Origin: Lunatimonas salinarum
GTDB taxonomy: Bacteria > Bacteroidota > Bacteroidia > Cytophagales > Cyclobacteriaceae
Length of the DNA: 64,000 nt
Direction of reading: 5' to 3'
Assembly (NCBI RefSeq): GCF_017811155.1
Contig: NZ_JACVCV010000010.1
Location: forward strand, 62,001 to 126,000
Positions 1 to 64,000 of the stretch are shown here, piece after piece; the stretch's first letter is position 1; every line of letters starts with the position of its first letter. The position numbers and the translations under genes were made by a program. The notes under the pieces were generated by a model, which saw nothing but the letters and a program-made list of their open reading frames with translations, was not told the origin of the DNA and searched no databases.

Positions 1-380
1 GTAGGGCCGTAATTCCCAAAACCTTGATTATCCTGAAAACTGTGCACCGAACCCGCAAGTGGACAATAAACCGGACGACCGGCCTTTGTCCAGATATCTA
101 CCCCCAAGTGGATGTTGCGGTATTCATTTTGCTGGGAGGCAAACACCTCACTTCTGGTATAAATGACCCGATTTTCCAAATAACCTCCCCAAGCAAGATT
201 CCGTCCCTCTCTTTCCATCAAACCCTGTAGGTAGTGCTCAAAATGATCACAGGCTACATAATCCAATTCGGAAAGACTCGAATTGTCTTTGCTCAAATCG
301 ATTACGAAGGCATTGGACGAGTCCAAATAATCTCCCATTAGCGGAAATTTTGCAGGCGGCAAGTGCATAAAAGCGGGCAT
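1..380 (-). CDS. M23-family peptidoglycan metallopeptidase, N-terminal part (cut by window edge)
   Basis: The leftward frame starts at ATG 378-380 and runs off the left edge, leaving about 126 residues. It has no signal peptide, starting MPAFMHLPPAKFPLMGDYLD. Near residues 99-103 it shows HLGVD, the H-x-x-x-D zinc-binding half-motif of LasA/M23 endopeptidases, followed by PVYCPLAGSVHSF and a GNYGPT segment typical of the Bacteroidota branch of the family. The catalytic H-x-H half would lie beyond the window. The likely role is cleavage of peptidoglycan cross-bridges or a related cell-wall function. It is transcribed away from the RNA gene at 572. Family assignment is fairly safe; activity and localisation are inferred. 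Confidence 0.75.
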   Translation of the reverse strand, partial: MPAFMHLPPAKFPLMGDYLDSSNAFVIDLSKDNSSLSELDYVACDHFEHYLQGLMEREGRNLAWGGYLENRVIYTRSEVFASQQNEYRNIHLGVDIWTKAGRPVYCPLAGSVHSFQDNQGFGNYGP

Positions 381-533
381 TTAAACTGCCAAGTTAGAAA
401 AAATACCCATTGCCGGGACATAATTAGCAGATTTTCAAAAGTCGGGAATATTATCGATCAGAAATATCGATTAATCAACAAAAAGGATATAAAATTACCA
501 TATCTATATTTTTTAATTATTTTTGTTAATTAA

Positions 534-565
534 TTTGCAATACTTATAAACCCGCATTACCTTTG
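534..565 (+). promoter_or_regulatory. Bacteroidota-type promoter for the tRNA-like RNA
   Basis: TTTG at 534-537 is followed after 20 bases by TACCTTTG at 558-565, matching the Bacteroidota primary sigma consensus TTTG ... TAnnTTTG. Transcription should begin near 572. No ORF with a credible start follows; the next structured element is the tRNA-like domain at 611. Confidence 0.7.
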
Positions 566-571
566 AAACAT

Positions 572-798
572 CAAACAACAACAAAAAGTGTTGGAGATGT
601 TTGTTGACAATGTAGGGTGATGAAACTGGCAGACATGCCCTCCGGTCTCGGGGGTGGGGAGCTAAGGACAAAGCAAACATGGAGCTCGTGTTTTGCCTAA
701 CTGCCCCGTGGAGGTTCGACTCCTTCTCCTACAGCAGGTTATTTTGGGTTTATTGTTAATTGACTAAAGCTATGAGACGTTGTTTCATAGCTTTTTTT
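572..798 (+). ncRNA. tRNA-Leu-like structured RNA with abnormal anticodon loop and long variable region
   Basis: Bases 611-734 fold as a class II tRNA. The acceptor stem pairs 611-617 with 727-733 (7 bp), the D stem 620-622 with 634-636, the D loop AAACTGGCAGA is tRNA-Leu-like, the anticodon-like stem pairs 638-642 with 650-654, and the T stem 710-714 pairs with 722-726 around TTCGACT. The loop at 643-649 reads CGGTCTC, so the universal T33 is absent and no normal anticodon can be read. The variable region (655-709, about 55 bases) is far longer than usual and folds as a stem GGGG/CCCC (656-659 with 704-707) with an inner imperfect hairpin around GAGCTC. CCA is not encoded. A leader of about 39 bases (hairpin 572-577 with 598-603) precedes it and a terminator follows. 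It could be a degenerate tRNA, or a tRNA-like regulatory RNA; the intact promoter and terminator argue that it is transcribed. Confidence 0.6.
766..798 (+). terminator. Rho-independent terminator of the tRNA-like RNA
   Basis: A 10-bp perfect stem, AAAGCTATGA at 766-775 with its complement at 785-794, has a 9-base loop and is followed by a T run. It closes the transcript that starts near 572. Confidence 0.8.
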
Positions 799-923
799 AT
801 GTATGAGCCCATAATTAGTAGTATAATAGATGTCAAAAACCACATCAATCATCCTGATAAACCCCTTTTAAGATACGCTGGACTTGATCAGAAAACGGAG
901 AAATATACGCCTTGACAAGATAC

Positions 924-2363
924 CTATTCCCAGCCTCCACCCAGCGCACGGTACAAATCCACCACGGTAAAAAACATTTGCCTCCGCGTATTAGTCATAC
1001 CCAGTTCCGCCTCTAGCACGCGGGATTGGGCAGTAATTACCTCCAAATAGGTAGCATATCCTCCGCGATAGAGTTCGTTTGCGGTAGATACCGCATTTAG
1101 CAAAACTGCTGTTTCTTCGTCTCGTAGACTGTACACGTTCCGTAGGTTTTCGATTCGTTGCAGCTTGTTCATCACTTCCCTGTACCCATTCAAAATCGCT
1201 TCTTGATAGGCAAAAACAGCTATTCGGCTACCTGCACTCGCTTCCTGATACCCAGCGCGGATACGGTTTTGGGCAAATAATGGCTGCGTAATGCCCCCCA
1301 GCAGTCCAACGGATATTGCTCCGGGAAATTGAAAGGCTGCGGGAATACTACGGTCATTTAAACCAATGTAAGGTGTCAATGAAAAGGAGGGCAAAAACGC
1401 CTTCCTTGCCGCTTCCACGTTGTATTCAGCGGCGCGTAGCTCGTGCTCGGCAATCTGAATATCGGGTCTACGTAACAGCATATCAGAAGGTACCCCTACC
1501 TCAGCGACAAAGGGAAGCTTGATCTGCATCAATGATTCAGCCCGTGGGATTTCAGTAGGAAATCGGCCAAGCAGGTAATTGAGGTGGTTTTCCGTTTCCA
1601 CTATTTCTTGCTGCTTCTCGTACAATAAACTACGGGTAGACAGCAGTTGGGCGGCAAATTGCTGTACCGCCAATTCAGTAGCCCTTCCGGCCGCCTTTTG
1701 AATACGTATCAGTTCCAAGGCCATTTCCTGAAACTCAATGTTGCGGCTGATAGTAGCCAGCTCAATATCCATCCCTAATAGGTCGTAATATAGCGTGGCT
1801 ATGTCAGCGACAAGATTTGTTACGACCAATTGCTTTCCCTTTTCCGTCGCTAACACCTGTTGAAAAGCCGCCTCCTTTTGGTCCCTTAGCTTACCCCACA
1901 AATCGATCTCCCATGTGCTTTGAAAACCCACAAAATTATTCTCCACCCGGTTGATAACATTCCGATCGCCGTTTACGGTACCATTCAGTAAATTCGGCCT
2001 GATATCTCCCGAGCGGTAACGAACGATCGCATCCATCGTAGGATACCGCAAGCCATTTCTCACTCGAAAACGGGCATTGGCAATATCTATCCGCTCCAAC
2101 GCCGCTAGGAGATCCAGATTGTTTTCCAAGCCATATTCAATCAGTTCAATGAGGTTTGGATCATTAAAAAACTCCCGCCATGAAATATCCGCCAGGCTAC
2201 TGCTATCGGACTGCTGAAGAAATACCGCAGGAATCGGATCCATGGACGGTAGCGTGTGAGGCTCGATGGTTTTGCACGCAGCGGCTATCAATAGCCCCAC
2301 AAAAAAAAGGAACAGGTATCGAAATTTCTCTTTCAACATAAATATGCTATTTGATCGTATCAT
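924..2363 (-). CDS. RND efflux outer-membrane channel lipoprotein (TolC/OprM/NodT family)
   Basis: This is the outer-membrane exit duct of a tripartite efflux pump. The protein (479 aa from the first ATG) has a lipoprotein signal with lipobox LIAAAC (Cys30), then two OEP repeats with the long helices expected for OprM/NodT proteins, a WEIDLWGKLRDQKEAA segment near residue 150 and AEVGVPSDMLLRRPDIQIAE near residue 285, both family hallmarks. The start may instead be the Met at 2337-2339, which leaves a more typical short signal (MLKEKFRYLFLFFVGLL). It is the last gene of the leftward operon adaptor, permease, channel, only 7 bases after the permease stop. Substrate cannot be told from sequence. 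Confidence 0.92.
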   Translation of the reverse strand: MIRSNSIFMLKEKFRYLFLFFVGLLIAAACKTIEPHTLPSMDPIPAVFLQQSDSSSLADISWREFFNDPNLIELIEYGLENNLDLLAALERIDIANARFRVRNGLRYPTMDAIVRYRSGDIRPNLLNGTVNGDRNVINRVENNFVGFQSTWEIDLWGKLRDQKEAAFQQVLATEKGKQLVVTNLVADIATLYYDLLGMDIELATISRNIEFQEMALELIRIQKAAGRATELAVQQFAAQLLSTRSLLYEKQQEIVETENHLNYLLGRFPTEIPRAESLMQIKLPFVAEVGVPSDMLLRRPDIQIAEHELRAAEYNVEAARKAFLPSFSLTPYIGLNDRSIPAAFQFPGAISVGLLGGITQPLFAQNRIRAGYQEASAGSRIAVFAYQEAILNGYREVMNKLQRIENLRNVYSLRDEETAVLLNAVSTANELYRGGYATYLEVITAQSRVLEAELGMTNTRRQMFFTVVDLYRALGGGWE

Positions 2364-2370
2364 TGGAACC

Positions 2371-5300
2371 CTATGCCGTTAGTTCCTCTTTCCACTCCAT
2401 CTCTTTTTTTGAATCAGCTGCCTTAGACTTCACAAATAGCTGGGCAAAAATGACATACAGCCCGGGGATGATGATAAGGCCAAAGATGGTTCCAATCAGC
2501 ATGCCCCCTGCGGCAGCCGTACCAATCGAACGGTTGCCTAATGCACCGGCACCGGTGGCGACGGCCAAGGGAATCAGACCGGCGATAAACGCGAAAGAAG
2601 TCATCAGGATAGGACGAAGACGGGTAACAGCCCCCTCCACGGCAGCATCTATGACCGAATGTCCTGCACCGCGCTTCTGAATGGCAAACTCTACAATCAA
2701 GATGGCATTTTTGCCAAGCAAGCCAATAAGCATGATCAGCGCTACCTGGGCATATATGTTGTTTTGTAACCCGACCAAATAAAGTATGAAAAAGGCACCA
2801 AACACTCCTGTGGGCAAGGAAAGAATAACGGGAAGGGGTAGCAGGAAACTTTCGTACTGCGCAGCCAAAAGCAAATATACAAAGAGAAGGCAAATGATAA
2901 AGATGACAATAGCTTGATTTCCCGACTGAACCTCCTCCCGCGACATCCCGTACCAATCAAAGTTATAGCCCTGAGGTAAAACCTCATTTGCCACACGTTC
3001 GATCGCGGCAATTGCATCTCCGCTGCTATAACCAGGCGCAGGACTTCCTTTTACCGTGGCCGAATTATACATATTGTGCCGGGTGAGCTGCTCTGGCCCA
3101 TAGGCCTTTTCCATGGTCAGAAAGCTGGAGATCGGTACCATCTCGCCGAGATTGTTTTTGACATGTAAATTCATCACATCTTCCGGCTTAGACCGGTACT
3201 CAGGAGCGGCCTGCACCATGACATCATACATCTGCTCAAAGCGTACAAAATCTGTGACAAACATACCTCCCAGCAGTATTTGCAGCGTACCCATGGCTTT
3301 TTGGATCGTGACTCCCTTTTTGGCTGCCATATCTTGATCGATATGCACCATAAACTGGGGAAAATTTGGATCAAAGTCCGAAAAAGCATTATTGATTTCT
3401 GGAGCTGCTTCTAAGGCAGCAATGAGTTCGTCGGTGACCGCACCCAATTTCTCCAAGTTACCGGTACCGGTCTGATCCAGTACCCGCAGCTGAAAACCAC
3501 TGGAATTTCCAAATCCGGAAACCGTCGGAGGGAGGAAGAAATCAATCTTGGCGTCGGAAATCGTTTTGGTTCGCTCCCTTAGTTCATTCATGGTTTCCTG
3601 AATGGTACCCTCCCGCTCGTTCCAGGACTTTAGGTTTATCATCGCCATGCCAAACGATGCGCCGGACAAGCCATTGGACAAGGAGTACCCTGCCAAACTA
3701 GAAACCGACTGTACGGCATCCACCTCCTCGATCATCCGCTGCATCTCATCCAGCACACGCTCGGTCCGTTCCACGGTCGCACCTACAGGGGTAGTTACAT
3801 TTACGTAGATCATGCTCTGATCTTCAGTGGGTATAAAACCAGTAGGGAGTATTTTGCTAACCCCGTAGGTTCCCACAAAGAAAAAAAGGAGCATCAAGGT
3901 AGTCAGTCCCTTTTTGGGTGCCAAGTAGGCCACATAACCAAAGTACTTCTTCTCAAAATATCCGTACACCCGGTTAAACCAATCAAAGAAGCGCTGCAAC
4001 AGTCCCGTAGACTTGACGTGATTTTCTCCATAGTGGTTTTTAAGCATGATGGCACACAGTGCCGGCGTGAGGGTGACCGCATTGATCCCTGAAATCACAA
4101 TGGCGATGGCAAGTGTAATTGAAAATTGCCGGTAGAAAATCCCGACAGGGCCTGACATAAAAGCCACAGGGATGAATACCGCGGACATCACCATGGTGAT
4201 CGCAATGATGGCTCCTGAAATTTCCTTCATCGCTGCAAATGTCGCAGGCATGGGGCCCAATCCGGTTTGCTGCATCTTGGCATGCACCGCCTCTACGACT
4301 ACGATGGCGTTATCGACAACTATACCGATTGCCAAAACGAGGGCAAACAGGGTGAGGAGGTTAATGGAAAAACCCATCATCTGTATAAAAAACAGCGTCC
4401 CGACGAGTGCAACGGGAACCGCCAGCGTGGGAATGAGCGTGGATCGAAAATCCTGCAAAAAGATGAATACCACAATAAAAACCAAAATAAATGCCTCCAC
4501 CAAGGTCTTGAGGACTTCCTGCATGGAAGCATCCAAAAACCGGGATACATCGTATGAAATTTTATAATCCATTCCAGTAGGAAAGGTGTCGTCCTTAATT
4601 TCGGCGATCCGCTTTTTTACATTTGCGATAACTTCTGAGGCATTGGATCCCGGGCGCTGAATAATCATGATGGAAGCCGCGGGGCGGCCGTCAGTTTTGG
4701 AAATTCTCCCATAGTTGAGAGAGCCGAATTCTACCTCAGCTACATCGCTGAGCCGCAAAATAGACCCATCCGGGTTGGCTCTGATAACCAGGTTTTCGTA
4801 TTGCTTCGGCTCAAAGAACTTACCGGTATAACGGAGCACGTATTGAAGCATTTGGGACTCTTTACCCGAACTGATGCCAATCTGACCGGGTGCCGCTTCG
4901 ATATTTTGTGCTCTTATGGCATCCACCACCTCGTCGGTAGCAACGCGGTAGGCAGTCATCCGGTCCGGCTTTAACCAAATTCGCATCGAGTAATCCTTCG
5001 TACTCATGATTTCTGCTAGACCCACTCCGTCTACCCTACGAAGTTCCTGGAGCACATTCAGATCGGTGAAATTATATATAAAGCCCTCATCCAGCGAAGT
5101 ATCCTCACTAAACACATTCAAGTACATCAGCAGTCCTTCCACCTGCTTTTCTACCGTTACTCCGGCCTTTACTACCTCTTCGGGCAACTCATTTACCACC
5201 GTGGAAATCCGGTTTTGGATTTCTACCGCAGCCAAATCGGGATTCGTACCTGCTTCAAAATACACTTTGATGATACTGGTACCCCGATTGCTAGAAACGG

Positions 5301-5538
5301 AAGTCATGTAGGTCATACCGGGCACCCCATTAATCACCTTTTCCAGCGGAGTAGCAACGGTCTTTGCACATACCTCTGCATTGGCACCTCTGTACTTTGC
5401 ACGAATCGCAATAGATGGAGGAGCAATATCAGGAAATAGTTCTACCGGAAGACTAAAAAGAGAAAGCATACCCAGTAGTACAAAAAACAGGGAAATTACG
5501 ATCGAGAGTACCGGCCTTTTTATGAAAATATCAAACAT
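2371..5538 (-). CDS. RND multidrug efflux permease (HAE1/AcrB family)
   Basis: The inner-membrane proton/drug antiporter of the pump. At 1055 aa it has the family's full length, beginning MFDIFIKRPVLSIVISLFFV (first membrane helix), a large periplasmic porter loop, the helices around 340-500 and a second half with the same plan ending near residue 1040. In helix 4 the proton-relay region reads GIVVDNAIVVVE (residues 405-416), so the first aspartate (D409) is kept and the second position is Asn, a common HAE1 variant compared with the Asp pair in AcrB. The second half contains the paired GLLGKNAILIVEFA segment with its conserved Lys. It lies between the adaptor (18 bases upstream) and the channel gene (7 bases downstream). 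Toxic organic compounds are the likely substrates; the specific ones are unknown. Confidence 0.95.
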   Translation of the reverse strand: MFDIFIKRPVLSIVISLFFVLLGMLSLFSLPVELFPDIAPPSIAIRAKYRGANAEVCAKTVATPLEKVINGVPGMTYMTSVSSNRGTSIIKVYFEAGTNPDLAAVEIQNRISTVVNELPEEVVKAGVTVEKQVEGLLMYLNVFSEDTSLDEGFIYNFTDLNVLQELRRVDGVGLAEIMSTKDYSMRIWLKPDRMTAYRVATDEVVDAIRAQNIEAAPGQIGISSGKESQMLQYVLRYTGKFFEPKQYENLVIRANPDGSILRLSDVAEVEFGSLNYGRISKTDGRPAASIMIIQRPGSNASEVIANVKKRIAEIKDDTFPTGMDYKISYDVSRFLDASMQEVLKTLVEAFILVFIVVFIFLQDFRSTLIPTLAVPVALVGTLFFIQMMGFSINLLTLFALVLAIGIVVDNAIVVVEAVHAKMQQTGLGPMPATFAAMKEISGAIIAITMVMSAVFIPVAFMSGPVGIFYRQFSITLAIAIVISGINAVTLTPALCAIMLKNHYGENHVKSTGLLQRFFDWFNRVYGYFEKKYFGYVAYLAPKKGLTTLMLLFFFVGTYGVSKILPTGFIPTEDQSMIYVNVTTPVGATVERTERVLDEMQRMIEEVDAVQSVSSLAGYSLSNGLSGASFGMAMINLKSWNEREGTIQETMNELRERTKTISDAKIDFFLPPTVSGFGNSSGFQLRVLDQTGTGNLEKLGAVTDELIAALEAAPEINNAFSDFDPNFPQFMVHIDQDMAAKKGVTIQKAMGTLQILLGGMFVTDFVRFEQMYDVMVQAAPEYRSKPEDVMNLHVKNNLGEMVPISSFLTMEKAYGPEQLTRHNMYNSATVKGSPAPGYSSGDAIAAIERVANEVLPQGYNFDWYGMSREEVQSGNQAIVIFIICLLFVYLLLAAQYESFLLPLPVILSLPTGVFGAFFILYLVGLQNNIYAQVALIMLIGLLGKNAILIVEFAIQKRGAGHSVIDAAVEGAVTRLRPILMTSFAFIAGLIPLAVATGAGALGNRSIGTAAAGGMLIGTIFGLIIIPGLYVIFAQLFVKSKAADSKKEMEWKEELTA

Positions 5539-5556
5539 GGCAATATATTCTTCTGA

Positions 5557-6747
5557 TTATGGCATATATGGATTGACCATGGAAATCCCTTCATCCAAAA
5601 GGTTACGCTCGCCATGATCTATTGCCAGCGCTTTGGGTATAATCGACATCCCATCTTTGAGACTTTGGACACCCTCGTAAACCAAACGCTCTCCTGGCTG
5701 CAATCCAGACTCCACAATGTAATAATGTGAAAAACGTGCCTTGGGAACGAAGCTGCGCATTTCCACCTGATTGTCTTCTCCTACTACGTAAACAAAACTA
5801 CGGTCTTGAATTTCGAAAACCGCCTTTTGGGGAATGATAATCGCATTTCGGACGGAATTGGAAAGGATAATCTTGCCAGTTGCACGATGCTTGAGTATGT
5901 AATCGGGATTTGGAAACCTTGCCCGAAACGCAATAGATCCGGTATTTACATTAAATTCCCCTTCCATCGTTTCAATCAACCCATCGTACGGGTAGTTAGA
6001 CCCATCCGCCAAAATCAACTTCACCATATTATGCTTGAGCCTTTCTTCCGCGTTGGATTTGATGTATTCCAAGTACTCCCGCTCCGATACATTGAAGTAG
6101 ACGTTTACGGCACTCACATCCGACACCGTTGTCAACAAGGTCCCTGGATCAATCAAGCTCCCGGTGCGCTGCGGCAGCCGGTCGATTATCCCATCAAACG
6201 GTGCCCGGATTTCTGTGTAGGACACCTGTACTGCTGCATTCTGTTCAGCTGACTTAGCTTCTTCTATCTTTGCGAGAACCGCCTCATACTTGGCCTTGGT
6301 CATATCAAGCTCCGACTCAGAGATAACGTTCTTGTCTACCATCACTTTTAGCCGTTCGATCTCAAATTCCATGACCTTCGCTTCTGCCAAAGCACTTTGA
6401 AGGTTGGCTTTTGCCTTTGCGAGCTCCGCCATAAATTCATGATCGTTGGTTTTAAATAGAAGCTGCCCTTTTTTCACCTCCTTGCCCTCATCGACATAGA
6501 TTTTTTCTAGAAATCCAGGCACACGGGCCCTCAGCTCCACATGCTCCACTGCCATCACATCGGCCACAAACTGTCGGTGAAGCACGGTATCTTTTGCCAC
6601 TACTTCGATTACCGGAACCTCACGCAGCACTTGACCCTGTTTTTGCTTTTGTCCCGAAGGATCACTGCAGGAAACACCGACTTGGAGGCAAACCAAATAC
6701 AAACACCATCTTGTATATATTCTTCTTGTAACCATACCGTTTATCAT
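5557..6747 (-). CDS. RND efflux periplasmic adaptor (AcrA/MexA family lipoprotein)
   Basis: This protein bridges the permease and the outer-membrane channel. It is 396 aa with a lipoprotein signal ending VGVSC (Cys27). Residues 60-100 form the first half of the lipoyl domain (ELRARVPGFLEKIYVDEGKEV), 105-165 an alpha-helical hairpin rich in Glu/Lys, then EIRAPFDGIIDRLPQRTGSL returns to the lipoyl domain, followed by the beta-barrel and membrane-proximal domains. It is the first gene of the leftward pump operon. No TetR/MarR-type regulator gene is adjacent, so control of the pump is not visible here. The upstream 284-base spacer separates it from the divergent gene at 7032 and shows no exact promoter consensus. 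Confidence 0.93.
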   Translation of the reverse strand: MINGMVTRRIYTRWCLYLVCLQVGVSCSDPSGQKQKQGQVLREVPVIEVVAKDTVLHRQFVADVMAVEHVELRARVPGFLEKIYVDEGKEVKKGQLLFKTNDHEFMAELAKAKANLQSALAEAKVMEFEIERLKVMVDKNVISESELDMTKAKYEAVLAKIEEAKSAEQNAAVQVSYTEIRAPFDGIIDRLPQRTGSLIDPGTLLTTVSDVSAVNVYFNVSEREYLEYIKSNAEERLKHNMVKLILADGSNYPYDGLIETMEGEFNVNTGSIAFRARFPNPDYILKHRATGKIILSNSVRNAIIIPQKAVFEIQDRSFVYVVGEDNQVEMRSFVPKARFSHYYIVESGLQPGERLVYEGVQSLKDGMSIIPKALAIDHGERNLLDEGISMVNPYMP

Positions 6748-7031
6748 TCAATCCCAAAAACAAGTAAAACTCCTTGCAGCATTCCAGCTGCTTTTACCTT
6801 ATTTTGGCGCATACATCGCTTCGCATGTCGCTAGTTAAGAATGCCTAAATTTATTTAACTAAATGAAACAAGCGGAACGTAATTTTATAAACGGCTCATT
6901 TGTGACTATGCACATCTTACTTGGAAAGGCAAAAGGTCGTTGAATAAAAAACCAAAAACACCAAATAAACCCAATAACCGGCTGCACAAATCGGTCGAAT
7001 CTATCCCGTCTAAACTATTAACATTTGTTAC

Positions 7032-8087
7032 ATGCAAGTAAAACCTGCTCTTGTTTATTTGTTGTTTGCTACTTGGATCAGCCCTATGGCATGGGCACAA
7101 ACGGAATCCGTTCCCCTCGGTTATGTGGCTTATCAAACACCTGAAAAACCGCTAATTGACGGAAAACTAAATGACAAACACTGGGAATCCGCACAATGGT
7201 CGGAGGCCTTTGTGGACATACAAGGCGATACTCGGCTAAAACCCGCCCACCTTACCCGCATGAAAATGATGTGGGACGAACATTACTTCTATATAGGTGT
7301 CAAGTTGGACGAACCCCACCTGTGGGCTACCTACACTGAGAGGGAATCGGTGATTTTCCACGAAAACGACATAGAAGTATTTTTGGATCCGGATGGCGAC
7401 ACGCATAATTATTACGAATGGGAAATTAACGCACTCGGAACATTGTGGGATCTCCTGCTCACCAAGCCTTACAAAGATGGGGGCAAACCACTCAATGGCT
7501 GGAACATCAACGACTTTGAATACGCCGTTTATTTGGAGGGCACGCTCAACGATCCCCGAGATGAAGACGACTATTGGTCGGTAGAGATGGCCATTCCCTG
7601 GTCATCGCTGTCCTATCCAAGACCCAAAGATGGCAATCAATGGAGGATCAATTTTTCCCGCGTCCAATGGCGACTCGAAGTTGAAAACAACACGTATAAA
7701 AAAGTCATCAACCCTGCAACAGAGAAATCCTACCCGGAAGACAACTGGGTGTGGTCGCCCCAAGGTGTCATCAATATGCATGTCCCGGATCGCTGGGGCT
7801 ATGTGCAGTTCAGCGAATTGGAAGTTGGCTCCGCCAATGTCGCGTTTGAGCATCGGCCGGATGAAAAAGTGAAAACCCAACTGAGGGACTACTACGACGC
7901 CCAAAAAGCATTCTTTAGAAAAAACCTACGATATGCAGTGCAGCCAAATGAGCTTCAGATGACCAAACCGGCGGCAGATGCCGAATTTGAGGTAACCAAG
8001 ACCCGATTCAAAATCTCCCTGCCCTCTCTGGAAGAAGCCGGTAAAAGATGGTATATCGTCGAAGATGGACGAATATGGAAACAGTAA
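7032..8087 (+). CDS. Exported carbohydrate-binding family 9-like protein
   Basis: This 351-aa protein has a clear Sec signal peptide (about residues 1-23, ending AWAQ). The rest resembles the CBM9-like domain found in Bacteroidota exported proteins: GKLNDKHWESAQWSEAFVDI near residue 45, a central MMWDEHYFYIGVKLDEPHLW, DIEVFLDPDGDTHNYYEWEI, and WSVEMAIPWSSL. The stretch FLDPDGDTHNYYEWEINALG is the most conserved part of this family. A role in binding or processing carbohydrate in the periplasm or at the cell surface is inferred; no catalytic domain is seen. It stands alone between the divergent efflux operon and the DUF4382 gene. The start is 10 bases after ACATTTG, close to a promoter -7 element, so the leader may be very short. 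Confidence 0.85.
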   Translation: MQVKPALVYLLFATWISPMAWAQTESVPLGYVAYQTPEKPLIDGKLNDKHWESAQWSEAFVDIQGDTRLKPAHLTRMKMMWDEHYFYIGVKLDEPHLWATYTERESVIFHENDIEVFLDPDGDTHNYYEWEINALGTLWDLLLTKPYKDGGKPLNGWNINDFEYAVYLEGTLNDPRDEDDYWSVEMAIPWSSLSYPRPKDGNQWRINFSRVQWRLEVENNTYKKVINPATEKSYPEDNWVWSPQGVINMHVPDRWGYVQFSELEVGSANVAFEHRPDEKVKTQLRDYYDAQKAFFRKNLRYAVQPNELQMTKPAADAEFEVTKTRFKISLPSLEEAGKRWYIVEDGRIWKQ

Positions 8088-8133
8088 AGCCAACTTAATG
8101 GAAGAAGTAACAGACGGTTTTCAACGAAACCAC

Positions 8134-8141
8134 TATTTTTG
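8134..8141 (+). promoter_or_regulatory. Probable -7 element (TATTTTTG) upstream of the DUF4382 gene
   Basis: TATTTTTG fits TAnnTTTG. It lies 33 bases before the ATG at 8175. No well-spaced TTTG is seen upstream, so confidence is limited. Confidence 0.35.
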
Positions 8142-8174
8142 CGTTGAATCTCTAATAGGTTACCCCAACCCACC

Positions 8175-9008
8175 ATGCGGCAATCAATCCCCTTTCTTTC
8201 AGTTGGCCTCCGGAATGCATCCCTGCTTTTCACATGCTTGGTGATGCTATTTCCCACTGCCTGCGAAAATATGGCTGCTGACGAAAAGGCACTGATTAAT
8301 GTATTGCTTATTGACGCTCCAGGTGACTTTGATGAGGTATGGCTTGAGATATTAGGGGTTGAAATTCTTCCTGCCGGAACCCGGGGACTGGATAATGCGG
8401 AGTGGTCTTACATCCCCTACACTCCTTCCAATAAAATGGTGAAGGTTTCTGATCTAGTGGGCAGCCAACGGCTCCTGCTAGGTAGACAAGAAATTAGGGC
8501 CGGACAGGTAAGCCGCATTCGGCTGCTATTGGGAGATACGCACTACCTGATTAAGGATGGACAGCAAATCATGTTACAACCTGCTCCCAACGCCGATGAG
8601 CGGCTGACAGTCGAAATGGATCTTCAAGCAAGCGCCGGTTTTGCTTGGGATATTTACTTGGATATCAACTTGGCAAAATCCATCCAACAGAATACTTCGG
8701 GGGGCTTTACCCTGGCACCCTCCCTTCGGGCATTTTCAATGGAAAACCGGAGTGAGCTCCGGGGAACGATACAGCCAGCGGAGGCAACGCCCCACATATT
8801 TGCCTTCACCGAAACCGACACCATCGCTACCCTGAGTGCTAAAAATGGTGAATTTCGGCTCCGGGGACTGACTTCCGGCACATACCGCATTCATATTCAA
8901 CCACAGGCCACCCATTTAGATACTCTCTTCTCAATCCTAGTTGCCCCAGACTCTGTATACACCCTCGGCAATTTCCGCCTCTCTCCTAGCCCCATACCAA
9001 CGCCATAA
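8175..9008 (+). CDS. DUF4382 domain lipoprotein
   Basis: A 277-aa predicted lipoprotein with lipobox FPTAC (Cys30). The mature N-terminus, ALINVLLIDAPGDFDEVWLE, followed by ILGVEILPAG, is the typical opening of DUF4382, and the domain continues to about residue 190 with RLLLGDTHYLIKDGQ and SAGFAWDIYLDIN. Residues 195-270 look like a small beta-sandwich carboxypeptidase-regulatory-like domain (GTIQPAEATPHIFAF ... TSGTYRIHIQP). The function of DUF4382 is unknown; surface or periplasmic location is inferred from the lipobox. It ends only a few bases before ribD and may be cotranscribed with it. Confidence 0.85.
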   Translation: MRQSIPFLSVGLRNASLLFTCLVMLFPTACENMAADEKALINVLLIDAPGDFDEVWLEILGVEILPAGTRGLDNAEWSYIPYTPSNKMVKVSDLVGSQRLLLGRQEIRAGQVSRIRLLLGDTHYLIKDGQQIMLQPAPNADERLTVEMDLQASAGFAWDIYLDINLAKSIQQNTSGGFTLAPSLRAFSMENRSELRGTIQPAEATPHIFAFTETDTIATLSAKNGEFRLRGLTSGTYRIHIQPQATHLDTLFSILVAPDSVYTLGNFRLSPSPIPTP

Positions 9009-9012
9009 GATC

Positions 9013-10062
9013 TTGGAACACCACGAGAAATACATGAAGCGAGCCCTGGAGCTTGCCGAATGGGGCACCGGTTCTGTCAGCCCCAATCCATTAGTTGGCT
9101 GTGTGATCGTGCGAGACGGACATATAATCGGAGAGGGGTACCACGAAGCATTCGGTGGGCCACATGCCGAACCCAATGCGGTGGCTGCGGTAGCTGATTC
9201 TTCACTTTTGGTCGGGGCCTCCGTATATGTGACCTTGGAACCCTGCGCCCACTTCGGCAAAACTCCTCCTTGTGCCGACCTGTTGGTAAGCAAAAAAGTA
9301 CATGAGGTCGTCATTGCCGCAAAGGACAGCAACCCCTTGGTGGGAGGTAAGGGAATAGGCATCCTGCAAGCAGCGGGAATTTCAGTGGTCACAGGCATAC
9401 TGGAGCGGGAGGTGCGCTGGCAAAACCGGCGCTTCTTCACCGCTATGGAAAAAGGACGCCCGTATGTGATTCTCAAATGGGCGCAAACCCGCGATGGCTA
9501 CTTGGCGAGGGCCAACTACGACAGTAAGTGGATCAGTAACCCGCTAAGTCGTCAGCTAGTCCACCGGTGGAGGGCAGAGGAGGATGCCGTTTTGGTAGGA
9601 ACCAAAACTGCCCACTATGATAACCCTAGGCTGAATGTCCGGGATTGGACCGGTAGGGATCCCGTGCGCATTGTAATAGACAATCACCTTACCCTTGTCC
9701 CAAACAGCTTTCTCTTTGATCAGAGCCAGCCAACCATCTGCTATAACCTACTAAAATCCGAACAATCGAAAAACCTCGATTTAGTGCAAATGAAACCGGG
9801 TTTTTCACTGGAAGAACTGCTGTCCGACCTGCAAAAGCGTAAAATCCAAAGCCTGATAGTAGAAGGCGGTAGCCACCTGCTTCAGCAATTTATTTCAAGG
9901 GAACTTTGGGACGAAGCGAGGGTGTTTACGGGGAATACCGTATTTGGAGATGGGATCCCTGCGCCGCAAATTACCAAAGTTCCATGGGAAACCCGAAGCA
10001 TACAGGACGACCGACTGGATCTATACATAAACGATGTATGCGTTGCCAAACCAACTCTGTAA
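9013..10062 (+). CDS. ribD: Riboflavin biosynthesis bifunctional deaminase/reductase RibD
   Basis: RibD carries out two steps of riboflavin synthesis: deamination of the pyrimidine product of GTP cyclohydrolase II and NADPH reduction of its ribose. The deaminase domain shows GGPHAEPNAV (zinc His and catalytic Glu) and LEPCAHFGKTPPC (two zinc Cys); the reductase domain begins about RPYVILKWAQTRDGYLA and includes VGTKTAHYDNPRLNVRDW and SLIVEGGSHLLQQF. The start is uncertain. The frame is open from 8941 but that ATG lies inside the DUF4382 gene. The conserved HEKYMKRALELA suggests either TTG 9013 (chosen, 4 bases after the preceding stop) or ATG 9034. From 9013 the product is 349 aa, normal for the family. 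No FMN riboswitch precedes it. Confidence 0.93.
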   Translation: MEHHEKYMKRALELAEWGTGSVSPNPLVGCVIVRDGHIIGEGYHEAFGGPHAEPNAVAAVADSSLLVGASVYVTLEPCAHFGKTPPCADLLVSKKVHEVVIAAKDSNPLVGGKGIGILQAAGISVVTGILEREVRWQNRRFFTAMEKGRPYVILKWAQTRDGYLARANYDSKWISNPLSRQLVHRWRAEEDAVLVGTKTAHYDNPRLNVRDWTGRDPVRIVIDNHLTLVPNSFLFDQSQPTICYNLLKSEQSKNLDLVQMKPGFSLEELLSDLQKRKIQSLIVEGGSHLLQQFISRELWDEARVFTGNTVFGDGIPAPQITKVPWETRSIQDDRLDLYINDVCVAKPTL

Positions 10063-10089
10063 CTCCGTAACGCTCTCTGGGCTACCTTT

Positions 10090-10578
10090 ATGGCAGAAGA
10101 CCTATTCATTCCCAACACCACCTCCAAAGGCGATCTCTATGCGTCCCTTTTGCCTCAGATAGAGGCCTTGGTGAAATCCGAAAGCAACCAAATCGCCAAC
10201 TTGGCCAACATCGCCGCGGCTCTAAAATCCGCATTTGATTTCCTGTGGGTCGGATTTTACCTTGTCGAGGAAAATGAACTGATATTGGGACCATTTCAGG
10301 GGCCCGTAGCTTGTACCCGAATTGCTTTTGGCAAAGGGGTTTGCGGTACCGCTTGGAAAGAGGCGAAAACGATTCTGGTACCGGATGTGGAAGCGTTTCC
10401 GGGACACATCGCCTGCAGTAGCGCATCCAGGTCTGAAATCGTCGTACCGGTAGTACATAACGGTTCCGTCACCATGGTATTGGATGTAGATTCGGAGAAA
10501 TTAGCAGCATTTGACTCCATTGACCGTCATTACCTTGAAAACCTAACACAGGAAATTATCGGCAAGTATTGCCTTTGA
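10090..10578 (+). CDS. msrC: Free methionine-(R)-sulfoxide reductase (GAF-domain fRMsr)
   Basis: This 162-aa single GAF-domain protein should reduce free L-methionine-(R)-sulfoxide in the cytoplasm, using thioredoxin. The three family cysteines are present at residues 75, 85 and 109 (GPVACTRI, GKGVCGTAW, PGHIACSS), with FLWVGFYLVEENELILGPFQ ahead of them and SEIVVPVV and LDVDSEKLAAFD after, as in E. coli and yeast enzymes. It lies 27 bases after ribD and before rdgB on the same strand, so a housekeeping operon is likely. Family identity is strong; the gene symbol follows the E. coli name and is used by analogy. Confidence 0.88.
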   Translation: MAEDLFIPNTTSKGDLYASLLPQIEALVKSESNQIANLANIAAALKSAFDFLWVGFYLVEENELILGPFQGPVACTRIAFGKGVCGTAWKEAKTILVPDVEAFPGHIACSSASRSEIVVPVVHNGSVTMVLDVDSEKLAAFDSIDRHYLENLTQEIIGKYCL

Positions 10579-10643
10579 TCGAGAGACTTACTGTATTACA
10601 CACGTTCAATAGACCTTCAATTACAATTTACCTTTCTAAAACG

Positions 10644-11237
10644 ATGCGAAAGATCTGCTTTGCCAGTAACAACGTGAAAAAGCTTGAGGAAATCCGGGCT
10701 GCGTTGGGAAACACCATTGAAATTCTATCTTTAAAAGACATAGGCTGCTCGGAAGAGCTTCCAGAGACCGGGGACACATTAGAGCACAATGCTTTTCAAA
10801 AGGCCCGTTACCTGCATGATCATTACCATGTGGACTGTTTTGCAGACGATACCGGGTTGGAGGTTACTGCCCTAAATGGTGCTCCGGGGGTTTATTCGGG
10901 GAGATTTGCGGGACCGCCCCGCAGCGACGAACGAAACGTAGACCTTTTGCTACAAAAAATGGAAGGTATAAAAGACCGCAGCGCGGCCTTTCGTACTGTG
11001 ATCGCCTTGATCCTTAAGGGCAAGGAATACCAGTTTGAAGGAAAAGCTGCAGGAAGTATCACGGACGAAAGGTCAGGAAGCAATGGATTTGGCTATGACC
11101 CCGTGTTTGTGCCCGAGGGCTATGAACGTACTTTTGCCGAGCTTAGCTTGGAAGAAAAAAATACCATCAGCCATCGGGGCAGGGCCGTCGCGCAGTTAGC
11201 AGCTTTTCTGCTTGATGAAAGCCGATCAGGAGGTTAG
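10644..11237 (+). CDS. rdgB: Non-canonical purine NTP pyrophosphatase (RdgB/HAM1)
   Basis: The enzyme hydrolyses dITP, ITP and XTP to monophosphates, keeping deaminated purines out of nucleic acids. The start chosen is ATG 10644, giving 197 aa beginning MRKICFASNNVKKLEEIRAA, which matches the family's conserved N-terminal S/T-x-N-x-x-K motif (SNNVKK). The in-frame ATG at 10569 lies inside the previous gene and would add 25 unconserved residues. Other motifs are CFADDTGLEVTALNGAPGVYS and GSNGFGYDPVFVPEGYERTFAE, then EEKNTISHRGRAV near the C-terminus. The last 35 bases come close to the next gene's start, and a promoter-like element for udk follows directly. Confidence 0.94.
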   Translation: MRKICFASNNVKKLEEIRAALGNTIEILSLKDIGCSEELPETGDTLEHNAFQKARYLHDHYHVDCFADDTGLEVTALNGAPGVYSGRFAGPPRSDERNVDLLLQKMEGIKDRSAAFRTVIALILKGKEYQFEGKAAGSITDERSGSNGFGYDPVFVPEGYERTFAELSLEEKNTISHRGRAVAQLAAFLLDESRSGG

Positions 11238-11248
11238 AAAAATATTTT

Positions 11249-11256
11249 TATATTTG
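11249..11256 (+). promoter_or_regulatory. -7 element TATATTTG six bases before udk start
   Basis: TATATTTG is an exact TAnnTTTG match. The predicted start of transcription falls at or next to the ATG at 11263, so the transcript would be leaderless or nearly so. No TTTG is seen at -33. Confidence 0.4.
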
Positions 11257-11262
11257 ACTCCC

Positions 11263-11877
11263 ATGAAAAAACCTTTTATTGTCGGAATTACGGGCGGCAG
11301 TGCCTCGGGAAAGACGTTATTTTTGGATAAACTGCTGAATGCATTTGAGCCGAATCAGGTCTGTCTGATCTCTCAGGATAACTATTATAAGCCCCGACAC
11401 CTTCAGCCCGTGGACTCGAAAGGGATCCATAATTTCGATACTCCCCACTCCATCGACTTTGAGCAATATGCGGAAGACATCCGCAGGATTCAACATGGAG
11501 AAACCGTGCACCGCCAAGAATACACCTTTAACAACCCAAATAAAACCCCAAAAACGCTGGAATTCAAACCAGCACCGGTAGTGGTGGTAGAAGGCATCTT
11601 TGTGTTGTATTACCCGGAACTTGCCCAGTTATTGGATCTTAAGGTATTTATCGACGCGAAAGACTACATTAAACTCAAGCGCCGGATTGTTCGCGATAAG
11701 GTAGAACGAGGTTATGACCTGGATGATGTACTGTATCGCTACGAAATGCACGTCATGCCTACTTATGAAAAATACATAGAACCATTCAAACACGATGCAG
11801 ACCTGATTGTGCCAAACAACCGAGGCTTCGAAAAGGCCCTTGAGGTGATCAAATCCTTCCTAAAAATGAAAGTATAG
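11263..11877 (+). CDS. udk: Uridine kinase
   Basis: Phosphorylates uridine and cytidine in pyrimidine salvage. From ATG 11263 it is 204 aa, beginning MKKPFIVGITGGSASGKTLF with the P-loop GGSASGKT. Other marks are SQDNYYKP, NFDTPHSIDFEQYAEDI and the Walker-B-like PVVVVEGIFVLYYPEL, then a helical lid with RRIVRDKVERGYDLDDVL. An in-frame ATG at 11212 lies inside rdgB and would add 17 residues without family similarity, so it was rejected. The family start and the TATATTTG directly upstream both support 11263. Confidence 0.93.
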   Translation: MKKPFIVGITGGSASGKTLFLDKLLNAFEPNQVCLISQDNYYKPRHLQPVDSKGIHNFDTPHSIDFEQYAEDIRRIQHGETVHRQEYTFNNPNKTPKTLEFKPAPVVVVEGIFVLYYPELAQLLDLKVFIDAKDYIKLKRRIVRDKVERGYDLDDVLYRYEMHVMPTYEKYIEPFKHDADLIVPNNRGFEKALEVIKSFLKMKV

Positions 11878-11988
11878 CTGGCTGTATACCCGAATCACCC
11901 TCTTCCCTACATTACTAACTAGTTGATTTATAGCGTACAAAAAGATTAACATTCCTTCAATTCCTGCTTTGATCTTGATAATTTTTTA

Positions 11989-11996
11989 TATATTTG
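11989..11996 (+). promoter_or_regulatory. -7 element TATATTTG six bases before the small ORF at 12003
   Basis: TATATTTG ends six bases before the ATG at 12003, the same arrangement as at udk. A TTTG at 11968-11971 lies 17 bases upstream of it, slightly close for a -33 element. Confidence 0.45.
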
Positions 11997-12002
11997 CACC
12001 CG

Positions 12003-12374
12003 ATGATTTCGCAAGACACCTACCGGCTTTGGAAAGAACGATTCGCCATCTTGATGGTGGTGGTCTTTTGTGCACTGGTATCAGGTGCAGATTATTTGGT
12101 ACACCATGCGCAAGTTGACGAAGTCAACACGCATCAGACTGCTGCAGATGCGGGTGATACTGACAGGGATGACAAGCATGCCACCTTTGTACACAATGCG
12201 GTAGATGCGGTAGTCCCCTTTGTGATGGTGGCCGTGGATCACGTGCTGCATTTCATATACGAAATTGCTACTCCCCGGAAGCCACAGACATTTTTTAGCA
12301 CTGACTTTATCCAACTTCCCAATAATTTTCTAGAAGTACTTTTTGAACACATTGTGTCGGCCAACGCACCCTAA
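12003..12374 (+). CDS. Small predicted membrane protein, unknown function
   Basis: A 123-aa protein not recognised. It starts MISQDTYRLWKERFAILMVV and has one clear membrane segment (about residues 13-33, FAILMVVVFCALVSGADYLV), then an Asp/His-rich stretch (QVDEVNTHQTAADAGDTDRDDKHA, abbreviated here as residues 37-60), a second hydrophobic segment (VVPFVMVAVDHVLHFIYEI) and a short tail. The His and Asp residues might bind metal, but no motif is clear. It lies between udk and secDF; a possible promoter directly precedes it. TTG 11994 is an alternative start three codons upstream. Confidence 0.6.
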   Translation: MISQDTYRLWKERFAILMVVVFCALVSGADYLVHHAQVDEVNTHQTAADAGDTDRDDKHATFVHNAVDAVVPFVMVAVDHVLHFIYEIATPRKPQTFFSTDFIQLPNNFLEVLFEHIVSANAP

Positions 12375-12503
12375 GTGAACTATCCTACTTTCTAAATTAC
12401 CCATTCAAGCATCAGAAGAGCGAAGGCGTTGATTGCCTTCTTGTCTCTATGGTTACAGATCAGTATTTCATTTAATCAACAGTTATAACTATTACCTACA
12501 CCC

Positions 12504-15464
12504 ATGCAAAATAAAGGCGTAATTGTGTTTTTTACGGTAATAATCACAGCCCTATGTCTGTATTATCTATCGTTTACCCTAGTATCAAACGGGGTCCAAA
12601 ATCGGGCCACCGAATATGCTACGGATGAATCCGGAAATATAGACTTTGCCAAACGGCAGAGTTACATGGATTCCGTTTGGAGGGAGCCCGTATATAATTT
12701 CCTCGGATTCCCGTTTACCTACCAAGAAGTCAAAGAAACCGAGCTTGGACTTGGTCTTGACCTTCAAGGCGGGATGCACGTGACCCTGGAAGTATCTCCC
12801 GTGGAAATTGTACGGGGACTAGCTGGTAACAGCAAAGATGCCCAGTTCAACCAAGCCATTGAATTGGCCTCCGAACGTGCAAAAACTACAAACGACTCTT
12901 ATGTGAGCCTATTTGCCCAGGCTTGGAGCGAAGTATCTGGGGGAAAAGCCCTCAATACCATTTTTGCTACTGCTGCGAATAGGGGCCGTATCTCGCTGGA
13001 AACCTCCGATGCCGAGATTCTATCTGTCATTGATACGGAAGTAGAAAATGCCATTGAGCGCTCCTTTAACATACTCCGTACACGGATTGACAGGTTCGGA
13101 ACTTCTCAACCGAACATACAGCGGATCCAAGGCTCGGGAAGAATCCAAATCGAACTTCCTGGCGTGGATAACCAAGAGCGCGTGCGAAACCTCCTTCAGG
13201 GAGTGGCCAAGCTTCAGTTCTGGGAGGTAGCCGAGATCAACGAATTTGGTGACGCCCTTCAGCAAGTAAACGCCATCTTGGTAGCAGAGGCAAGAGCCAA
13301 TAAGCCTGCCGACGAAAGCACCCCTGCGCTAGCGGATACCACGGATCTGGAGAGTGACCTAGCCCGTCAGTTGGCTGAGGGAAGCGAAACTGAAGACCAA
13401 CTGGGTCAGGATGTATCTCCGCTCTTTTCCCTGCTAAAGGCAAACTACGGCCTGGTATACGAAGTCAGAGACACCCTTGCGATCAACCGGATCCTCAGTC
13501 GGGAAGACGTGAGGTCCATCCTCCCCCGAGATATTCGTTTGTTGTGGTCTGTGAAGCCACAGCGGGCAGATAACATGGAATTGCTGGAGCTGCATGCCAT
13601 CAAAGCTCCCAGAGGTTCGGAGCAAGCACCTTTGGAAGGGGACGTAATCACCGATGCCCGCCAATCCTACGATCAGGCATCTCGCCCTGCCGTAAGTATG
13701 CAAATGAATGCCGACGGTGCCAGAAGATGGCGAAAACTTACTGCTGATAATATCGGACGGAGAATTGCTGTGGTGTTGGATGATTATGTTTACACAGCGC
13801 CTACCGTGCAGGGAGAAATCCCCTCTGGTCAATCGGAAATTACCGGTAATTTCACCATCGAAGAGGCCAAAGACTTGGCCAATATCTTAAAATCCGGTGC
13901 GTTGCCTGCTCCTACCAGAATTGTGGAAGAAGCGATTGTAGGCCCAACCCTAGGCAAAGAAGCGTCGGCACAGGGCGTAAACTCCATGATCGCCGGACTG
14001 GTACTTGTGGTCCTTTTTATGGTGGCCTACTATGCAAAAGGCGGTTTTGTGGCCATCGCCGCACTCTTGTTTAACATCTTCTTTATCTTGGGTATATTGG
14101 CCCAGCTTGGAAGTGCACTTACCCTGCCGGGTATTGCTGGTATCGTACTTACCATTGGTATGTCCATTGATGCCAATGTATTGATCTTTGAACGTATCAA
14201 AGAAGAACTGAAAAACGGAGCCGGCTTGCTACAAGCTATAAGCGCAGGTTATGACAAAGCATTCAGCGCCATCCTTGACTCAAACGTCACCACGTTTCTA
14301 ACGGGTGCTATCCTGTATGCACTGGGCCAAGGTCCCGTAAAAGGTTTCGCCATTGTGCTGATGATAGGTATTGCCTCCTCCTTCTTCTCAGCCGTATTTA
14401 TTACCCGGGTAATCGTGCACTGGATGAGCAAAAAAGGGGATCAGAGCAAAGTATCCTTTGCGACGCCGTTTGCCGGAAACCTCCTCAGCGGACTCAATAT
14501 CGATTTCTTGAGTAAACGAAAGTTTGCCTACATAATCTCTACAGGAGTCATTGTCTTGGGACTTTTGATCGCAGTGGTCAACGGGCTGAAGTTTGGTGTA
14601 GACTTTACCGGAGGCCGCTATTACATCGTGGAGTTTAGCGAAGCCGTACCTGCCTCAGACCTGAAGGTTGGACTGGATAATGAATTTGACGGAGCGGTGG
14701 AAGTAAAAACCTACGGTGCCAATAACGTCCTGAAGGTGACTACTTCCTACCTGATCAATGAAGATTCGGACGAAGCAAACAGCGAAGTAGAAACACGGGT
14801 TAGAGAAGGCATTGCCACCGTCACCGGGTACACCTATATCCCCGATGCCACTAAACTCAATGGTGGGGACTTTGCCATCACCGGTTCCAATAAGGTCGGC
14901 GCAACAGTAGCCGACGACATCAAAGCATCGTCCATAGAAGCCATGTTCTTTGCATTGGTAGCGATCTTCCTTTATATATTGCTGCGTTTTAGAAAATGGC
15001 AATTCTCCTTGGCTTCCATCATTGCATTGATACACGATACATTCTTCGTGATTGCAGCCTTTGCGATCGCAAGTGCCTTCGGAGCTACCTTTGAGATCGA
15101 TCAGGTATTTATTGCCGCCGTCTTGACGGTGATCGGTTATTCGATCAATGATACCGTGATCGTATTTGACCGCATACGGGAGAACATCAACAACAAAGGC
15201 ACCAACCGATTGGTATCTCTCTTCAATGATGCCATAAACCAAACCATGGCCCGTACATTGATCACTTCCGCCACCACCCTAATTGTGGTAGTCGTACTAT
15301 TGCTGTTCGGCGGTGAAGTATTACGAGGATTTTCCTTTGCGCTTCTGATTGGCGTACTGGTAGGTACCTATTCGTCCATCTATATTGCTACCCCGGTAGT
15401 GGTGGACCTAATGAAGCGTGAACTTGAAAACGAAAACAAAGAATTGGCAAAAAAACCGGCTTAA
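12504..15464 (+). CDS. secDF: Protein translocase fused subunits SecDF
   Basis: SecD and SecF as a single 986-aa chain, which is common in Bacteroidota. It uses the proton gradient to help pull secreted proteins across the inner membrane with SecYEG. After the first helix (about 5-25) it shows the SecD signature LGLGLDLQGGMHVTLEV (residues 81-97), a periplasmic P1 domain to about residue 480 (FTIEEAKDLANILKSGALPA), then the SecD membrane bundle (TIGMSIDANVLIFERIKEEL). The SecF half starts near residue 670 and contains KFGVDFTGGRYYIVEF and IGYSINDTVIVFDRIRENI. Residues 255-300 hold an Ala/Glu/Asp-rich insertion. A strong terminator follows the stop codon. Confidence 0.96.
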   Translation: MQNKGVIVFFTVIITALCLYYLSFTLVSNGVQNRATEYATDESGNIDFAKRQSYMDSVWREPVYNFLGFPFTYQEVKETELGLGLDLQGGMHVTLEVSPVEIVRGLAGNSKDAQFNQAIELASERAKTTNDSYVSLFAQAWSEVSGGKALNTIFATAANRGRISLETSDAEILSVIDTEVENAIERSFNILRTRIDRFGTSQPNIQRIQGSGRIQIELPGVDNQERVRNLLQGVAKLQFWEVAEINEFGDALQQVNAILVAEARANKPADESTPALADTTDLESDLARQLAEGSETEDQLGQDVSPLFSLLKANYGLVYEVRDTLAINRILSREDVRSILPRDIRLLWSVKPQRADNMELLELHAIKAPRGSEQAPLEGDVITDARQSYDQASRPAVSMQMNADGARRWRKLTADNIGRRIAVVLDDYVYTAPTVQGEIPSGQSEITGNFTIEEAKDLANILKSGALPAPTRIVEEAIVGPTLGKEASAQGVNSMIAGLVLVVLFMVAYYAKGGFVAIAALLFNIFFILGILAQLGSALTLPGIAGIVLTIGMSIDANVLIFERIKEELKNGAGLLQAISAGYDKAFSAILDSNVTTFLTGAILYALGQGPVKGFAIVLMIGIASSFFSAVFITRVIVHWMSKKGDQSKVSFATPFAGNLLSGLNIDFLSKRKFAYIISTGVIVLGLLIAVVNGLKFGVDFTGGRYYIVEFSEAVPASDLKVGLDNEFDGAVEVKTYGANNVLKVTTSYLINEDSDEANSEVETRVREGIATVTGYTYIPDATKLNGGDFAITGSNKVGATVADDIKASSIEAMFFALVAIFLYILLRFRKWQFSLASIIALIHDTFFVIAAFAIASAFGATFEIDQVFIAAVLTVIGYSINDTVIVFDRIRENINNKGTNRLVSLFNDAINQTMARTLITSATTLIVVVVLLLFGGEVLRGFSFALLIGVLVGTYSSIYIATPVVVDLMKRELENENKELAKKPA

Positions 15465-15504
15465 GCTAGTTGATTTGGCATTAGCATAGATGTCCCTTAT
15501 ATAG

Positions 15505-15538
15505 AAAAAGCCGGTGCAAAAATGTACCGGCTTTTTTT
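15505..15538 (+). terminator. Terminator after secDF
   Basis: An 11-bp perfect stem (AAAAAGCCGGT at 15505-15515 with 15526-15536) is followed by a T run, 41 bases after the secDF stop. Confidence 0.9.
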
Positions 15539-15674
15539 GTGTTTGAGCCTTTCACGATCATATTTTCCATTTTCAATGAAAAACTAGCCTTTTTCAAATA
15601 AAAAATACCCCGATCAGGGTATTTCGTGATTGGATTTCCCTGTTTAACTTGCATTATTCAAGCGATGTACCATT

Positions 15675-16349
15675 ATGCAAGGAAATCTATTTCACTTTTG
15701 CCTCTTTATTGGATTGCTCCTTTCGTCCGTATACTTTCTCTTCGGCAGGCCAAAAGAGGAATACAAGCGAACTCACAAGGTGGTATTTTCCGTTTTGATG
15801 CTGACCTTTTTGGCGGAGGTGCTTTGGAAAATAGCCATCGAGACCAACCTGGATAGCTTCCTTCTATACAACTTGTTGTTTGTCTACTTGAGAGTGGGGA
15901 TGATGCTGGCATTCTTTTATTTTCTACCGTTCAGCTGCCAAATTCAGGACAAGATTTTACTTACGTTGGTTGTCTTTTTGGTTTCCGGCCTACTTAACAG
16001 CCTCTTTTTCCAACCACTTGACGAAATGATCCAAAGCTACAGTCAGATGTTTGGAAATGGCCTAATCCTTTTCTTTTCACTGATTTTCTTCAAGGACATT
16101 ATACGGCAAAGCAAATACAAAGAACATAACCTGCTATCCTTGCCTTATTTCTGGATTGCCACTTTTGTATTGTTTTCATTCGGAGAGAGCTTCATTTTCT
16201 ACTTTTTCTCCAGCCTATTCTTCCCTAAGAATCTATATGATCTAGGCTATATTCAGATTTTTGTCCAGTTTTTTGCGGGGCTGATGTTTCTTGTTTTTGG
16301 TGTAGCCTTCTATATCCCCGACTACCTTCAGGGGAAAAGAACCAGCTGA
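15675..16349 (+). CDS. Predicted polytopic membrane protein, unknown function
   Basis: A 224-aa, very hydrophobic protein with about seven membrane helices (for example FHFCLFIGLLLSSVYFLFG, LLYNLLFVYLRVGMMLAFFY, ILLTLVVFLVSGLLNSLFF, LSLPYFWIATFVLFSFGESF, IQIFVQFFAGLMFLVFGVAF). The plan recalls the 7TM input modules often joined to Bacteroidota histidine kinases, but no kinase or other soluble domain follows, so this is only a resemblance. It is a single-gene unit between the secDF terminator and metK. The gene is unrecognised and function is not assigned. Confidence 0.65.
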   Translation: MQGNLFHFCLFIGLLLSSVYFLFGRPKEEYKRTHKVVFSVLMLTFLAEVLWKIAIETNLDSFLLYNLLFVYLRVGMMLAFFYFLPFSCQIQDKILLTLVVFLVSGLLNSLFFQPLDEMIQSYSQMFGNGLILFFSLIFFKDIIRQSKYKEHNLLSLPYFWIATFVLFSFGESFIFYFFSSLFFPKNLYDLGYIQIFVQFFAGLMFLVFGVAFYIPDYLQGKRTS

Positions 16350-16413
16350 ATCATTGTATGAGTGGGATCTCTGGACTACACGGAAACCTCTCCAAGGGAA
16401 ACCAATAAGTTTT

Positions 16414-16421
16414 TAAATTTG
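16414..16421 (+). promoter_or_regulatory. Probable -7 element (TAAATTTG) of metK
   Basis: TAAATTTG fits TAnnTTTG and lies 44 bases before the metK ATG. No clear -33 TTTG. No SAM riboswitch fold was recognised in the short leader. Confidence 0.45.
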
Positions 16422-16465
16422 GCCATTAAATGTAACTTTACGCACAAATTTCAAAATCACATTTT

Positions 16466-17722
16466 ATGGCCTATTTATTCACCTCAGAATCCGTGTCTGA
16501 GGGGCACCCGGATAAAATATCAGATCAAATATCAGATTCTATCATCGATCACTTTTTAGCCTTTGACCCAAATGCCAAGGTAGCTTGCGAGACCATGGTT
16601 ACCACCGGTCAGGTGATCCTAGCGGGTGAAGTCAAATCCTCCACCTACTTGGATGTACAGAAGATAGCCCGGGATGTCATCAACCGGATCGGTTACACCA
16701 AAAGCGAGTACATGTTCGACGGCAATTCCTGCGGAGTGCTTTCAGCCATACATGAGCAATCACCCGATATCAACCAAGGGGTAGAACGCGACCATCCGGA
16801 GGAACAAGGCGCCGGCGATCAAGGCATGATGTTTGGATACGCCACCAATGAAACGGAAAACTACATTCCCCTTGCCTTGGATCTTTCACACAGGCTGCTC
16901 AAAGAATTGGCCGTGCTTCGGAGGGAAAACAATGAAATCACCTACCTACGGCCCGATTCCAAAGCGCAGGTTACGATAGTCTACAGCGACAACAATGTCC
17001 CTGAAAAAATACACACCATCGTGGTTTCTACCCAGCACGATGAGTTCGGCACCGAGCCTGAAATGCTCGAAAAGATTAAAAAGGATGTGTTGAATATCCT
17101 TATTCCTCGGGTTAAATCCCAGCTGCCGGAGTCACTGCAGCGCCTGTTCACCTCAGACATCATCTACCACATCAATCCCACCGGAAAGTTTGTTATTGGA
17201 GGGCCCCATGGAGATACCGGCCTCACAGGCCGCAAAATCATCGTAGACACTTATGGAGGCAAAGGAGCGCACGGAGGTGGAGCATTCTCCGGAAAAGACC
17301 CCTCTAAAGTAGACCGCTCCGCCGCCTATGCCACCCGCCATATAGCCAAAAATATGGTTGCTGCGGGCCTAGCCGATGAAGTGCTGGTCCAGGTTTCCTA
17401 CGCCATCGGAGTAGCCGCCCCCATGGCCATCTATGTAAATACTTACGGAACCGCCAAGGTGGACATGAACGACGGTGAAATCGCCAAAGTGATAGAAAAC
17501 TTGTTTGATATGCGGCCGTATGCAATCGAGCAGCGTCTAAAACTGCGATTTCCTATCTACGAAGAAACGGCCGCTTATGGCCACATGGGCCGAGAAAACG
17601 AGGTAGTCACCAAAACATTCTATTCTCCCGATAATGCCTCGCTGACGCTAAGCGTGGAGCTCTTTACTTGGGAAAAATTAGACCATGTAGATAAGATCAA
17701 AAAAGCGTTTAGCCTTTCCTAA
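16466..17722 (+). CDS. metK: S-adenosylmethionine synthase
   Basis: Makes S-adenosylmethionine from methionine and ATP in the cytoplasm. The 418-aa protein begins [20 protein letters not shown] with the conserved GHPDK loop, has [16 protein letters not shown] (ATP/methionine site), [20 protein letters not shown] and [19 protein letters not shown], the P-loop-like signature that carries the catalytic Lys and Asp. A short insertion (about residues 150-165, [15 protein letters not shown]) and the overall length are normal for Bacteroidota MetK. It is a single-gene unit with a shared terminator against ddl. Confidence 0.97.
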
Positions 17723-17735
17723 GGCTTCCCCGATA

Positions 17736-17771
17736 AGGGCCCGTTTCATCTACGAAGCGGGCCTCTTTTTT
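17736..17771. terminator. Terminator between convergent metK and ddl
   Basis: GGGCCCG/CGGGCC pairing around a loop TTTCATCTACGAAG, followed by a T run on the + strand. Its right end overlaps the ddl stop codon. Probably mainly serves metK. Confidence 0.75.
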
Positions 17772-18759
17772 AAGCGCCCCACATCCCCTCGATAAGCTCG
17801 GTATAAAATTCCTGGATGGTATTCCCCACTGCCCGTACCTGCTGGGAAATCAGACTGGTCTCCGTTTGACCTGGCACGGTATTCAGCTCGATAAAGAAAA
17901 ACCTCCCGGAATCCCTTTCCAAAAAATAGTCCATACGCACCGCACCCCGGCAGTTTAGGCGTTCGTAGACCGACTTGGCGATACGCTCCACCCGAAGAAC
18001 CTCCTCCGAAGTCATGCGCCCGGGCGTAATTTCTTCAGATACTCCCGGTGTATATTTTGCTTCAAAATCGAAAAACTCCTTTGAGCTGATAATCTCCGTT
18101 GCCGGCAATACCCTAATCTCTCCTGCCGCTTTATACATTCCTACGGAAAACTCACGCCCGGAAATAAACTCCTCTACCAACACCTGCGTATCTTCCCTAA
18201 AGGCTTTTTCCAGCGCCTCTCCCAGGTCATCGCCACTTACCACCTTGCTCATACCGATGCTGCTACCACCGTTATTGGGCTTGACAAACACCGGAAAACC
18301 TAGCGTGGAAATTACACGGGCAACGTGTCCCGATTGGTTGCCAAACAACTGCAGGGAACGGGCCACATGCAGCTCTTCGATTTCCTCCACAATGGCCTTT
18401 GTATATCCCTTGTTCATGGTGATCGCGGAAGTAGCCGGATCGCAAGTCGTATAGGGAATGTCCAGCATATCCAGGTACCCAGCTAGCTTTCCATCTTCAC
18501 CGGGTGAACCATGAATGATATTGAATACCCCGTCGAAGGTAATCTTTTTCCCGTCCAGGAAAAGGGAAAAATCGTTTCGGTCTACCGGTATTCGTTCACC
18601 ATCTTCCGTGAGGTAATACCATTCCTCCGGGTAGATAAAAACCTTATATACATCATAAAGACGCTTATCGAGGTGTTTTTCCACTACTGCGGCACTCTTT
18701 AACGATACCACTGACTCACCGGTAAACCCACCGGTGACCAACGCAATTTTCTTTTTCAT
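17770..18759 (-). CDS. ddl: D-alanine--D-alanine ligase
   Basis: ATP-grasp enzyme joining two D-Ala for peptidoglycan synthesis. It is 329 aa beginning MKKKIALVTGGFTGESVVSL; the family's usual GG-x-S-x-E-x-x-V-S motif appears as GGFTGESVVS. HGSPGEDGKLAGYLDML is the variant of HGxxGEDGxxQG, with Lys-Leu-Ala replacing the usual residues after GEDG. FVKPNNGGSSIGMSKV and VEEFISGREFSVGMY (ATP grasp) and FIELNTVPGQTETSLI (metal and D-Ala site) are present. It is transcribed toward metK and away from the DPP IV gene. Confidence 0.93.
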   Translation of the reverse strand: MKKKIALVTGGFTGESVVSLKSAAVVEKHLDKRLYDVYKVFIYPEEWYYLTEDGERIPVDRNDFSLFLDGKKITFDGVFNIIHGSPGEDGKLAGYLDMLDIPYTTCDPATSAITMNKGYTKAIVEEIEELHVARSLQLFGNQSGHVARVISTLGFPVFVKPNNGGSSIGMSKVVSGDDLGEALEKAFREDTQVLVEEFISGREFSVGMYKAAGEIRVLPATEIISSKEFFDFEAKYTPGVSEEITPGRMTSEEVLRVERIAKSVYERLNCRGAVRMDYFLERDSGRFFFIELNTVPGQTETSLISQQVRAVGNTIQEFYTELIEGMWGA

Positions 18760-18989
18760 TTATCTACCCTGTTCGTAACTGGAAAAACAGCATTCTATCG
18801 CACATGAATGGAAGAAATCAAAACTTGTACATGGCAATCACTGGCGAATTTCCGAATTTTCAGTTAAAAATACGGCGGCTGGTCTATAAATTATACAGAG
18901 AAGCAGAAAAAGGGAGCAACGTATAAAACCTAGCTCAAAGATCCTAACCTTTCATCCAATGAATCTTTTTCCGCAAGGCAACAAATGGC

Positions 18990-18997
18990 TATATTTG
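18990..18997 (+). promoter_or_regulatory. -7 element (TATATTTG) of the DPP IV gene
   Basis: An exact TAnnTTTG 18 bases before the ATG at 19016. It lies downstream of an alternative in-frame ATG at 18959, which supports 19016 as the real start. A TTTT lies at the -33 position. Confidence 0.5.
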
Positions 18998-19015
18998 GTT
19001 TCAAAATCAATCGCT

Positions 19016-21190
19016 ATGTCGCAAAAACTACCTATCCTGCTGTGTTGGTTTATGGTTGCCTCCCTTGCCCTTCATGCCCAGCAAAAGAAAAATGTAACGC
19101 TGGAAGATGTATTCAAGACTTCCACATTCAGTCAAAAGGGGGTCTATGGTATCAATTGGATGAAAGACGGCAAATACTACAGTACCTTATCCGGAGAAAA
19201 CGCCGCCAGGGTGGTAAAGGTAAACTTGGCAACCGGTGAGGAAGAAGCTGTGTTGGTGGACGGAGAAAAACTTGGCATTCGCTTTTCTGACTATTCATTT
19301 AACTCCGACGAAACCTTTGCGTTGCTTAGTTCCGATGTAGAACGCGTCTACCGCCGATCCTCCAAGGCCGTATACCACGTATTGGATATGACTTCCGGCA
19401 CTATTCAGCCCTTGCTGGAAGGAGAAAAAGTCTCCTATGCCACCCTATCACCCGACAATACCAAGGTGGCTTATGTAAAGGATAACAATCTTTTCTACAA
19501 GGACTTGAAGACAGGCAGCATTACCCAAGTTACCCACGACGGCAAAACCAACGAAATCATCAACGGTGCAGCCGATTGGGTGTATGAAGAGGAATTTTCG
19601 ATGGCACAGGCATTTGCCTGGTCACCTCAAGGAGATAAAATTGCCTTCATTCGGTTTGATGAGACCGAAGTGCCCGTTTTTAACATGCAGATCTGGGGAG
19701 ACCTATACCCCTCAGACTACCTTTTCAAATACCCAAAAGCCGGTGAAAAAAACGCCCAAGTGGGGATACACGTATACCACTTGAACATGGGAAAAACCCA
19801 AAAAATGAATGCTGGGGAAGAAGAAGATATCTACCTCCCGCGTATCTATTGGACCGGCGACAACAATACCTTGGCCTTTATCCGGCTAAACCGCCTGCAA
19901 AATCAGCTGGACCTCCTGCATGCGGATGCTTCCACCGGAACTAGTCGGCTAATACTTCATGAGGAATCCACAACCTACGTGGACCTAGACTACAACGACA
20001 ACCTGCAATACCTCAGCGACAACAAGAGTTTTATTACCACCTCAGAGAAAAGCGGTTACAAGCACATCTACCATTATGATATGGATGGTAAACTGATCCG
20101 TCAGGTAACGAGCGGTGACTGGGAAGTAACCAACCTTGTGGGAGTAGACGAGAAAAACAAGAAAATCTATTTCGAATCCACAGAAGTGTCCCCCTTGGAA
20201 AGGCACCTGTATGTGATCAACCTAAACGGTACCGGAAAAAAACGGCTCAACATGGCGTCCGGATCCTACAGCACCAATATGAGTCCAGACTTCAAGTATT
20301 ATATCAGCAGCCACAGCACCGCATCTACACCCTTACAGGTAAGCCTTCACGATGCTTCGGGGAAGACCATTAAGGTCTTAGAAACCAACGAAGACTTGCA
20401 AAAACGCATGAAAGAGTTTGCTTTAGGGGAAAAGGAATTTTTCAATTTCAACACCGTGGATGGCACTTCCCTCAATGGCTACTTGATCAAACCCGCCAAT
20501 TTTGACGAAACAAAAAGATACCCCGTACTAATGTATGTGTATGGTGGTCCGGGTTCGCAAAATGTACGAAACGCCTGGGGAGGAACCAGAGATTTTTGGC
20601 ACCATCACCTGGCTGCGCAAGGTTACCTGATCGCGTGTGTGGACAATCGCGGCACAGGTGGACGCGGAAGAGACTTTAAGCATGTAACCTATGCCAATTT
20701 AGGGAAACTGGAAACCGAAGATCAGATCGCCGCAGCAAAACACCTAGGAGGACTTTCCTTTGTGGATTCAGATCGTATCGGAATCTGGGGTTGGTCCTAC
20801 GGGGGATATATGTCCTCCCTATCACTGATGCTGGGCCACGATGTATTCAAGACAGCCATAGCAGTAGCACCTGTAACCACATGGAGGTATTACGACACCA
20901 TCTACACCGAGCGATATTTACAAACACCCCAACTGAATGCCAAAGGCTACGACGATTACAGCCCCATTACCCATGTAGATAAGCTTAAGGGGAACTATCT
21001 GCTGATTCATGGCACCGGTGATGACAATGTTCACTTCCAAAACAGCGTGGATCTACTCAATGCACTCGTGGCAGCTGATAAACAATTTGAAACCTTCTAC
21101 TACCCCAATCGCAACCATGGGATTGGAGGAGGGAATACCACTTGGCATTTGTATAACATGATGACAGATTTTATCAAGCGAAAGCTATAA
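19016..21190 (+). CDS. Dipeptidyl peptidase IV-type S9 serine peptidase (exported)
   Basis: Cleaves X-Pro or X-Ala dipeptides from N-termini, likely in the periplasm. From ATG 19016 it is 724 aa with a signal peptide (about 1-21, ending LALHAQ). Residues 30-470 form the eight-bladed propeller (DPPIV_N), including ADWVYEEEFSMAQAFAWSP, which holds the DPP IV double-Glu motif that anchors the substrate N-terminus. The C-terminal alpha/beta hydrolase has GIWGWSYGGYMSSLSLM (nucleophile Ser), HGTGDDNVHFQNS (Asp) and YPNRNHGIGG (His). An upstream ATG (18959) would add 19 residues and destroy the signal; the promoter at 18990 argues against it. A terminator follows. Confidence 0.93.
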   Translation: MSQKLPILLCWFMVASLALHAQQKKNVTLEDVFKTSTFSQKGVYGINWMKDGKYYSTLSGENAARVVKVNLATGEEEAVLVDGEKLGIRFSDYSFNSDETFALLSSDVERVYRRSSKAVYHVLDMTSGTIQPLLEGEKVSYATLSPDNTKVAYVKDNNLFYKDLKTGSITQVTHDGKTNEIINGAADWVYEEEFSMAQAFAWSPQGDKIAFIRFDETEVPVFNMQIWGDLYPSDYLFKYPKAGEKNAQVGIHVYHLNMGKTQKMNAGEEEDIYLPRIYWTGDNNTLAFIRLNRLQNQLDLLHADASTGTSRLILHEESTTYVDLDYNDNLQYLSDNKSFITTSEKSGYKHIYHYDMDGKLIRQVTSGDWEVTNLVGVDEKNKKIYFESTEVSPLERHLYVINLNGTGKKRLNMASGSYSTNMSPDFKYYISSHSTASTPLQVSLHDASGKTIKVLETNEDLQKRMKEFALGEKEFFNFNTVDGTSLNGYLIKPANFDETKRYPVLMYVYGGPGSQNVRNAWGGTRDFWHHHLAAQGYLIACVDNRGTGGRGRDFKHVTYANLGKLETEDQIAAAKHLGGLSFVDSDRIGIWGWSYGGYMSSLSLMLGHDVFKTAIAVAPVTTWRYYDTIYTERYLQTPQLNAKGYDDYSPITHVDKLKGNYLLIHGTGDDNVHFQNSVDLLNALVAADKQFETFYYPNRNHGIGGGNTTWHLYNMMTDFIKRKL

Positions 21191-21215
21191 GAAACCCCCA
21201 TATAGTGCCCTTAAT

Positions 21216-21254
21216 CCTCCCGAAAACGGCCGTTTTCGGGAGGCTTTGTTTTTT
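21216..21254 (+). terminator. Terminator after the DPP IV gene
   Basis: A 13-bp perfect stem (21216-21228 with 21231-21243, a two-base loop by strict pairing) followed by CTTTG and a T run. Confidence 0.9.
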
Positions 21255-21298
21255 TGGCGTAATTCGCTAAATTGATCGAGCGCTAAACCCAATCTAAG

Positions 21299-21673
21299 AT
21301 GAACGAACGTATCAACACCACCCTTCACACGGTCAGTTTCGTGCTGATGGTGGCCCTTATCCTTTGGCATTTTGTTGCCTCATCGGTTACTTTTCCGTAT
21401 GTCCTGACGATCCTAATCGTCGCATTGATCGCAATAGAGGTGGTCAGCCTGATCATGGTCTCCAAAACATACCCCGAAAACCACACCTCCTTCAAGATCG
21501 GTATTATTGCAGGGTTGTGCATTTTACTAGGAATCAAAACCATGATGCCCACCCTTTTTGTGCCACTTACCGTCACAGTGGTAGCCGTTAACTTCCTATA
21601 TAATTTTTACACCGGCAACAAACGTAGACGAGGTGCCTATAAACGCAGAAAGGCCAAAAGGCTGAAATTATAG
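21299..21673 (+). CDS. Small membrane protein with a very basic tail, unknown function
   Basis: A 124-aa protein with four hydrophobic segments (about 11-29, 31-53, 67-80 and 84-98) and a strongly basic C-terminus from residue 107, KRRRGAYKRRKAKRLKL, predicted cytoplasmic. Such a tail could bind nucleic acid or acidic lipids, but no family is recognised. It stands after a strong terminator and 71 bases before the next gene. An overlapping ORF in another frame (21364-21591) is a shadow. Confidence 0.65.
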   Translation: MNERINTTLHTVSFVLMVALILWHFVASSVTFPYVLTILIVALIAIEVVSLIMVSKTYPENHTSFKIGIIAGLCILLGIKTMMPTLFVPLTVTVVAVNFLYNFYTGNKRRRGAYKRRKAKRLKL

Positions 21674-21744
21674 GGTAGCCGAACCCCAAAAAGGCATGGC
21701 TTTTGAATAACGTGTTAAACTTGCGGTATAGGATAGCATACCGA

Positions 21745-22299
21745 ATGAAAACAGCCAGAAAAATGAATCAAAAAGGGGAAAAGGTGGTAATACAGGAACC
21801 GAGATGGAAACATTGGGCGATTTGGGGGGTATTTCTTGCAGGGATTTTTCTATTCAATGCTGCCAATGCGCAGGAAAAACTCAAGAAACTGGTCGAGGAA
21901 AGGGAAATACTACACCGAGAGTGGCAGGAATCGGAAAGTCAAAAAACCGGGATTTTCGGAAATCGTACCAAAAGGGATCTGATCGCCACCCAGGAATGGA
22001 TGTCACGGATCATCCAAAAAGACAATCAAATCATGGCGGAATTGGAAATGCTTAAGGATATCGAAACCACCACGATTAGCCACGAAAAAGAGGATTACAA
22101 GTTTATTGCCCAAAAGCAGCAAAACGATATCGGGATCTTAAAACGAGCCCTTGCGGAAAAAGAGTTGGAAGTAGAAAAAGCCAAAGCGGATGGCTTAACC
22201 AACGAATGGGCGGCCTTTCTTTTGTTTTTGACCACTTTGGTCTTCGGCTACTTATATTTTAAAGCCAGAAAAATACACAACGATCAGCCGGTAGGTTAG
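21745..22299 (+). CDS. Coiled-coil protein with membrane anchor, unknown function
   Basis: About 184 aa from ATG 21745; TTG 21703 and ATG 21763 are alternative starts. A hydrophobic segment with signal-peptide character (AIWGVFLAGIFLFNAANAQ) is followed by a Glu/Lys-rich region predicted to be coiled coil (about residues 45-150: LKKLVEEREILHREWQESES, DIGILKRALAEKELEVEKAK), and a C-terminal membrane helix (AAFLLFLTTLVFGYLYF) with a short basic end. If the first segment is cleaved, the coiled coil lies in the periplasm, held by the C-terminal helix. No family recognised. Its stop codon overlaps that of the convergent DUF3810 gene. Confidence 0.6.
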   Translation: MKTARKMNQKGEKVVIQEPRWKHWAIWGVFLAGIFLFNAANAQEKLKKLVEEREILHREWQESESQKTGIFGNRTKRDLIATQEWMSRIIQKDNQIMAELEMLKDIETTTISHEKEDYKFIAQKQQNDIGILKRALAEKELEVEKAKADGLTNEWAAFLLFLTTLVFGYLYFKARKIHNDQPVG

Positions 22300-23372
22300 G
22301 CTCCTTTCAGCTGGTTCCGCCAGGCATATACCAACATGGGGAGTTGCGCATAACTTTGAACGCCCGCCTTTACACCTTGGGTTTTCAAATAGAGGTCGTT
22401 TGACATTCGACTTACCTCAGAAAACATCGGTGTAATGGACAGGATATTTCTACGGATTGAAGCCAAGTCATTTATGATTCCCTGAGGGAGTGTGGTGGTA
22501 AACTCCCTATATTTATCTGGGCTGATCCGATATAAATCGTTCAGTTGATACCTTAGCAACTTTAAATGCCCTGCATACTTCAGTAGAAAAGATTCGCTGT
22601 TGGTGCAGATGACCCACGCAATAAAATTTGCCTCCCCTTCGTCGGTAACGCCATAGCTATGGGCCATCTCGTGGGCTACGGTAAAGGGCTTTTCCAAGGC
22701 ATGTAGGCTTGGATCTATGTAGCTTTCCCCCGTAAAGGGAAAGTAGATACCATATATGCCCATATGCCGCATAAAACCCGCCGGATAAAACTCCCGGGTC
22801 CGAGGCTTACCCGAATAATTCAACCCTAACAGGTACAGATTTTCCCCTACCTCAGCCCTCACCAGTGCTTCCAATTCGGCATAATCCATGGATTCTTCGA
22901 TGGCTGAAGTGTCTCTCCGAATATAGGGACGTGCCTGTGTAAGCAGGTTACGGGTAAGTTGCATTTCCTCTAGCAACAGCTCCTCATCTAGAGAGGAAGG
23001 CCTAAGATTAAGCTGTTCAAAAATCGGGATGCGCTGATAATTATAACCCCACAACACCAAAAAGAAAAAGACCAATAGGCCAGCACCATTACAGAGCGAT
23101 CGAAAGCTGTACAAGAGTCGATCTTTCCATCCGAAGCTCCGATAGCAAATCCTGAACACAAAATATCCCAGTACTCCTAAACCGGAAGCCAAAAATAAAT
23201 ATACTGTCGGAAAAGGTAACCTGGATAGGGAAGCATCTACACTATTTCTGATCACCGGGAAAATGGTGCGCGAATAAAGCTCTTCGGTCTGCTCAGGAAA
23301 CCTAACGGCCAAAAAACGAATTATCAATGCGAATAACCCCAAAAAACTCCATGCCCAGTTTCCTTTGACCAT
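22296..23372 (-). CDS. DUF3810 membrane protein with HExxH zinc-peptidase motif
   Basis: A 358-aa protein. The N-terminal third has about three membrane helices (near 7-23, 56-76, 95-110), then a soluble domain. The motif HEMAHSYG at residues 234-241 followed by EGEANFIAW (Glu245 and Glu247) looks like a gluzincin-type zinc site (HExxH plus a downstream Glu), which is the known core of DUF3810. A membrane-bound zinc metallopeptidase is therefore inferred, with substrate unknown. It is transcribed leftward and its stop overlaps the convergent neighbour by four bases. Confidence 0.88.
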   Translation of the reverse strand: MVKGNWAWSFLGLFALIIRFLAVRFPEQTEELYSRTIFPVIRNSVDASLSRLPFPTVYLFLASGLGVLGYFVFRICYRSFGWKDRLLYSFRSLCNGAGLLVFFFLVLWGYNYQRIPIFEQLNLRPSSLDEELLLEEMQLTRNLLTQARPYIRRDTSAIEESMDYAELEALVRAEVGENLYLLGLNYSGKPRTREFYPAGFMRHMGIYGIYFPFTGESYIDPSLHALEKPFTVAHEMAHSYGVTDEGEANFIAWVICTNSESFLLKYAGHLKLLRYQLNDLYRISPDKYREFTTTLPQGIINDLASIRRNILSITPMFSEVSRMSNDLYLKTQGVKAGVQSYAQLPMLVYAWRNQLKGA

Positions 23373-23411
23373 ACACCTAAAGAGAGTCTCCTGTTGACTA
23401 AACCAGCACCA

Positions 23412-24017
23412 TCAAACACCCTCTGCCTCTACGCGTTTCACTTCCGGAAGCATGCGGGTAAGGAGGTTTTCGATGCCAGCTTTGAGAGTAATGGTACTGG
23501 AAGGACACCCCGAACAGGACCCTTGTAGCAACACCTTCACCACTCCGTCCTGAAAACTGTGAAAAACAATGGCACCGCCATCCTGCTCTACTGCCGGTCG
23601 GATGTATTCATCCAGTATACCCTTGATCTTCTTCACGCTCTCGCTGTCCGCCTCGTCAAACAAGGGATCTTTTTCAAGAACCACGTTAACCGGTGCCTTT
23701 CCATCTTCCAGATAGGCCTTGATATGGTTTCGGATAAAATCTTGAATCTCGGGCCATTCCACAGACTCCGTTTTAGTGACCGTGACGAAGTTTGACGCGA
23801 TAAATACCCGCTCTACAGCCGCAAAATTAAATAGCTCTTTGGCCAGGGGGGAGTTCGATGTACTCTCCAGGTTGGGATAATCGTAGCTCACGCCTTCATC
23901 AGCGAGCATAAAATTTGCCACAAATTTCAACGAATTAGGATTTGGATTGGCCTCCATGTACAGGTGTACGGGCCTTTTCTGTGCTTGCAACATGGATTCG
24001 AATAGTTCTTTATCCAC
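23412..24017 (-). CDS. NifU/Nfu-type iron-sulfur cluster carrier protein
   Basis: A 201-aa protein with an N-terminal Nfu domain (about 16-105, including MEANPNPNSLKFVANFML) and a C-terminal NifU domain (about 127-200) holding the cluster-binding CSGCPSS with Cys168 and Cys171. Such proteins bind a [4Fe-4S] cluster at a dimer interface and pass it to target enzymes in the cytoplasm. The next Met (codon 9) is another possible start. It precedes the DUF3810 gene on the same strand, 39 bases apart, but the two are not obviously related. Confidence 0.92.
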   Translation of the reverse strand: MDKELFESMLQAQKRPVHLYMEANPNPNSLKFVANFMLADEGVSYDYPNLESTSNSPLAKELFNFAAVERVFIASNFVTVTKTESVEWPEIQDFIRNHIKAYLEDGKAPVNVVLEKDPLFDEADSESVKKIKGILDEYIRPAVEQDGGAIVFHSFQDGVVKVLLQGSCSGCPSSTITLKAGIENLLTRMLPEVKRVEAEGV

Positions 24018-24182
24018 TTTTAACAGCTATGACGCCAATTAGTTCCTAACCAGCCAAAATTTACTGCCCAATGAATACCAGGTATAGAAGGCTTATCGCT
24101 AACCCAATCGCATGCTAAAAAAAGATTTTTTCGCGTACGTGTTTCACGCGGTTTTAAAGACATAGAGAAAAATTACACAGAT

Positions 24183-24887
24183 ATGAAAAATCTCATGATG
24201 CAAATCTTCTGCGTTTTCGCTTTTTATGCGGCCACAGCCCAGACTGAGGTAAATATGATTGGAGGTATAAACCTTTCCTCCGGTACTTCTACATTTTCCG
24301 CGCCCTACTTCGGAGGCCGTACAGTTGCTCACTTTGCCCCCAGAGTCGGCCTGACGTTGGAACAGGATTTACGAGATCGGTGGGGGCTGTATACCGGACT
24401 CCTTTATTCTGGAAAAGGATTCAAATTAAACTTTGAGCAGTTGAAAGATGGAGTAGGTGAGGGTGAGGCAAAGTTTGCACTAAATTACCTTGAACTTCCG
24501 ATAATGGCGTATTGCAAAATAAACAAATTCCAAGCACAACTGGGTACTTACGCTGCTTTCGCTATCAACGGCAGAAGTACCACAGTCTTTGAGTACTTGG
24601 AGTCGGGCATTTCCCAGAAATTGGTGAATGAGCAATCACTTATTTTCAGTGATATAGCTGCAACGGAAGACGATCTTCTGATTCCCTTCGGGTTTCGGCG
24701 AAGCGATTTTGGCTTGATGGCAGGCCTCGCCTATCAACTATCTGATACTGGAAAACTCAGCTTTCTATTCAGCAAGGGACTCACCAACGTTATTTCCAAT
24801 GGGCTGAATAGTGCAAACCCCGTACTGAATAACGCCGCTTTCAGCGTTTCCCTATCTTTTGCGATAAATAGAATAAATCACCTATAA
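24183..24887 (+). CDS. Outer-membrane beta-barrel protein (PorT-like family)
   Basis: A 234-aa protein with a signal peptide (MKNLMMQIFCVFAFYAATAQ, residues 1-20) and alternating beta-strand patterns: GRTVAHFAPRVGLTLEQDL, RWGLYTGLLYSGKGFKLNF, ALNYLELPIMAYCKINKFQA, RRSDFGLMAGLAYQLSD, ending NNAAFSVSLSFAINRINHL with alternate hydrophobic residues. This fits the PorT-type outer-membrane beta-barrel family common in Bacteroidota, where LNYLELPI is a frequent motif. Function is unknown. It sits 76 bases before the ECF sigma gene and may or may not belong to that unit. The spacer before it holds a CGCGT/ACGCG hairpin (about 24132-24151). Confidence 0.8.
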   Translation: MKNLMMQIFCVFAFYAATAQTEVNMIGGINLSSGTSTFSAPYFGGRTVAHFAPRVGLTLEQDLRDRWGLYTGLLYSGKGFKLNFEQLKDGVGEGEAKFALNYLELPIMAYCKINKFQAQLGTYAAFAINGRSTTVFEYLESGISQKLVNEQSLIFSDIAATEDDLLIPFGFRRSDFGLMAGLAYQLSDTGKLSFLFSKGLTNVISNGLNSANPVLNNAAFSVSLSFAINRINHL

Positions 24888-24963
24888 TCCTTCTGTTTCA
24901 AACCCTTTTAACTTAAATTCCCGAAGCTCCCCTCCACCAAATAATGCCACCGGCTACTTTACG

Positions 24964-25476
24964 ATGAATGATTACGATAAAGAGTTCAAAATAATGTACC
25001 TGCGGTTTTTTAAACCTCTGACGGTGTTTTCATGCAAATACACCCACGATTTGGAGTTGGCTGAAGACGTGGTTCAGAACGTTTTTCTCTCCCTTTATGA
25101 CAGCCGAAACCACCTTCATGTACATAGTTCACTGAAATCCTACTTGTACCGGGCGGTGTATAATCAGACCATGGATGCATTAAAAAGAGAATCGAAAAAA
25201 ATCTCCGACGTACAGGCAAATGTAATGGTCCAAGAAGAATTCCGAGACCTCGTAGAAGAGGCAGAGTTCATACATGAAATCCAAAAGGCTTTGGACTCGC
25301 TGCCAAAGGGTTGTAGAAATGTTTTCACCATGAGCAGAAATGATGGCCTCAGCAATAAAGAAATCTCCAAACAGCTAAATATCTCCATCAGAACCGTAGA
25401 AACACAAATTAGCAAAGCCTTAAAAATACTCCGGGAAAAGGTTTACAGGGTCCATGCCTTCCTGCTCCTATTCTAA
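24964..25476 (+). CDS. ECF RNA polymerase sigma factor
   Basis: A 170-aa ECF sigma factor of the Bacteroidota expansion type. Region 2 shows FKPLTVFSCKYTHDLELAED and VVQNVFLSLY (core RNAP contact and -10 melting), and region 4 shows LPKGCRNVFTMSRNDGLSNK with the helix-turn-helix EISKQLNISIRTVETQISKA. Its neighbour is a FecR-type anti-sigma gene, followed by an STN-bearing TonB receptor, the classical arrangement in which ligand transport signals through FecR to release or activate the sigma factor. It most likely drives transcription of the genes at 25532-30333 (inference). Confidence 0.93.
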   Translation: MNDYDKEFKIMYLRFFKPLTVFSCKYTHDLELAEDVVQNVFLSLYDSRNHLHVHSSLKSYLYRAVYNQTMDALKRESKKISDVQANVMVQEEFRDLVEEAEFIHEIQKALDSLPKGCRNVFTMSRNDGLSNKEISKQLNISIRTVETQISKALKILREKVYRVHAFLLLF

Positions 25477-25531
25477 AAAAATGAACACCTAGGAGACTTA
25501 GAGAGCTGATAACTTTAAATCATGACAAATT

Positions 25532-26494
25532 ATGAAAACCCGTGAAAACATAGATTCGCTCATCGTCAAAAAACTCAGTGGCAAAGCGACCGAGGAAGAA
25601 CTTCAAACGCTGGAAGATTGGAGACAAGCAAGCGAAATAAATCGCCGGTATTTAGCGCAAATGCATAAAATATGGGAAAAATCGATGGATTCTGAAATTT
25701 ACCGGAAAATAGATCTTGACAAAAACTGGAAAAAGTTTCAAACCCACTCTGAATGGGGTAAAGGCAAGAGTCTATCATTTCACACTAGCTGGTGGAAGGT
25801 AGCTGCGGTAATTTTCTTTACCGTTAGTGGTGCATGGATGGGGTATAAATTTTGGATCGGGCAACTAACGGTTACTATAGCTGCCCATGAACAGTCAGTA
25901 TCGCACTATCTTCCCGACGGCAGCTTTGTTTACCTTCAGCCCAACTCATCGATTTCCTACATGCCTGAAAGCTTTCAGCATTCGGAACGGAAGGTATATC
26001 TAGTAGGAAAAGCCTACTTCTCGGTCCATAAAAAGGAAAACAGCGCGCACTTTATCATCAATACGTTTAACAGCCAAACGACTGTACTAGGCACCTCGTT
26101 TACCCTCAATTCCGATAAAACAGCAAATTTTACCCGCTTGTCTCTTTACGAAGGAAGGGTTTTGTTTACCAGCATTCGTGGTGACTCTGTAACGCTACTA
26201 CCTGGCGAAAGGGGTATTCTAACAGGGGATAAGCTGATTGAAGAAAATTTTCAGGAGAATCTCAAGTCCTTGAATTTTCAAAATACCCCGGTAGAGGACG
26301 TGTTCAATGCATTGAGCGAAACGTATCTCGTGGATTTTGTCTTGGAGGAGGCCTGGCCTTCCTGCAGAATTAGCGGAAATCTGGATGGCAGTACACTCGA
26401 AGAAACTATGCGACACTTGGAGTTTATCCTGGGAATCAACTACCGCAAAAACGCGCACCTGGTAATCATTGATAAAATAGAATGCCTAGAATAA
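25532..26494 (+). CDS. FecR-family anti-sigma regulator
   Basis: A 320-aa inner-membrane regulator. The cytoplasmic N-terminal part (1-85) would bind the ECF factor encoded just upstream; a membrane helix lies at about 90-110 (WWKVAAVIFFTVSGAWMGYK); the periplasmic FecR domain (about 125-225) contains SHYLPDGSFVYLQPNSSISY and TVLGTSFTLNSD; and a C-terminal DUF4974 domain (about 250-318) has LNFQNTPVEDVFNALSETY. The periplasmic part would contact the STN domain of the TonB receptor at 26817. A stable hairpin lies directly after the stop codon. Confidence 0.93.
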   Translation: MKTRENIDSLIVKKLSGKATEEELQTLEDWRQASEINRRYLAQMHKIWEKSMDSEIYRKIDLDKNWKKFQTHSEWGKGKSLSFHTSWWKVAAVIFFTVSGAWMGYKFWIGQLTVTIAAHEQSVSHYLPDGSFVYLQPNSSISYMPESFQHSERKVYLVGKAYFSVHKKENSAHFIINTFNSQTTVLGTSFTLNSDKTANFTRLSLYEGRVLFTSIRGDSVTLLPGERGILTGDKLIEENFQENLKSLNFQNTPVEDVFNALSETYLVDFVLEEAWPSCRISGNLDGSTLEETMRHLEFILGINYRKNAHLVIIDKIECLE

Positions 26495-26521
26495 TGCCGA
26501 AGGATTTTGGGAATCCGGCAT
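26494..26521 (+). other. Stable hairpin directly after the FecR stop
   Basis: ATGCCG (26494-26499) pairs with CGGCAT (26516-26521), with GATT/AATC extending the stem inward. There is no T run, so it is more likely a processing or stability element between fecR and the receptor gene than a terminator. Confidence 0.45.
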
Positions 26522-26550
26522 CATTCACCTTTCAAGCTAACTACTTAAAA

Positions 26551-26620
26551 GAAATCAAGCCTGCCTACCGGACGGGCCGGCATCCCGATAAAACCGGACA
26601 AGATGTCCCCTTTGAAAAAT
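26551..26620. repeat. Degenerate REP-like GC-rich palindromic sequence
   Basis: AAGCCTGCCTACCGG followed by ACGGGCCGGCATCCCGATAAAACCGGAC resembles the CCTGCCTGCCGGTAGGCAGG palindrome at 39340-39359. It sits just before the first 91-base repeat unit. The rest of the 322-base gap between fecR and the receptor gene is taken up by the hairpin and the repeat units. Confidence 0.4.
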
Positions 26621-26816
26621 CAATTATAGACACATAAAATCGAGCATGACGTAGCCGTCACACACTGGGATGACTATGCTATATGCGAGATTCCATGTGA
26701 CCGCTGAATAACAATTATAGACACATGAAATCGAGCACGACGCAAGCGACACACAGAGGGACGACTGTAATTCGTGCGAGATTCCATCTGATCGCTTAAG
26801 AACAAATTAAAAACAG
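26621..26816 (+). repeat. Two tandem copies of a ~91-base dispersed repeat before the TonB receptor gene
   Basis: Unit 1 begins CAATTATAGACACAT at 26621 and unit 2 begins the same way at 26712, a period of 91 bases. Unit 2 is nearly identical to the unit at 39384-39475 (before the esterase gene): the shared core runs from CAATTATAGACACATGAAAT to GCGAGATTCCATCTGA. After unit 2, CAAATTAAAAACAGATGAAA, containing the receptor start codon, looks like the beginning of a third unit. Each unit has the potential hairpin GCACGA/TCGTGC (GCAT/ATGC in unit 1). Function unknown. Confidence 0.85.
26725..26799 (+). CDS. Putative 24-aa mini-ORF inside repeat unit 2
   Basis: ATG 26725 to TAA 26797-26799 encodes a peptide starting [20 protein letters not shown]. 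The peptide of the matching unit at 39397 begins [20 protein letters not shown]. In unit 1 (26621) the same frame has ATA in place of ATG and a TAG after six codons. Whether it is translated is unknown; it could be a leader peptide or only a by-product of a DNA/RNA repeat. Confidence 0.25.
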   Translation: MKSSTTQATHRGTTVIRARFHLIA

Positions 26817-29381
26817 ATGAAACTAATAGGTACATTTCTTTTTCTGGTGTTGGCAATTGATGTCAACGGACAAGACAATATCATCATTCAGCTCCCCCAG
26901 CAGGAATATAGGATCAGTGATCTTTTGAAGCTCATTAGCGATCAGGCACAGCATTCATTTATCTACCAGTCCTCTGATATACAAACAGAGAGGATAGTGA
27001 CCACGCCGGAAGAAAGGTATGAACTGAGAGCACTTCTAAGCGTCGTTTTTCCCTCTCAGACCCATGAGTACCAGATCAGAGACGGGAAAATCCTTGTCAA
27101 AAGGAAAAAAGATGTAAATCATGTGGGCAACCAAAGGTTTACCGTGAGCGGTTATGTGACAGACAGCACTTCTAGTGAATCACTCATTGGTGCCCATATT
27201 TACTTTCCAGAGCTAAATTCTGGGGTAGTAACCAACGCTTACGGGTATTTCTCGGCCAGCCTTCCGCCCGGCAGCTATACCATCAACGTAGGCTACTTAG
27301 GATATGCCCGATATGAGCAAAGCCTAAATCTAAGTGAGGAAATAAAACTTGATATCGCATTGATACAAAGGGCGAGCACCTTAGCAGAAGTAGATGTATA
27401 TGCGGGCCAGTCCTTAGTCGAGACGTCGCAGATCAGCAGCCTAAAAATACCGGTCCGGCAGATGAGCAACCTGCCTGTATTGCTAGGTGAAACAGACCTA
27501 ATGAAGAGCATCCAACTGCTCCCGGGGGTAAGTGGAGGACTGGAGGGCTTCAGCAACTTTTATGTGCGAGGAGGCGGACCCGACCAAAACCTGATTTTAC
27601 TCGACGGTGTCCCCTTGTATAATACCCAGCATCTATTTGGCTTTCTATCCACGTTTAACAACGACGCCCTCAACAATGTGGATCTCTACAAGGGTGGGTT
27701 TCCTGCCCGCTACGGCGGCAGATTGTCTTCGGTCTTGGACATTCAGATGAAAGAAGGAAATCGTCAGGAATTCCGGGGAGATGCTACCGTGGGGCTGCTT
27801 GCCTCCGCAATCACGCTGGAAGGGCCTATTAATGAACAATCTTCCTTCATGGTTTCCGGTCGTCGTACCTATTGGGATGTTCTTGCACGGCCCATTCTGG
27901 AGTCCATGAACCAAGATATCGGTTACCATTTCTATGACCTATATGCCAAAATTAACCATACATTGTCAGATACTGACAAAATATATTTCAGCATTTACCT
28001 AGGTAACGACAAGCTAACCTTAATGAACGACGACTTAACAGAAAATAGTAGCCAGATAGTCACCAACGAGGAGCGAAACAACCTCAAATGGGGCAATTTC
28101 ATCTCTGCATTCCGGTGGAATCACACCTATAATTCCAAGCTTTTTAGTAATGTCGGCATTACTTACAGCCGGTTTAATTACGACATCCATAACTCATACA
28201 TACGCACATTTAAAGCCGTAGCAGGAAACACACCTGAACCGGAAATTTACAGTAATTCGCTGAACTCAGGGATTGAGGATGTCACAATCAAGGCCGATTT
28301 CGATTTTTTCCCGGTTCCAAAACACACCATCAAATTTGGAAGCTTGCTAACCTACCATACATTTACCCCTAAAGCACTGTCAACCAACAATTTTAACACC
28401 GCAATAAGCCTATTCACCGAACCCATTTCTGCAGTGGAAACCGCAAGCTATTTAGAGGATGATTTCAAACTGGGCAGCAGATTCGATATCAACATAGGAG
28501 CACATTTATCGTCATTTTCGCTGCCGGCAAAAACCTATACTTCGATACAACCCAGAGTTTCTATGAACTACCGGCTGGGCGACAAGCTGTCTACCAAATT
28601 GGCATATGCAAAAATGACCCAATTTTTGCAGCTGTTAACGACAAGTACCATCGGACTGCCTTCCGATCTCTGGGTACCGACAACCGAAAAAATCCCTCCA
28701 CAGGACGCTTATCAGGTAACAGCAGGTGTGGCTTACATTCCTGCTCCAAATTTGGAATTTTCTTTAGAAGGCTACTATAAGAAAATGGATAATCTGCTGG
28801 AATACAAAGAGGGAGTCAACTACGCAGCTATCAATACCGACTGGCAGGAAACGGTAACTTCTGCTGAAGGCCGGAGTTACGGAGTAGAACTTCTGGCCCA
28901 AAAAAAGGCAGGAAAATTTGACGGGTTCATGGGTTATACCCTAGCTTGGACTTTCCGAAATTCTCCGGACCTGAACTTGGGAAAAGAATACTTTTACCGA
29001 TTTGATCGTCGTCACGACTTGAGCCTCGCCATAAACTTCAATAAAAGCACAAGAATGGTATACTCAGGGGTGTGGGTATTTGGTACCGGGCAGGCAGTTA
29101 CCCTACCGGAAGTCCAGTACTTCAATCCGAATAATCAGCTCATTGTGGTATTTAGTGAAAGAGGCGCCTATCGGATGCCTACTTATCACCGCATGGACTT
29201 TAGCGCTTCCCTTATCAAAGAGAAGAAAAAGGGCGAGCGTCGATGGGTTTTTGGAATCTACAATATTTATGCCCGAAGAAACCCTGTTTTTCTGGAGTAT
29301 ATACCAGGAGTAGATGCAGGATTCGTCCAATACAGCCTATTTCAATTAATTCCAAGCATTTCTTACAAACGCAGTTTCTAA
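26817..29381 (+). CDS. TonB-dependent outer-membrane receptor with STN signalling domain
   Basis: An 854-aa receptor. Signal peptide about 1-19 (ending VNGQ); STN domain about 30-95 (YRISDLLKLISDQAQHSFIY), which should contact the FecR regulator; a carboxypeptidase-regulatory-like domain about 105-190 (VSGYVTDSTSSESLIGAHIY); a plug with LLPGVSGGLEGFSNFYVRGG and NLILLDGVPLYNTQHLFGFL (about 235-280); then a 22-strand beta-barrel ending QLIPSISYKRSF. It imports an unknown ligand with TonB energy. With the ECF/FecR pair upstream and the DUF4249 lipoprotein downstream it forms a trans-envelope signalling and uptake unit. There is no SusD partner, unlike the PUL at 45 kb. Confidence 0.93.
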   Translation: MKLIGTFLFLVLAIDVNGQDNIIIQLPQQEYRISDLLKLISDQAQHSFIYQSSDIQTERIVTTPEERYELRALLSVVFPSQTHEYQIRDGKILVKRKKDVNHVGNQRFTVSGYVTDSTSSESLIGAHIYFPELNSGVVTNAYGYFSASLPPGSYTINVGYLGYARYEQSLNLSEEIKLDIALIQRASTLAEVDVYAGQSLVETSQISSLKIPVRQMSNLPVLLGETDLMKSIQLLPGVSGGLEGFSNFYVRGGGPDQNLILLDGVPLYNTQHLFGFLSTFNNDALNNVDLYKGGFPARYGGRLSSVLDIQMKEGNRQEFRGDATVGLLASAITLEGPINEQSSFMVSGRRTYWDVLARPILESMNQDIGYHFYDLYAKINHTLSDTDKIYFSIYLGNDKLTLMNDDLTENSSQIVTNEERNNLKWGNFISAFRWNHTYNSKLFSNVGITYSRFNYDIHNSYIRTFKAVAGNTPEPEIYSNSLNSGIEDVTIKADFDFFPVPKHTIKFGSLLTYHTFTPKALSTNNFNTAISLFTEPISAVETASYLEDDFKLGSRFDINIGAHLSSFSLPAKTYTSIQPRVSMNYRLGDKLSTKLAYAKMTQFLQLLTTSTIGLPSDLWVPTTEKIPPQDAYQVTAGVAYIPAPNLEFSLEGYYKKMDNLLEYKEGVNYAAINTDWQETVTSAEGRSYGVELLAQKKAGKFDGFMGYTLAWTFRNSPDLNLGKEYFYRFDRRHDLSLAINFNKSTRMVYSGVWVFGTGQAVTLPEVQYFNPNNQLIVVFSERGAYRMPTYHRMDFSASLIKEKKKGERRWVFGIYNIYARRNPVFLEYIPGVDAGFVQYSLFQLIPSISYKRSF

Positions 29382-29382
29382 T

Positions 29383-30333
29383 ATGAAAAAAATATCATAC
29401 ATCACTCTGTGCGGCTTTTTGCTGTTATCCTGCGAGGATGACATCAGCATCGATATCATCCGGGAGCAACCCAAGATAGTATTACATGCCTACTTCGAAA
29501 AAGAAAAGCCAATGACCCTAGACCTGCTAAGATCTATTCCTATTCCTAACCAAGTGAATTACAATCGCTCCTTCTACCATATTGATAATGCTGAAGTGAA
29601 CGTGTTTGTGGACGACGTACTTCTGGGAACCATGACCCACGAAGGGTCCGGGGTATATATGTTAGATCAATATCCCGAAGAAAATCACCACTACCGTATA
29701 TCGGTAAAAGCCCAAGGACTGCCAGAAGTGACCACCGATGTTGAAGTTCTACCCTCCCCGCCGAAAGTCAACGACTATAGCTATAACAAAAAGGGTCCGT
29801 TAGGCAACAGTCAGAATCCTTCGGTTGAGCATACCCTCGTCATTGAAAATAATCCTGGTATGACCGTATTTTATAAAATTAGCTTAGATATCCGGGTCAT
29901 TCATTACAAAAAAGGTGAAATACAGAGAGAGGAAATCATCAATTGGTATAGACTGGCCTCTGCCAACCCACTCCTGAAAGATTATACCTGTCTGGAAAAC
30001 TGCTATGGCGATACAGGCAACATGAAAGCGCTTTATTTCAGTAATGAAGCTTTCGGCGACAGCCCGGAAATCACCTTGTTATTGACTACAGACTACTTTG
30101 AAGACTTTGAGGTAGCTTTTCCAAACGAAACGGTAAAAACAGTATACGTACAGTCCATCCAGGTGTCCCACATCTCAAGTTCCCTAATGAATTATAGCAG
30201 ATCTATTTATGATAATAGTAACGCTAATCAGCTATTTCAAGAACCAGTAAGCATCATGTCAAATGTAAACGGTGGATTCGGCGTATTTGGCACGCTGAAC
30301 TCAATAGCATTACCATTCGACTTTTCGGAATAA
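29383..30333 (+). CDS. DUF4249 lipoprotein, partner of the TonB receptor
   Basis: A 316-aa lipoprotein with lipobox LLLSC (Cys17), followed by EDDISIDI. DUF4249 marks are the N-terminal IVLHAYFEKEKPMTLDLLRS, DAEVNVFVDDVLLGTMTHEG (first Ig-like domain), YRISVKAQGLPEVTTDVEVL, and the second half with SIQVSHISSSLMNYSRSIYD and NVNGGFGVFG near the C-terminus. DUF4249 proteins regularly sit next to TonB receptors with an STN/FecR system; a role as surface lid or ligand binder like SusD has been proposed by analogy but is not proved. It starts one base after the receptor's stop, so translation is probably coupled. Confidence 0.9.
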   Translation: MKKISYITLCGFLLLSCEDDISIDIIREQPKIVLHAYFEKEKPMTLDLLRSIPIPNQVNYNRSFYHIDNAEVNVFVDDVLLGTMTHEGSGVYMLDQYPEENHHYRISVKAQGLPEVTTDVEVLPSPPKVNDYSYNKKGPLGNSQNPSVEHTLVIENNPGMTVFYKISLDIRVIHYKKGEIQREEIINWYRLASANPLLKDYTCLENCYGDTGNMKALYFSNEAFGDSPEITLLLTTDYFEDFEVAFPNETVKTVYVQSIQVSHISSSLMNYSRSIYDNSNANQLFQEPVSIMSNVNGGFGVFGTLNSIALPFDFSE

Positions 30334-30659
30334 CCATCCATTGTTCCCAGATCGGTAAACATTCCTGTTCTTGTCCCCTTTACCATAGGCTGCGTGAGAC
30401 TACTTATCCGCATTGCCTAAGCAAATGGTTCTGCATGACAAACCTTTGATTATAATATGAAAAGTCTATAGAATGCTTTTACACCGAGTTGAGCTATCCA
30501 TATAACCATAATCCAAAAACAGGTTAACCCTTCTGGCCTTCCTGATAATTCCACGAAAACATTACTATTCTGTGACTTAGCCGACCTGATCCTTGTGTAC
30601 TCACAGAAAGCGTTGTAATTTTTAAGCTTGAATGATCTCTACCGAAACCCTAAATAGCT
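30334..30659. other. Intergenic stretch without a recognised gene
   Basis: 326 bases between the DUF4249 gene and the DUF4838 gene. The only structure seen is a weak 6-bp inverted repeat, CTGTGA at 30570-30575 with TCACAG at 30601-30606. No exact promoter consensus, repeat copy or coding frame was found. Confidence 0.5.
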
Positions 30660-32594
30660 ATGAAATCCGATATACCCAACACATTTGGCAGTGAACACGC
30701 TATCAAACCAGGCATACAGACCCTTGGGATCCTGCCTGTGGCGATTCTTCTTCTGTTACTTCTGTCGTTAGAATCTATGGGCCAGGATCTCTTATTGGTT
30801 CAAAATGGCCGGTCAGATTACCGCATCGTATTGCCACATGAACCGGAACAACAGGAAATCCACGCCGCCAAAATCTTACAGGACTACCTCTTCCGAATTT
30901 CGGGTGCACTGCTTCCTTTGGGTCACGACAACCTCCCCTCCACCGAAAAGGAAATCCTGATAGGACGCACCAACCGACCCGAATCCAGATCCATTGACTT
31001 TGCAACCCTGGAAGACGAGGGACTACTCATCCGTACCGAGGCCCAGAAGCTTCTCCTTGCGGGAGGCCCAAAGAAAGGCGTACTAAGTGCAGTCTACCAC
31101 TTTTTGGAAGAGGAATTGGGATGCAAAAAATACACCTCTCAGGTGACCCATCTGCCCAGCATGAAGCGTATCGCACTGGGCAAGCTCGACCTTGTTACCA
31201 TCCCAGTGTTCTCATTTCGGGACGTGTATTACCAAGATGTATATGATCCCGAGTTTATGGATTGGCACGGGCTTCATTCCTTCGGAGGTAAAGGCTCATC
31301 TCCTACCGAATGGGGCTATTGGGTTCATACCTTTCACAACTTACTGGATCCTGCGGAGTACGGGGAAACCCATCCGGAATATTTTAGCTTCTATGACGGC
31401 GAACGCCATCCGGGCCTCATCCCCTCTTGGGATGGCTCCAGCGTACAGCCCGAATCACAGCTTTGTCTCAGCAATCCAGAGGTATTGGAAATCGTATGCG
31501 AAAACCTCGCAAAAGCCATGGAGGAAAAACCAGAAGCCCGGTATTGGTCAGTCAGTCAAAACGATAATGTGCGGTATTGCCAGTGCGAACACTGCGCTGC
31601 ATTGGATCAACAATACGCCGCCTATGAGCCGGAGGAAAAAATGTACACCACGCATGGAAGCAAATATCCGGCGTTGGGCATGGGTTCCATGCTGTGGTTC
31701 GTGAATCAAGTAGCCGATCGGTTTCCTGACAAAATTATTTCCACGCTCGCTTACCAGTATACGCGCGTGCCGCCAAAGGACATTGTACCTCGAAAAAATG
31801 TCAATATCATGCTTTGCAGCATTGAAAGCACCCGCAACGAACCCTTGGAGAGCGGCGACCCAGACTTTGCCAGTGACCTGATCGGTTGGGGTAAAATCAC
31901 CGACAATATCTTGGTTTGGGATTACAACATCCAGTTTTCCCACCTGCTGGCACCCTTCCCAAACTTGCGTACGCTCCAGCCAAACATACGGTTTCTCCGA
32001 GACAATCGGGTAAGCGCGGTGTTTGCACAAGGAAACATACAGCAGGGAGGGGAATTTGCGGAACTCCGTGCCTACCTGCTCTCGAAACTGCTCAAAAATC
32101 CCGATGTGGATATGCAGTCAGAAATGGACGGCTTTTTACTTGCCTACTATGGACAGGCGGCGGGACACATCAAGCAATACATCCATCTGATGCATGACCA
32201 CAATAAAGGTGCAGAAACCCCTAAACTCTCCATCTTCGGCTCTCCCAGTCAGCAAACCGACAGCTTCCTCACCCCGGAACTGATCAAAGCCTATGATGCG
32301 CTCTTTGATAAAGCACTCTACGCGACAAAAAACGATCCTGAACGGATGGAACGTGTAAAATCGGCCCAGCTTCCGATCCTTTTTGCTAAGCTGGAGCTAG
32401 CCCGGACAGAACGCTCCAAGTGGAACTCACTGTCTAAGGAAGAACTAGGCCACGCAGGACTTCCCGCCAAAATAAGCGAGATGCTTTACGATCTGACGTA
32501 TCATGCGATGAAGACTGGAGTGAGCCGATATGCTGAGTGGCACACCACCCCCGCTGAATACCTCCATAAATATCTCAACCAACTGGGAGAATAA
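30660..32594 (+). CDS. Exported DUF4838 protein with GH67-N-like domain
   Basis: A 644-aa exported protein. A hydrophobic N-terminal segment near residues 23-41 (LGILPVAILLLLLLSLESMG) acts as a signal after an unusually long polar leader. Residues about 43-165 match the fold found at the N-terminus of GH67 alpha-glucuronidases (EQQEIHAAKILQDYLFRISG, KEILIGRTNRPESRSI, KKGVLSAVYHFLEEELGCKK). Then comes the DUF4838 domain (about 225-460), with YWSVSQNDNVRYCQCEHCAA and FAQGNIQQGGEFAELRAYLL. It is likely a glycan-related hydrolase or binding protein, but no catalytic residues can be named. It stands alone; an in-frame Met nearer the hydrophobic segment is not available, so the long leader is kept. 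Confidence 0.82.
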   Translation: MKSDIPNTFGSEHAIKPGIQTLGILPVAILLLLLLSLESMGQDLLLVQNGRSDYRIVLPHEPEQQEIHAAKILQDYLFRISGALLPLGHDNLPSTEKEILIGRTNRPESRSIDFATLEDEGLLIRTEAQKLLLAGGPKKGVLSAVYHFLEEELGCKKYTSQVTHLPSMKRIALGKLDLVTIPVFSFRDVYYQDVYDPEFMDWHGLHSFGGKGSSPTEWGYWVHTFHNLLDPAEYGETHPEYFSFYDGERHPGLIPSWDGSSVQPESQLCLSNPEVLEIVCENLAKAMEEKPEARYWSVSQNDNVRYCQCEHCAALDQQYAAYEPEEKMYTTHGSKYPALGMGSMLWFVNQVADRFPDKIISTLAYQYTRVPPKDIVPRKNVNIMLCSIESTRNEPLESGDPDFASDLIGWGKITDNILVWDYNIQFSHLLAPFPNLRTLQPNIRFLRDNRVSAVFAQGNIQQGGEFAELRAYLLSKLLKNPDVDMQSEMDGFLLAYYGQAAGHIKQYIHLMHDHNKGAETPKLSIFGSPSQQTDSFLTPELIKAYDALFDKALYATKNDPERMERVKSAQLPILFAKLELARTERSKWNSLSKEELGHAGLPAKISEMLYDLTYHAMKTGVSRYAEWHTTPAEYLHKYLNQLGE

Positions 32595-32633
32595 ACGAGA
32601 AATTAACGCTAACGCACCCTCCCGGAAAGCTTC

Positions 32634-33968
32634 CTATAACCCTTCGTCTGCGGTCAACGGATTGGCTGCCCGAATCATCCCATCAGGTAACTCTCCCTCT
32701 GTAGAGGCCACCACCGTACAAACCATGGCATCCCCCGTGACATTCACGACTGTCCGAAACATATCGATGATACGGTCTGGGGCCAAGATCAAGGCGATCC
32801 CTGCCGCCGGAACGTTGATAGACTCCAGCACAATGATCAGCATGATAAGCCCCGCCCCTGGGACGCCCGCCGTGCCAATAGAGGCTAGGGTAGCCGTCAG
32901 CACAATCATAAGTTGCTGCGTGAGTGTAAGGTCCATTCCGAGAGCCTGCGCAATAAACACAGAGGCAACACCCTGATAAAGACTGGTCCCATCCATATTG
33001 ATCGTAGCACCCAAGGGCAGCACAAAGCTGCTTACCTCCTCGGAAACTCCCAGTTCCTTCTCTACCTGCCGCATGGTGACGGGCAGCGTAGCCGAGCTGG
33101 AGCTGGTAGAAAAGGCCAATAACTGGGCGGGTCTCAACGCCTTGAAAAAATCCATGTACTTCACCTTGGTAAATGCCATCAGGATCAGTGGATAAGTCAA
33201 CATAATCATCACCAAAAGTCCGCCTACTACTACCAAGGTGTATTTTAGCAACGCCAGCAACAAGGAAACCGCAGAATCTGGATTGTCACCGGTGATTTCC
33301 ACAATCAACGAGGCCATCAACGCGAATACCCCATAAGGAGCGATGATCATGATAAATCCGACGATTTGAATGATCACGTCGTTCATTCCATCAAAAAAGG
33401 CAATCACCGGCTTGGCTTTGCTTTTGGGGATTTTTAATAGCGCTATTCCTACAATGATGGCAAAAAACACCACCTGCAACATGCTCCCATTATTGGTTGT
33501 TGCCAGAAACACATTCTCTGGAACCATGTCCACAAAGGGCTGCAAGGGACTTTGTTGCTTTAATGACTCGGCGGCACTTGTTTTAGAACCCACACTTTCG
33601 TCGTAGAGGGCCATCAGGTTATCCCTAGTATCCACGGGCAGACTCTTGCCCGGCTTAAACACATTCACCAACAACAGCCCAAGCGACACGGATAACACCG
33701 TGGTTATCATATAGGCCGATATGGTCTTACCGCCGATCCTCCCCAGCTTCGTAACATCGCCTAAATTGGAAACTCCTACGATCAGCGAGGCCAAGACCAA
33801 CGGCACCGCAATCATCTTCAGCGCATTGATGAAAACCGTCCCTACGGGCTTGATATAATTGATGACAAAATCGGGAGAAATGCCGAACTTGACGATAATC
33901 AGCCCGAGAACGAGGCCTAAGACCAACCCAATAATGATCTGGGTGTGCAGGGGTATCCTTTTTTTCAT
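32634..33968 (-). CDS. Dicarboxylate/amino acid:cation symporter (DAACS family)
   Basis: A 444-aa transporter importing glutamate, aspartate or C4-dicarboxylates with Na+ or H+. Membrane helices cover most of the chain. The family's serine-rich hairpin loop appears as FSTSSSSATLPVTMRQVEKE, and the substrate/cation region as SFVLPLGATINMDGTSLYQG, followed by GTAGVPGAGLIMLIIVLES (HP2 hairpin) and ILAPDRIIDMFRTVVNVTGD with the conserved Asp/Arg/Asn. This matches GltP/DctA proteins at near full length. Its upstream gene aroC ends 26 bases before it on the same strand, so they may share a transcript. Confidence 0.94.
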   Translation of the reverse strand: MKKRIPLHTQIIIGLVLGLVLGLIIVKFGISPDFVINYIKPVGTVFINALKMIAVPLVLASLIVGVSNLGDVTKLGRIGGKTISAYMITTVLSVSLGLLLVNVFKPGKSLPVDTRDNLMALYDESVGSKTSAAESLKQQSPLQPFVDMVPENVFLATTNNGSMLQVVFFAIIVGIALLKIPKSKAKPVIAFFDGMNDVIIQIVGFIMIIAPYGVFALMASLIVEITGDNPDSAVSLLLALLKYTLVVVGGLLVMIMLTYPLILMAFTKVKYMDFFKALRPAQLLAFSTSSSSATLPVTMRQVEKELGVSEEVSSFVLPLGATINMDGTSLYQGVASVFIAQALGMDLTLTQQLMIVLTATLASIGTAGVPGAGLIMLIIVLESINVPAAGIALILAPDRIIDMFRTVVNVTGDAMVCTVVASTEGELPDGMIRAANPLTADEGL

Positions 33969-33994
33969 AAATCAGTGGTTAGTGGTGGTATAGT

Positions 33995-35071
33995 CTAAAG
34001 TTTGCTGAGCCGGTTGAGCAGGAGAAAGTCGGCGAGTACCAACGCGCACATGGCCTCCACAATGGGTACGGCCCTGGGGACTACACAGGGGTCGTGCCTG
34101 CCCTTACCTGACACAATCGTCGCTTCGCCGGCCTCGTTGACGCTTTCTTGATCCTGCATGATGGTGGCCACAGGTTTAAAGGCAACCCGGAAATAGATAT
34201 CTTCGCCGTTGGAGATCCCGCCTTGGATACCTCCTGAGTGGTTGGTACGAGTACGGACTCGATCCCCTTCTCTGTAAAACGCATCGTTATGTTGGGAGCC
34301 CCGCATCTGCACACCTTCAAATCCACTTCCGTATTCGAACCCCTTCACCGCATTGATGCTAAGCATGGCATGCCCCAACGCCGCATGAAGCCTGTCAAAA
34401 ACCGGCTCTCCAAGACCGGGCGGCACGCCGGTGGCCACGCAGGAAACCACGCCCCCTACCGTGTCGCGATCTTTTCGGATCTCATCGATATAAGCTATCA
34501 TCTGCTCTGCTACCACGGGATCCGGGCAGCGAACAATATTTTCTTCTGTACGGGTCAGATCAAGCTGGGAGTACGGCTTATCTAGGCTGATGTGGCCTGC
34601 CTGACTCACGTACGCACTAACGTGCACGCCAAAACTTTTGAGCATCAGCTTAGCCACTGCGCCGGCCGCTACTCGGGCCGCAGTCTCCCGTGCGCTGCTA
34701 CGTCCCCCACCCCGGTAATCCCGCACCCCATATTTCTGGTGGTAGGTATAGTCTGCATGCGAAGGACGGAACTTGTCTGCAATATGGGAATAATCTTTGC
34801 TCTTTTGATCGGTGTTCAGTACTATGATGGAGATGGGGGTGCCGGTGCTTTTTCCTTCGAATACCCCAGAGAGGATCTGAAACTCGTCTTCCTCTTTCCG
34901 TTGCGTAGTGATCTTGGATTGGCCGGGCTTGCGCCGCTGCATCTCCGAACGGATGAATGCTTCGTCTATTTCTACGCCCGCCGGACAGCCGTCTATAATC
35001 ACTCCCAACCCCTTGCCGTGTGATTCGCCAAAGGTGGTGATGGTAAAGGCCCTGCCAAATGTATTTCGCAT
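33995..35071 (-). CDS. aroC: Chorismate synthase
   Basis: Last enzyme of the shikimate pathway: it eliminates phosphate from EPSP to form chorismate, with reduced FMN as cofactor. It is 358 aa and begins [20 protein letters not shown], with signature [19 protein letters not shown], then [20 protein letters not shown] and [29 protein letters not shown] and [20 protein letters not shown], all standard AroC motifs. The start codon lies three bases after the BatD stop, suggesting cotranscription with that unrelated gene. Confidence 0.97.
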
Positions 35072-35074
35072 GAA

Positions 35075-36520
35075 TTATTTTTTCTTAATGATCAGAAATC
35101 CCAATAATCCCACTGCACCAAACAGCAGCAGGTTGATCAGGACCGAAAAATAGTACTTATATTTTTGGTTTAAAAGCTTATTATCCTCCACATCAATCAA
35201 ATCATAGATTCCTCCCAAGCGGGAGGACGATATGGCTTGATTAATTTTACTTTCTCCGGTTACGTTGACCGTCAAAGACGGGCGGAGCGTATCGTATTTA
35301 TCCAAAGCCGGATTAAAATAGATCCACTCAAAATGGTCTCGCATCGCTACCTCCTCGGCTTCGTTTAACGTGATAAAGTAACTAAACTCCTTCATGCCAG
35401 TCACCCTACCGCGATTTTTGTTTACCTGTATCCGTTCGTTCGGGTCAAAGGAATTGAGTTTTTGCGCATTCATTCTCCTCGGTGAACGAATGGAGCTAAT
35501 ATTCCCCTCCCCTGTGACACCAAAATTGTACGTAAATCCCTCTCCCGTAGCTACCTGATCCTGGCTTGCGCTTTCACGTAGCTGGTAGTTTCCCACACTT
35601 ACCTCATTTCTGAGTGGATGCGGAGGAAGTGGTTTCACGACCACCTGCTTTGGCTGGGAATAAAAGGTCTTAAAATCCTGCAACCGATTGTTGCCAAAAA
35701 AGCTTGGATTTCGGGCCACCCGGTACTTGATCATCTCCCAACCCACTGAAGGAAATTCTATTTTACCCGGATTAAAGGGGAAAAACGTAGCCTGATAGAT
35801 TTTAAACCGTGTCCAAGCTTTGCCGTTGATTTCAACTTTATCAGGTTGAATACTCGTAATATTGAAATTTTCCTCCCAGGCGTTGGCTGGCTTGATCTGA
35901 TTGATAATCTTTTCCAATTGCTTGCCGGCATCATGGAAGTTAAACAGGGCCTGATTTTCCTCTGAAAAGAAAAAGGCTAGGGTTACGTTTACACCTTCCC
36001 CGGTATAGACCTCGTTTTTGTCAACGGTCAGTGAAAAAAATGCATCATCATCCACCTCTACATACTCAGTCTCTTCCCTGCTTCCACCAAAGAAATCATC
36101 AAATGGATCTATGGCGCGGCTTCTTCCTCCTGCAGTGGCCCGAGGATCCACCACAGTGATGGTTTTTCCCCCAGAGGAAACGCTGCGCCCATTTACAGAA
36201 ATACTGAATCCATTGAGTGTAAACTGCCCTTTTCGAAGCGGTTTGTAATATTGGATCACGCTGGTGGAGCTGCTCATCTGTCCGTTGATGATATTCATGG
36301 ACGAACTCTGAGAGACCCCCTGTTTTTGGAATCCGGGGATTTCAGGCAGAGGATCATAGGATCGGATCTTTTCTTCGGTAACCGTTATTTTGATGTTGAA
36401 GGTTTCATTCAGGGCCACTTCATCCGGTCCCAGCTCGATCCTTACCTCCTGCGCATTGACCGACAAACAAATTATCGGGAAAAGAAATATGAAAAGGAAG
36501 CTGAATTTCGTTATAGGCAT
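35075..36520 (-). CDS. batD: BatD-family protein (oxygen-tolerance / Bat operon family)
   Basis: From ATG 36520 it is 481 aa with a signal peptide (MPITKFSFLFIFLFPIICLS, ending VNAQ); an earlier in-frame ATG (36577) only adds residues in front of it. The mature part has repeated Ig-like BatD domains (VRIELGPDEVALNETFNIKI, FTLNGFSISVNGRSVSSGGK, VDKNEVYTGEGVNVTLAFFF, SSIRSPRRMNAQKLNSFD). A single membrane helix at the C-terminus (SVLINLLLFGAVGLLGFLII) anchors the periplasmic domains. In other Bacteroidota BatD sits with BatA/B/C VWA proteins and a MoxR ATPase; here it is on its own beside aroC. Role unclear. Confidence 0.9.
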   Translation of the reverse strand: MPITKFSFLFIFLFPIICLSVNAQEVRIELGPDEVALNETFNIKITVTEEKIRSYDPLPEIPGFQKQGVSQSSSMNIINGQMSSSTSVIQYYKPLRKGQFTLNGFSISVNGRSVSSGGKTITVVDPRATAGGRSRAIDPFDDFFGGSREETEYVEVDDDAFFSLTVDKNEVYTGEGVNVTLAFFFSEENQALFNFHDAGKQLEKIINQIKPANAWEENFNITSIQPDKVEINGKAWTRFKIYQATFFPFNPGKIEFPSVGWEMIKYRVARNPSFFGNNRLQDFKTFYSQPKQVVVKPLPPHPLRNEVSVGNYQLRESASQDQVATGEGFTYNFGVTGEGNISSIRSPRRMNAQKLNSFDPNERIQVNKNRGRVTGMKEFSYFITLNEAEEVAMRDHFEWIYFNPALDKYDTLRPSLTVNVTGESKINQAISSSRLGGIYDLIDVEDNKLLNQKYKYYFSVLINLLLFGAVGLLGFLIIKKK

Positions 36521-36649
36521 GTGAAACACGTTCAGAGTCGGAGTTACAAATAAACAAGGATATTTTAAACGTAACAAATGTTATTTAGCTAACGTAAAAA
36601 CTCTTAAAATTATTTAACCTTTTAATAGACCCAACTAAACGATAAGATT

Positions 36650-36841
36650 ATGGTAGAATACGTTAAAACCATTTTACTCAAGGTGAGTTTTGACAGAAAG
36701 CTTTTCGAGAAGGAGTTGCGCAAGGGACTTAATCTGTTGGTTCCCTCCGAGTTGGAGGAATTTAGGGAATGGTGTTATCGAACATTTGCAAAAGTCTATG
36801 AACCGGTTTTGAATAAATATTTTGTCAAACTCTCTGGATAA
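36650..36841 (+). CDS. Conserved-looking 63-aa small protein
   Basis: A short protein, MVEYVKTILLKVSFDRKLFE at its N-terminus, rich in charged residues and predicted all helical, with two aromatic stretches (EEFREWCYRTFAKVYEPVLN). I cannot name a domain, but the well-spaced position, the terminator 11 bases after its stop and coding character argue that it is real. It is divergent from the BatD gene and convergent with queG. Confidence 0.7.
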   Translation: MVEYVKTILLKVSFDRKLFEKELRKGLNLLVPSELEEFREWCYRTFAKVYEPVLNKYFVKLSG

Positions 36842-36851
36842 AATTACCTGT

Positions 36852-36884
36852 AGCCCCTTACTTCGGTCAGGGGCTTTTCTTTTT
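36852..36884 (+). terminator. Terminator after the 63-aa gene, overlapping the queG 3' end
   Basis: AGCCCCT (36852-36858) pairs with AGGGGCT (36869-36875) around TACTTCGGTC, followed by TTTCTTTTT. The stop codon of convergent queG falls in the hairpin loop. Confidence 0.85.
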
Positions 36885-37808
36885 CACAAATTGTACATTT
36901 CGCATCAGACCCTCCCACTTGGTGCGCTTTACGGCAGACTTTTGAAAAACCTTCCCAAAGGTCTCTCGTGTCATTTCCTCCCAGTCTTTTTTTCCAAATT
37001 CCTTTAACAACGGGTGCGGCAAGAAAGCCTCCTCGCGGTGAGGGCTAGCAAAACGGTTCCAAGGACATACGTCTTGGCAGATATCGCAGCCAAAGACCCA
37101 ATTCTCAAACTTGCCGTGCACTTGGGTAGGCAATGCATCCTTGAGCTCAATGGTAAAGTAGGAAATGCAACGGGACCCATCCACTACTCCTGACCCTACA
37201 ATTGCGTCGGTGGGGCAGGCATCTACGCAGCGGGTACAGGTACCGCAATAATCCCCGATAAACGGATCGTCCGGTGCTAAGGGCAAGTCGATAATCAGCT
37301 CTGCCAAAAAGAAAAAGCTCCCCATTTGCCGATTGAGCAACAGACTGTTTTTGCCCAGCCATCCCAATCCGCTACGCTGCGCCCATTGCCGCTCCATCAC
37401 AGGTGCACTGTCCACAAAAGCCCGACCGTTGATTTCCCCGATATCCTCCCGCAGTAACTCCAGAAAAGCTTTCAACTTATCCCTTACCACCCAGTGATAA
37501 TCCTTCCCATAGGCGTATTTGGCGAGCTTGTAATCCTCATCGCCCTCTGGAAGTTTCTCCTCGGGAAAATAATTGAAAATCAGGCTGACGACTGACTTAG
37601 CGTCATCCACGAGCTTGGTGGGATCCAGCCGCTTGTCAAAGTGATTGGCCAGATAAGCCATTTGACCATGGTAATTGCGGGCAAGCCATGCCTCTAACTT
37701 GGGCGCTTCTTCCTCCAGAAAACAGGCCGTTGCAATCCCGCAAAATTCAAAGCCCAGCCTTTTGGCAGTTTGTTTGACGATTGCTGCATGTTGTTCCGGA
37801 AGGGTCAT
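36867..37808 (-). CDS. queG: Epoxyqueuosine reductase QueG
   Basis: Last step of queuosine synthesis in tRNA: a cobalamin and [4Fe-4S] dependent reduction of epoxyqueuosine. The 313-aa protein has the N-terminal cobalamin-binding part ([20 protein letters not shown] with the conserved Asp, and [20 protein letters not shown]) and two clusters of cysteines: [16 protein letters not shown] near residue 187 and [11 protein letters not shown] near 243. It starts at ATG 37806-37808, upstream of which lies ruvB on the same strand (29 bases apart). Confidence 0.95.
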
Positions 37809-37837
37809 GTAATAAGGTTTGGGTATTTTGACAGGTA

Positions 37838-38872
37838 TCAGCCAAAGAGGCTGCCAGTACTTGCGCCGGCGTCGGGGTTTAGATTCAGGTGCTTGTAGGC
37901 CAGAGGGGTCGCTTCTCGGCCACGTGCGGTCCGCTTGAGGTAGCCTTCCTGAATCAAAAACGGCTCGTAGACCTCTTCGATCGTTTCAGCCTCTTCCCCG
38001 CAGGCGGTAGCAATGGTCGTAATGCCTACTGGCCCTCCCTTAAACTTATGAATGATGGTGGACAGGATACGGTTGTCCATTTCATCCAAGCCGTTTTCAT
38101 CGACATCCAAGGCAGCAAGCGCTACCTTGGCAATGCCCAAGTCGATGGTTCCATTGCCCTTTATTTCGGCAAAATCCCGGGTCCTTCGTAGAAGCATATT
38201 AGCAATACGGGGGGTACCTCGGCTCCGCCTTGCAATCTCGAAGGCTGCAGGCTCGTGTATGGGCGTGCCCAGAATACCTGCAGATCGCATGACGATATCC
38301 GTGAGTAACTTGGCATCGTAGTATTCCAGACGGGCATTGATGCCAAAGCGGGCACGAAGTGGAGAGGTCAACAAGCCGGACCGGGTAGTGGCACCGATCA
38401 GGGTAAAGGGGTGCAGGGAAATCTGTACCGACCGAGCATTGGGGCCCGAATCCAGCATGATGTCTATACGGAAATCCTCCATGGCCGAATACAGGTACTC
38501 CTCCACAATGGGGTTTAACCGATGGATTTCGTCGATAAAAAGTACATCGCCCTCATCCAGGTTAGTGAGCAGCCCCGCTAGGTCGGAGGGTTTATCCAGT
38601 ACCGGGCCGGAGGTGATCTTCAGACTAGAACCCAGCTCGTTGGCGATGATATGGCTCAGGGTGGTTTTGCCCAGGCCCGGAGGACCATGTAGGAGCACGT
38701 GATCTAGGGACTCGCTGCGCTTTCTGGCGGCAAGCACGTAAATCTTGATATTTTCCACGATCTTTTTCTGACCGGTGAAATCGTCAAAGCTCAACGGACG
38801 CAGGGCCTTTTCAATTTCCCTGTCCGATGAGCTTAGGTGTTCGTCATCTCCTCGCAAATAATCTTCTCTCAT
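37838..38872 (-). CDS. ruvB: Holliday junction branch-migration helicase RuvB
   Basis: Motor of the RuvABC complex that moves Holliday junctions during recombination repair. The 344-aa protein has [20 protein letters not shown], Walker [19 protein letters not shown], Walker [14 protein letters not shown], sensor/arginine finger region [20 protein letters not shown], and the C-terminal winged helix ending [20 protein letters not shown]. Neighbouring ruvA and ruvC are not in the window. It is transcribed toward queG. The upstream region is a 616-base gap holding a relic gene and a repeat. Confidence 0.97.
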
Positions 38873-38999
38873 AGCTGCTTGATACTGCGCAAATACAAAT
38901 ATAAGAAATTTGAGCGGAGGCTAGAGTAAATATTGAAACCATCGTCTGAGTAGACTACTTCTTTATGTAGAACAAAACTGTCCACTTCGTATTACAGCA

Positions 39000-39116
39000 G
39001 TTTCCGATCCATTTTTCGCCTTTAGACAGCGTCATCTCTGCCAAGTCCTCTTTGGACTGAATCATGTCATTAATCCGCTCTTCGAAGGTGTACTTGGTGC
39101 TAAAAACGGTGTACCA
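39000..39116 (-). pseudogene. Relic of a SNF2-family helicase C-terminus
   Basis: A leftward frame encodes TKYTFEERINDMIQSKEDLA followed by EMTLSKGEKWIGN. This closely matches the extreme C-terminal region of SNF2/Rad54-type helicases, where a TFEERI-x-x-MI helix and an LSKGEKWIG(N) segment end the protein. The similarity stops on both sides; it is only about 39 residues, flanked by a poly-T tract at 39119-39129, and the frame ends with a stop at 38955. No helicase motifs I-VI exist nearby. It is best explained as the remains of a deleted gene. The surrounding gap (38873-39488) otherwise holds only the repeat units. Confidence 0.6.
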
Positions 39117-39261
39117 TGCCTTTTTTTTGTGCCAAAACACCGAGCATGAGTTCAAAAAATGGATTCGATACCTACAGCACGCCAATCAAAACCAAACTAG
39201 GATTTGACCGAGCTCTTTCCTAATTTCACCAACTGTAAAACCCTCCCCAAACGACCGATAA

Positions 39262-39488
39262 CCATAAACCTATGAAATCGAGCAAAACGTATCCGTCACA
39301 CACTTGGATGCCCTGATAGCTATCGGGGCAAACATGCGACCTGCCTGCCGGTAGGCAGGGATTCCATGTGACCTTTGAAAAATCAATTATAGACACATGA
39401 AATCGAGCACGACGCAAGCGACACACGAAGGGACGATTGTAATACGTGCGAGATTCCATCTGACCGCTAAAAAACAAATTATAAACAG
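39262..39488 (+). repeat. Two tandem copies of the ~91-base dispersed repeat before the esterase gene
   Basis: Unit 1 (39262-39383) begins CCATAAACCTATGAAATCGAGC and unit 2 (39384-39475) begins CAATTATAGACACATGAAAT; the gene start CAAATTATAAACAGATGAAA looks like the opening of a third. Unit 1 differs from its partner at 26621 by two inserted GC-rich palindromes: CCCTGATAGCTATCGGGGC at 39311-39329 and CCTGCCTGCCGGTAGGCAGG at 39340-39359, the latter splitting the GCGAGATTCC stretch. Unit 2 is nearly identical to the unit at 26712. Confidence 0.85.
39340..39359. repeat. REP-like palindrome inserted in repeat unit 1
   Basis: CCTGCCTGCCGGTAGGCAGG is a near-perfect inverted repeat of REP type. Comparison with the unit at 26621 shows it interrupts a GCGAGATTCCATGTGA stretch that is continuous there. 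Confidence 0.65.
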
Positions 39489-39492
39489 ATGA
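39397..39492 (+). CDS. Putative 31-aa mini-ORF overlapping the esterase start
   Basis: ATG 39397 to TGA 39490-39492 encodes a peptide beginning [20 protein letters not shown]. The stop overlaps the esterase start codon in the form ATGA, an arrangement typical of translational coupling. It is the counterpart of the mini-ORF at 26725. Evidence for translation is positional only. Confidence 0.3.
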
Positions 39493-40508
39493 AAACCATC
39501 TACCTCTTTATCCTGCTGATTTGTCTAAATTGCCTTCCGGCGACCGCCCAAGAGGGCGGCAAAGAACGCATCAAGGTATACAGCCAAGCACTCGAAGGCA
39601 ACCTGATCGGAGACCCGGCTGAGCGGGACGTGACCGTCTACCTGCCCCCTTCTTATAAAAGCAATCCGGATCGCCGCTATCCCGTGCTATATGTGCTTCA
39701 TGGCTTTACCGACACCGACTCCCAATGGTTTGGTTGGGAAACGCACTGGATAAACCTGCAAACTGTCATAGAAAAATCCCTCTCCGAAGGCCTTTCCAAA
39801 GAGATGATCGTGGTAATGCCTAACGCCTACAACCGCTTCAAGGGAAGCATGTACGCCAACTCGCCCACCATAGGCGATTGGGAAACCTTCGTGACCAAAG
39901 AACTGGTCGCCCATATTGACACCAACTACCGCACTCTGGCCAATAGGAACAGCCGGGGATTGGCGGGGCATTCCATGGGCGGATATGGCACCTTACGCCT
40001 GGGCATGAAAAACCCCGACGTCTATGCAGCCATCTACGCCCTCAGTCCGTGCTGCATGGAGGGTGGGGCCAATACCAATACGGAACAAATGGCCAAGTTA
40101 GAAGCCTTTACCCCAGAGCAACTGGAGGACGCTAACTTCTTCGAAATTGCCGCCTTTGCCACCTCTGCTGCTTTTGCCCCCAATCCCCAAAACCCGCCTT
40201 TGTACCTAGACCTGCCTGCAAAGGGTGGAGAACTACGACAAGATGTGATCAACAAGATCATAGCCAACCGCACGCTGAACCATGTGGATCAATACATCCA
40301 CAACCTCAAAAAACTGAAGGCCATTGCCTTGGATGCGGGAATTCAGGATCGGGGCATCAGCGAAGCGAGCAAGAAGCTGCACGAGCTTTTGGATTCGTAC
40401 CAAATTCCCCATTTTTACGAAAGCTACCAAGGAGATCACCTGAATCGGATTGCAGAACGAATTCAGACAAAGGCGCTTCCATTTTTTTCCGAAAATCTAA
40501 TGTTCTGA
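39489..40508 (+). CDS. Exported alpha/beta-hydrolase esterase (esterase D / feruloyl-esterase-like family)
   Basis: A 339-aa protein with a signal peptide (residues 1-21, [20 protein letters not shown], cleaved about A-Q). The PF00756-type esterase fold shows [36 protein letters not shown] (oxyanion region), nucleophile motif [17 protein letters not shown] with Ser162, and [13 protein letters not shown] near residue 317 providing the likely catalytic His. Family members cleave acyl or feruloyl esters from plant polysaccharides or act on other esters. It lies directly after the dispersed repeat and near the PL11 lyase, so a role in side-chain removal from pectin-like material is plausible but inferred. 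Confidence 0.88.
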
Positions 40509-40586
40509 TTTAAAAAGGAATCCCATACATGCCAGCCAGATGCCCTTCGTTATCAGATCAGAAGGTGTTACGGATCCCTAACCGTG

Positions 40587-40616
40587 AAGCCAATTCGAAG
40601 GTAGTATGGCTTTTTT
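40587..40616 (+). terminator. Probable terminator after the esterase gene
   Basis: AAGCCA (40587-40592) pairs with TGGCTT (40607-40612) over a 14-base loop and runs into T. The rest of the 326-base gap up to 40834 shows no gene. Confidence 0.5.
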
Positions 40617-40769
40617 AGAGGGCTTGGTTAGGGTATTAGACTAATCAGCGATAAAAATATTGCATTTTCGCTAAAGAAAATTTCAGTGGAATAATAAATC
40701 CTTCCCGCTGGTGGCCGACATCAGGCCTGCCGGGCTTGGGACATCGATATCCAATGATTTGCTTAATGG

Positions 40770-40777
40770 TATTTTTG
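40770..40777 (+). promoter_or_regulatory. Possible -7 element (TATTTTTG) of the ERCC4 nuclease gene
   Basis: TATTTTTG fits TAnnTTTG and lies 58 bases before the start codon. No well-spaced TTTG upstream. Confidence 0.3.
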
Positions 40778-40834
40778 GAAATACTTTATCGCTTAAACTA
40801 GCCGATTTTTACACTAAAATAGGTATTTTTCGAT

Positions 40835-41476
40835 ATGGAACGCGCTGTAAAAATTACCTGCGATTATCGCGAGAAGCCTTCCGGTGTGCCGAAATTGCTA
40901 AGCCTACAGGGATGTATGGTGGATTTCCGTCGCTTGGATGCGGGAGATTATGTAATAAACCGACAGCTGGTAATCGAGCGAAAAAGCGCAATCGATTTCG
41001 TGCAATCCTTAATCTCGAAGCGCCTCTTCCATCAGTGCAGCTTATTGGTTAAGTCTAAACTCAGACCGCTGATCTTATTGGAAGGGGACCCATTTACTAC
41101 AGGAAGTCAAATCTCTTTAGAAGCTGTACATGGCGCCATCCTATCTGTAAGTACAGCATGGCACATTCCGATTATCCAAACAAAAAACACTCAAGATACC
41201 GCCCATAGTCTTCTGGTTATTGGAAATCAGCAATTGTCTTCCAAACCTTACTTACCAAACTCGGGGGTAAAATCAAGGCGGATCAACCGACAGAAAGCCC
41301 GATTTTTACAGGGATTACCCCAAGTCGGACCGGTGTTGGCAGAACGGATACTAGACCATTTTGGAAGCCTAAACAATGCACTGATGGCGGATAGGAACAA
41401 CCTCCAAAAAGTTGAAGGCATCGGTAAAAATAAAGCGCTTGCGATAAGACATTTTCTAGACGGAGAAGTCCGTTGA
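40835..41476 (+). CDS. Stand-alone ERCC4 (XPF-like) nuclease with C-terminal tandem HhH
   Basis: A 213-aa protein combining an ERCC4 nuclease domain and two helix-hairpin-helix motifs, the layout of archaeal XPF and eukaryotic XPF/MUS81 C-termini without the helicase part. Catalytic signature residues are all present: Asp10-x-Arg12-Glu13, Gly37-Asp38 (DAGDYVI), Glu48-Arg49-Lys50 (VIERKSAIDF) and Asp54. Residues 75-128 contain the rest of the nuclease core (LRPLILLEGDPFTT). HhH motifs occur at LPQVGPVLAERILDHFG (about 161-177) and VEGIGKNKALAI (193-204). It should cut branched or flap DNA. Such stand-alone bacterial versions are uncommon. The start (ATG) follows a possible promoter; no partner nearby is obvious. 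Confidence 0.88.
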   Translation: MERAVKITCDYREKPSGVPKLLSLQGCMVDFRRLDAGDYVINRQLVIERKSAIDFVQSLISKRLFHQCSLLVKSKLRPLILLEGDPFTTGSQISLEAVHGAILSVSTAWHIPIIQTKNTQDTAHSLLVIGNQQLSSKPYLPNSGVKSRRINRQKARFLQGLPQVGPVLAERILDHFGSLNNALMADRNNLQKVEGIGKNKALAIRHFLDGEVR

Positions 41477-41525
41477 TTTATATTGTTGACGGACTGCATC
41501 CGTCTTTTAAATCCCCCCAAGAACC

Positions 41526-43400
41526 ATGCATCAAAACCAAAAAATCGCCCTAATACTTTTTCTTTTGATTTCGATATCATTTAGCCTCTGTGCGCAAAGG
41601 CAAATGGAATACCTCGACCGGGGACTTGTCGCTGTGCCCTCATCCGAAGGAGTATTGGTGAGCTGGCGTCTATTAGGCACAGACCCCGAGGAGGTAACCT
41701 TTAGTCTCTTTCGCTCCGAAGCCGGACAGCCACCGAAACAACTCAATACCCAGCCACTCGATAAGGGTACCAATTTTTTGGATATAGACGTGAAACCAGG
41801 ACAGCGTGTGGCGTATCAGGTTAAGGCCTTCGAAAATGGGAAGTTACTGGATGAGTCCGAGGTGATTGCCCCGTGGGACAAACCTTATTTATCCATACCA
41901 CTACGGACACCGGAAGGCTATACGCCAAATGACGCTTCCGTGGGTGACCTCAACGGAGACGGGAGATACGAAATAGTTGTTCACATGACCGGGGTCGGTA
42001 AGGACAATTCACATAAAGGCCTGACTGACGAACCCATCTTACATGCCTATAGTCTCGACGGAGAGTTTCTCTGGGAAATAAACCTTGGCAAAAACATCCG
42101 TGAAGGGGCTCACTATACCCAATTTATGGTCTATGACCTGGATGGAGACGGCATAGCGGAAGTTGCCTGCAAGACCGCTGATGGTACCCGAGATGGACAA
42201 GGCAATGTGATCGGGGACAAAGATGCCGATTGGCGAAACAAAGATGGATACGTTATTGCTGGTCCCGAATACCTCACCATCTTCGATGGGCGCACAGGAG
42301 CCGCTCTTGCTACTACACCTTATTTTCCTCCCCGGCATCCCGACACACTTACTCCTTCGGAAGAACAACTGAAGGAACTTTGGGGAGACGGGTATGGCAA
42401 TCGGGTAGATCGGTTTTTGGCGGGGATTGCCTATTTGGACGGTGAGCGACCTAGCTTGATCATGAGCCGAGGGTATTATACACGTACTGTGATTGCCGCT
42501 TGGAATTGGAGGGACGAAGCACTGGATTTGGTATGGACCTTTGATAGCCATGACGGCGATCCGGAAAACCTAGCCTATGCGGGCCAAGGATATCATAGCC
42601 TTTCCATAGCGGATGTCGATGGGGATGGAAAAGATGAGATCGTCTTTGGTGCCATGGTGATCGATGACGATGGCGCGGGTCTATACAGTAGCGGGCTGGG
42701 ACATGGGGATGCTATGCACGTATCCGATATCGACCCGGATCGGCCGGGATTGGAGGTGTTTGGTATCCATGAGCGCCCTGAGCATCCCTACGCCGCCAAC
42801 CTTCGGGATGCACGCTCCGGAGAGGTAATTTGGTCCTTTCCCTCCACGGATGTGGGACGGGGGCTGGCCATTGATATTGACCCCCGACATCGGGGCTATG
42901 AAAGTTGGGCCTTTGGGGAAGGACTGAGTGGGCTGTGGAATGTACGCGGTGAAGTTATCTCCGACACCAGGCCTAGTTCAAGCAATATGGCCATTTGGTG
43001 GGACGGAGACTTGCTTAGAGAGCTGTTGGACGGCGTGAACATAGACAAATGGAACTACGAGGATGGTACCACGGATCGGTTTTTTTCGGGTGAGGAAAAT
43101 AATTTGGTAAAGAACAATGGAACCAAGTCCAACCCCAGTCTTTCTGCCGATATATTGGGAGATTGGCGGGAGGAGCTGATAGCCCGGACGGCTGACAATC
43201 AAGAGTTGCGGATATTTTCTACCGCTATCCCTACCGAATACCGGCTATACACGTTGATGCACAATCCCCAGTACCGGGTTTCCATTGCTTGGCAGAACGT
43301 TGCCTACAATCAACCGCCCCATACCGACTATTTCTTCGGGGATGGGATGGAAATACCGCCTTTGCCGAGTATAAAGCTGGCCGCCCCTACCAAAAAATGA
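41526..43400 (+). CDS. Rhamnogalacturonan lyase (PL11-type)
   Basis: A 624-aa exported enzyme. Signal peptide about 1-23 (ending LCAQ). The N-terminal beta domain includes MEYLDRGLVAVPSSEGVLVS and TFSLFRSEAG, followed by an eight-bladed propeller rich in DxNGDG/DxDGDG calcium-binding turns (GDLNGDGRYEIVVHMTG, VYDLDGDGIAEVACKTADGT, ADVDGDGKDEIVFGAM) and FDGRTGAALATTPYFPPRH. This is the PL11 (YesW/YesX) arrangement that cleaves the rhamnogalacturonan I backbone by beta-elimination using Ca2+. A secreted or periplasmic location is expected. It is not part of the downstream sigma-led operon by spacing, but lies next to it and to the esterase. Confidence 0.93.
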   Translation: MHQNQKIALILFLLISISFSLCAQRQMEYLDRGLVAVPSSEGVLVSWRLLGTDPEEVTFSLFRSEAGQPPKQLNTQPLDKGTNFLDIDVKPGQRVAYQVKAFENGKLLDESEVIAPWDKPYLSIPLRTPEGYTPNDASVGDLNGDGRYEIVVHMTGVGKDNSHKGLTDEPILHAYSLDGEFLWEINLGKNIREGAHYTQFMVYDLDGDGIAEVACKTADGTRDGQGNVIGDKDADWRNKDGYVIAGPEYLTIFDGRTGAALATTPYFPPRHPDTLTPSEEQLKELWGDGYGNRVDRFLAGIAYLDGERPSLIMSRGYYTRTVIAAWNWRDEALDLVWTFDSHDGDPENLAYAGQGYHSLSIADVDGDGKDEIVFGAMVIDDDGAGLYSSGLGHGDAMHVSDIDPDRPGLEVFGIHERPEHPYAANLRDARSGEVIWSFPSTDVGRGLAIDIDPRHRGYESWAFGEGLSGLWNVRGEVISDTRPSSSNMAIWWDGDLLRELLDGVNIDKWNYEDGTTDRFFSGEENNLVKNNGTKSNPSLSADILGDWREELIARTADNQELRIFSTAIPTEYRLYTLMHNPQYRVSIAWQNVAYNQPPHTDYFFGDGMEIPPLPSIKLAAPTKK

Positions 43401-43681
43401 GGTTTAATCAAACCCCTTCGCCTGACCGGAACAGGATCGCCAACCAAAAAACTGGCCCCAGTCTGTCTTTATCGGTATTTTTTCGATGCAACTGCCTAAA
43501 AGCATTCCTTTGTCTGCTGTAGGCGTGTCGGATTCCAGCGCCATTTCCAACCGCATACGTGAACGTCCGTATTAGCATATAGTATAGGGGCTCTAGACGA
43601 TGCGCTGGGATTAAACTAAAATATCTTCACAAAATTCGAAACAATTGGTACGCTGATTTTCGTTTGCTAATTGATTCTTGG
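43401..43681. other. Gap without gene between the PL11 lyase and the PUL promoter
   Basis: About 280 bases with no convincing ORF, repeat copy or terminator. A small inverted repeat, GGTTTAATCAAACC, sits at 43410-43420 without a T run. Confidence 0.45.
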
Positions 43682-43712
43682 TTTGTTTTTGCAACTAAAC
43701 CTTGTAGTTTTG
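43682..43712 (+). promoter_or_regulatory. Exact Bacteroidota promoter for the PUL sigma factor gene
   Basis: TTTG at 43682-43685 is followed after exactly 19 bases by TAGTTTTG at 43705-43712, a full consensus match. Transcription would start near 43719, 22 bases before the sigma gene ATG. Since it matches the housekeeping sigma consensus, basal expression of the regulator is expected. Confidence 0.75.
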
Positions 43713-43740
43713 AACGTTCATTTCCCAAAAGTAACCCAAA

Positions 43741-44340
43741 ATGGCTGACGGGCAAAAGGAGTTTTTAAGCAAAGAATTCATTTTTGAGCTGCGCACGGGC
43801 AGTGAAAAAGCCTTTGCAGTACTTTTTGATCAATATGCAGGGCAAATATACCGATACAGCAGGAGGTTTGGGCTAAGCCACGAGGATTCGGAGGGAATTA
43901 TCCAAGATGTATTTATTAAGATCTGGCAAAAGCGATGTGATCTAGATCCCGATCGGGGTGTAAATGCTTACTTATATAAGGTGGCCAAATCGTACATCAT
44001 AAAGAAGAAAAAATCACTTCTGCTCGAAAAAGTGTTTACTCACTTAGACAATTTGGACACGAACGGTGTGCAGGTAGATGACCCCGAGCGGAGTCTTTTG
44101 ATCAATGACTTGCTTTCCTTGGTCTTTCGATGGGCAAAATCACTGCCCAAAGGACAAAGAGAGGTGTTTGAGCTTCGCAACAAGGAACATCTATCGATGG
44201 ACGAAATCGCAGAGCGGCTGAACATCTCCAAGCGAAAAGCCGAAAACAGGATCTATCAGGCAAACAAAACGCTTCGTTCAAAGGTCGCAACGGATAAACT
44301 ACTCCTGCTTGCCGGAACGGGGCTTACCGTATTCTTATGA
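43741..44340 (+). CDS. ECF RNA polymerase sigma factor of the PUL
   Basis: A 199-aa ECF sigma factor, a separate paralogue from the one at 24964. Region 2: AFAVLFDQYAGQIYRYSRRF, GIIQDVFIKIWQK. Region 4: LPKGQREVFELRNKEHLSMD, EIAERLNISKRKAENRIYQ (recognition helix). Followed at 104 bases by a FecR anti-sigma gene and the SusC/SusD pair, so it should direct transcription of the glycan-uptake operon when the substrate is sensed through SusC. The last 12 residues are hydrophobic (LLLLAGTGLTVFL), which is unusual in this family but may just be a C-terminal extension. Confidence 0.93.
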   Translation: MADGQKEFLSKEFIFELRTGSEKAFAVLFDQYAGQIYRYSRRFGLSHEDSEGIIQDVFIKIWQKRCDLDPDRGVNAYLYKVAKSYIIKKKKSLLLEKVFTHLDNLDTNGVQVDDPERSLLINDLLSLVFRWAKSLPKGQREVFELRNKEHLSMDEIAERLNISKRKAENRIYQANKTLRSKVATDKLLLLAGTGLTVFL

Positions 44341-44443
44341 AATGACTTATTTTATTAGATTTTTGGCAAAAAAAATCGCCTTATATTAGATACGGCATAA
44401 AAATCATTTTTTTTTAAGCATAAGTGCATTCTACAGGCTATTA

Positions 44444-45478
44444 ATGGGTAGAAATGCGCGTGTTTATATGATCAAGAAGTTACTCAACAAATTACATCAG
44501 GGAAGACTTTCCAGAAAAGAAAGTAAGGAATTGGCCAAATGGTTAAAGAGCCCTGCCTCCGATAGTTTTTTTAATGAAAAGTACGATCAACTGATTGAAG
44601 AGATGGGAGCTGACGATGGGGAAACTCTTTCGGCAGATGAGCAGGCAAAGCTGAAACGGTCGGTCGTGCAGCGGATTCGGACGCTAAATGCAGAAGATTC
44701 CCATAGACGTGAGGTCGCCCGTCGCTTCCGCTGGGGCATTGCTGCATCTTTGACGCTGTTGATAGGGTTTGGGTGGTATTATAAAGAGCTGAATCAGCCC
44801 CAACTTGGGGTTGTTGAACAGATAGCGGTAGTCGAATGGATAGAAAAAGAAAACCCTGCAGGCAAAAAGACCCTGATACACCTTCCAGATGGTTCCAAGG
44901 TTTACCTAAACTCCGAAAGCAAGCTTTCCTATCGGAAGGATTTTGGTGATTTGCGGGAAGTAAAATTGTCCGGAGAAGCCTTTTTTGAAGTAGAAAAAGA
45001 CAGCCTACACCCTTTTACGGTGCAGGCAGAGAACCTAACCACCCACGTAATCGGCACCTCGTTTAATGTGCGTGCCTATCCTGAGGAGCAAGTATCCTCG
45101 GTCGTACTGACCAGTGGGGTGGTGGAAACCAGCGTACCCGGTTTGTCAAAATCTGAAACGCTCCGTCCAGGAGAGGGACTATCCGTTTCAAAGGCCACCC
45201 CGCTGAACTTCCGAAAATTTACAGCGGATGTAGAAGCGGTGCAATATTGGAGGGAAGGGATACTCCACTTTGAAGGAGTCTCATTTTCGGAACTTGTGCG
45301 GATTCTCGAACGATGGTACGGGGTAGAGATTGAAGTTAAGGGCAACATGCCCCAAGGAAGAGGCTTTAACGGCACATTTAAGCAGCAGGAAACCCTAGTC
45401 AATGTGCTTGAAGCCATGCAATTCGCAAGGCCTTTTCACTATCAAACCTATGATAAAAAAGTTTCTGTTCAATTCTAA
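44444..45478 (+). CDS. FecR-family anti-sigma regulator of the PUL
   Basis: A 344-aa protein. The first ATG (44444) gives MGRNARVYMIKK; the next ATG (44468), beginning MIKKLLNKLHQG, is an equally likely start. Cytoplasmic part to about residue 88, a membrane helix near 96-112 (WGIAASLTLLIGFGWYY), a FecR domain (LIHLPDGSKVYLNSESKLSY, VIGTSFNVRAYPEEQVSSVV), and a DUF4974 C-terminal domain (LHFEGVSFSELVRILERWYG, FNGTFKQQETLVNVLEAMQF). It should sense the STN domain of the SusC protein at 45628 and hold the ECF factor inactive. Confidence 0.92.
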   Translation: MGRNARVYMIKKLLNKLHQGRLSRKESKELAKWLKSPASDSFFNEKYDQLIEEMGADDGETLSADEQAKLKRSVVQRIRTLNAEDSHRREVARRFRWGIAASLTLLIGFGWYYKELNQPQLGVVEQIAVVEWIEKENPAGKKTLIHLPDGSKVYLNSESKLSYRKDFGDLREVKLSGEAFFEVEKDSLHPFTVQAENLTTHVIGTSFNVRAYPEEQVSSVVLTSGVVETSVPGLSKSETLRPGEGLSVSKATPLNFRKFTADVEAVQYWREGILHFEGVSFSELVRILERWYGVEIEVKGNMPQGRGFNGTFKQQETLVNVLEAMQFARPFHYQTYDKKVSVQF

Positions 45479-45490
45479 AATTGATTGCCT

Positions 45491-45580
45491 ATGAAAAAAA
45501 ATCCGGCAAGGTACGGGAATACCTCACCGGAAGATCAGATCAAACCAAATGCCGTTGAGGTGGCACAGCGGGAACTGTAA
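45491..45580 (+). CDS. Putative 29-aa mini-ORF between fecR and susC
   Basis: ATG 45491 to TAA 45578-45580, starting 12 bases after the FecR stop, encodes MKKNPARYGNTSPEDQIKPN and nine more residues. Flanking DNA has direct-repeat-like stretches (GTACGGGAATACCTCA and GGTACCTCA). Could be a leader or a small translated product; evidence is position and an intact frame only. Confidence 0.25.
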   Translation: MKKNPARYGNTSPEDQIKPNAVEVAQREL

Positions 45581-45627
45581 GGTACCTCAACTAAGTGAAA
45601 ACCAAGTTTAATCTAACGTTCTAAATT

Positions 45628-48600
45628 ATGAAAAATTTATTACGCATACTACTTATGTCAGTCAAATTTGTACTGTATGGATATGCTTGTTTGTTGATGA
45701 CGATGACCTCTGTGGTGGCCCACACGGCCAACGGTCAGGTAAAAAGCATCGATGAAATCAGTATTGACCTAAAAGACCAATCCATTCGCGTAAAGCAGCT
45801 ATTTGCCTATATCGAAAAAACGACGGATTTGCGATTTTTTTATTTTGACAAAAACCTTGACCTAAACCAAGAGATCAACCTTTCGGGCAAGGCTAAGTGG
45901 GTTTCGGATGTATTGGCCGAAGTTACTGCCCACTCAAACCTAAAATTTAAGCAGATTAACAACACCATCTCGGTAAACCGTAGGGAAGCGGAGGAGGTAG
46001 AGGCCCAGGAGTTGGTTTTTAAAACCGTGACCGGGATTGTTAGGGATAACGACGGCGAACCACTTCCAGGGGTTACTGTCTTTGTTGAAGGTGCCACTTC
46101 GGGTACCGTGACAGATCTCGATGGTAGGTTCTCGCTAGAAGCCCCTGAAGAGGGATTTCTTATCTTTTCATTTATTGGATTTAGAAGAGAACGGGTTAAC
46201 CTAGCTACTGCCAGTTCCTTTGACATAACCCTTCAGCCTGACAATACGACGCTACAGGAAGTGGTGGTGACGGGCTACGGAAGTCAGCTTAAGCGCGAAG
46301 TAACAGGAAGCATCTCTTCCGTCAAAGGCGATGACCTCGCACGGGTGCAGGTGCCTTCCTTTGATGCGGCCCTTCAGGGACGAGCTGCCGGGGTGCAGGT
46401 GAATCAAGGCAGCGGGGTGCCCGGTGCGCCTTCAAGGATACTGATACGCGGTACCTCCTCCATCTCGGCAGGTTCAGAACCGCTTATCGTGGTGGATGGG
46501 TTTCCACTTACGCAGGAGCTAACAGGACAGGGTGGAATCAACTCCTTTATGTCTATCAATCCAGCCGACATCGAAGATATCCAGATTTTAAAGGATGCCG
46601 CGGCCACGGCCATTTACGGATCAAGGGGTGCAAACGGCGTAATCTTGGTTACCACCAAATCGGGCAAAGATGGGAAAAGCAGCGTTAACTTTAACTATAG
46701 CTATGGTGTGCAGCAACCGGTAAATATGGTGGAAATGGCCGGTGGATCCCAATGGCTCCGAATGGTGGATCAGTCATTCGCAAACGATGGCTTTGACCGT
46801 CCTTGGGATCCGGTTGTAGATGGGGGACTCGTAAGCGCCTTCATTGATGCACCTAACGAATACCTTACCCGTCAAATGGTCGAGCAAGTCGCTGCATCAG
46901 GTGGGACCGATTGGTTATCGCCTATCTGGAGACAGGGCTCTATCGAGGATGTAAACCTCTCCGCCACGCGTGGAAATGCTCGATCATCCTACTTTATTTC
47001 ACTGCGCTACCAAGACCACAAAGGACTGATGAATGCGCAACGCCTACGCACTTATGGGCTGCGGGCAAACTTGGACTTCTCGATATTGGACAATCTAAAA
47101 ACGGGACTACGGACAAATTTCAACTACTTCGAAAACCAGCAAGGTCAATTGGGAGGGAGCAACGAAGCTAATCCAAACGGCGGACGGCCCGACAGAGGAA
47201 ACCGAGGTGGTTACGGTGCCGCATTGGGGGGAGCAGTACCCGTTCTGCCAATTTTTATGCAGGATGGCAGCTACTTTGATCCCAGAGGAGGCCGGAATCC
47301 CATAGTCGCCAACCTCCCAAACAATTATTTTGACAGGGCTGAGAATTATCGAAATATCAGCAACCTCTTTGCCGAGTACACGCCTATAGAAGGCTTGAGT
47401 CTACGTGGGGAAGTGGCCATAGATACCTGGTATACAAAGTCCACCTACCATACAAGCAATGTAGTCCGGATTTCACGGTATGGAGAGGTAGGCAATACCC
47501 TTCGGAATAACCTTAATCTAAACGCCTATGCGACGTATAACAAATCCATTGGAGACCACAATTTTAATTTAGTCGCCGGGGCAGAGCGGCAACGGCGTAA
47601 CTTTTTCCGAACCGATGCCCGGGCAGAAAATCTAGTTTCTTCCGATATCAATATTGGTGAAACTGCCGGAAATAATGTGATCTCTTTGGTAACGGGTACC
47701 TTTCCTGAGTTTAGGATCCAAAGTTATTTTGGCAGGTTAAATTACAATTATAAGGATAAGTACTATGCGATGGCGAGTTTCCGCCGGGATGGGGCATCGG
47801 TCTTTGGCAGAGACAATCGATATGGCCAGTTTCCCGCCCTTTCTGGTGGATGGATCATCAGTGAAGAGGACTTCGCCAGTAATCTGGGACCATTGGAGTT
47901 TCTTAAGCTGCGTGCCAGCTTTGGCCGTACCGGAAATGCGGACATTCCGAATGTATTGGAAAATCAATACGTAACCTGGCCGGCCTATTCCTTCGGTTCG
48001 GGTATCGTACAGAGTGTGATTGGCGTTCCGGATATTCAGTGGGAAGAGATCAATACGGTAGATGCATCATTGGATTTTGAAGCCTATGACTCGAGAATAA
48101 GCGGATCCATCGGTTTTTATCAACAAGATGTAAAGAACATGCTTCTTTTGAATCCGATCCCCCCATCCCAAGGGATCCTTCTAGGGACCTCAGCTATTTG
48201 GACCAACATCGGTGACCTGCGCAATAGGGGGATGGAGTTTTCCCTAAATACGGTGAATGTGGACTCTCCGAGTGGATTTAGGTGGAGGACGGACTTTAAC
48301 CTCACGCTGATCAGAGACCGGGTCATGCGACTAGTCCCTCGCTTGGATGAAAATAACCTGGGAATTGTGCAGGGGTCCACGATAACCCGGGCTGGTGGCC
48401 GCTTGGGTACCTATTTCATGGCCGAACATGCCTTTATTGATCCAGCAACTGGCTATGAGTACATCTATGAGATTGACCGCGATCTGTTTGCAGAAACTGG
48501 AATCATCGAAAAAACCGGTGAGACGCTGCTGGCTACTCCCGCAAATGCCCAACAAAACCGGGTGGAGCTCGAGGGCAAAAGTGGACTACCCACCTATTTT

Positions 48601-49116
48601 GGAGGGTTTCAAAACACCTTTAGTTACAAAGGGCTGGAGCTAGTCGTGTTTTTCTCCTTCCAAGGCGGCAACTACCTGTATGATGGAAACCGAGTGGAGG
48701 TAGTCGGTGGATCACAATTCCGTGCGGATATCGAAGACCGCATGTGGACACCCGAAAACCCCAATGCCGAGTTACCACGGCAAAGCTACTTGAAACGGAC
48801 GCTGGAAAACGAACCGATTGCACGTCCGGGTTCTACGTCACTCTATCTTCAGGATGGAGATTTTATCCGGCTGCGCAACGTTCAGCTAAGCTACAATCTT
48901 CCCCAAAATTGGATATCTAAAGCTAAAATTCAGAACGCACGTGTTTATGTAAATGCGACGAATCTACTGACGTTCACCAAGTATGACGGCTTTGATCCGG
49001 AGGTGGCCAACTTTGACTCTAACAGGCAAAATAGAAACCTCACGCAGGGTTTTGTCGGTGGCACTCCCTTCCCTCAATTAAGAACCGTGACAGGTGGCGT
49101 TTCATTTACTTTTTAA
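45628..49116 (+). CDS. SusC/RagA-family TonB-linked outer-membrane transporter with STN domain
   Basis: A 1162-aa channel that imports oligosaccharides across the outer membrane with TonB energy. Signal region about 1-36 (ending AHTANGQ); STN domain about 40-110 (VKQLFAYIEKTTDLRFFYFD), needed for signalling to FecR; carboxypeptidase-regulatory-like domain about 130-215 (VTGIVRDNDGEPLPGVTVFV); plug with the SusC signature (VTGYGSQLKREVTGSISSVK, LIRGTSSISAGSEPLIVVDG, IQILKDAAATAIYGSRGANG) and a large barrel ending GFVGGTPFPQLRTVTGGVSF. It is paired with the SusD-like lipoprotein 20 bases downstream. Full family length. Confidence 0.96.
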   Translation: MKNLLRILLMSVKFVLYGYACLLMTMTSVVAHTANGQVKSIDEISIDLKDQSIRVKQLFAYIEKTTDLRFFYFDKNLDLNQEINLSGKAKWVSDVLAEVTAHSNLKFKQINNTISVNRREAEEVEAQELVFKTVTGIVRDNDGEPLPGVTVFVEGATSGTVTDLDGRFSLEAPEEGFLIFSFIGFRRERVNLATASSFDITLQPDNTTLQEVVVTGYGSQLKREVTGSISSVKGDDLARVQVPSFDAALQGRAAGVQVNQGSGVPGAPSRILIRGTSSISAGSEPLIVVDGFPLTQELTGQGGINSFMSINPADIEDIQILKDAAATAIYGSRGANGVILVTTKSGKDGKSSVNFNYSYGVQQPVNMVEMAGGSQWLRMVDQSFANDGFDRPWDPVVDGGLVSAFIDAPNEYLTRQMVEQVAASGGTDWLSPIWRQGSIEDVNLSATRGNARSSYFISLRYQDHKGLMNAQRLRTYGLRANLDFSILDNLKTGLRTNFNYFENQQGQLGGSNEANPNGGRPDRGNRGGYGAALGGAVPVLPIFMQDGSYFDPRGGRNPIVANLPNNYFDRAENYRNISNLFAEYTPIEGLSLRGEVAIDTWYTKSTYHTSNVVRISRYGEVGNTLRNNLNLNAYATYNKSIGDHNFNLVAGAERQRRNFFRTDARAENLVSSDINIGETAGNNVISLVTGTFPEFRIQSYFGRLNYNYKDKYYAMASFRRDGASVFGRDNRYGQFPALSGGWIISEEDFASNLGPLEFLKLRASFGRTGNADIPNVLENQYVTWPAYSFGSGIVQSVIGVPDIQWEEINTVDASLDFEAYDSRISGSIGFYQQDVKNMLLLNPIPPSQGILLGTSAIWTNIGDLRNRGMEFSLNTVNVDSPSGFRWRTDFNLTLIRDRVMRLVPRLDENNLGIVQGSTITRAGGRLGTYFMAEHAFIDPATGYEYIYEIDRDLFAETGIIEKTGETLLATPANAQQNRVELEGKSGLPTYFGGFQNTFSYKGLELVVFFSFQGGNYLYDGNRVEVVGGSQFRADIEDRMWTPENPNAELPRQSYLKRTLENEPIARPGSTSLYLQDGDFIRLRNVQLSYNLPQNWISKAKIQNARVYVNATNLLTFTKYDGFDPEVANFDSNRQNRNLTQGFVGGTPFPQLRTVTGGVSFTF

Positions 49117-49135
49117 CCCCTAAACTGAAAAGAAG

Positions 49136-50680
49136 ATGAAAAAGAAAATATCATTCCATATCGTAGCTGCATTTGTAACAGCGCTTTTGGTTGGATCGCT
49201 CAGTTCTTGCGAAGATCAATGGCTCGAAGACGTTGGTTCCGTTTCAAACGGTTTTGCAGAACCCCGAAATACGCAAGACCTAGAACAATTGGTTAATGGG
49301 GCACTTTGGGTAGCCGGGGGTAGCGGTGGATTCCAAGGGATACACGGAAATCAGGCATTGTATTCAGCCACCATTTCGGACGTGGGGAAACTGATGGATG
49401 GCCTTGGCGTAGTAGGGCAAGATGCCATCGACTGGTATAACCGGGATTTTTCCAATAACGCGCACTCCCAACCCACCCGAAATTGGAATGCGGGATACGC
49501 CGTTTTGCTTGCATCGAATGCGGTCATTGACTGGATAGATCGAAATGGTGCATTTGACGATGCGGAAAGCCACTGGACCCCGAGGATTCTCGGTGAGGCC
49601 TATTGGCTTCGTGCTTGGGTGAACTTTGCTATGGTTCGGATTTTTGCCCCCCCATATGGCGCTGACAACAGTGCTCCGGCGATAATTATAAAAAATAGGA
49701 TGCCCAATTCAGCCTTTGATAACCCTGCACCAAGTACCGTGCAGGAGGTGTACGACCAAATCTTGGCTGATTTGGACCAAGCCATTGAGTTACTGCCAGA
49801 ACAGTATAATCCCGACCGTGATCCTCCGGCATACGTAGACCGGCAGGACCGAATGGCGGCCCACTTTCTGGCTATGCGGGTGAATTTTCAAATGCGTAAT
49901 TGGGCACAGGCCGAAGCACATGCAGATGTCATTCTGAACTCCGGACGCTATCCGCTCGACCAAGACCCAATCGAAGCTTGGAACAAGGATCAATTCGGAG
50001 ACAAAGGAAATGAAGTGGTGTTTCAGTACGTCACATCCGGTCCGCAAACCAATTGGAAACCACCCGTGGTCTCTCGATGGTTGGGGTATTCCGATCCCAA
50101 CGGCCGTTGGAATTTGACAAATCGGTTCAACAACAACCAAATCATGTCGCTTAGCGAGCATTTTAAGTCTATCACCGGTTGGGATAACCACGAAGAGGCT
50201 ATGAATGACAAGCGATACCAGCAATTGTTTATTTCCTTCGGGCCCAACGAAGATCCCCGACCTGCCTATCAGGGCCTCACCTCCAGAGAAGTTTGGGGAC
50301 ACAAATGGTACCGTGCCGGCGAGGCCGAAGCGTCCAACCGGGTATCCAGCCTTCCGTTGATGCGATCCGCGGAAGCCTATCTCACCCGATCCATCCTGCG
50401 TTTTATGCGGGGTGACGAAGCTGGCGCAAGGGCAGACTTGAATGTAGTTCGGAATCGCGCCGGACTGGAAAGTTTCACCGGTGCACTCAGCGAAGACGTG
50501 ATAGAGGCAGAGCGTATGCGGGAACTGGTATTTGAAGATGACAGGCTGTACTACTTGCAAGCCATGGAAAAGCCTATTCCAAACGGAGACCGTGGACCAG
50601 GCAGCATCGCTTGGACTGCACGCACTTGGCAGCCTATCCCGCAGACAGAATTGGATTTAAATCCCAATATTCAGCGGTAA
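49136..50680 (+). CDS. SusD/RagB-family glycan-binding lipoprotein
   Basis: A 514-aa surface lipoprotein that forms a lid on the SusC channel. Lipobox about LSSC (Cys25, GSLSSCEDQWLED). Typical SusD-family segments: WNAGYAVLLASNAVIDWID, ILGEAYWLRAWVNFAMVRIF (first tetratricopeptide-like helices), TVQEVYDQILADLDQAIELL, AAHFLAMRVNFQMRNWAQAE, and the C-terminal LPLMRSAEAYLTRSILRFMR, followed by RERMRELVFEDDRLYY-like AERMRELVFEDDRLYYLQAM. It ends QTELDLNPNIQR, the usual SusD finish. Operon partner of the SusC gene. The next ORF starts immediately after its stop. Confidence 0.95.
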   Translation: MKKKISFHIVAAFVTALLVGSLSSCEDQWLEDVGSVSNGFAEPRNTQDLEQLVNGALWVAGGSGGFQGIHGNQALYSATISDVGKLMDGLGVVGQDAIDWYNRDFSNNAHSQPTRNWNAGYAVLLASNAVIDWIDRNGAFDDAESHWTPRILGEAYWLRAWVNFAMVRIFAPPYGADNSAPAIIIKNRMPNSAFDNPAPSTVQEVYDQILADLDQAIELLPEQYNPDRDPPAYVDRQDRMAAHFLAMRVNFQMRNWAQAEAHADVILNSGRYPLDQDPIEAWNKDQFGDKGNEVVFQYVTSGPQTNWKPPVVSRWLGYSDPNGRWNLTNRFNNNQIMSLSEHFKSITGWDNHEEAMNDKRYQQLFISFGPNEDPRPAYQGLTSREVWGHKWYRAGEAEASNRVSSLPLMRSAEAYLTRSILRFMRGDEAGARADLNVVRNRAGLESFTGALSEDVIEAERMRELVFEDDRLYYLQAMEKPIPNGDRGPGSIAWTARTWQPIPQTELDLNPNIQR

Positions 50681-52843
50681 ATGATTGGGAAGTCAATGCT
50701 TTCGGAAAAGCCCCGACGAGGGCTTTTCCGAATTTTTTTCTCCGCGATCTGCTGGCTAGCCTCCACTTGTGTTTTTGCGCAAGAGAATAGCCTATCCCTC
50801 GACTATCCCGATGAAGCTGGATTTCAACAGCGAATATCCGGAAAATTGGCCCTGATCGCGGAACAGCCCGTTGGTAGGCGATTTTTCGGAAATGCCGTTT
50901 GTCCGGACACCGGAAAGCCCTTCAAAACGCTCGCTTTAGAAGGTGAGCAGGTGTATTCTCCATTTACTGGAAGTGCAATAATTCAGGGTTCTACGGGCTA
51001 TTTTGGTGCCAAAGAACGTGGAGAAGATGGCCGCATCACCCGGTTTGGTGGCGATGCACTGAAAAAAGAGCTGGCTCCGGCAACCGCTAGACTACTTCTG
51101 GGCGTTGAAGAGCCGTTTGTAAAAGCCTTTCTGGGAATTCCCGGAAATATGAATCAGCAATATCACTTTGCAGCCAAAAACTGGGCACGGTTTTATCCAC
51201 TGTTAAGCGATCAGATGTCCCAAACCTGGGAGAACGAATTTCAGCGGGCGGTGGCCGCATACACCGAATCAACTAGACCTTCGGATGGATACCGGGTATA
51301 TGATCCGCTGTCTACGCCACACAATCTGGTCGGTGAGCCCGGTGAGCTGCTTGGCGGAAACAAAAAAGATGGCGGCACCGAAAATCACAAGGTCATGTGG
51401 CGGTCCTCCGCTTGGGTGTATTCCCACTATTTTCCGGAAGGAAGCCGTATCTCTCGCTGGCCTATACACGAGGTGGATTCCTTATCAAAAAAGTATTTCA
51501 GAGGGTTTTTAAAGGGACTTCTGACCACGGGCAATGGCGAATACGACTCCGAAATCTACTATCCGCACAGCATCGCAGGGCTGCTGAATATCTATGACTT
51601 TTGCCGCACCGACGAGGCAAAGGAATTGGCTCAGGCTATTTTAGACTATTATTTGATAACCCTTTCCATTAAATCTTACGATGGAGCCTTGTCCGGTGCA
51701 CAAAAGCGGGGGCCCAACCTGATGAATCAGGGTGGAGAGTTGAATACCTTCCTTCATTATTGGTTTGGCAGCGCTTTACTGGATGGAGACCACCCTTCCC
51801 TTCATCAAATTACCAGTAGCTATCGCCCTAATGGATTGATCTGGAATCTCTACCACAAAAATATTAAGACACCTTTCGAGCTGAAGATCGCCCGCCCCAC
51901 CTACCACATGGATCAGGCAAACGACGCCCAAGAGTATTTTTATGGAAGCAAAAACTTCGGATTGGGCAGTGTCTACCTCAACCGGTTGGACAATCCCAAT
52001 CAGCAGGTGCAGTGGTCACTCGTATATCGTACCCAAAAGGGCCCGGCAACCCTCGGTGGAGGACAGCCCTATCACGGTAGTCCTGGGGGGCATAGCCCAT
52101 ACACACAAACCATGCAGCATGGGCAAACGATCCTCGTCGCGGCAGGTGACACCCGACCGGTAGGATCCGGGGAATCGGAGGAATCCTACCAACGACGGTT
52201 GGTACTCGGAAAGGAGGCGCTGCGACAATTGGAACTACCCCCGCTGCCAGAGAATCCGTCGTTTGAGGCATGGATGAACAACTCCCGATTTCACCAAGCT
52301 TGTTGGTTATTTGTTCCGAAAGGAAGTGGCACAATCCATGAAATCCGAGGCAGAATTTTCCTTCATTCCGATGAGACCTACCTAAGTATTACACCTTTCA
52401 GTCCGACCTATTATTGGATTACTGCATCGGATTCCACTCGTCTAAGTGGCAAATTACAGGTGTTTGAAAAATACGATGTATTGGTTGTCACCGGATCATT
52501 GCCCGGATATGCGCTGGAAGTATACGAGCGGGACGATTTTTCCAGCTTTGCCGATCTGGTGAACAGGGTGCAAACAGAAACCTCAATCCAAGTCGATTCG
52601 GATTCATCGAAAATAGTTTATCACAATACAAAGGGGTGTACGCTGGAAATGGAATACCAGCACAATGGGCTGCGCGCCGAGGGATCCGTGGACGGGATGA
52701 AACTGGATTTTCAGAATTGGAGTCCCGCCGGAGTGTATACCTCCGATCTATTGAAGGTTGGGAATGGCTTGTTGGAGCTAGAATTGGATGGAGAAATACA
52801 ACATATCCAATACGATGATCGTGATGGAGTTACTCGAAAATAG
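50681..52843 (+). CDS. Large exported protein of unrecognised family, possible (alpha/alpha)-toroid polysaccharide lyase
   Basis: A 720-aa protein starting directly at the SusD stop (TAAATG); ATG 50696 is an alternative start. Signal segment about 15-34 (RIFFSAICWLASTCVFAQ). I cannot name a family. Residues about 60-400 look helical with conserved-looking sites GGTENHKVMW (Thr233-Glu-Asn-His236, Trp240) and GNGEYDSEIYYPHSIAGLLN (Glu287, Asp289), a pattern seen in (alpha/alpha)6-barrel lyases and chondroitinase-like enzymes; the C-terminal half (QANDAQEYFYGSKNFGLGSV, GGQPYHGSPGGHSPYT, SVDGMKLDFQNWSPAGVY) looks like beta sandwiches. Its place in the PUL between SusD and a heparinase-like gene supports a role in breaking acidic polysaccharide. 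Inference only. Confidence 0.6.
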   Translation: MIGKSMLSEKPRRGLFRIFFSAICWLASTCVFAQENSLSLDYPDEAGFQQRISGKLALIAEQPVGRRFFGNAVCPDTGKPFKTLALEGEQVYSPFTGSAIIQGSTGYFGAKERGEDGRITRFGGDALKKELAPATARLLLGVEEPFVKAFLGIPGNMNQQYHFAAKNWARFYPLLSDQMSQTWENEFQRAVAAYTESTRPSDGYRVYDPLSTPHNLVGEPGELLGGNKKDGGTENHKVMWRSSAWVYSHYFPEGSRISRWPIHEVDSLSKKYFRGFLKGLLTTGNGEYDSEIYYPHSIAGLLNIYDFCRTDEAKELAQAILDYYLITLSIKSYDGALSGAQKRGPNLMNQGGELNTFLHYWFGSALLDGDHPSLHQITSSYRPNGLIWNLYHKNIKTPFELKIARPTYHMDQANDAQEYFYGSKNFGLGSVYLNRLDNPNQQVQWSLVYRTQKGPATLGGGQPYHGSPGGHSPYTQTMQHGQTILVAAGDTRPVGSGESEESYQRRLVLGKEALRQLELPPLPENPSFEAWMNNSRFHQACWLFVPKGSGTIHEIRGRIFLHSDETYLSITPFSPTYYWITASDSTRLSGKLQVFEKYDVLVVTGSLPGYALEVYERDDFSSFADLVNRVQTETSIQVDSDSSKIVYHNTKGCTLEMEYQHNGLRAEGSVDGMKLDFQNWSPAGVYTSDLLKVGNGLLELELDGEIQHIQYDDRDGVTRK

Positions 52844-52850
52844 ATATACT

Positions 52851-54740
52851 ATGAAGTTTTTCAGGATTGTGATTTTCATGCTTTGGGCTATCGTAGTTGG
52901 GGTTTATTCCGCTCTTGCGGGACAGTCAGCGTTGCAGGAAGAAGTCCTGGTGAGGAGAAATGCCGATGTGGTGGGAAAACATCCTAGAGGATTAATTTTG
53001 GCGGAGGAAGTACCTACACTTCGTAAAAGGCTGAGCAGTGGCCGTTATGCCGGTGTGGCGGAAGCCCTCGAAAGGGAGGTGAATCAGCTACTTTTTACGC
53101 TGGATTCAGCCAGCATAGTCGCTGCCGAGCCATTGGCGCTGTCAGCAGAAAAGCTGGCCGTGCTGTACCTATTCACCGGGAACGAACGGTTTGCAGAAAG
53201 GGCCTTTCACCAATTGGAGCTACTTTTTGAAGACGAAATAATTGTCAAAGATCCGTTTTCAAGGGGACTGACCCGTGCAGCGGTATTACGTTCTGTGGCC
53301 ATCGCCTATGATTTTTGCTTTACCGGGTGGACGCAGCCTTGGAGAAATCAGGTCAATGCGGAGCTATTGAAGCTGATTTTTAATACCCAAGCGAATATGG
53401 GTCGAGAGGCCAATTACAGCTTGGTAAGCAACTGGATGGGAGTGCGTTGGGGGGCTGTTCTCCTAGGCGGAATGGTCTGGGACAACCCCGATTCCGAGCA
53501 ACCCTCCCCGATAGACCCATTGGTTTGGGACGCCACCAAGCGGCTGGCTGATCATACCCAGGTCAACATTTACCCGCAGGGCTGGAATGCAGAGAGCATA
53601 GGGTATCATATCTATAACTGGTCCTTCATCGGGCCGGCCCTGATTGCTTTTCAAAACCGACGCAGCCATTTGTCAGATGGGTTGAAACTCTTGGCTCCGC
53701 ATGCATTGGGTTCCCTAAAAGCCATGGGGGCTGCAATGGTGTCCATTCCTGCAAGAGCGGGCTTGATCGGTATGAAGCCGGACCTGTCAGATGACAACCT
53801 AAACCTAGGAACCGGTCTTTTCGGGATGGCCTTCCGACTATATCCCCAAGAGCAGCAAGCGACTATCAAGTGGATGCACGACTATCTGGGAGATAGTTCG
53901 CTTTACAGTGTATTGTACTACCCGGAGGATCTGGTCGCAGAGAATCCAACCGAAAGTAACTGGCTAAGCCAGGTGGACACCACGCAGGGGGTAGTGGTAT
54001 TTCGAAACAAATTTGCCGACTCGCGGGACGTGGTGGCGGCATTTAATACATCCTCTAAGCGCATAGCCGGCCACAAAGGCCCCGACGTAAATACCTTTCG
54101 AATTATAGGAGGCGGAGCCCCTTTGGTGATAGGAGGCGGAAGAACCAACAAAATAGCTGGTCAAACGAATCTTTTTACTGAAAAGCCTGCATCAGCGGGT
54201 GCTGGAAGTCCAGATCCCGGCAGACTGGAAAAGTACGGCTTTTTCCAGGGGGGGTCGGGCTATGCAGTTGGAGTTGGAAGCAGTACCGGTGTAGTAGGAC
54301 ATCGCCGAAAGTTCACCGCCAATTACGATCCCCGATCCGGTGCGGTAGCCGTTTTTTTGGTAGAGGATCAATCGGAAAACGGTCAGGTGTGGCGCTTGGC
54401 TACCCCGGAGTTTAATCAGATAAAGGTGCATGATTCCGGATATACCATCCTTGCCCCCACTGGGTATGCACTTCATGTTTTTGCCCTAGACGGAGCGGTG
54501 GAATCTGCGGTTTCCCAAGAGTTGGTTCCCTACGGTGGAAGTTTATCACGGGTTAACCCCGGCATTATCTGGAACAATGAAAGATACACGCATGGCAAAG
54601 TGATCGACTTTGCCATGAAGCAAAATCTAACCGTTTTATTAGTCCTAACGGGTCCAAATGAGGCCTTGCCATCCATAGAGCGAATACCAGAAACAAACGG
54701 AATACGGGTGGGAGGACTTAAACTGAAACTTGAAAATTAG
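52851..54740 (+). CDS. Heparinase II/III-like exported protein (candidate polysaccharide lyase)
   Basis: From ATG 52851 it is 629-630 aa, with a signal segment MKFFRIVIFMLWAIVVGVYS ending ALAGQ. An in-frame ATG at 52788 lies inside the upstream gene and was rejected. Heparinase II/III marks: HPRGLILAEEVPTLRKRLSS at the N-terminus, a helical toroid with ANYSLVSNWMGVRWGAVLLG and YPQGWNAESIGYHIYNWSFI, then a beta-sandwich domain with AGHKGPDVNTFRIIGGGAPL and VIGGGRTNKIAGQ. These fit PL12/15/17/21-type lyases in outline but the exact subfamily, metal site and substrate cannot be settled by eye. Eight bases after the previous gene, so probably in the same operon. Confidence 0.7.
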   Translation: MKFFRIVIFMLWAIVVGVYSALAGQSALQEEVLVRRNADVVGKHPRGLILAEEVPTLRKRLSSGRYAGVAEALEREVNQLLFTLDSASIVAAEPLALSAEKLAVLYLFTGNERFAERAFHQLELLFEDEIIVKDPFSRGLTRAAVLRSVAIAYDFCFTGWTQPWRNQVNAELLKLIFNTQANMGREANYSLVSNWMGVRWGAVLLGGMVWDNPDSEQPSPIDPLVWDATKRLADHTQVNIYPQGWNAESIGYHIYNWSFIGPALIAFQNRRSHLSDGLKLLAPHALGSLKAMGAAMVSIPARAGLIGMKPDLSDDNLNLGTGLFGMAFRLYPQEQQATIKWMHDYLGDSSLYSVLYYPEDLVAENPTESNWLSQVDTTQGVVVFRNKFADSRDVVAAFNTSSKRIAGHKGPDVNTFRIIGGGAPLVIGGGRTNKIAGQTNLFTEKPASAGAGSPDPGRLEKYGFFQGGSGYAVGVGSSTGVVGHRRKFTANYDPRSGAVAVFLVEDQSENGQVWRLATPEFNQIKVHDSGYTILAPTGYALHVFALDGAVESAVSQELVPYGGSLSRVNPGIIWNNERYTHGKVIDFAMKQNLTVLLVLTGPNEALPSIERIPETNGIRVGGLKLKLEN

Positions 54741-54746
54741 TATTGT

Positions 54747-56960
54747 ATGAGCATCCTACGTTCAACTTATTGCCTATTGGCTTGCAGTCTGATCTTTGCG
54801 ACCACCGTTGAGGCCCAGTATAACCACGATTTCTTACATGATCTATACGATGGCAGGCATGAATCGCCCACGCAGCGAAAGTTTCGGGAATTGGCACCTG
54901 TACCTGCTGGTGTGGTGTACATTCAACGTCCGGGAGAAGGAGAGGAAGAGATTCGCGGGCATTTTCGGCTGATGAAAGCGCTGGGATTTACCAACCTCAA
55001 GCAAATCATGACCCTTCCGGACTGGAAGGAGGAGCAAATTCAATTAATAGCTTTGGAGGAAGGTATTATCCCATGGTGGTATGGAGAAGGAGGATGGGAA
55101 CCTATCACCAAAGAGCTTTTGAAGAAGCTAGGGATATCGGAGGATTTGCCACTCACAGAAGTAAGGCTTCATCCCGCCATGCTTGAATATCAACAAGAGG
55201 TGCTGAAGGAAAGGGTTAAGACCTATGCCCGGGAAGTGGAGATCTCCCGCCACAGGGAACGGATTCGGGGATCAAGTTCGGCATACGACCCAATCGTAGG
55301 GGAACGGGGCATGCATCTCAGTGAAGAGGGAAAAAGGCTGTTTGTGGATTGGGCAAAGGAGACTTATGGTAGCATAGAGCGGCTCAACCACGCACACAAT
55401 CAACACCATCACGGGTTAGCCACCGAAGGAAGGCCATACAGCTCTTGGGAGGACTTTGAAAAGCGATGGCAAAATCACAACCACCGAGAACTGCGGATTA
55501 TCCGGGATATCCTTCGATTCAAGGCCGATTATGGCGTGGCGGCATTAAAGGAGCGGGTAAGCGCATTTCATTCGGTAGACGCTATACCGCCTTATCGGGC
55601 GGGCGGGGAGCTGGGGTTGTTTCGGCCACATGCCTATTTTGGGGTTAATTTTCCGGGGATTGCAGAGGCCATGAAGGACGCTGGATCCTTTTACCCTTCT
55701 ATCCACTTCACCTGGCACTTTGACCAGGTCAGAGACGAATTGGGCCCGACTGTCTATATGCAGGCCAGTTATATACAGGACATGTTTAAGGGCGGGTGGT
55801 CAGGAGGATGGGAGACTACCGGCGGTCCACAGCAATTTGGCGGGGAGAAGTTTGGGCAAAACAACAAGGGCTTCACCGTTGATGCGCCCGAGATGGAGCA
55901 GTTTACACTGAGCATGCTTGCCGCTGGGTTTAAAGGCTGGGGTTTGTGGAGCTGGTCCGTTCGGACCGCGGGTGCTGAGGTGGGTGAGTATGCCTTGCTG
56001 GACCATCAAAATGAGGTGACGGACCGAGCCATTGCCGTGGGGCGCATCGCCAAGGCCATGCAGACCTATCGGGAGGAAATCTGGTCTCTTCACAAAGAGC
56101 CTATCGTAGGGGTGTTTTTTGACTGGGACAACGAAGCCATGTGGACAGCACTGTCTCTAAAGGGACAGGACAGTTTGAGGTTCCGGCCTATGGAGGCCCG
56201 TGTGGGACTTACAAGGGCATTGATCAATGCGGATATACCCTTTGAGTTTGTCACAAAGGCAGATCTCGAAGCCGGGTTGGCTCCCCGGTACCCGGTAATT
56301 TATTTGCCGGCTACCCTGGCATTGGATACCAACCTGGTGCCCCTACTCGATCAGTACGTAACCCAAGGTGGGAGACTGGTGATGGATATGCCCGGTGCCT
56401 GGATGGATACCTATTCCTCCTTGTTTCCCAGGGGAAAGGAAAGTGCTTTTGCACAGCTATTTGGTGTGGTGCTGCGTGAATACCAATACGCTGGAATCAA
56501 TCGGGATTGGCTTCTGGAAGGGGAATACTTACGCGGCTCCATTGGAGATATTCAGCCCCTGACAGCGGAAGTTTTGCAGCGATTTGATAACGGAAAAGTT
56601 GCCGTAACCCGCCATAAGCGAGGTAATGGCGAAGCGATCCTCATCGGCTATGAATCTGCTCGGGCCTCTTTTCGCAGAGGGCAGGAGGCAGCAGAGCGAC
56701 GCTTGTTGCAGCAGGTCATTCCGGAAGGATGGCAACCGCTGGTAAAAAGCGATCAGGCCATTGTGTATAGGCTTGCCGGTCCCGTTAGTGATCATTATTT
56801 TCTTCTCAATCAGCATTCGCAGGACATTTCCGCCAATTTGGAGATCAACGGTATCCAATATACCTCTATGAGGGATGCCGTCAGTGGGGAGGAACTACCA
56901 ATGGATAAGCCGGTGCGTTTAGCGGCGCACGGTGCCAGGTGGCTGCGGATGGAGAAATAG
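54747..56960 (+). CDS. GH42-like glycoside hydrolase (beta-galactosidase-type), exported
   Basis: A 737-aa protein with a signal peptide (about 1-23, MSILRSTYCLLACSLIFATT, ending VEAQ). Residues about 50-440 form a TIM-barrel: YDPIVGERG (Glu186) is in the position of a family acid/base, and GGWETTGGPQQFGG (Glu356) in that of the nucleophile. Residues about 455-600 look like the GH42 trimerisation (class I glutamine amidotransferase-like) domain (YPVIYLPATLALDTNLVPLL, QGGRLVMDMPGAW), followed by a small beta domain. Sequence around the acid/base (VGERG rather than NE) departs from classical GH42, so a related clan-A family remains possible. Last gene of the PUL, six bases after the heparinase-like gene. 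Confidence 0.72.
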   Translation: MSILRSTYCLLACSLIFATTVEAQYNHDFLHDLYDGRHESPTQRKFRELAPVPAGVVYIQRPGEGEEEIRGHFRLMKALGFTNLKQIMTLPDWKEEQIQLIALEEGIIPWWYGEGGWEPITKELLKKLGISEDLPLTEVRLHPAMLEYQQEVLKERVKTYAREVEISRHRERIRGSSSAYDPIVGERGMHLSEEGKRLFVDWAKETYGSIERLNHAHNQHHHGLATEGRPYSSWEDFEKRWQNHNHRELRIIRDILRFKADYGVAALKERVSAFHSVDAIPPYRAGGELGLFRPHAYFGVNFPGIAEAMKDAGSFYPSIHFTWHFDQVRDELGPTVYMQASYIQDMFKGGWSGGWETTGGPQQFGGEKFGQNNKGFTVDAPEMEQFTLSMLAAGFKGWGLWSWSVRTAGAEVGEYALLDHQNEVTDRAIAVGRIAKAMQTYREEIWSLHKEPIVGVFFDWDNEAMWTALSLKGQDSLRFRPMEARVGLTRALINADIPFEFVTKADLEAGLAPRYPVIYLPATLALDTNLVPLLDQYVTQGGRLVMDMPGAWMDTYSSLFPRGKESAFAQLFGVVLREYQYAGINRDWLLEGEYLRGSIGDIQPLTAEVLQRFDNGKVAVTRHKRGNGEAILIGYESARASFRRGQEAAERRLLQQVIPEGWQPLVKSDQAIVYRLAGPVSDHYFLLNQHSQDISANLEINGIQYTSMRDAVSGEELPMDKPVRLAAHGARWLRMEK

Positions 56961-56980
56961 CCCCTACCCTAATGAAAACC

Positions 56981-57034
56981 TTCCGGTTCGTGATATATCA
57001 AGAATTACCGGAAATTCGACTTTCTTTCTTTTTC
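56981..57034 (+). terminator. Possible terminator of the PUL operon
   Basis: TTCCGGT (56981-56987) pairs with ACCGGAA (57007-57013) over a 19-base loop and is followed by a T/C-rich stretch TTTCTTTCTTTTT. Confidence 0.45.
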
Positions 57035-57306
57035 CACCAAAAATATCCGATCTAGCCCATGCCCACTATAAATAGGGCAGCTGAAAAAAGTAAAAATGAA
57101 GCGAAAGAATAGTGAAACCGCCATGCCTAAGCTGTGCCTAGGAGTGGTTTGTAGCGTATAAAGGAATATACTGACCAAGCGACCATGAGAGCTAGGGGAA
57201 TCATGGAAGCTAAGGCCTTGGCGGGATTGGGAAATACGTTGAAGCGGATCACACGAGTCAATGATTTGATGGTTAAGGCGCAAGTAAAGTACGGCTCACT
57301 GAAATT
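56998..57306 (-). pseudogene. Decayed membrane-protein gene with two in-frame stops
   Basis: Leftward reading frame 57306-56998 gives LTRVIRFNVFPNPAKALASM, then IPLALMVAWSVYSF and, beyond an in-frame TAG at 57127-57129, WRFHYSFASFLLFSAALFIV; a second TAG stands at 57052-57054 before IGYFWWKKKES. The hydrophobic segments look like real membrane helices broken by stops, as expected for a dying gene. No start codon is available (a TGA precedes at 57307-57309). Family not recognised. The overlapping rightward ORF 57185-57454 is judged a shadow. Confidence 0.35.
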
Positions 57307-57347
57307 TCATTTCAGTATGGGAAATATTTTTTTACTATGTGCCGTGC

Positions 57348-58124
57348 CTACAAAAAAAACACCAGACCTCTGGAGAGATCGAAAGGGTTGGAAGAGAATG
57401 GATCTATTTTTATTCCCTCCTCCAGCAGACGGGGATTTTTGTTTACTTCCATAAACAATTTATGATGTTCGGGAAGTGCCGCTAGAATCAGTGGCATATT
57501 GAAAGGCTTTGAGTAATGATCCTCAATATATTTAGAAACCGTCCTAAAGAAGCGCGCTGCGTCTACATCAACTTCCTCTTTTTTGCTGCCGTTCCCATGG
57601 GACATGGTTTTTCCTTCTCTCACTGCACCGTAGGATGCCGTCACGTGTCCATCTGCGAGCTCCTCGCGCAGTGCATCTTTGATAGTAGTGGGAATGTCCC
57701 CTTCCATGTCAATTTCTTTGAGTCCGTGTCGGTTTCCTTCGTAGAGTTCGATTTTGTGTAGACTCAGACCCAATAGGTGAAATCTGTCCACAGATTGTAA
57801 ATATTTGCGCAGAGGCTTTGTGTGAAAACTGTCCGCCACCACGGTCAGTTCGGTGAAATCCACGGGCAGCTTTGCTACTTCAAAAGTGTTTCCTGATCGG
57901 AATACCGCTAATCCGTCAAGTGTATAATTCCAGAGCCTGTAGTTCTCTTGCATTTCTTCCAGCGGAGCTAAAAGGGAAGCCACCTGATCTTGGGAATACC
58001 GTTTTAACAGGGACGTTTCAGCTTCTTTGATCATATTTTTAAAGCGCACGGGATCTTGCGCATTGGCCGGATGGTGACGATGGGTAGGCAGATAAAATGT
58101 CTTATATGATAAAAAAGGAGTAAT
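57348..58124 (-). pseudogene. Truncated baeRF-family (archaeo-eukaryotic release-factor-like) gene
   Basis: The leftward frame from 58124 to 57348 encodes SYKTFYLPTHRHHPANAQDP, then VRFKNMIKEAETSLLKRYSQ, YRLWNYTLDGLAVFRSGN, LHKIELYEGNRHGLKEIDME and ALPEHHKLFMEVNKNPRLLE. This strongly resembles bacterial release-factor-like (baeRF) proteins, whose typical N-terminus has a IYMPTHR and DPIRFKNLL region. However, no ATG is available: GTG 58047 starts inside the domain, the frame is open only back to a TAA at 58125-58127, and the C-terminal third is missing, with the frame ending SNPFDLSRGLVFFL. It is therefore called a pseudogene missing both ends. baeRF proteins are linked in the literature to ribosome rescue and conflict systems; role here is lost or unknown. 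Confidence 0.7.
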
Positions 58125-58176
58125 TTACTGTTTCCTTTATTATGTTTATTCTAAAGGCAAGGTTTGTGCCAGATGA

Positions 58177-58341
58177 CTATTGTTAAATGGTGGAATATAC
58201 CCGGTTTCTATAATTTCGATCCGAGGCGACACCGAAGCGATGATGGTTGCTTCATTCATTCTTGGGGCCAAACATGCGGATCCCGGTTTGACAATAATCC
58301 TGCAAAAAGAGATTCATATGAACACACCTTGTCCTTTTTAG
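58177..58341 (+). pseudogene. Possible coding relic (unrecognised)
   Basis: A rightward frame between stops reads IRGDTEAMMVASFILGAKHA, then DPGLTIILQKEIHMNTP before TAG 58339. Regular helix/strand character suggests a former protein segment, but it has no start and no family could be named. It is the main content of the 58125-58418 gap, together with a promoter-poor, AT-rich stretch before 58419. Confidence 0.2.
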
Positions 58342-58418
58342 TCAGTATACTTTCTTTTTTTATCTCTACCTTTATCACGTCCAAGAGAATGAATCGTAAT
58401 GTTTTTTAAAAAATACTT

Positions 58419-59882
58419 ATGAGTAAAAAACAGCAACCCCTTACCCCCCACGCCTACCTGAAATCCGGAATGGCGCTTAAATTGCCGATATATAAATGTT
58501 ATGTTCCCGAAAGCTGGAGAGAGATCCAAAAGTTTTATTTGGTGTTTGCGCGGCAACACGTCAACGGGAATATTACGCTAGCGGGAATTTTGGTTGACCT
58601 GCTATGCACGGGCATCAAGGACGTGATTTACCGGGTGAATATGCCGATGTTCGAATTCGAGCGTTTTTTAGAAGACTTGGAGGAAGGTATCGAAGATGAG
58701 ATGAGCGAGGTTTCGCGGGACTTGGCCCATAATATTGTTTACGGGGCGCTGGAATTTGGGTCTGATAATGGGATCCGTCCCCACGAAGACTTCCGCTGGG
58801 CAGCCTTGATCATAGGTCCTGATTCGGATGATGTTCCCCTGATAGATGATATTCCATTTGGTGAATTCGGCATGCCGCTTCTGCTCCTTGATGGAGATGA
58901 TCCCAAGGAGGCCTACTACCTTCGGCAACTAAGGACTCACCTAGGCGAGGGTAATTTTCGGGTGATGCGTCACGACGACTATTACGATGAGGAGTATTTT
59001 GACGAAGAAGTCGATGAAGAAGAGGACCTGCTTGCCGAGGTCAATGAGGTGGAACTTTGGGAACGCGAGGACTGGGAGCGCTGGATAGATAGTATGGAAA
59101 CCCTGGATCTGGATGACATTGGTGATAAGCGACGCATGCAAGCAGCATTATTTTTTGTTTACAGCGAATATAACTTTCCCGTAAAAGCAAGTGAACTCGA
59201 TATAGCTGAAATCATAGGTACCCCGGTCGAATGGACGGATGAAGTCATAGAAACAGAATATGGAGTCATTTATCCACCGGAATTGGAGGATGAAATTGCA
59301 GAACAATCGTTTATCTTGAAGGGTGATCCTACCAAAAAAGAGGCGCTTAAAGTTCGGGATCGGTTGTCTCTATTGATCAGGGAATACCCGCATATTCCAA
59401 ACCTATATAATCTTCGCTATCATGCTACTAGGCTTATTGATGGTCTTGGTAAATTTCGAAAAGAGGTGGAGTCCACCCTAGAGCGGTTTCCCGATTATTT
59501 TTTTGCCAAACTAGATCTGATAGATTCAATGATTGAAGCAGGGGAAACGCCGAACCTTGCCGATTTTTTCGGAGAAGCTAGGAATCTATCCGCTATATTT
59601 CCAAACCGGAAGGAGTTTCACCAAAGCGAGGTAACGAAGTTCTTTACCGTCATGATTAATTATCACCTGCATGTGAGAGAGTCCGCGCTGGCATTTGCCT
59701 ATTACCAGGAACTTATTGTTACCGGTCTGGAAGACAATCTGCCGAGAGAGTTGGCCCTTGAATTGATGGCTGCGTGTTCATTGGAAGCGGTAGCCGTATT
59801 GGGTATTGTTGCCAATGACGCTGATTTCAGGGAGTCCTTTTTCGAGATCTTGCTCGACAAAGGAGAGGAAGAAGATGAGTAG
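58419..59882 (+). CDS. Acidic protein of unknown function with helical repeat C-terminus
   Basis: A 487-aa cytoplasmic-looking protein (no signal, no membrane helix). Residues 10-130 form a basic-to-neutral domain (LKSGMALKLPIYKCYVPESW, FARQHVNGNITLAGILVDLL, GIKDVIYRVNMP); residues 130-250 carry a strongly acidic stretch (YYDEEYFDEEVDEEEDLLAE); the remainder is helical and may contain TPR-like repeats (AREYPHIPNLYNLRYHATRL-type, ALEAVAVLGIVANDADF). The family seems to exist in related Bacteroidota but I do not know a function. A nucleic-acid or ribosome-linked role is speculation from the charge pattern. It ends 13 bases from convergent coaX. Confidence 0.7.
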   Translation: MSKKQQPLTPHAYLKSGMALKLPIYKCYVPESWREIQKFYLVFARQHVNGNITLAGILVDLLCTGIKDVIYRVNMPMFEFERFLEDLEEGIEDEMSEVSRDLAHNIVYGALEFGSDNGIRPHEDFRWAALIIGPDSDDVPLIDDIPFGEFGMPLLLLDGDDPKEAYYLRQLRTHLGEGNFRVMRHDDYYDEEYFDEEVDEEEDLLAEVNEVELWEREDWERWIDSMETLDLDDIGDKRRMQAALFFVYSEYNFPVKASELDIAEIIGTPVEWTDEVIETEYGVIYPPELEDEIAEQSFILKGDPTKKEALKVRDRLSLLIREYPHIPNLYNLRYHATRLIDGLGKFRKEVESTLERFPDYFFAKLDLIDSMIEAGETPNLADFFGEARNLSAIFPNRKEFHQSEVTKFFTVMINYHLHVRESALAFAYYQELIVTGLEDNLPRELALELMAACSLEAVAVLGIVANDADFRESFFEILLDKGEEEDE

Positions 59883-59895
59883 GCTAAAAAGGTGG

Positions 59896-60672
59896 TCATT
59901 TAGGTACATTTGCCTCGGTAATAAGCCGGATTCCCTCCACGGTCAGGTGGCGGTCGATATGGTCAAATCGGTGTTCAAGTTTTGGTAATAGGTGTGACAG
60001 GCCGCCGGTAGCTATAACCGGAATTGCGGTGCCTAGCTCTTCGAATATCGCATCGAGCATGCCATTCACCAATCCTACATAGCCATAGATAACTCCCGCC
60101 TGAATGGAATGGATGGTGTCTTTTCCGATCGCTGATTTTGGTACATCGAGCTTCACCTCGGGTAGCTTAGCGGTGTTGTTAAACAGCGATTTAACCGCTG
60201 TTTTGATCCCCGGCACGATGCTTACACCTTGAACTTCACCCTGATCACCCACTACAGTGAACGTCAGCGCAGTTCCAAAATCCACTACCACACAGGCAGA
60301 CCGGTAACGGGTATAGGCGGCCATTACGTTACACATCAGGTCGGCCCCTATTTCATCCGGCTTTTCAGTACGCACAGGAAGGCGGTCGTAACTCCTTCCC
60401 GAAATTAAGTAAGCGTCCCGCCGAAGAAAATTTCTGCTGAAGCCATCCAAGGTTCGGTTGATCTCCGGTACGACCGAACTAATCCCCACTTGGGCAATTG
60501 ATTCTGCTTGTAGGTCGTTCTCCAGTAAGTACAGCCCAAATCGCTGATCCAACTCCAGTTCGGTTAGGCTTGCTTTGGTATCCATGCGGAATTCCCGAGT
60601 CCATAACTGGGAGGTCGCATCATAAAAGCTGATGACAATATTGGAATTTCCTGCATCAATGGAAAGAAACAT
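59896..60672 (-). CDS. coaX: Type III pantothenate kinase CoaX
   Basis: First step of coenzyme A synthesis: phosphorylates pantothenate. From ATG 60670-60672 it is 258 aa and begins MFLSIDAGNSNIVISFYDAT with the phosphate-binding DAGNSN loop of the acetate-kinase/sugar-kinase superfamily. Other motifs: DEIGADLMCNVMAAYTRYRS, CVVVDFGTALTFTVVGDQGE (DxGTA) and GVIYGYVGLVNGMLDAI, and VIATGGLSHLL near the C-terminus. An upstream ATG (60693) would add seven residues (MSQIPIH). It is leftward and convergent with the acidic-protein gene. Confidence 0.94.
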   Translation of the reverse strand: MFLSIDAGNSNIVISFYDATSQLWTREFRMDTKASLTELELDQRFGLYLLENDLQAESIAQVGISSVVPEINRTLDGFSRNFLRRDAYLISGRSYDRLPVRTEKPDEIGADLMCNVMAAYTRYRSACVVVDFGTALTFTVVGDQGEVQGVSIVPGIKTAVKSLFNNTAKLPEVKLDVPKSAIGKDTIHSIQAGVIYGYVGLVNGMLDAIFEELGTAIPVIATGGLSHLLPKLEHRFDHIDRHLTVEGIRLITEANVPK

Positions 60673-60742
60673 ATGGATGGGGATTTGACTCAAAGATAAA
60701 AAAGTGTTCCCGTAATTTGGGCTTTTTTACTAATTTGACGCT

Positions 60743-61225
60743 ATGTATACAATCAGAAAAGGAGAAAAAAAGGATATTCCAGCGGTATTTGAATTGATCA
60801 AAGAGCTGGCGATTTACGAAAAAGCACCGGAACAGGTCACCAATACGGTAGCCATGATGGAGGAGGATGGCTTTGGCAAACATCCGGTTTATGGCTTTTT
60901 TGTGGCCGAAAAGGCCGACACCGGTCAGATCATCGGAACCGCGATCTATTATTACCGGTATAGTACCTGGAAGGGAAGGCGCCTTTACTTAGAGGATTAT
61001 ATTGTAACCGAATTAGAACGGGGCAAAGGTGCCGGAAAATTACTTTTTGAAGGGGTCATGCAGCAGTGCCTCGACGATAATTGCACAGGCATGATGTGGC
61101 AAGTACTGGATTGGAACGAACCTGCGATCAATTTCTATAAGAAATACGACAGTGAATTTGACGAGGGATGGATCAACTGCCATTTGCAGGCAGCAGATAT
61201 AAAAGAGAGGTTGGGCAAGAAATAA
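60743..61225 (+). CDS. GNAT-family N-acetyltransferase (diamine acetyltransferase-like)
   Basis: A 160-aa acetyl-CoA-dependent transferase. It begins MYTIRKGEKKDIPAVFELIK, with the GNAT motif A VTELERGKGAGKLLFEGVMQ (acetyl-CoA pyrophosphate binding, R-x-x-G-x-G/A) and WQVLDWNEPAINFYKKYDSE (motif B). The layout matches the spermidine/spermine acetyltransferase-like (SAT) branch widespread in Bacteroidota, which can act on polyamines or small amines; substrate not determinable here. The start codon follows a TAATTTG five bases upstream. Adjacent genes give no metabolic clue. Confidence 0.88.
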   Translation: MYTIRKGEKKDIPAVFELIKELAIYEKAPEQVTNTVAMMEEDGFGKHPVYGFFVAEKADTGQIIGTAIYYYRYSTWKGRRLYLEDYIVTELERGKGAGKLLFEGVMQQCLDDNCTGMMWQVLDWNEPAINFYKKYDSEFDEGWINCHLQAADIKERLGKK

Positions 61226-61277
61226 ATCCTTTTGCCATCCGCTAAACCCAATTGCAGCGAAACTTGTTATAGAGCAT

Positions 61278-62378
61278 ATGAAGGGATTTAGATTTACCAA
61301 ATACGTACCTGAAAAGGATCCCGAGAAAAACACCTTCGATCAACTCTTGGATGTTTTTTTGCAGTTGGTTACCATGACAGGGGGAGATGTGGCCGAAGCG
61401 CTGAGTTGGCTGACCAACTTGGACAATCGGTATGGCCTCACCCGACCGGGGTATGGCATAGGTGATTTTATCGAAGACCTGAAGAGTAAGGGATACCTGG
61501 AGGAAAAAAGCGGCAAGGGAGAATTCAAAATCACCGGAAAATCTGAGCAGACGATCCGTCGCAGTGCCTTGGAGGAAATCTTTGGCAAGCTAAAAAAAGG
61601 CAGATCTGGAAACCACAAGACAACCCATACCGGGCCGGGGGAAGAAGCGGGTTCAGACCGGCGCCCATTTCAATTTGGGGACAACTTGGATCAAATCGCC
61701 CTAACCGATTCCCTCCGAAACGCACAGGTTAATCACGGCTTCACTAGCGACTTTCTCCTTACGGAGGATGATCTGGAAGTGGTGGACAAGGAGGTAAAGA
61801 CCCAGACCTCCACGGTCCTGATGATCGACATTTCCCACTCCATGATCCTGTATGGAGAGGACCGGATCACACCAGCCAAGAAGGTGGCGATGGCCCTTGC
61901 AGAGCTTATCAAAACCCGCTATCCAAAGGATACCTTGGATGTGATTGTCTTCGGCAACGATGCTTGGCAAATTGAAATCAAAGATCTCCCCTACCTACAA
62001 GTGGGGCCCTATCATACCAATACGGTGGCCGGTCTAGAACTGGCTATGGATCTGCTTCGGCGAAGAAAGAATCCCAACAAGCAAATATTTATGATCACAG
62101 ATGGCAAACCGACTTGCCTGAAGGTGGGAATCAAGTATTATAAGAATGCCTTTGGTATAGATAGCAAAATCCTCAAAGAAACCCTAAAACTGGCGGCACA
62201 GTGTCGCCGTTTGAGAATACCCGTCACCACCTTTATGATTGCCTCTGACCCCTATCTCAAGGAGTTTGTAAAAGAATTTACCGCCGTAAACAACGGCAAC
62301 GCGTATTACAGTAGCCTGAAAGGTTTGGGCCACTTGATTTTCGAAGATTACCGTAGAAATAGAACCAAACGTTTTTAA
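61278..62378 (+). CDS. VWA-domain protein, partner of the downstream AAA ATPase
   Basis: A 366-aa soluble protein. Residues 1-170 are mixed helical and polar (no signal); residues about 175-365 form a von Willebrand A domain with the MIDAS Mg2+ motif DISHS at 184-188 (TVLMIDISHSMILYGEDRIT), the conserved Thr in HTNTVAGLELAMDLLRRRKN and the IFMITDGKPT Asp. It is coded six bases before a ChlI/MoxR-type AAA ATPase, as for VWA/MoxR pairs such as RavA-ViaA and as in Mg-chelatase I/D subunits. Without a third chlH-like gene, a chaperone-type role of the pair is more likely than magnesium chelation. Confidence 0.86.
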   Translation: MKGFRFTKYVPEKDPEKNTFDQLLDVFLQLVTMTGGDVAEALSWLTNLDNRYGLTRPGYGIGDFIEDLKSKGYLEEKSGKGEFKITGKSEQTIRRSALEEIFGKLKKGRSGNHKTTHTGPGEEAGSDRRPFQFGDNLDQIALTDSLRNAQVNHGFTSDFLLTEDDLEVVDKEVKTQTSTVLMIDISHSMILYGEDRITPAKKVAMALAELIKTRYPKDTLDVIVFGNDAWQIEIKDLPYLQVGPYHTNTVAGLELAMDLLRRRKNPNKQIFMITDGKPTCLKVGIKYYKNAFGIDSKILKETLKLAAQCRRLRIPVTTFMIASDPYLKEFVKEFTAVNNGNAYYSSLKGLGHLIFEDYRRNRTKRF

Positions 62379-62383
62379 ATAGC

Positions 62384-63916
62384 ATGGAATACAGCCAATT
62401 GTCCAGCAAAGAATTGTTACACATTAAGAATTTAGGCCAGCTAAAAGCTGCCGGATATACCCCAAAAAGTGTCAAAGATGAACTTCGGGACAACCTAATA
62501 GCGAAAATAAAGAGGAAGGAAAATGTGTTTGAAGGTATTTGGGGATACGAGGATACGGTAATCCCGGACATTGAACGCGCGATTCTATCCAAGCACAACA
62601 TCAACCTATTGGGGCTTCGTGGGCAAGCCAAGACACGAATTGCCCGCATGATGACGCATCTTTTGGATGAGTACGTACCGGTGGTAGCCGGATCAGAGTT
62701 AAACGACGACCCCCTTCATCCCCTTTCTACGCAGGCCAAGCAACTAATCCGCGAGAAAGGAGAAGACACGCCCATTATTTGGTGGCACAGAAGCGATCGG
62801 TATACGGAAAAACTCGCCACCCCCGACGTTTCGGTGGCTGACCTCATTGGTGACGTAGATCCCATCAAGGCCGCTACCATGAAACTTTCCTATAATGATG
62901 AACGCGTGATTCATTTTGGGCTCGTGCCCAGGTCCCACCGCAGCATTTTTGTCATCAATGAATTGCCCGACTTGCAGGCCCGAATTCAGGTGGCCCTTTT
63001 CAATATCCTCCAGGAAGGGGACATTCAAATCCGCGGTTTTAAGCTCCGGCTGCCATTGGATATCCAGTTTGTGTTTACGGCGAACCCTGAGGATTATACC
63101 AACCGAGGCAGTATCGTGACGCCCCTTAAAGATAGGATCGAAAGTCAGATTATTACCCACTACCCCAAATCCATCTCGATAGGCAGAAAAATCACAGAAC
63201 AAGAAGCGAGATTGGCACAGCGGCCGATGGACCGCATCCATGTGCCCGAGTTGATGAAAGACCTTATCGAGCAGATAGCGGTAGAGGCACGCAGCAGTGA
63301 ATATGTGGACGAGAAAAGCGGCGTTTCTGCACGACTGACCATATCGGCCTACGAAAATTTGATTTCCACAGCTGAAAGAAGGCTCTACCGAAACGGGGAA
63401 ACAGATACCGTGGTACGCATCGTGGATTTGATTGGCGTGATTCCTGCCATTACAGGCAAGGTAGAACTGGTATACGAAGGAGAGCAAGAAGGAGCTGGGC
63501 TGGTCGCTTATAACCTTATTGGCAAAGCCATCCGTACCCTTTTCGTATCCTATTTTCCGTCTCCGGAGCAGAAGAAGAAATCGAAGGAAGGAAACCCCTA
63601 TGTACTTCCCCTGTCCTGGTTTGGGGAAGGAAACACGCTAGATCTGTTGACCACAGATTCTGACAAAGAGTATAAAACAGCCCTTCAAGGGGTTCCTGGA
63701 CTGGAAAAAGTCGTTACGGACTTTGTAGAGCATCTGCCGGAGCGGGAGAAGGAGTTTTTTATGGAATTTGCGCTTCACGGCTTAGCCGAGTACAGCCAAC
63801 TAAGCAAAAAGCTGGTGGATACCGGCATGCAGTTCAAAGACCTGTTCAGCAGCATGTTTGACATGGGTGCAGGAGGTGACGTGGAAGACGACGAGGACGA
63901 GGAGGGGTTTAATTGA
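62384..63916 (+). CDS. MoxR/ChlI-type AAA+ ATPase
   Basis: A 510-aa AAA+ protein, six bases after the VWA gene. The Walker A appears as LLGLRGQAKTRIARMM (Gly80-x-x-Lys83-Thr84), Walker B region near NELPDLQARIQVALFNILQE, and IQFVFTANPEDYTNRGSIVT with the sensor-1 Asn and following KDRIESQIITHYPKSI with the arginine finger. This arrangement matches magnesium-chelatase ChlI/BchI and MoxR ATPases. The C-terminal 100 residues carry acidic and Gly-rich stretches ending DVEDDEDEEGFN. It likely remodels a client protein together with the VWA partner. Client and pathway unknown. Confidence 0.88.
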   Translation: MEYSQLSSKELLHIKNLGQLKAAGYTPKSVKDELRDNLIAKIKRKENVFEGIWGYEDTVIPDIERAILSKHNINLLGLRGQAKTRIARMMTHLLDEYVPVVAGSELNDDPLHPLSTQAKQLIREKGEDTPIIWWHRSDRYTEKLATPDVSVADLIGDVDPIKAATMKLSYNDERVIHFGLVPRSHRSIFVINELPDLQARIQVALFNILQEGDIQIRGFKLRLPLDIQFVFTANPEDYTNRGSIVTPLKDRIESQIITHYPKSISIGRKITEQEARLAQRPMDRIHVPELMKDLIEQIAVEARSSEYVDEKSGVSARLTISAYENLISTAERRLYRNGETDTVVRIVDLIGVIPAITGKVELVYEGEQEGAGLVAYNLIGKAIRTLFVSYFPSPEQKKKSKEGNPYVLPLSWFGEGNTLDLLTTDSDKEYKTALQGVPGLEKVVTDFVEHLPEREKEFFMEFALHGLAEYSQLSKKLVDTGMQFKDLFSSMFDMGAGGDVEDDEDEEGFN

Positions 63917-64000
63917 TCCCATGAAGTTTCCGAAAGGACTGATTTCTCAACGGCTTTGAAGTTACTAAAGATTTCATTATCTAGATCTTATGTAGGAATA

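What the first reader, a model, noticed from the sequence alone, without database searches (positions are those of the whole stretch)
26621..26816. 91-base tandem repeat placed directly before a TonB receptor gene and shared with an unrelated locus
Two units of about 91 bases stand between fecR and the receptor gene and recur, again as two units, before the esterase gene 12.6 kb away (39262-39488). The receptor and esterase are unrelated, yet the matching units (26712 and 39384) are almost identical, and the gene start itself (CAAATT-AAAA-CAGATGAAA) resembles the opening of a third unit. This suggests a repeat that inserts at, or duplicates, gene start regions, or a mobile/regulatory element co-opted as a 5' leader.
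Basis: seen in the sequence. Interest (0 to 1): 0.7.

Follow-up and report, generated by a model that had tools for sequence, protein, structure and literature searches.

The report
Mobile repeats that insert at start codons
A roughly 95-base DNA element, repeated dozens of times in this bacterium and present in other members of its phylum, appears to jump into the first codons of unrelated genes and supply them with a new start codon, so the proteins stay intact while each gene gains a new front end.

Summary
The 91-base unit is one of at least 52 copies in this genome. Relatives occur in 40 of 78 genomes sampled from the family and 17 of 198 from the phylum, this one included.

Each copy runs from an ATGAAA to a terminal ATGAAA. 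In most copies that last ATGAAA is the start codon plus Lys2 of an unrelated gene: 31 of 40 arrays here, 17 of 19 in genome G140, and 14 of 15 in a complete census of one young G140 subfamily. Non-coding ATGAAA sites in the same genomes predict 38-46%.

Congener orthologs without the unit usually begin ATGAAA, and one pair shows a clean insertion. Copies whose left target is not ATG still end in ATGAAA and rarely open a gene, so the element brings its own start codon and makes no target duplication.

A guide-like TTCCATNTG is complementary to both ends and covaries with the right end in 240 of 261 scored copies.

Best reading: a non-autonomous hairpin element targeting ATGAA, working like IS200/IS605 or REP elements. 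The enzyme was not found.

The parts
26549..26639 (+). possible remnant of an older, decayed unit upstream of array 1
   Evidence: covariance model R1, 21.3 bits, E 0.46; tail caattatagacacataaaa readable; weak
26634..26730 (+). array 1, unit 1 (left end ATGAAA mutated to ATAAAA; right end ATGAAA 26725-26730)
   Evidence: profile hit 26635-26730, E 6.7e-22; sequence
26725..26822 (+). array 1, unit 2, 98 bases, ends in the receptor gene's first two codons
   Evidence: R1 87.7 bits, E 1.5e-14; profile E 4.4e-29
26782..26790 (+). guide-like segment TTCCATCTG, complementary to CAGATGAAA except at one base
   Evidence: sequence; covariation across units
26814..26822 (+). right end CAGATGAAA; ATGAAA is start codon plus Lys2 of the receptor
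   Evidence: sequence; ORF 26817-29381
26817..29381 (+). host gene: TonB-dependent receptor (plug, beta-barrel, carboxypeptidase-regulatory-like domains)
   Evidence: Pfam PF00593, PF07715, PF13715
39272..39402 (+). array 2, unit 1, lengthened by nested palindromes (39310-39329 and 39340-39359)
   Evidence: profile E 3.3e-15; sequence
39397..39494 (+). array 2, unit 2, ends in the esterase gene's first two codons
   Evidence: R1 97.6 bits, E 1.5e-16; profile E 4.2e-29
39454..39462 (+). guide-like segment TTCCATCTG of array 2, unit 2
   Evidence: sequence
39486..39494 (+). right end CAGATGAAA with the esterase start codon at 39489
   Evidence: sequence
39489..40508 (+). host gene: putative esterase
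   Evidence: Pfam PF00756, E 3.2e-28

Best explanation
The unit is a short (about 85-105 base) non-autonomous mobile element. SHOWN by comparison: copies sit between two ATGAAA, most often at the first codons of a gene; congener genes often lack the copy and start with the same ATGAAA; the coding sequence is unchanged by the insert. SUPPORTED: the left ATGAA is the target (the old start codon), the right one is brought by the element and becomes the new start, and the core target is ATGAA, usually followed by A. Tandem arrays then form because each right end recreates the target. SUPPORTED BY COVARIATION: the segment TTCCATNTG pairs with the left ATGAA and with the right end CANATGAA, leaving base 4 unpaired. 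INFERRED: that pairing is a DNA-level guide for cleavage and target choice, as in IS200/IS605 and REP elements, and a single-strand (HUH/Y1) transposase acts in trans. The constant mismatch may stop the element's own complementary strand from carrying an ATGAA target. After insertion the old ribosome-binding region drives a short upstream frame and the gene is translated from the element's A-rich leader.
For: Copy number and dispersal on both strands. Gene-start placement: 31 of 40 G000 arrays versus 50 of 130 non-coding ATGAAA sites (odds ratio 5.5, p 1.3e-5); G140 17 of 19 arrays versus 83 of 182 (odds ratio 10, p 1.9e-4). Complete census of the young G140 subfamily: 15 right ends, each with its left end, 14 opening on a gene; 10 of the host proteins scanned with Pfam fall into nine different kinds, two being short-chain dehydrogenases. 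Congener sites: 14 of 27 query genes gave a start-aligned ortholog; 11 had one without the unit, and for all 11 at least one such ortholog starts ATGAAA; of 26 aligned pairs 19 were without the unit and 7 with it, 21 further pairs did not align at the start. L008 versus L129: 56 of 60 bases of left flank identical up to ATGAAA, then two units in L008, then ATGAAA and the gene. Right end element-borne: among right ends ATGAAA with a confident left end, ATGAA on the left gives a gene in 89 of 105, NNGAA (not ATG) on the left in only 2 of 8; units ending ATGAAT or ATGAAC have ATGAAA on the left where it could be read. Base 6 from the host: ATGAAT 8 (one a unit-unit junction) and ATGAAC 1, ATGAAG 0 of 294. 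Pairing: left stem 96.7% of cells paired, right-end helix 99.0%, 0 of 500 shuffles reach either covariation score; base after CAT versus base before ATG complementary in 240 of 261 (C-G 147, G-C 87, A-T 6); guide never T[TC]TCAT in 261. DNA level: 467 Watson-Crick pairs and 2 G.T wobbles at five covarying positions in 107 units. IS608 precedent for insertion 3' of a retained target chosen by base pairing: PMC5934647, passages.
Against: No transposase was tied to the element. In 95 stretches around Y1_Tnp genes (68, 27; a few overlap, and not every Y1 hit was covered) only 2 full units and 1 partial were found. The RAYTs L094 and L095 of this genome sit beside unrelated palindromes. G222 has 12 matching (diverged) copies and no Y1_Tnp hit, and G011 has 6 and none. 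No longer version of the G140 subfamily was found. Known IS608 has hairpins at both ends with guides 5' of them; here the guide lies 3' of the main hairpin. The target motif hardly varies, so new-guide/new-target covariation could not be tested. In some searches two of five measures (pairs with a change on both sides, further pair types) do not exceed the shuffles, since few pairs vary; and 21 of 261 copies are not complementary at the variable base. Some sites counted as empty have unit-tail-like bases before the start (L111, L120, L132, perhaps L114), so they may be decayed or deleted older insertions. In L018/L117 the filled site has about 9 extra left bases. For the window's own receptor no ortholog was found in three relatives, and the esterase orthologs do not start ATGAAA. 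No strand bias relative to replication is visible by eye in G140, though orientation is tied to genes.
Confidence: 0.6

Rival explanations
1. A cis-regulatory RNA leader spread by selection: the unit is a translational switch in which TTCCATCTG sequesters the gene's start codon or pairs with the upstream start, and copies persist because they control genes.
For: Folding gives two hairpins, the second with the gene's AUG in its stem (CAUCUG-N23-CAGAUG), in 6 of 7 sequences folded, and RNAalifold picks that same helix as consensus. Most copies end at a start codon.
Against: Host genes share no evident pathway. Base pairs show almost no G.U intermediates (2 of 469 standard pairs), which I take to be unusual for RNA (recalled). 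No Rfam match in the window stretch or in 17 loci. The upstream frame differs in length between species. Copies are polymorphic between congeners. Folding energies of single units are only modestly better than shuffles. This does not exclude regulation as a by-product.
Confidence: 0.12
2. Insertion through an RNA intermediate (reverse transcription, or a bridge-RNA-like recombinase guided by the unit's own transcript), with mRNA start regions as natural targets.
For: Would explain the preference for gene starts over other ATGAAA sites and one guide contacting both ends; a paper on IS110 bridge RNAs directing recombination of target and donor was seen in a search listing only (PMC11208160).
Against: No reverse transcriptase or IS110 gene was looked for. 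Lack of G.T pairs favours DNA pairing.
Confidence: 0.13
3. A member of the known REP/RAYT class: a palindromic repeat mobilised by TnpA_REP, with no special role of start codons beyond the motif.
For: Short palindromic high-copy repeat; RAYT-like genes in this genome; Bacteroidetes subclass 2.6 with atypical structures is described (PMC6006769, passages and section 13).
Against: No GT[AG]G foot, about 95 bases instead of 20-40, direct tandem arrays; RAYTs here have their own different palindromes; the one unit in a RAYT stretch lies about 3.4 kb from it. The excess at gene starts would need another cause.
Confidence: 0.12
4. Ordinary local duplication of a gene-start region copied around by recombination.
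For: Tandem direct repeats; same left junction but different tails at one site in two species (L024/L138).
Against: Dozens of unrelated genes, congener sites without the unit, architecture shared across the phylum.
Confidence: 0.03

Closest known systems
IS200/IS605 family (IS608, ISDra2) and their non-autonomous derivatives
   Same: Insertion 3' of a short fixed target that stays in the left flank, no sign of target duplication, hairpin, target and ends apparently read by base pairing with a guide, preference for the base after the target (IS608 TTAC|C, ISDra2 TTGAT|G; PMC5934647, passages).
   Different: No transposase gene in it or found flanked by it; one main hairpin; guide on the 3' side of that hairpin and shared by both ends; target ATGAA at start codons; element restores the start codon.
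REP/BIME/REPIN repeats and RAYT (TnpA_REP)
   Same: Short, high-copy, palindromic, mostly intergenic, presumably mobilised in trans; CGTC REPs also lack a known dedicated transposase (PMC3733652, passages).
   Different: No GTAG or CGTC tag seen, longer, direct tandem arrays, and fixed position and orientation at start codons.
BOX/RUP repeats of pneumococcus, Correia elements, MITEs such as that of Porphyromonas gingivalis
   Same: Small interspersed repeats near genes (PMC3049150 and PMC4596501 seen in search listing only; Correia recalled).
   Different: I recall no requirement for those to end in the start codon of the next gene.

Membership tests
IS200/IS605 (or derivative) | inserts 3' of a fixed short target retained in the left flank, no target duplication | tested here: met
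   left ATGAAA in 132 of 161 units, several of the rest being script misplacements; congener sites; left and right ends differ at non-ATG targets and at ATGAAT/C right ends. Comparative evidence only
IS200/IS605 (or derivative) | guide sequence complementary to cleavage sites | tested here: met
   240 of 261 complementary at the variable base, helix counts; position and length differ from IS608; cleavage itself untested
IS200/IS605 (or derivative) | subterminal hairpins at both ends | tested here: inconclusive
   one strong hairpin plus a short right-end helix in 6 of 7 predicted folds
IS200/IS605 (or derivative) | Y1 (HUH) transposase encoded or demonstrably acting in trans | tested here: inconclusive
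   Y1_Tnp hits in 11 of 12, 11 of 12 and 10 of 10 genomes searched (G001 and G002 were in two of them), but no unit-flanked gene; none in carriers G222 and G011
IS200/IS605 (or derivative) | preference for lagging-strand template | tested here: inconclusive
   no bias seen by eye in G140; orientation confounded with genes
REP/RAYT | GT[AG]G tetranucleotide at the hairpin foot | tested here: not met
   all 26 diverse units aligned have ATGAAA at the foot
REP/RAYT | flanks a RAYT gene (REPtron) | tested here: not met
   in the stretches examined
MITE of a DDE transposon | terminal inverted repeats with target site duplication | tested here: not met
   ends are direct (ATGAA...ATGAA); no duplication at non-ATG targets
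Rfam structured RNA | match to a curated family | tested here: not met
   no match for window 26300-39700 at E<=1 or for 17 loci at gathering score

The most novel reading that the evidence does not exclude
A phylum-wide class of start-codon-homing elements: minimal DNA parasites that read the start codon itself (ATGAA) by base pairing with a built-in guide, persist there because they re-supply a start codon and leader, and so spread through dozens of genes without breaking a protein, rewiring 5' leaders as they go. The guide keeps one mismatch so that the element does not target its own complement, and an unrecognised trans-acting enzyme favours translated or transcribed starts over other ATGAA sites.
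Probability: 0.4. Interest if true: 0.88.

Novelty: new variant of a known kind. Interest (0 to 1): 0.78.

Why it matters
Mobile elements usually survive by avoiding genes. This one appears to land on the most sensitive place of a gene, its start codon, and make the damage good by bringing its own. If right, it is a natural source of new 5' leaders, upstream reading frames and translation signals in Bacteroidota, a phylum whose mRNAs lack Shine-Dalgarno sequences. It complicates start-site annotation and offers a very small, sequence-defined system for asking how base pairing chooses a DNA target.

Tried and rejected
Simple duplication: spoken against by copy number and congener sites. Target-site duplication by staggered cuts: non-ATG left targets have ATGAAA on the right, and ATGAAT/ATGAAC right ends have ATGAAA on the left. 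Conserved leader peptide: the unit opens a frame of about 24-31 codons in many copies of this genome, but lengths vary across species. Known RNA family: no Rfam match. Longer parent of the G140 subfamily: none found with up to 3 mismatches. Transposase next to units: not found; tblastn of three Y1 proteins against the fetched loci hit only L209 and L226, at some distance from the units. Viral contigs: no exact match of the tail pattern. ATGAAA with transposable element, start codon and inserts, Algoriphagus with repetitive, palindromic and intergenic, and four of Cyclobacteriaceae, Algoriphagus, repeat element, transposase, start codon gave no paper. This covers open-licence PMC text only. Papers seen in passages: PMC5934647, PMC6847099, PMC3733652, PMC2864571; PMC6006769 in passages and section 13; others in listings only.

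Counts that were replaced: one search picked a wrong CAT in some units and gave 217 of 268 complementary; one search replaced it. One search left out reverse-strand matches; one search replaced its counts. One search used 31 of 39 arrays for this genome; a recount gives 31 of 40, tested, and G140 became 17 of 19 after the last array (L316) was read there.

Limits of counts: the loci were fetched with a pattern that requires TTCCAT and a final ATGAAA, so those letters are fixed there by construction, and the unit sets also require a final ATGAAA; the set does not, but contains the loci. could not score 33 of 294 units. One search keeps only orthologs that align from the start codon, which favours similar starts. 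Gene starts were judged by a frame of at least 60 codons and a simple ORF caller, not by curated annotation; in the 31 of 40 are frames as short as 71, 77, 82 and 87 codons. From the tally I left out three matches without a unit before them (L020, L022 and L023 at 714). Model searches scored the best 20 or 52 candidates per genome, so copy numbers are lower bounds.

Full report
CHECK. The window holds one tandem array by Tandem Repeats Finder, 26613-26822, period 91, and a second, more divergent pair at 39272-39494. The gene-proximal units (26725-26822 and 39397-39494) are 90 of 98 identical. Both end exactly in ATGAAA, the first two codons of a TonB-dependent receptor and of a putative esterase.

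GENOME-WIDE. One unit finds 64 alignments in the window's own genome (5.46 Mb, 166 contigs), some of them short tail pieces. With a covariance model built from 26 diverse units all 52 scored candidates match, so 52 is a lower bound. Copies lie on both strands and on many contigs. Reading the copies shows n units plus a partial unit such as CAAATTATAAACAG-ATGAAA, and this ATGAAA usually opens the next gene: 31 of 40 arrays have a frame of 60 codons or more there (tally, checked; one of them ends ATGCAA). Host genes differ widely.

DISTRIBUTION. With the model, 40 of 78 family genomes and 17 of 198 phylum genomes are positive.

ARCHITECTURE. Consensus: ATGAAATC...CATGA...ACACACAG.GGGATGATTAT...ATTCCATCTGACC..TAAAAAACAAATTATAAACAGATGAAA. 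The left arm, beginning with the target ATGAAA, pairs with the right arm ending TTCCAT. Subfamilies change both arms together: TCGAGC/GCGAGA, TGCCC/GGGCA, TAGCC/GGCTA, TACCC/GGGTA, CATCC/GGATG. The base after CAT in the guide and the base before the right-end ATG covary: C-G 147, G-C 87, A-T 6, and 21 not complementary, of 261 scored. The fourth base of ATGAAA is not matched in any scored unit: guides are TTCCAT 249, TCGCAT 9, TTACAT 2, TCACAT 1 (TTCCAT is forced in the loci). A matched guide TTTCAT would read ATGAAA on the other strand, that is, a target inside the element; that the mismatch avoids this is my inference. At five covarying positions of 107 units there are 467 Watson-Crick pairs, 2 G.T and 66 mismatches, which suggests selection on DNA rather than RNA pairing. 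In the shuffle controls the covariation scores and the share of paired cells exceed all 500 shuffles, but the number of covarying pairs and of pair types does not, because few pairs vary.

INSERTION. Of 27 host genes searched in three relatives, 14 gave start-aligned orthologs: 26 pairs, 19 without the unit and 7 with it; 21 other pairs did not align at the start. All 11 genes with a unit-less ortholog have one starting ATGAAA. The clearest pair is L008 (filled) against L129 (G002, empty): 56 of 60 bases of left flank agree up to ATGAAA, then comes TACCT in the empty site, and two units plus ATGAAA TACCT in the filled one. Not all sites are so clean: L111, L120, L132 and perhaps L114 carry unit-tail-like bases before the start and may be old insertions that decayed, and at L018/L117 the filled site has about nine extra bases before the left ATGAAA. 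At L003 the same gene carries different subtypes in G000 and G002 and no full unit in G001 and G003, which suggests independent insertion or replacement. For the window's receptor no ortholog was found in the three relatives; the esterase orthologs start GTGAAC and ATGAAC, so the two window insertions have no empty-site proof of their own.

WHICH END IS THE ELEMENT'S. Among units with right end ATGAAA and a confident left end, ATGAA on the left goes with a gene in 89 of 105, another NNGAA on the left in 2 of 8. So copies that landed outside a start codon still bring ATGAAA on the right; the left copy is the target and no target duplication occurs. Without a constraint on the end, 279 of 294 right ends are ATGAAA, 8 ATGAAT (one a junction between units), 1 ATGAAC and 0 ATGAAG; those ending ATGAAT or ATGAAC have ATGAAA on the left where it could be read. 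This suggests that base 6 comes from the host and the core target is ATGAA.

GENE-START BIAS. In 464 kb of G000 there are 42 gene-start, 88 other non-coding and 308 intragenic ATGAAA; in 400 kb of G140, 75, 107 and 502. Counting the 8 doubtful frames in each as starts, arrays are still enriched at starts: G000 31 of 40, odds ratio 5.5, p 1.3e-5; G140 17 of 19, odds ratio 10, p 1.9e-4. A census of one young subfamily in the single-contig genome G140 found 15 right ends and 14 left ends by pattern (the fifteenth left arm is diverged), all single units, 14 opening on a gene, p 3e-4 against 83 of 182. Host proteins there include photolyase, CrcB, CDP-alcohol phosphatidyltransferase, an ABC ATPase, short-chain dehydrogenases, a LacI regulator, a CBS protein and LolA. 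Of 12 copies with a short or doubtful frame after them none clearly interrupts a gene (L026 is the least certain). Whether the bias is targeting or purifying selection is open; the G140 census copies are nearly identical, hence young, which speaks for some targeting.

MECHANISM. Insertion 3' of a retained short target, an element-borne copy of the target at the right end, a hairpin, and complementarity between an internal guide and both ends recall IS200/IS605 transposition: IS608 inserts 3' of TTAC, which stays in the left flank, and its ends and target are read by base pairing (PMC5934647, passages). The enzyme is missing. Y1 genes occur in most genomes searched (11 of 12, 11 of 12, 10 of 10), but units were not found flanking them, the RAYTs here have other palindromes, and G222 and G011 carry copies without a Y1 hit. 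CGTC-tagged REPs likewise seem to lack a dedicated transposase (PMC3733652, passages). I therefore say 'works like' and not 'is' an IS200/IS605 element.

CONSEQUENCE FOR THE GENE. After insertion, the old translation start opens a short frame in the unit and the gene starts from the element's A-rich leader (sequence; inference). In Flavobacterium johnsoniae, of a phylum that lacks Shine-Dalgarno sequences, adenines at -12/-13, -6 and -3 favour initiation (PMC6847099, passages); the leader AAATTATAAACAG has A at -12, -13 and -6 but C at -3. Predicted folds place the gene's AUG in a six-pair helix in 6 of 7 sequences folded. Effects on expression are untested.

VERDICT.

Noticed in passing
L413:2314-3963 (G140:C1): A RAYT-like HUH domain reads in frame into what looks like aerobic coproporphyrinogen oxidase, a possible fusion of a transposase-like protein and a haem biosynthesis enzyme (judged by eye from the translation).
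   Followed up: no
L126 (G002), ortholog of the gene at L038: The gene begins ATGAAATCGAGCACGACA, which matches a unit's first 17 bases and is fused in frame, perhaps an N-terminus taken over after deletion of the rest of an insertion.
   Followed up: no
window 39310-39329 and 39340-39359: Two different 20-base palindromes (GCCCTGATAGCTATCGGGGC and CCTGCCTGCCGGTAGGCAGG) are nested at fixed places inside a unit; the same nesting recurs in several other units, as if second-order repeats use the unit as a target.
   Followed up: partly
L078 downstream of the tnpA gene (G000:C166): An IS200-type transposase is followed by hairpin repeats with the tail CTATAAACATG, which resembles the tail TTATAAACACATG of the start-codon unit.
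   Followed up: no
L094, L095, L097, L099: RAYT genes of this genus and another genus of the family lie near palindromic sequences of their own (GGGTGTAG...CTACACCC, CCAATTTGCAATTGG).
   Followed up: partly
L348 (G229:C32): An antisense multi-unit array begins about 110 bases downstream of an IS200-type tnpA; its right end is ATGAAT and opens no gene.
   Followed up: partly
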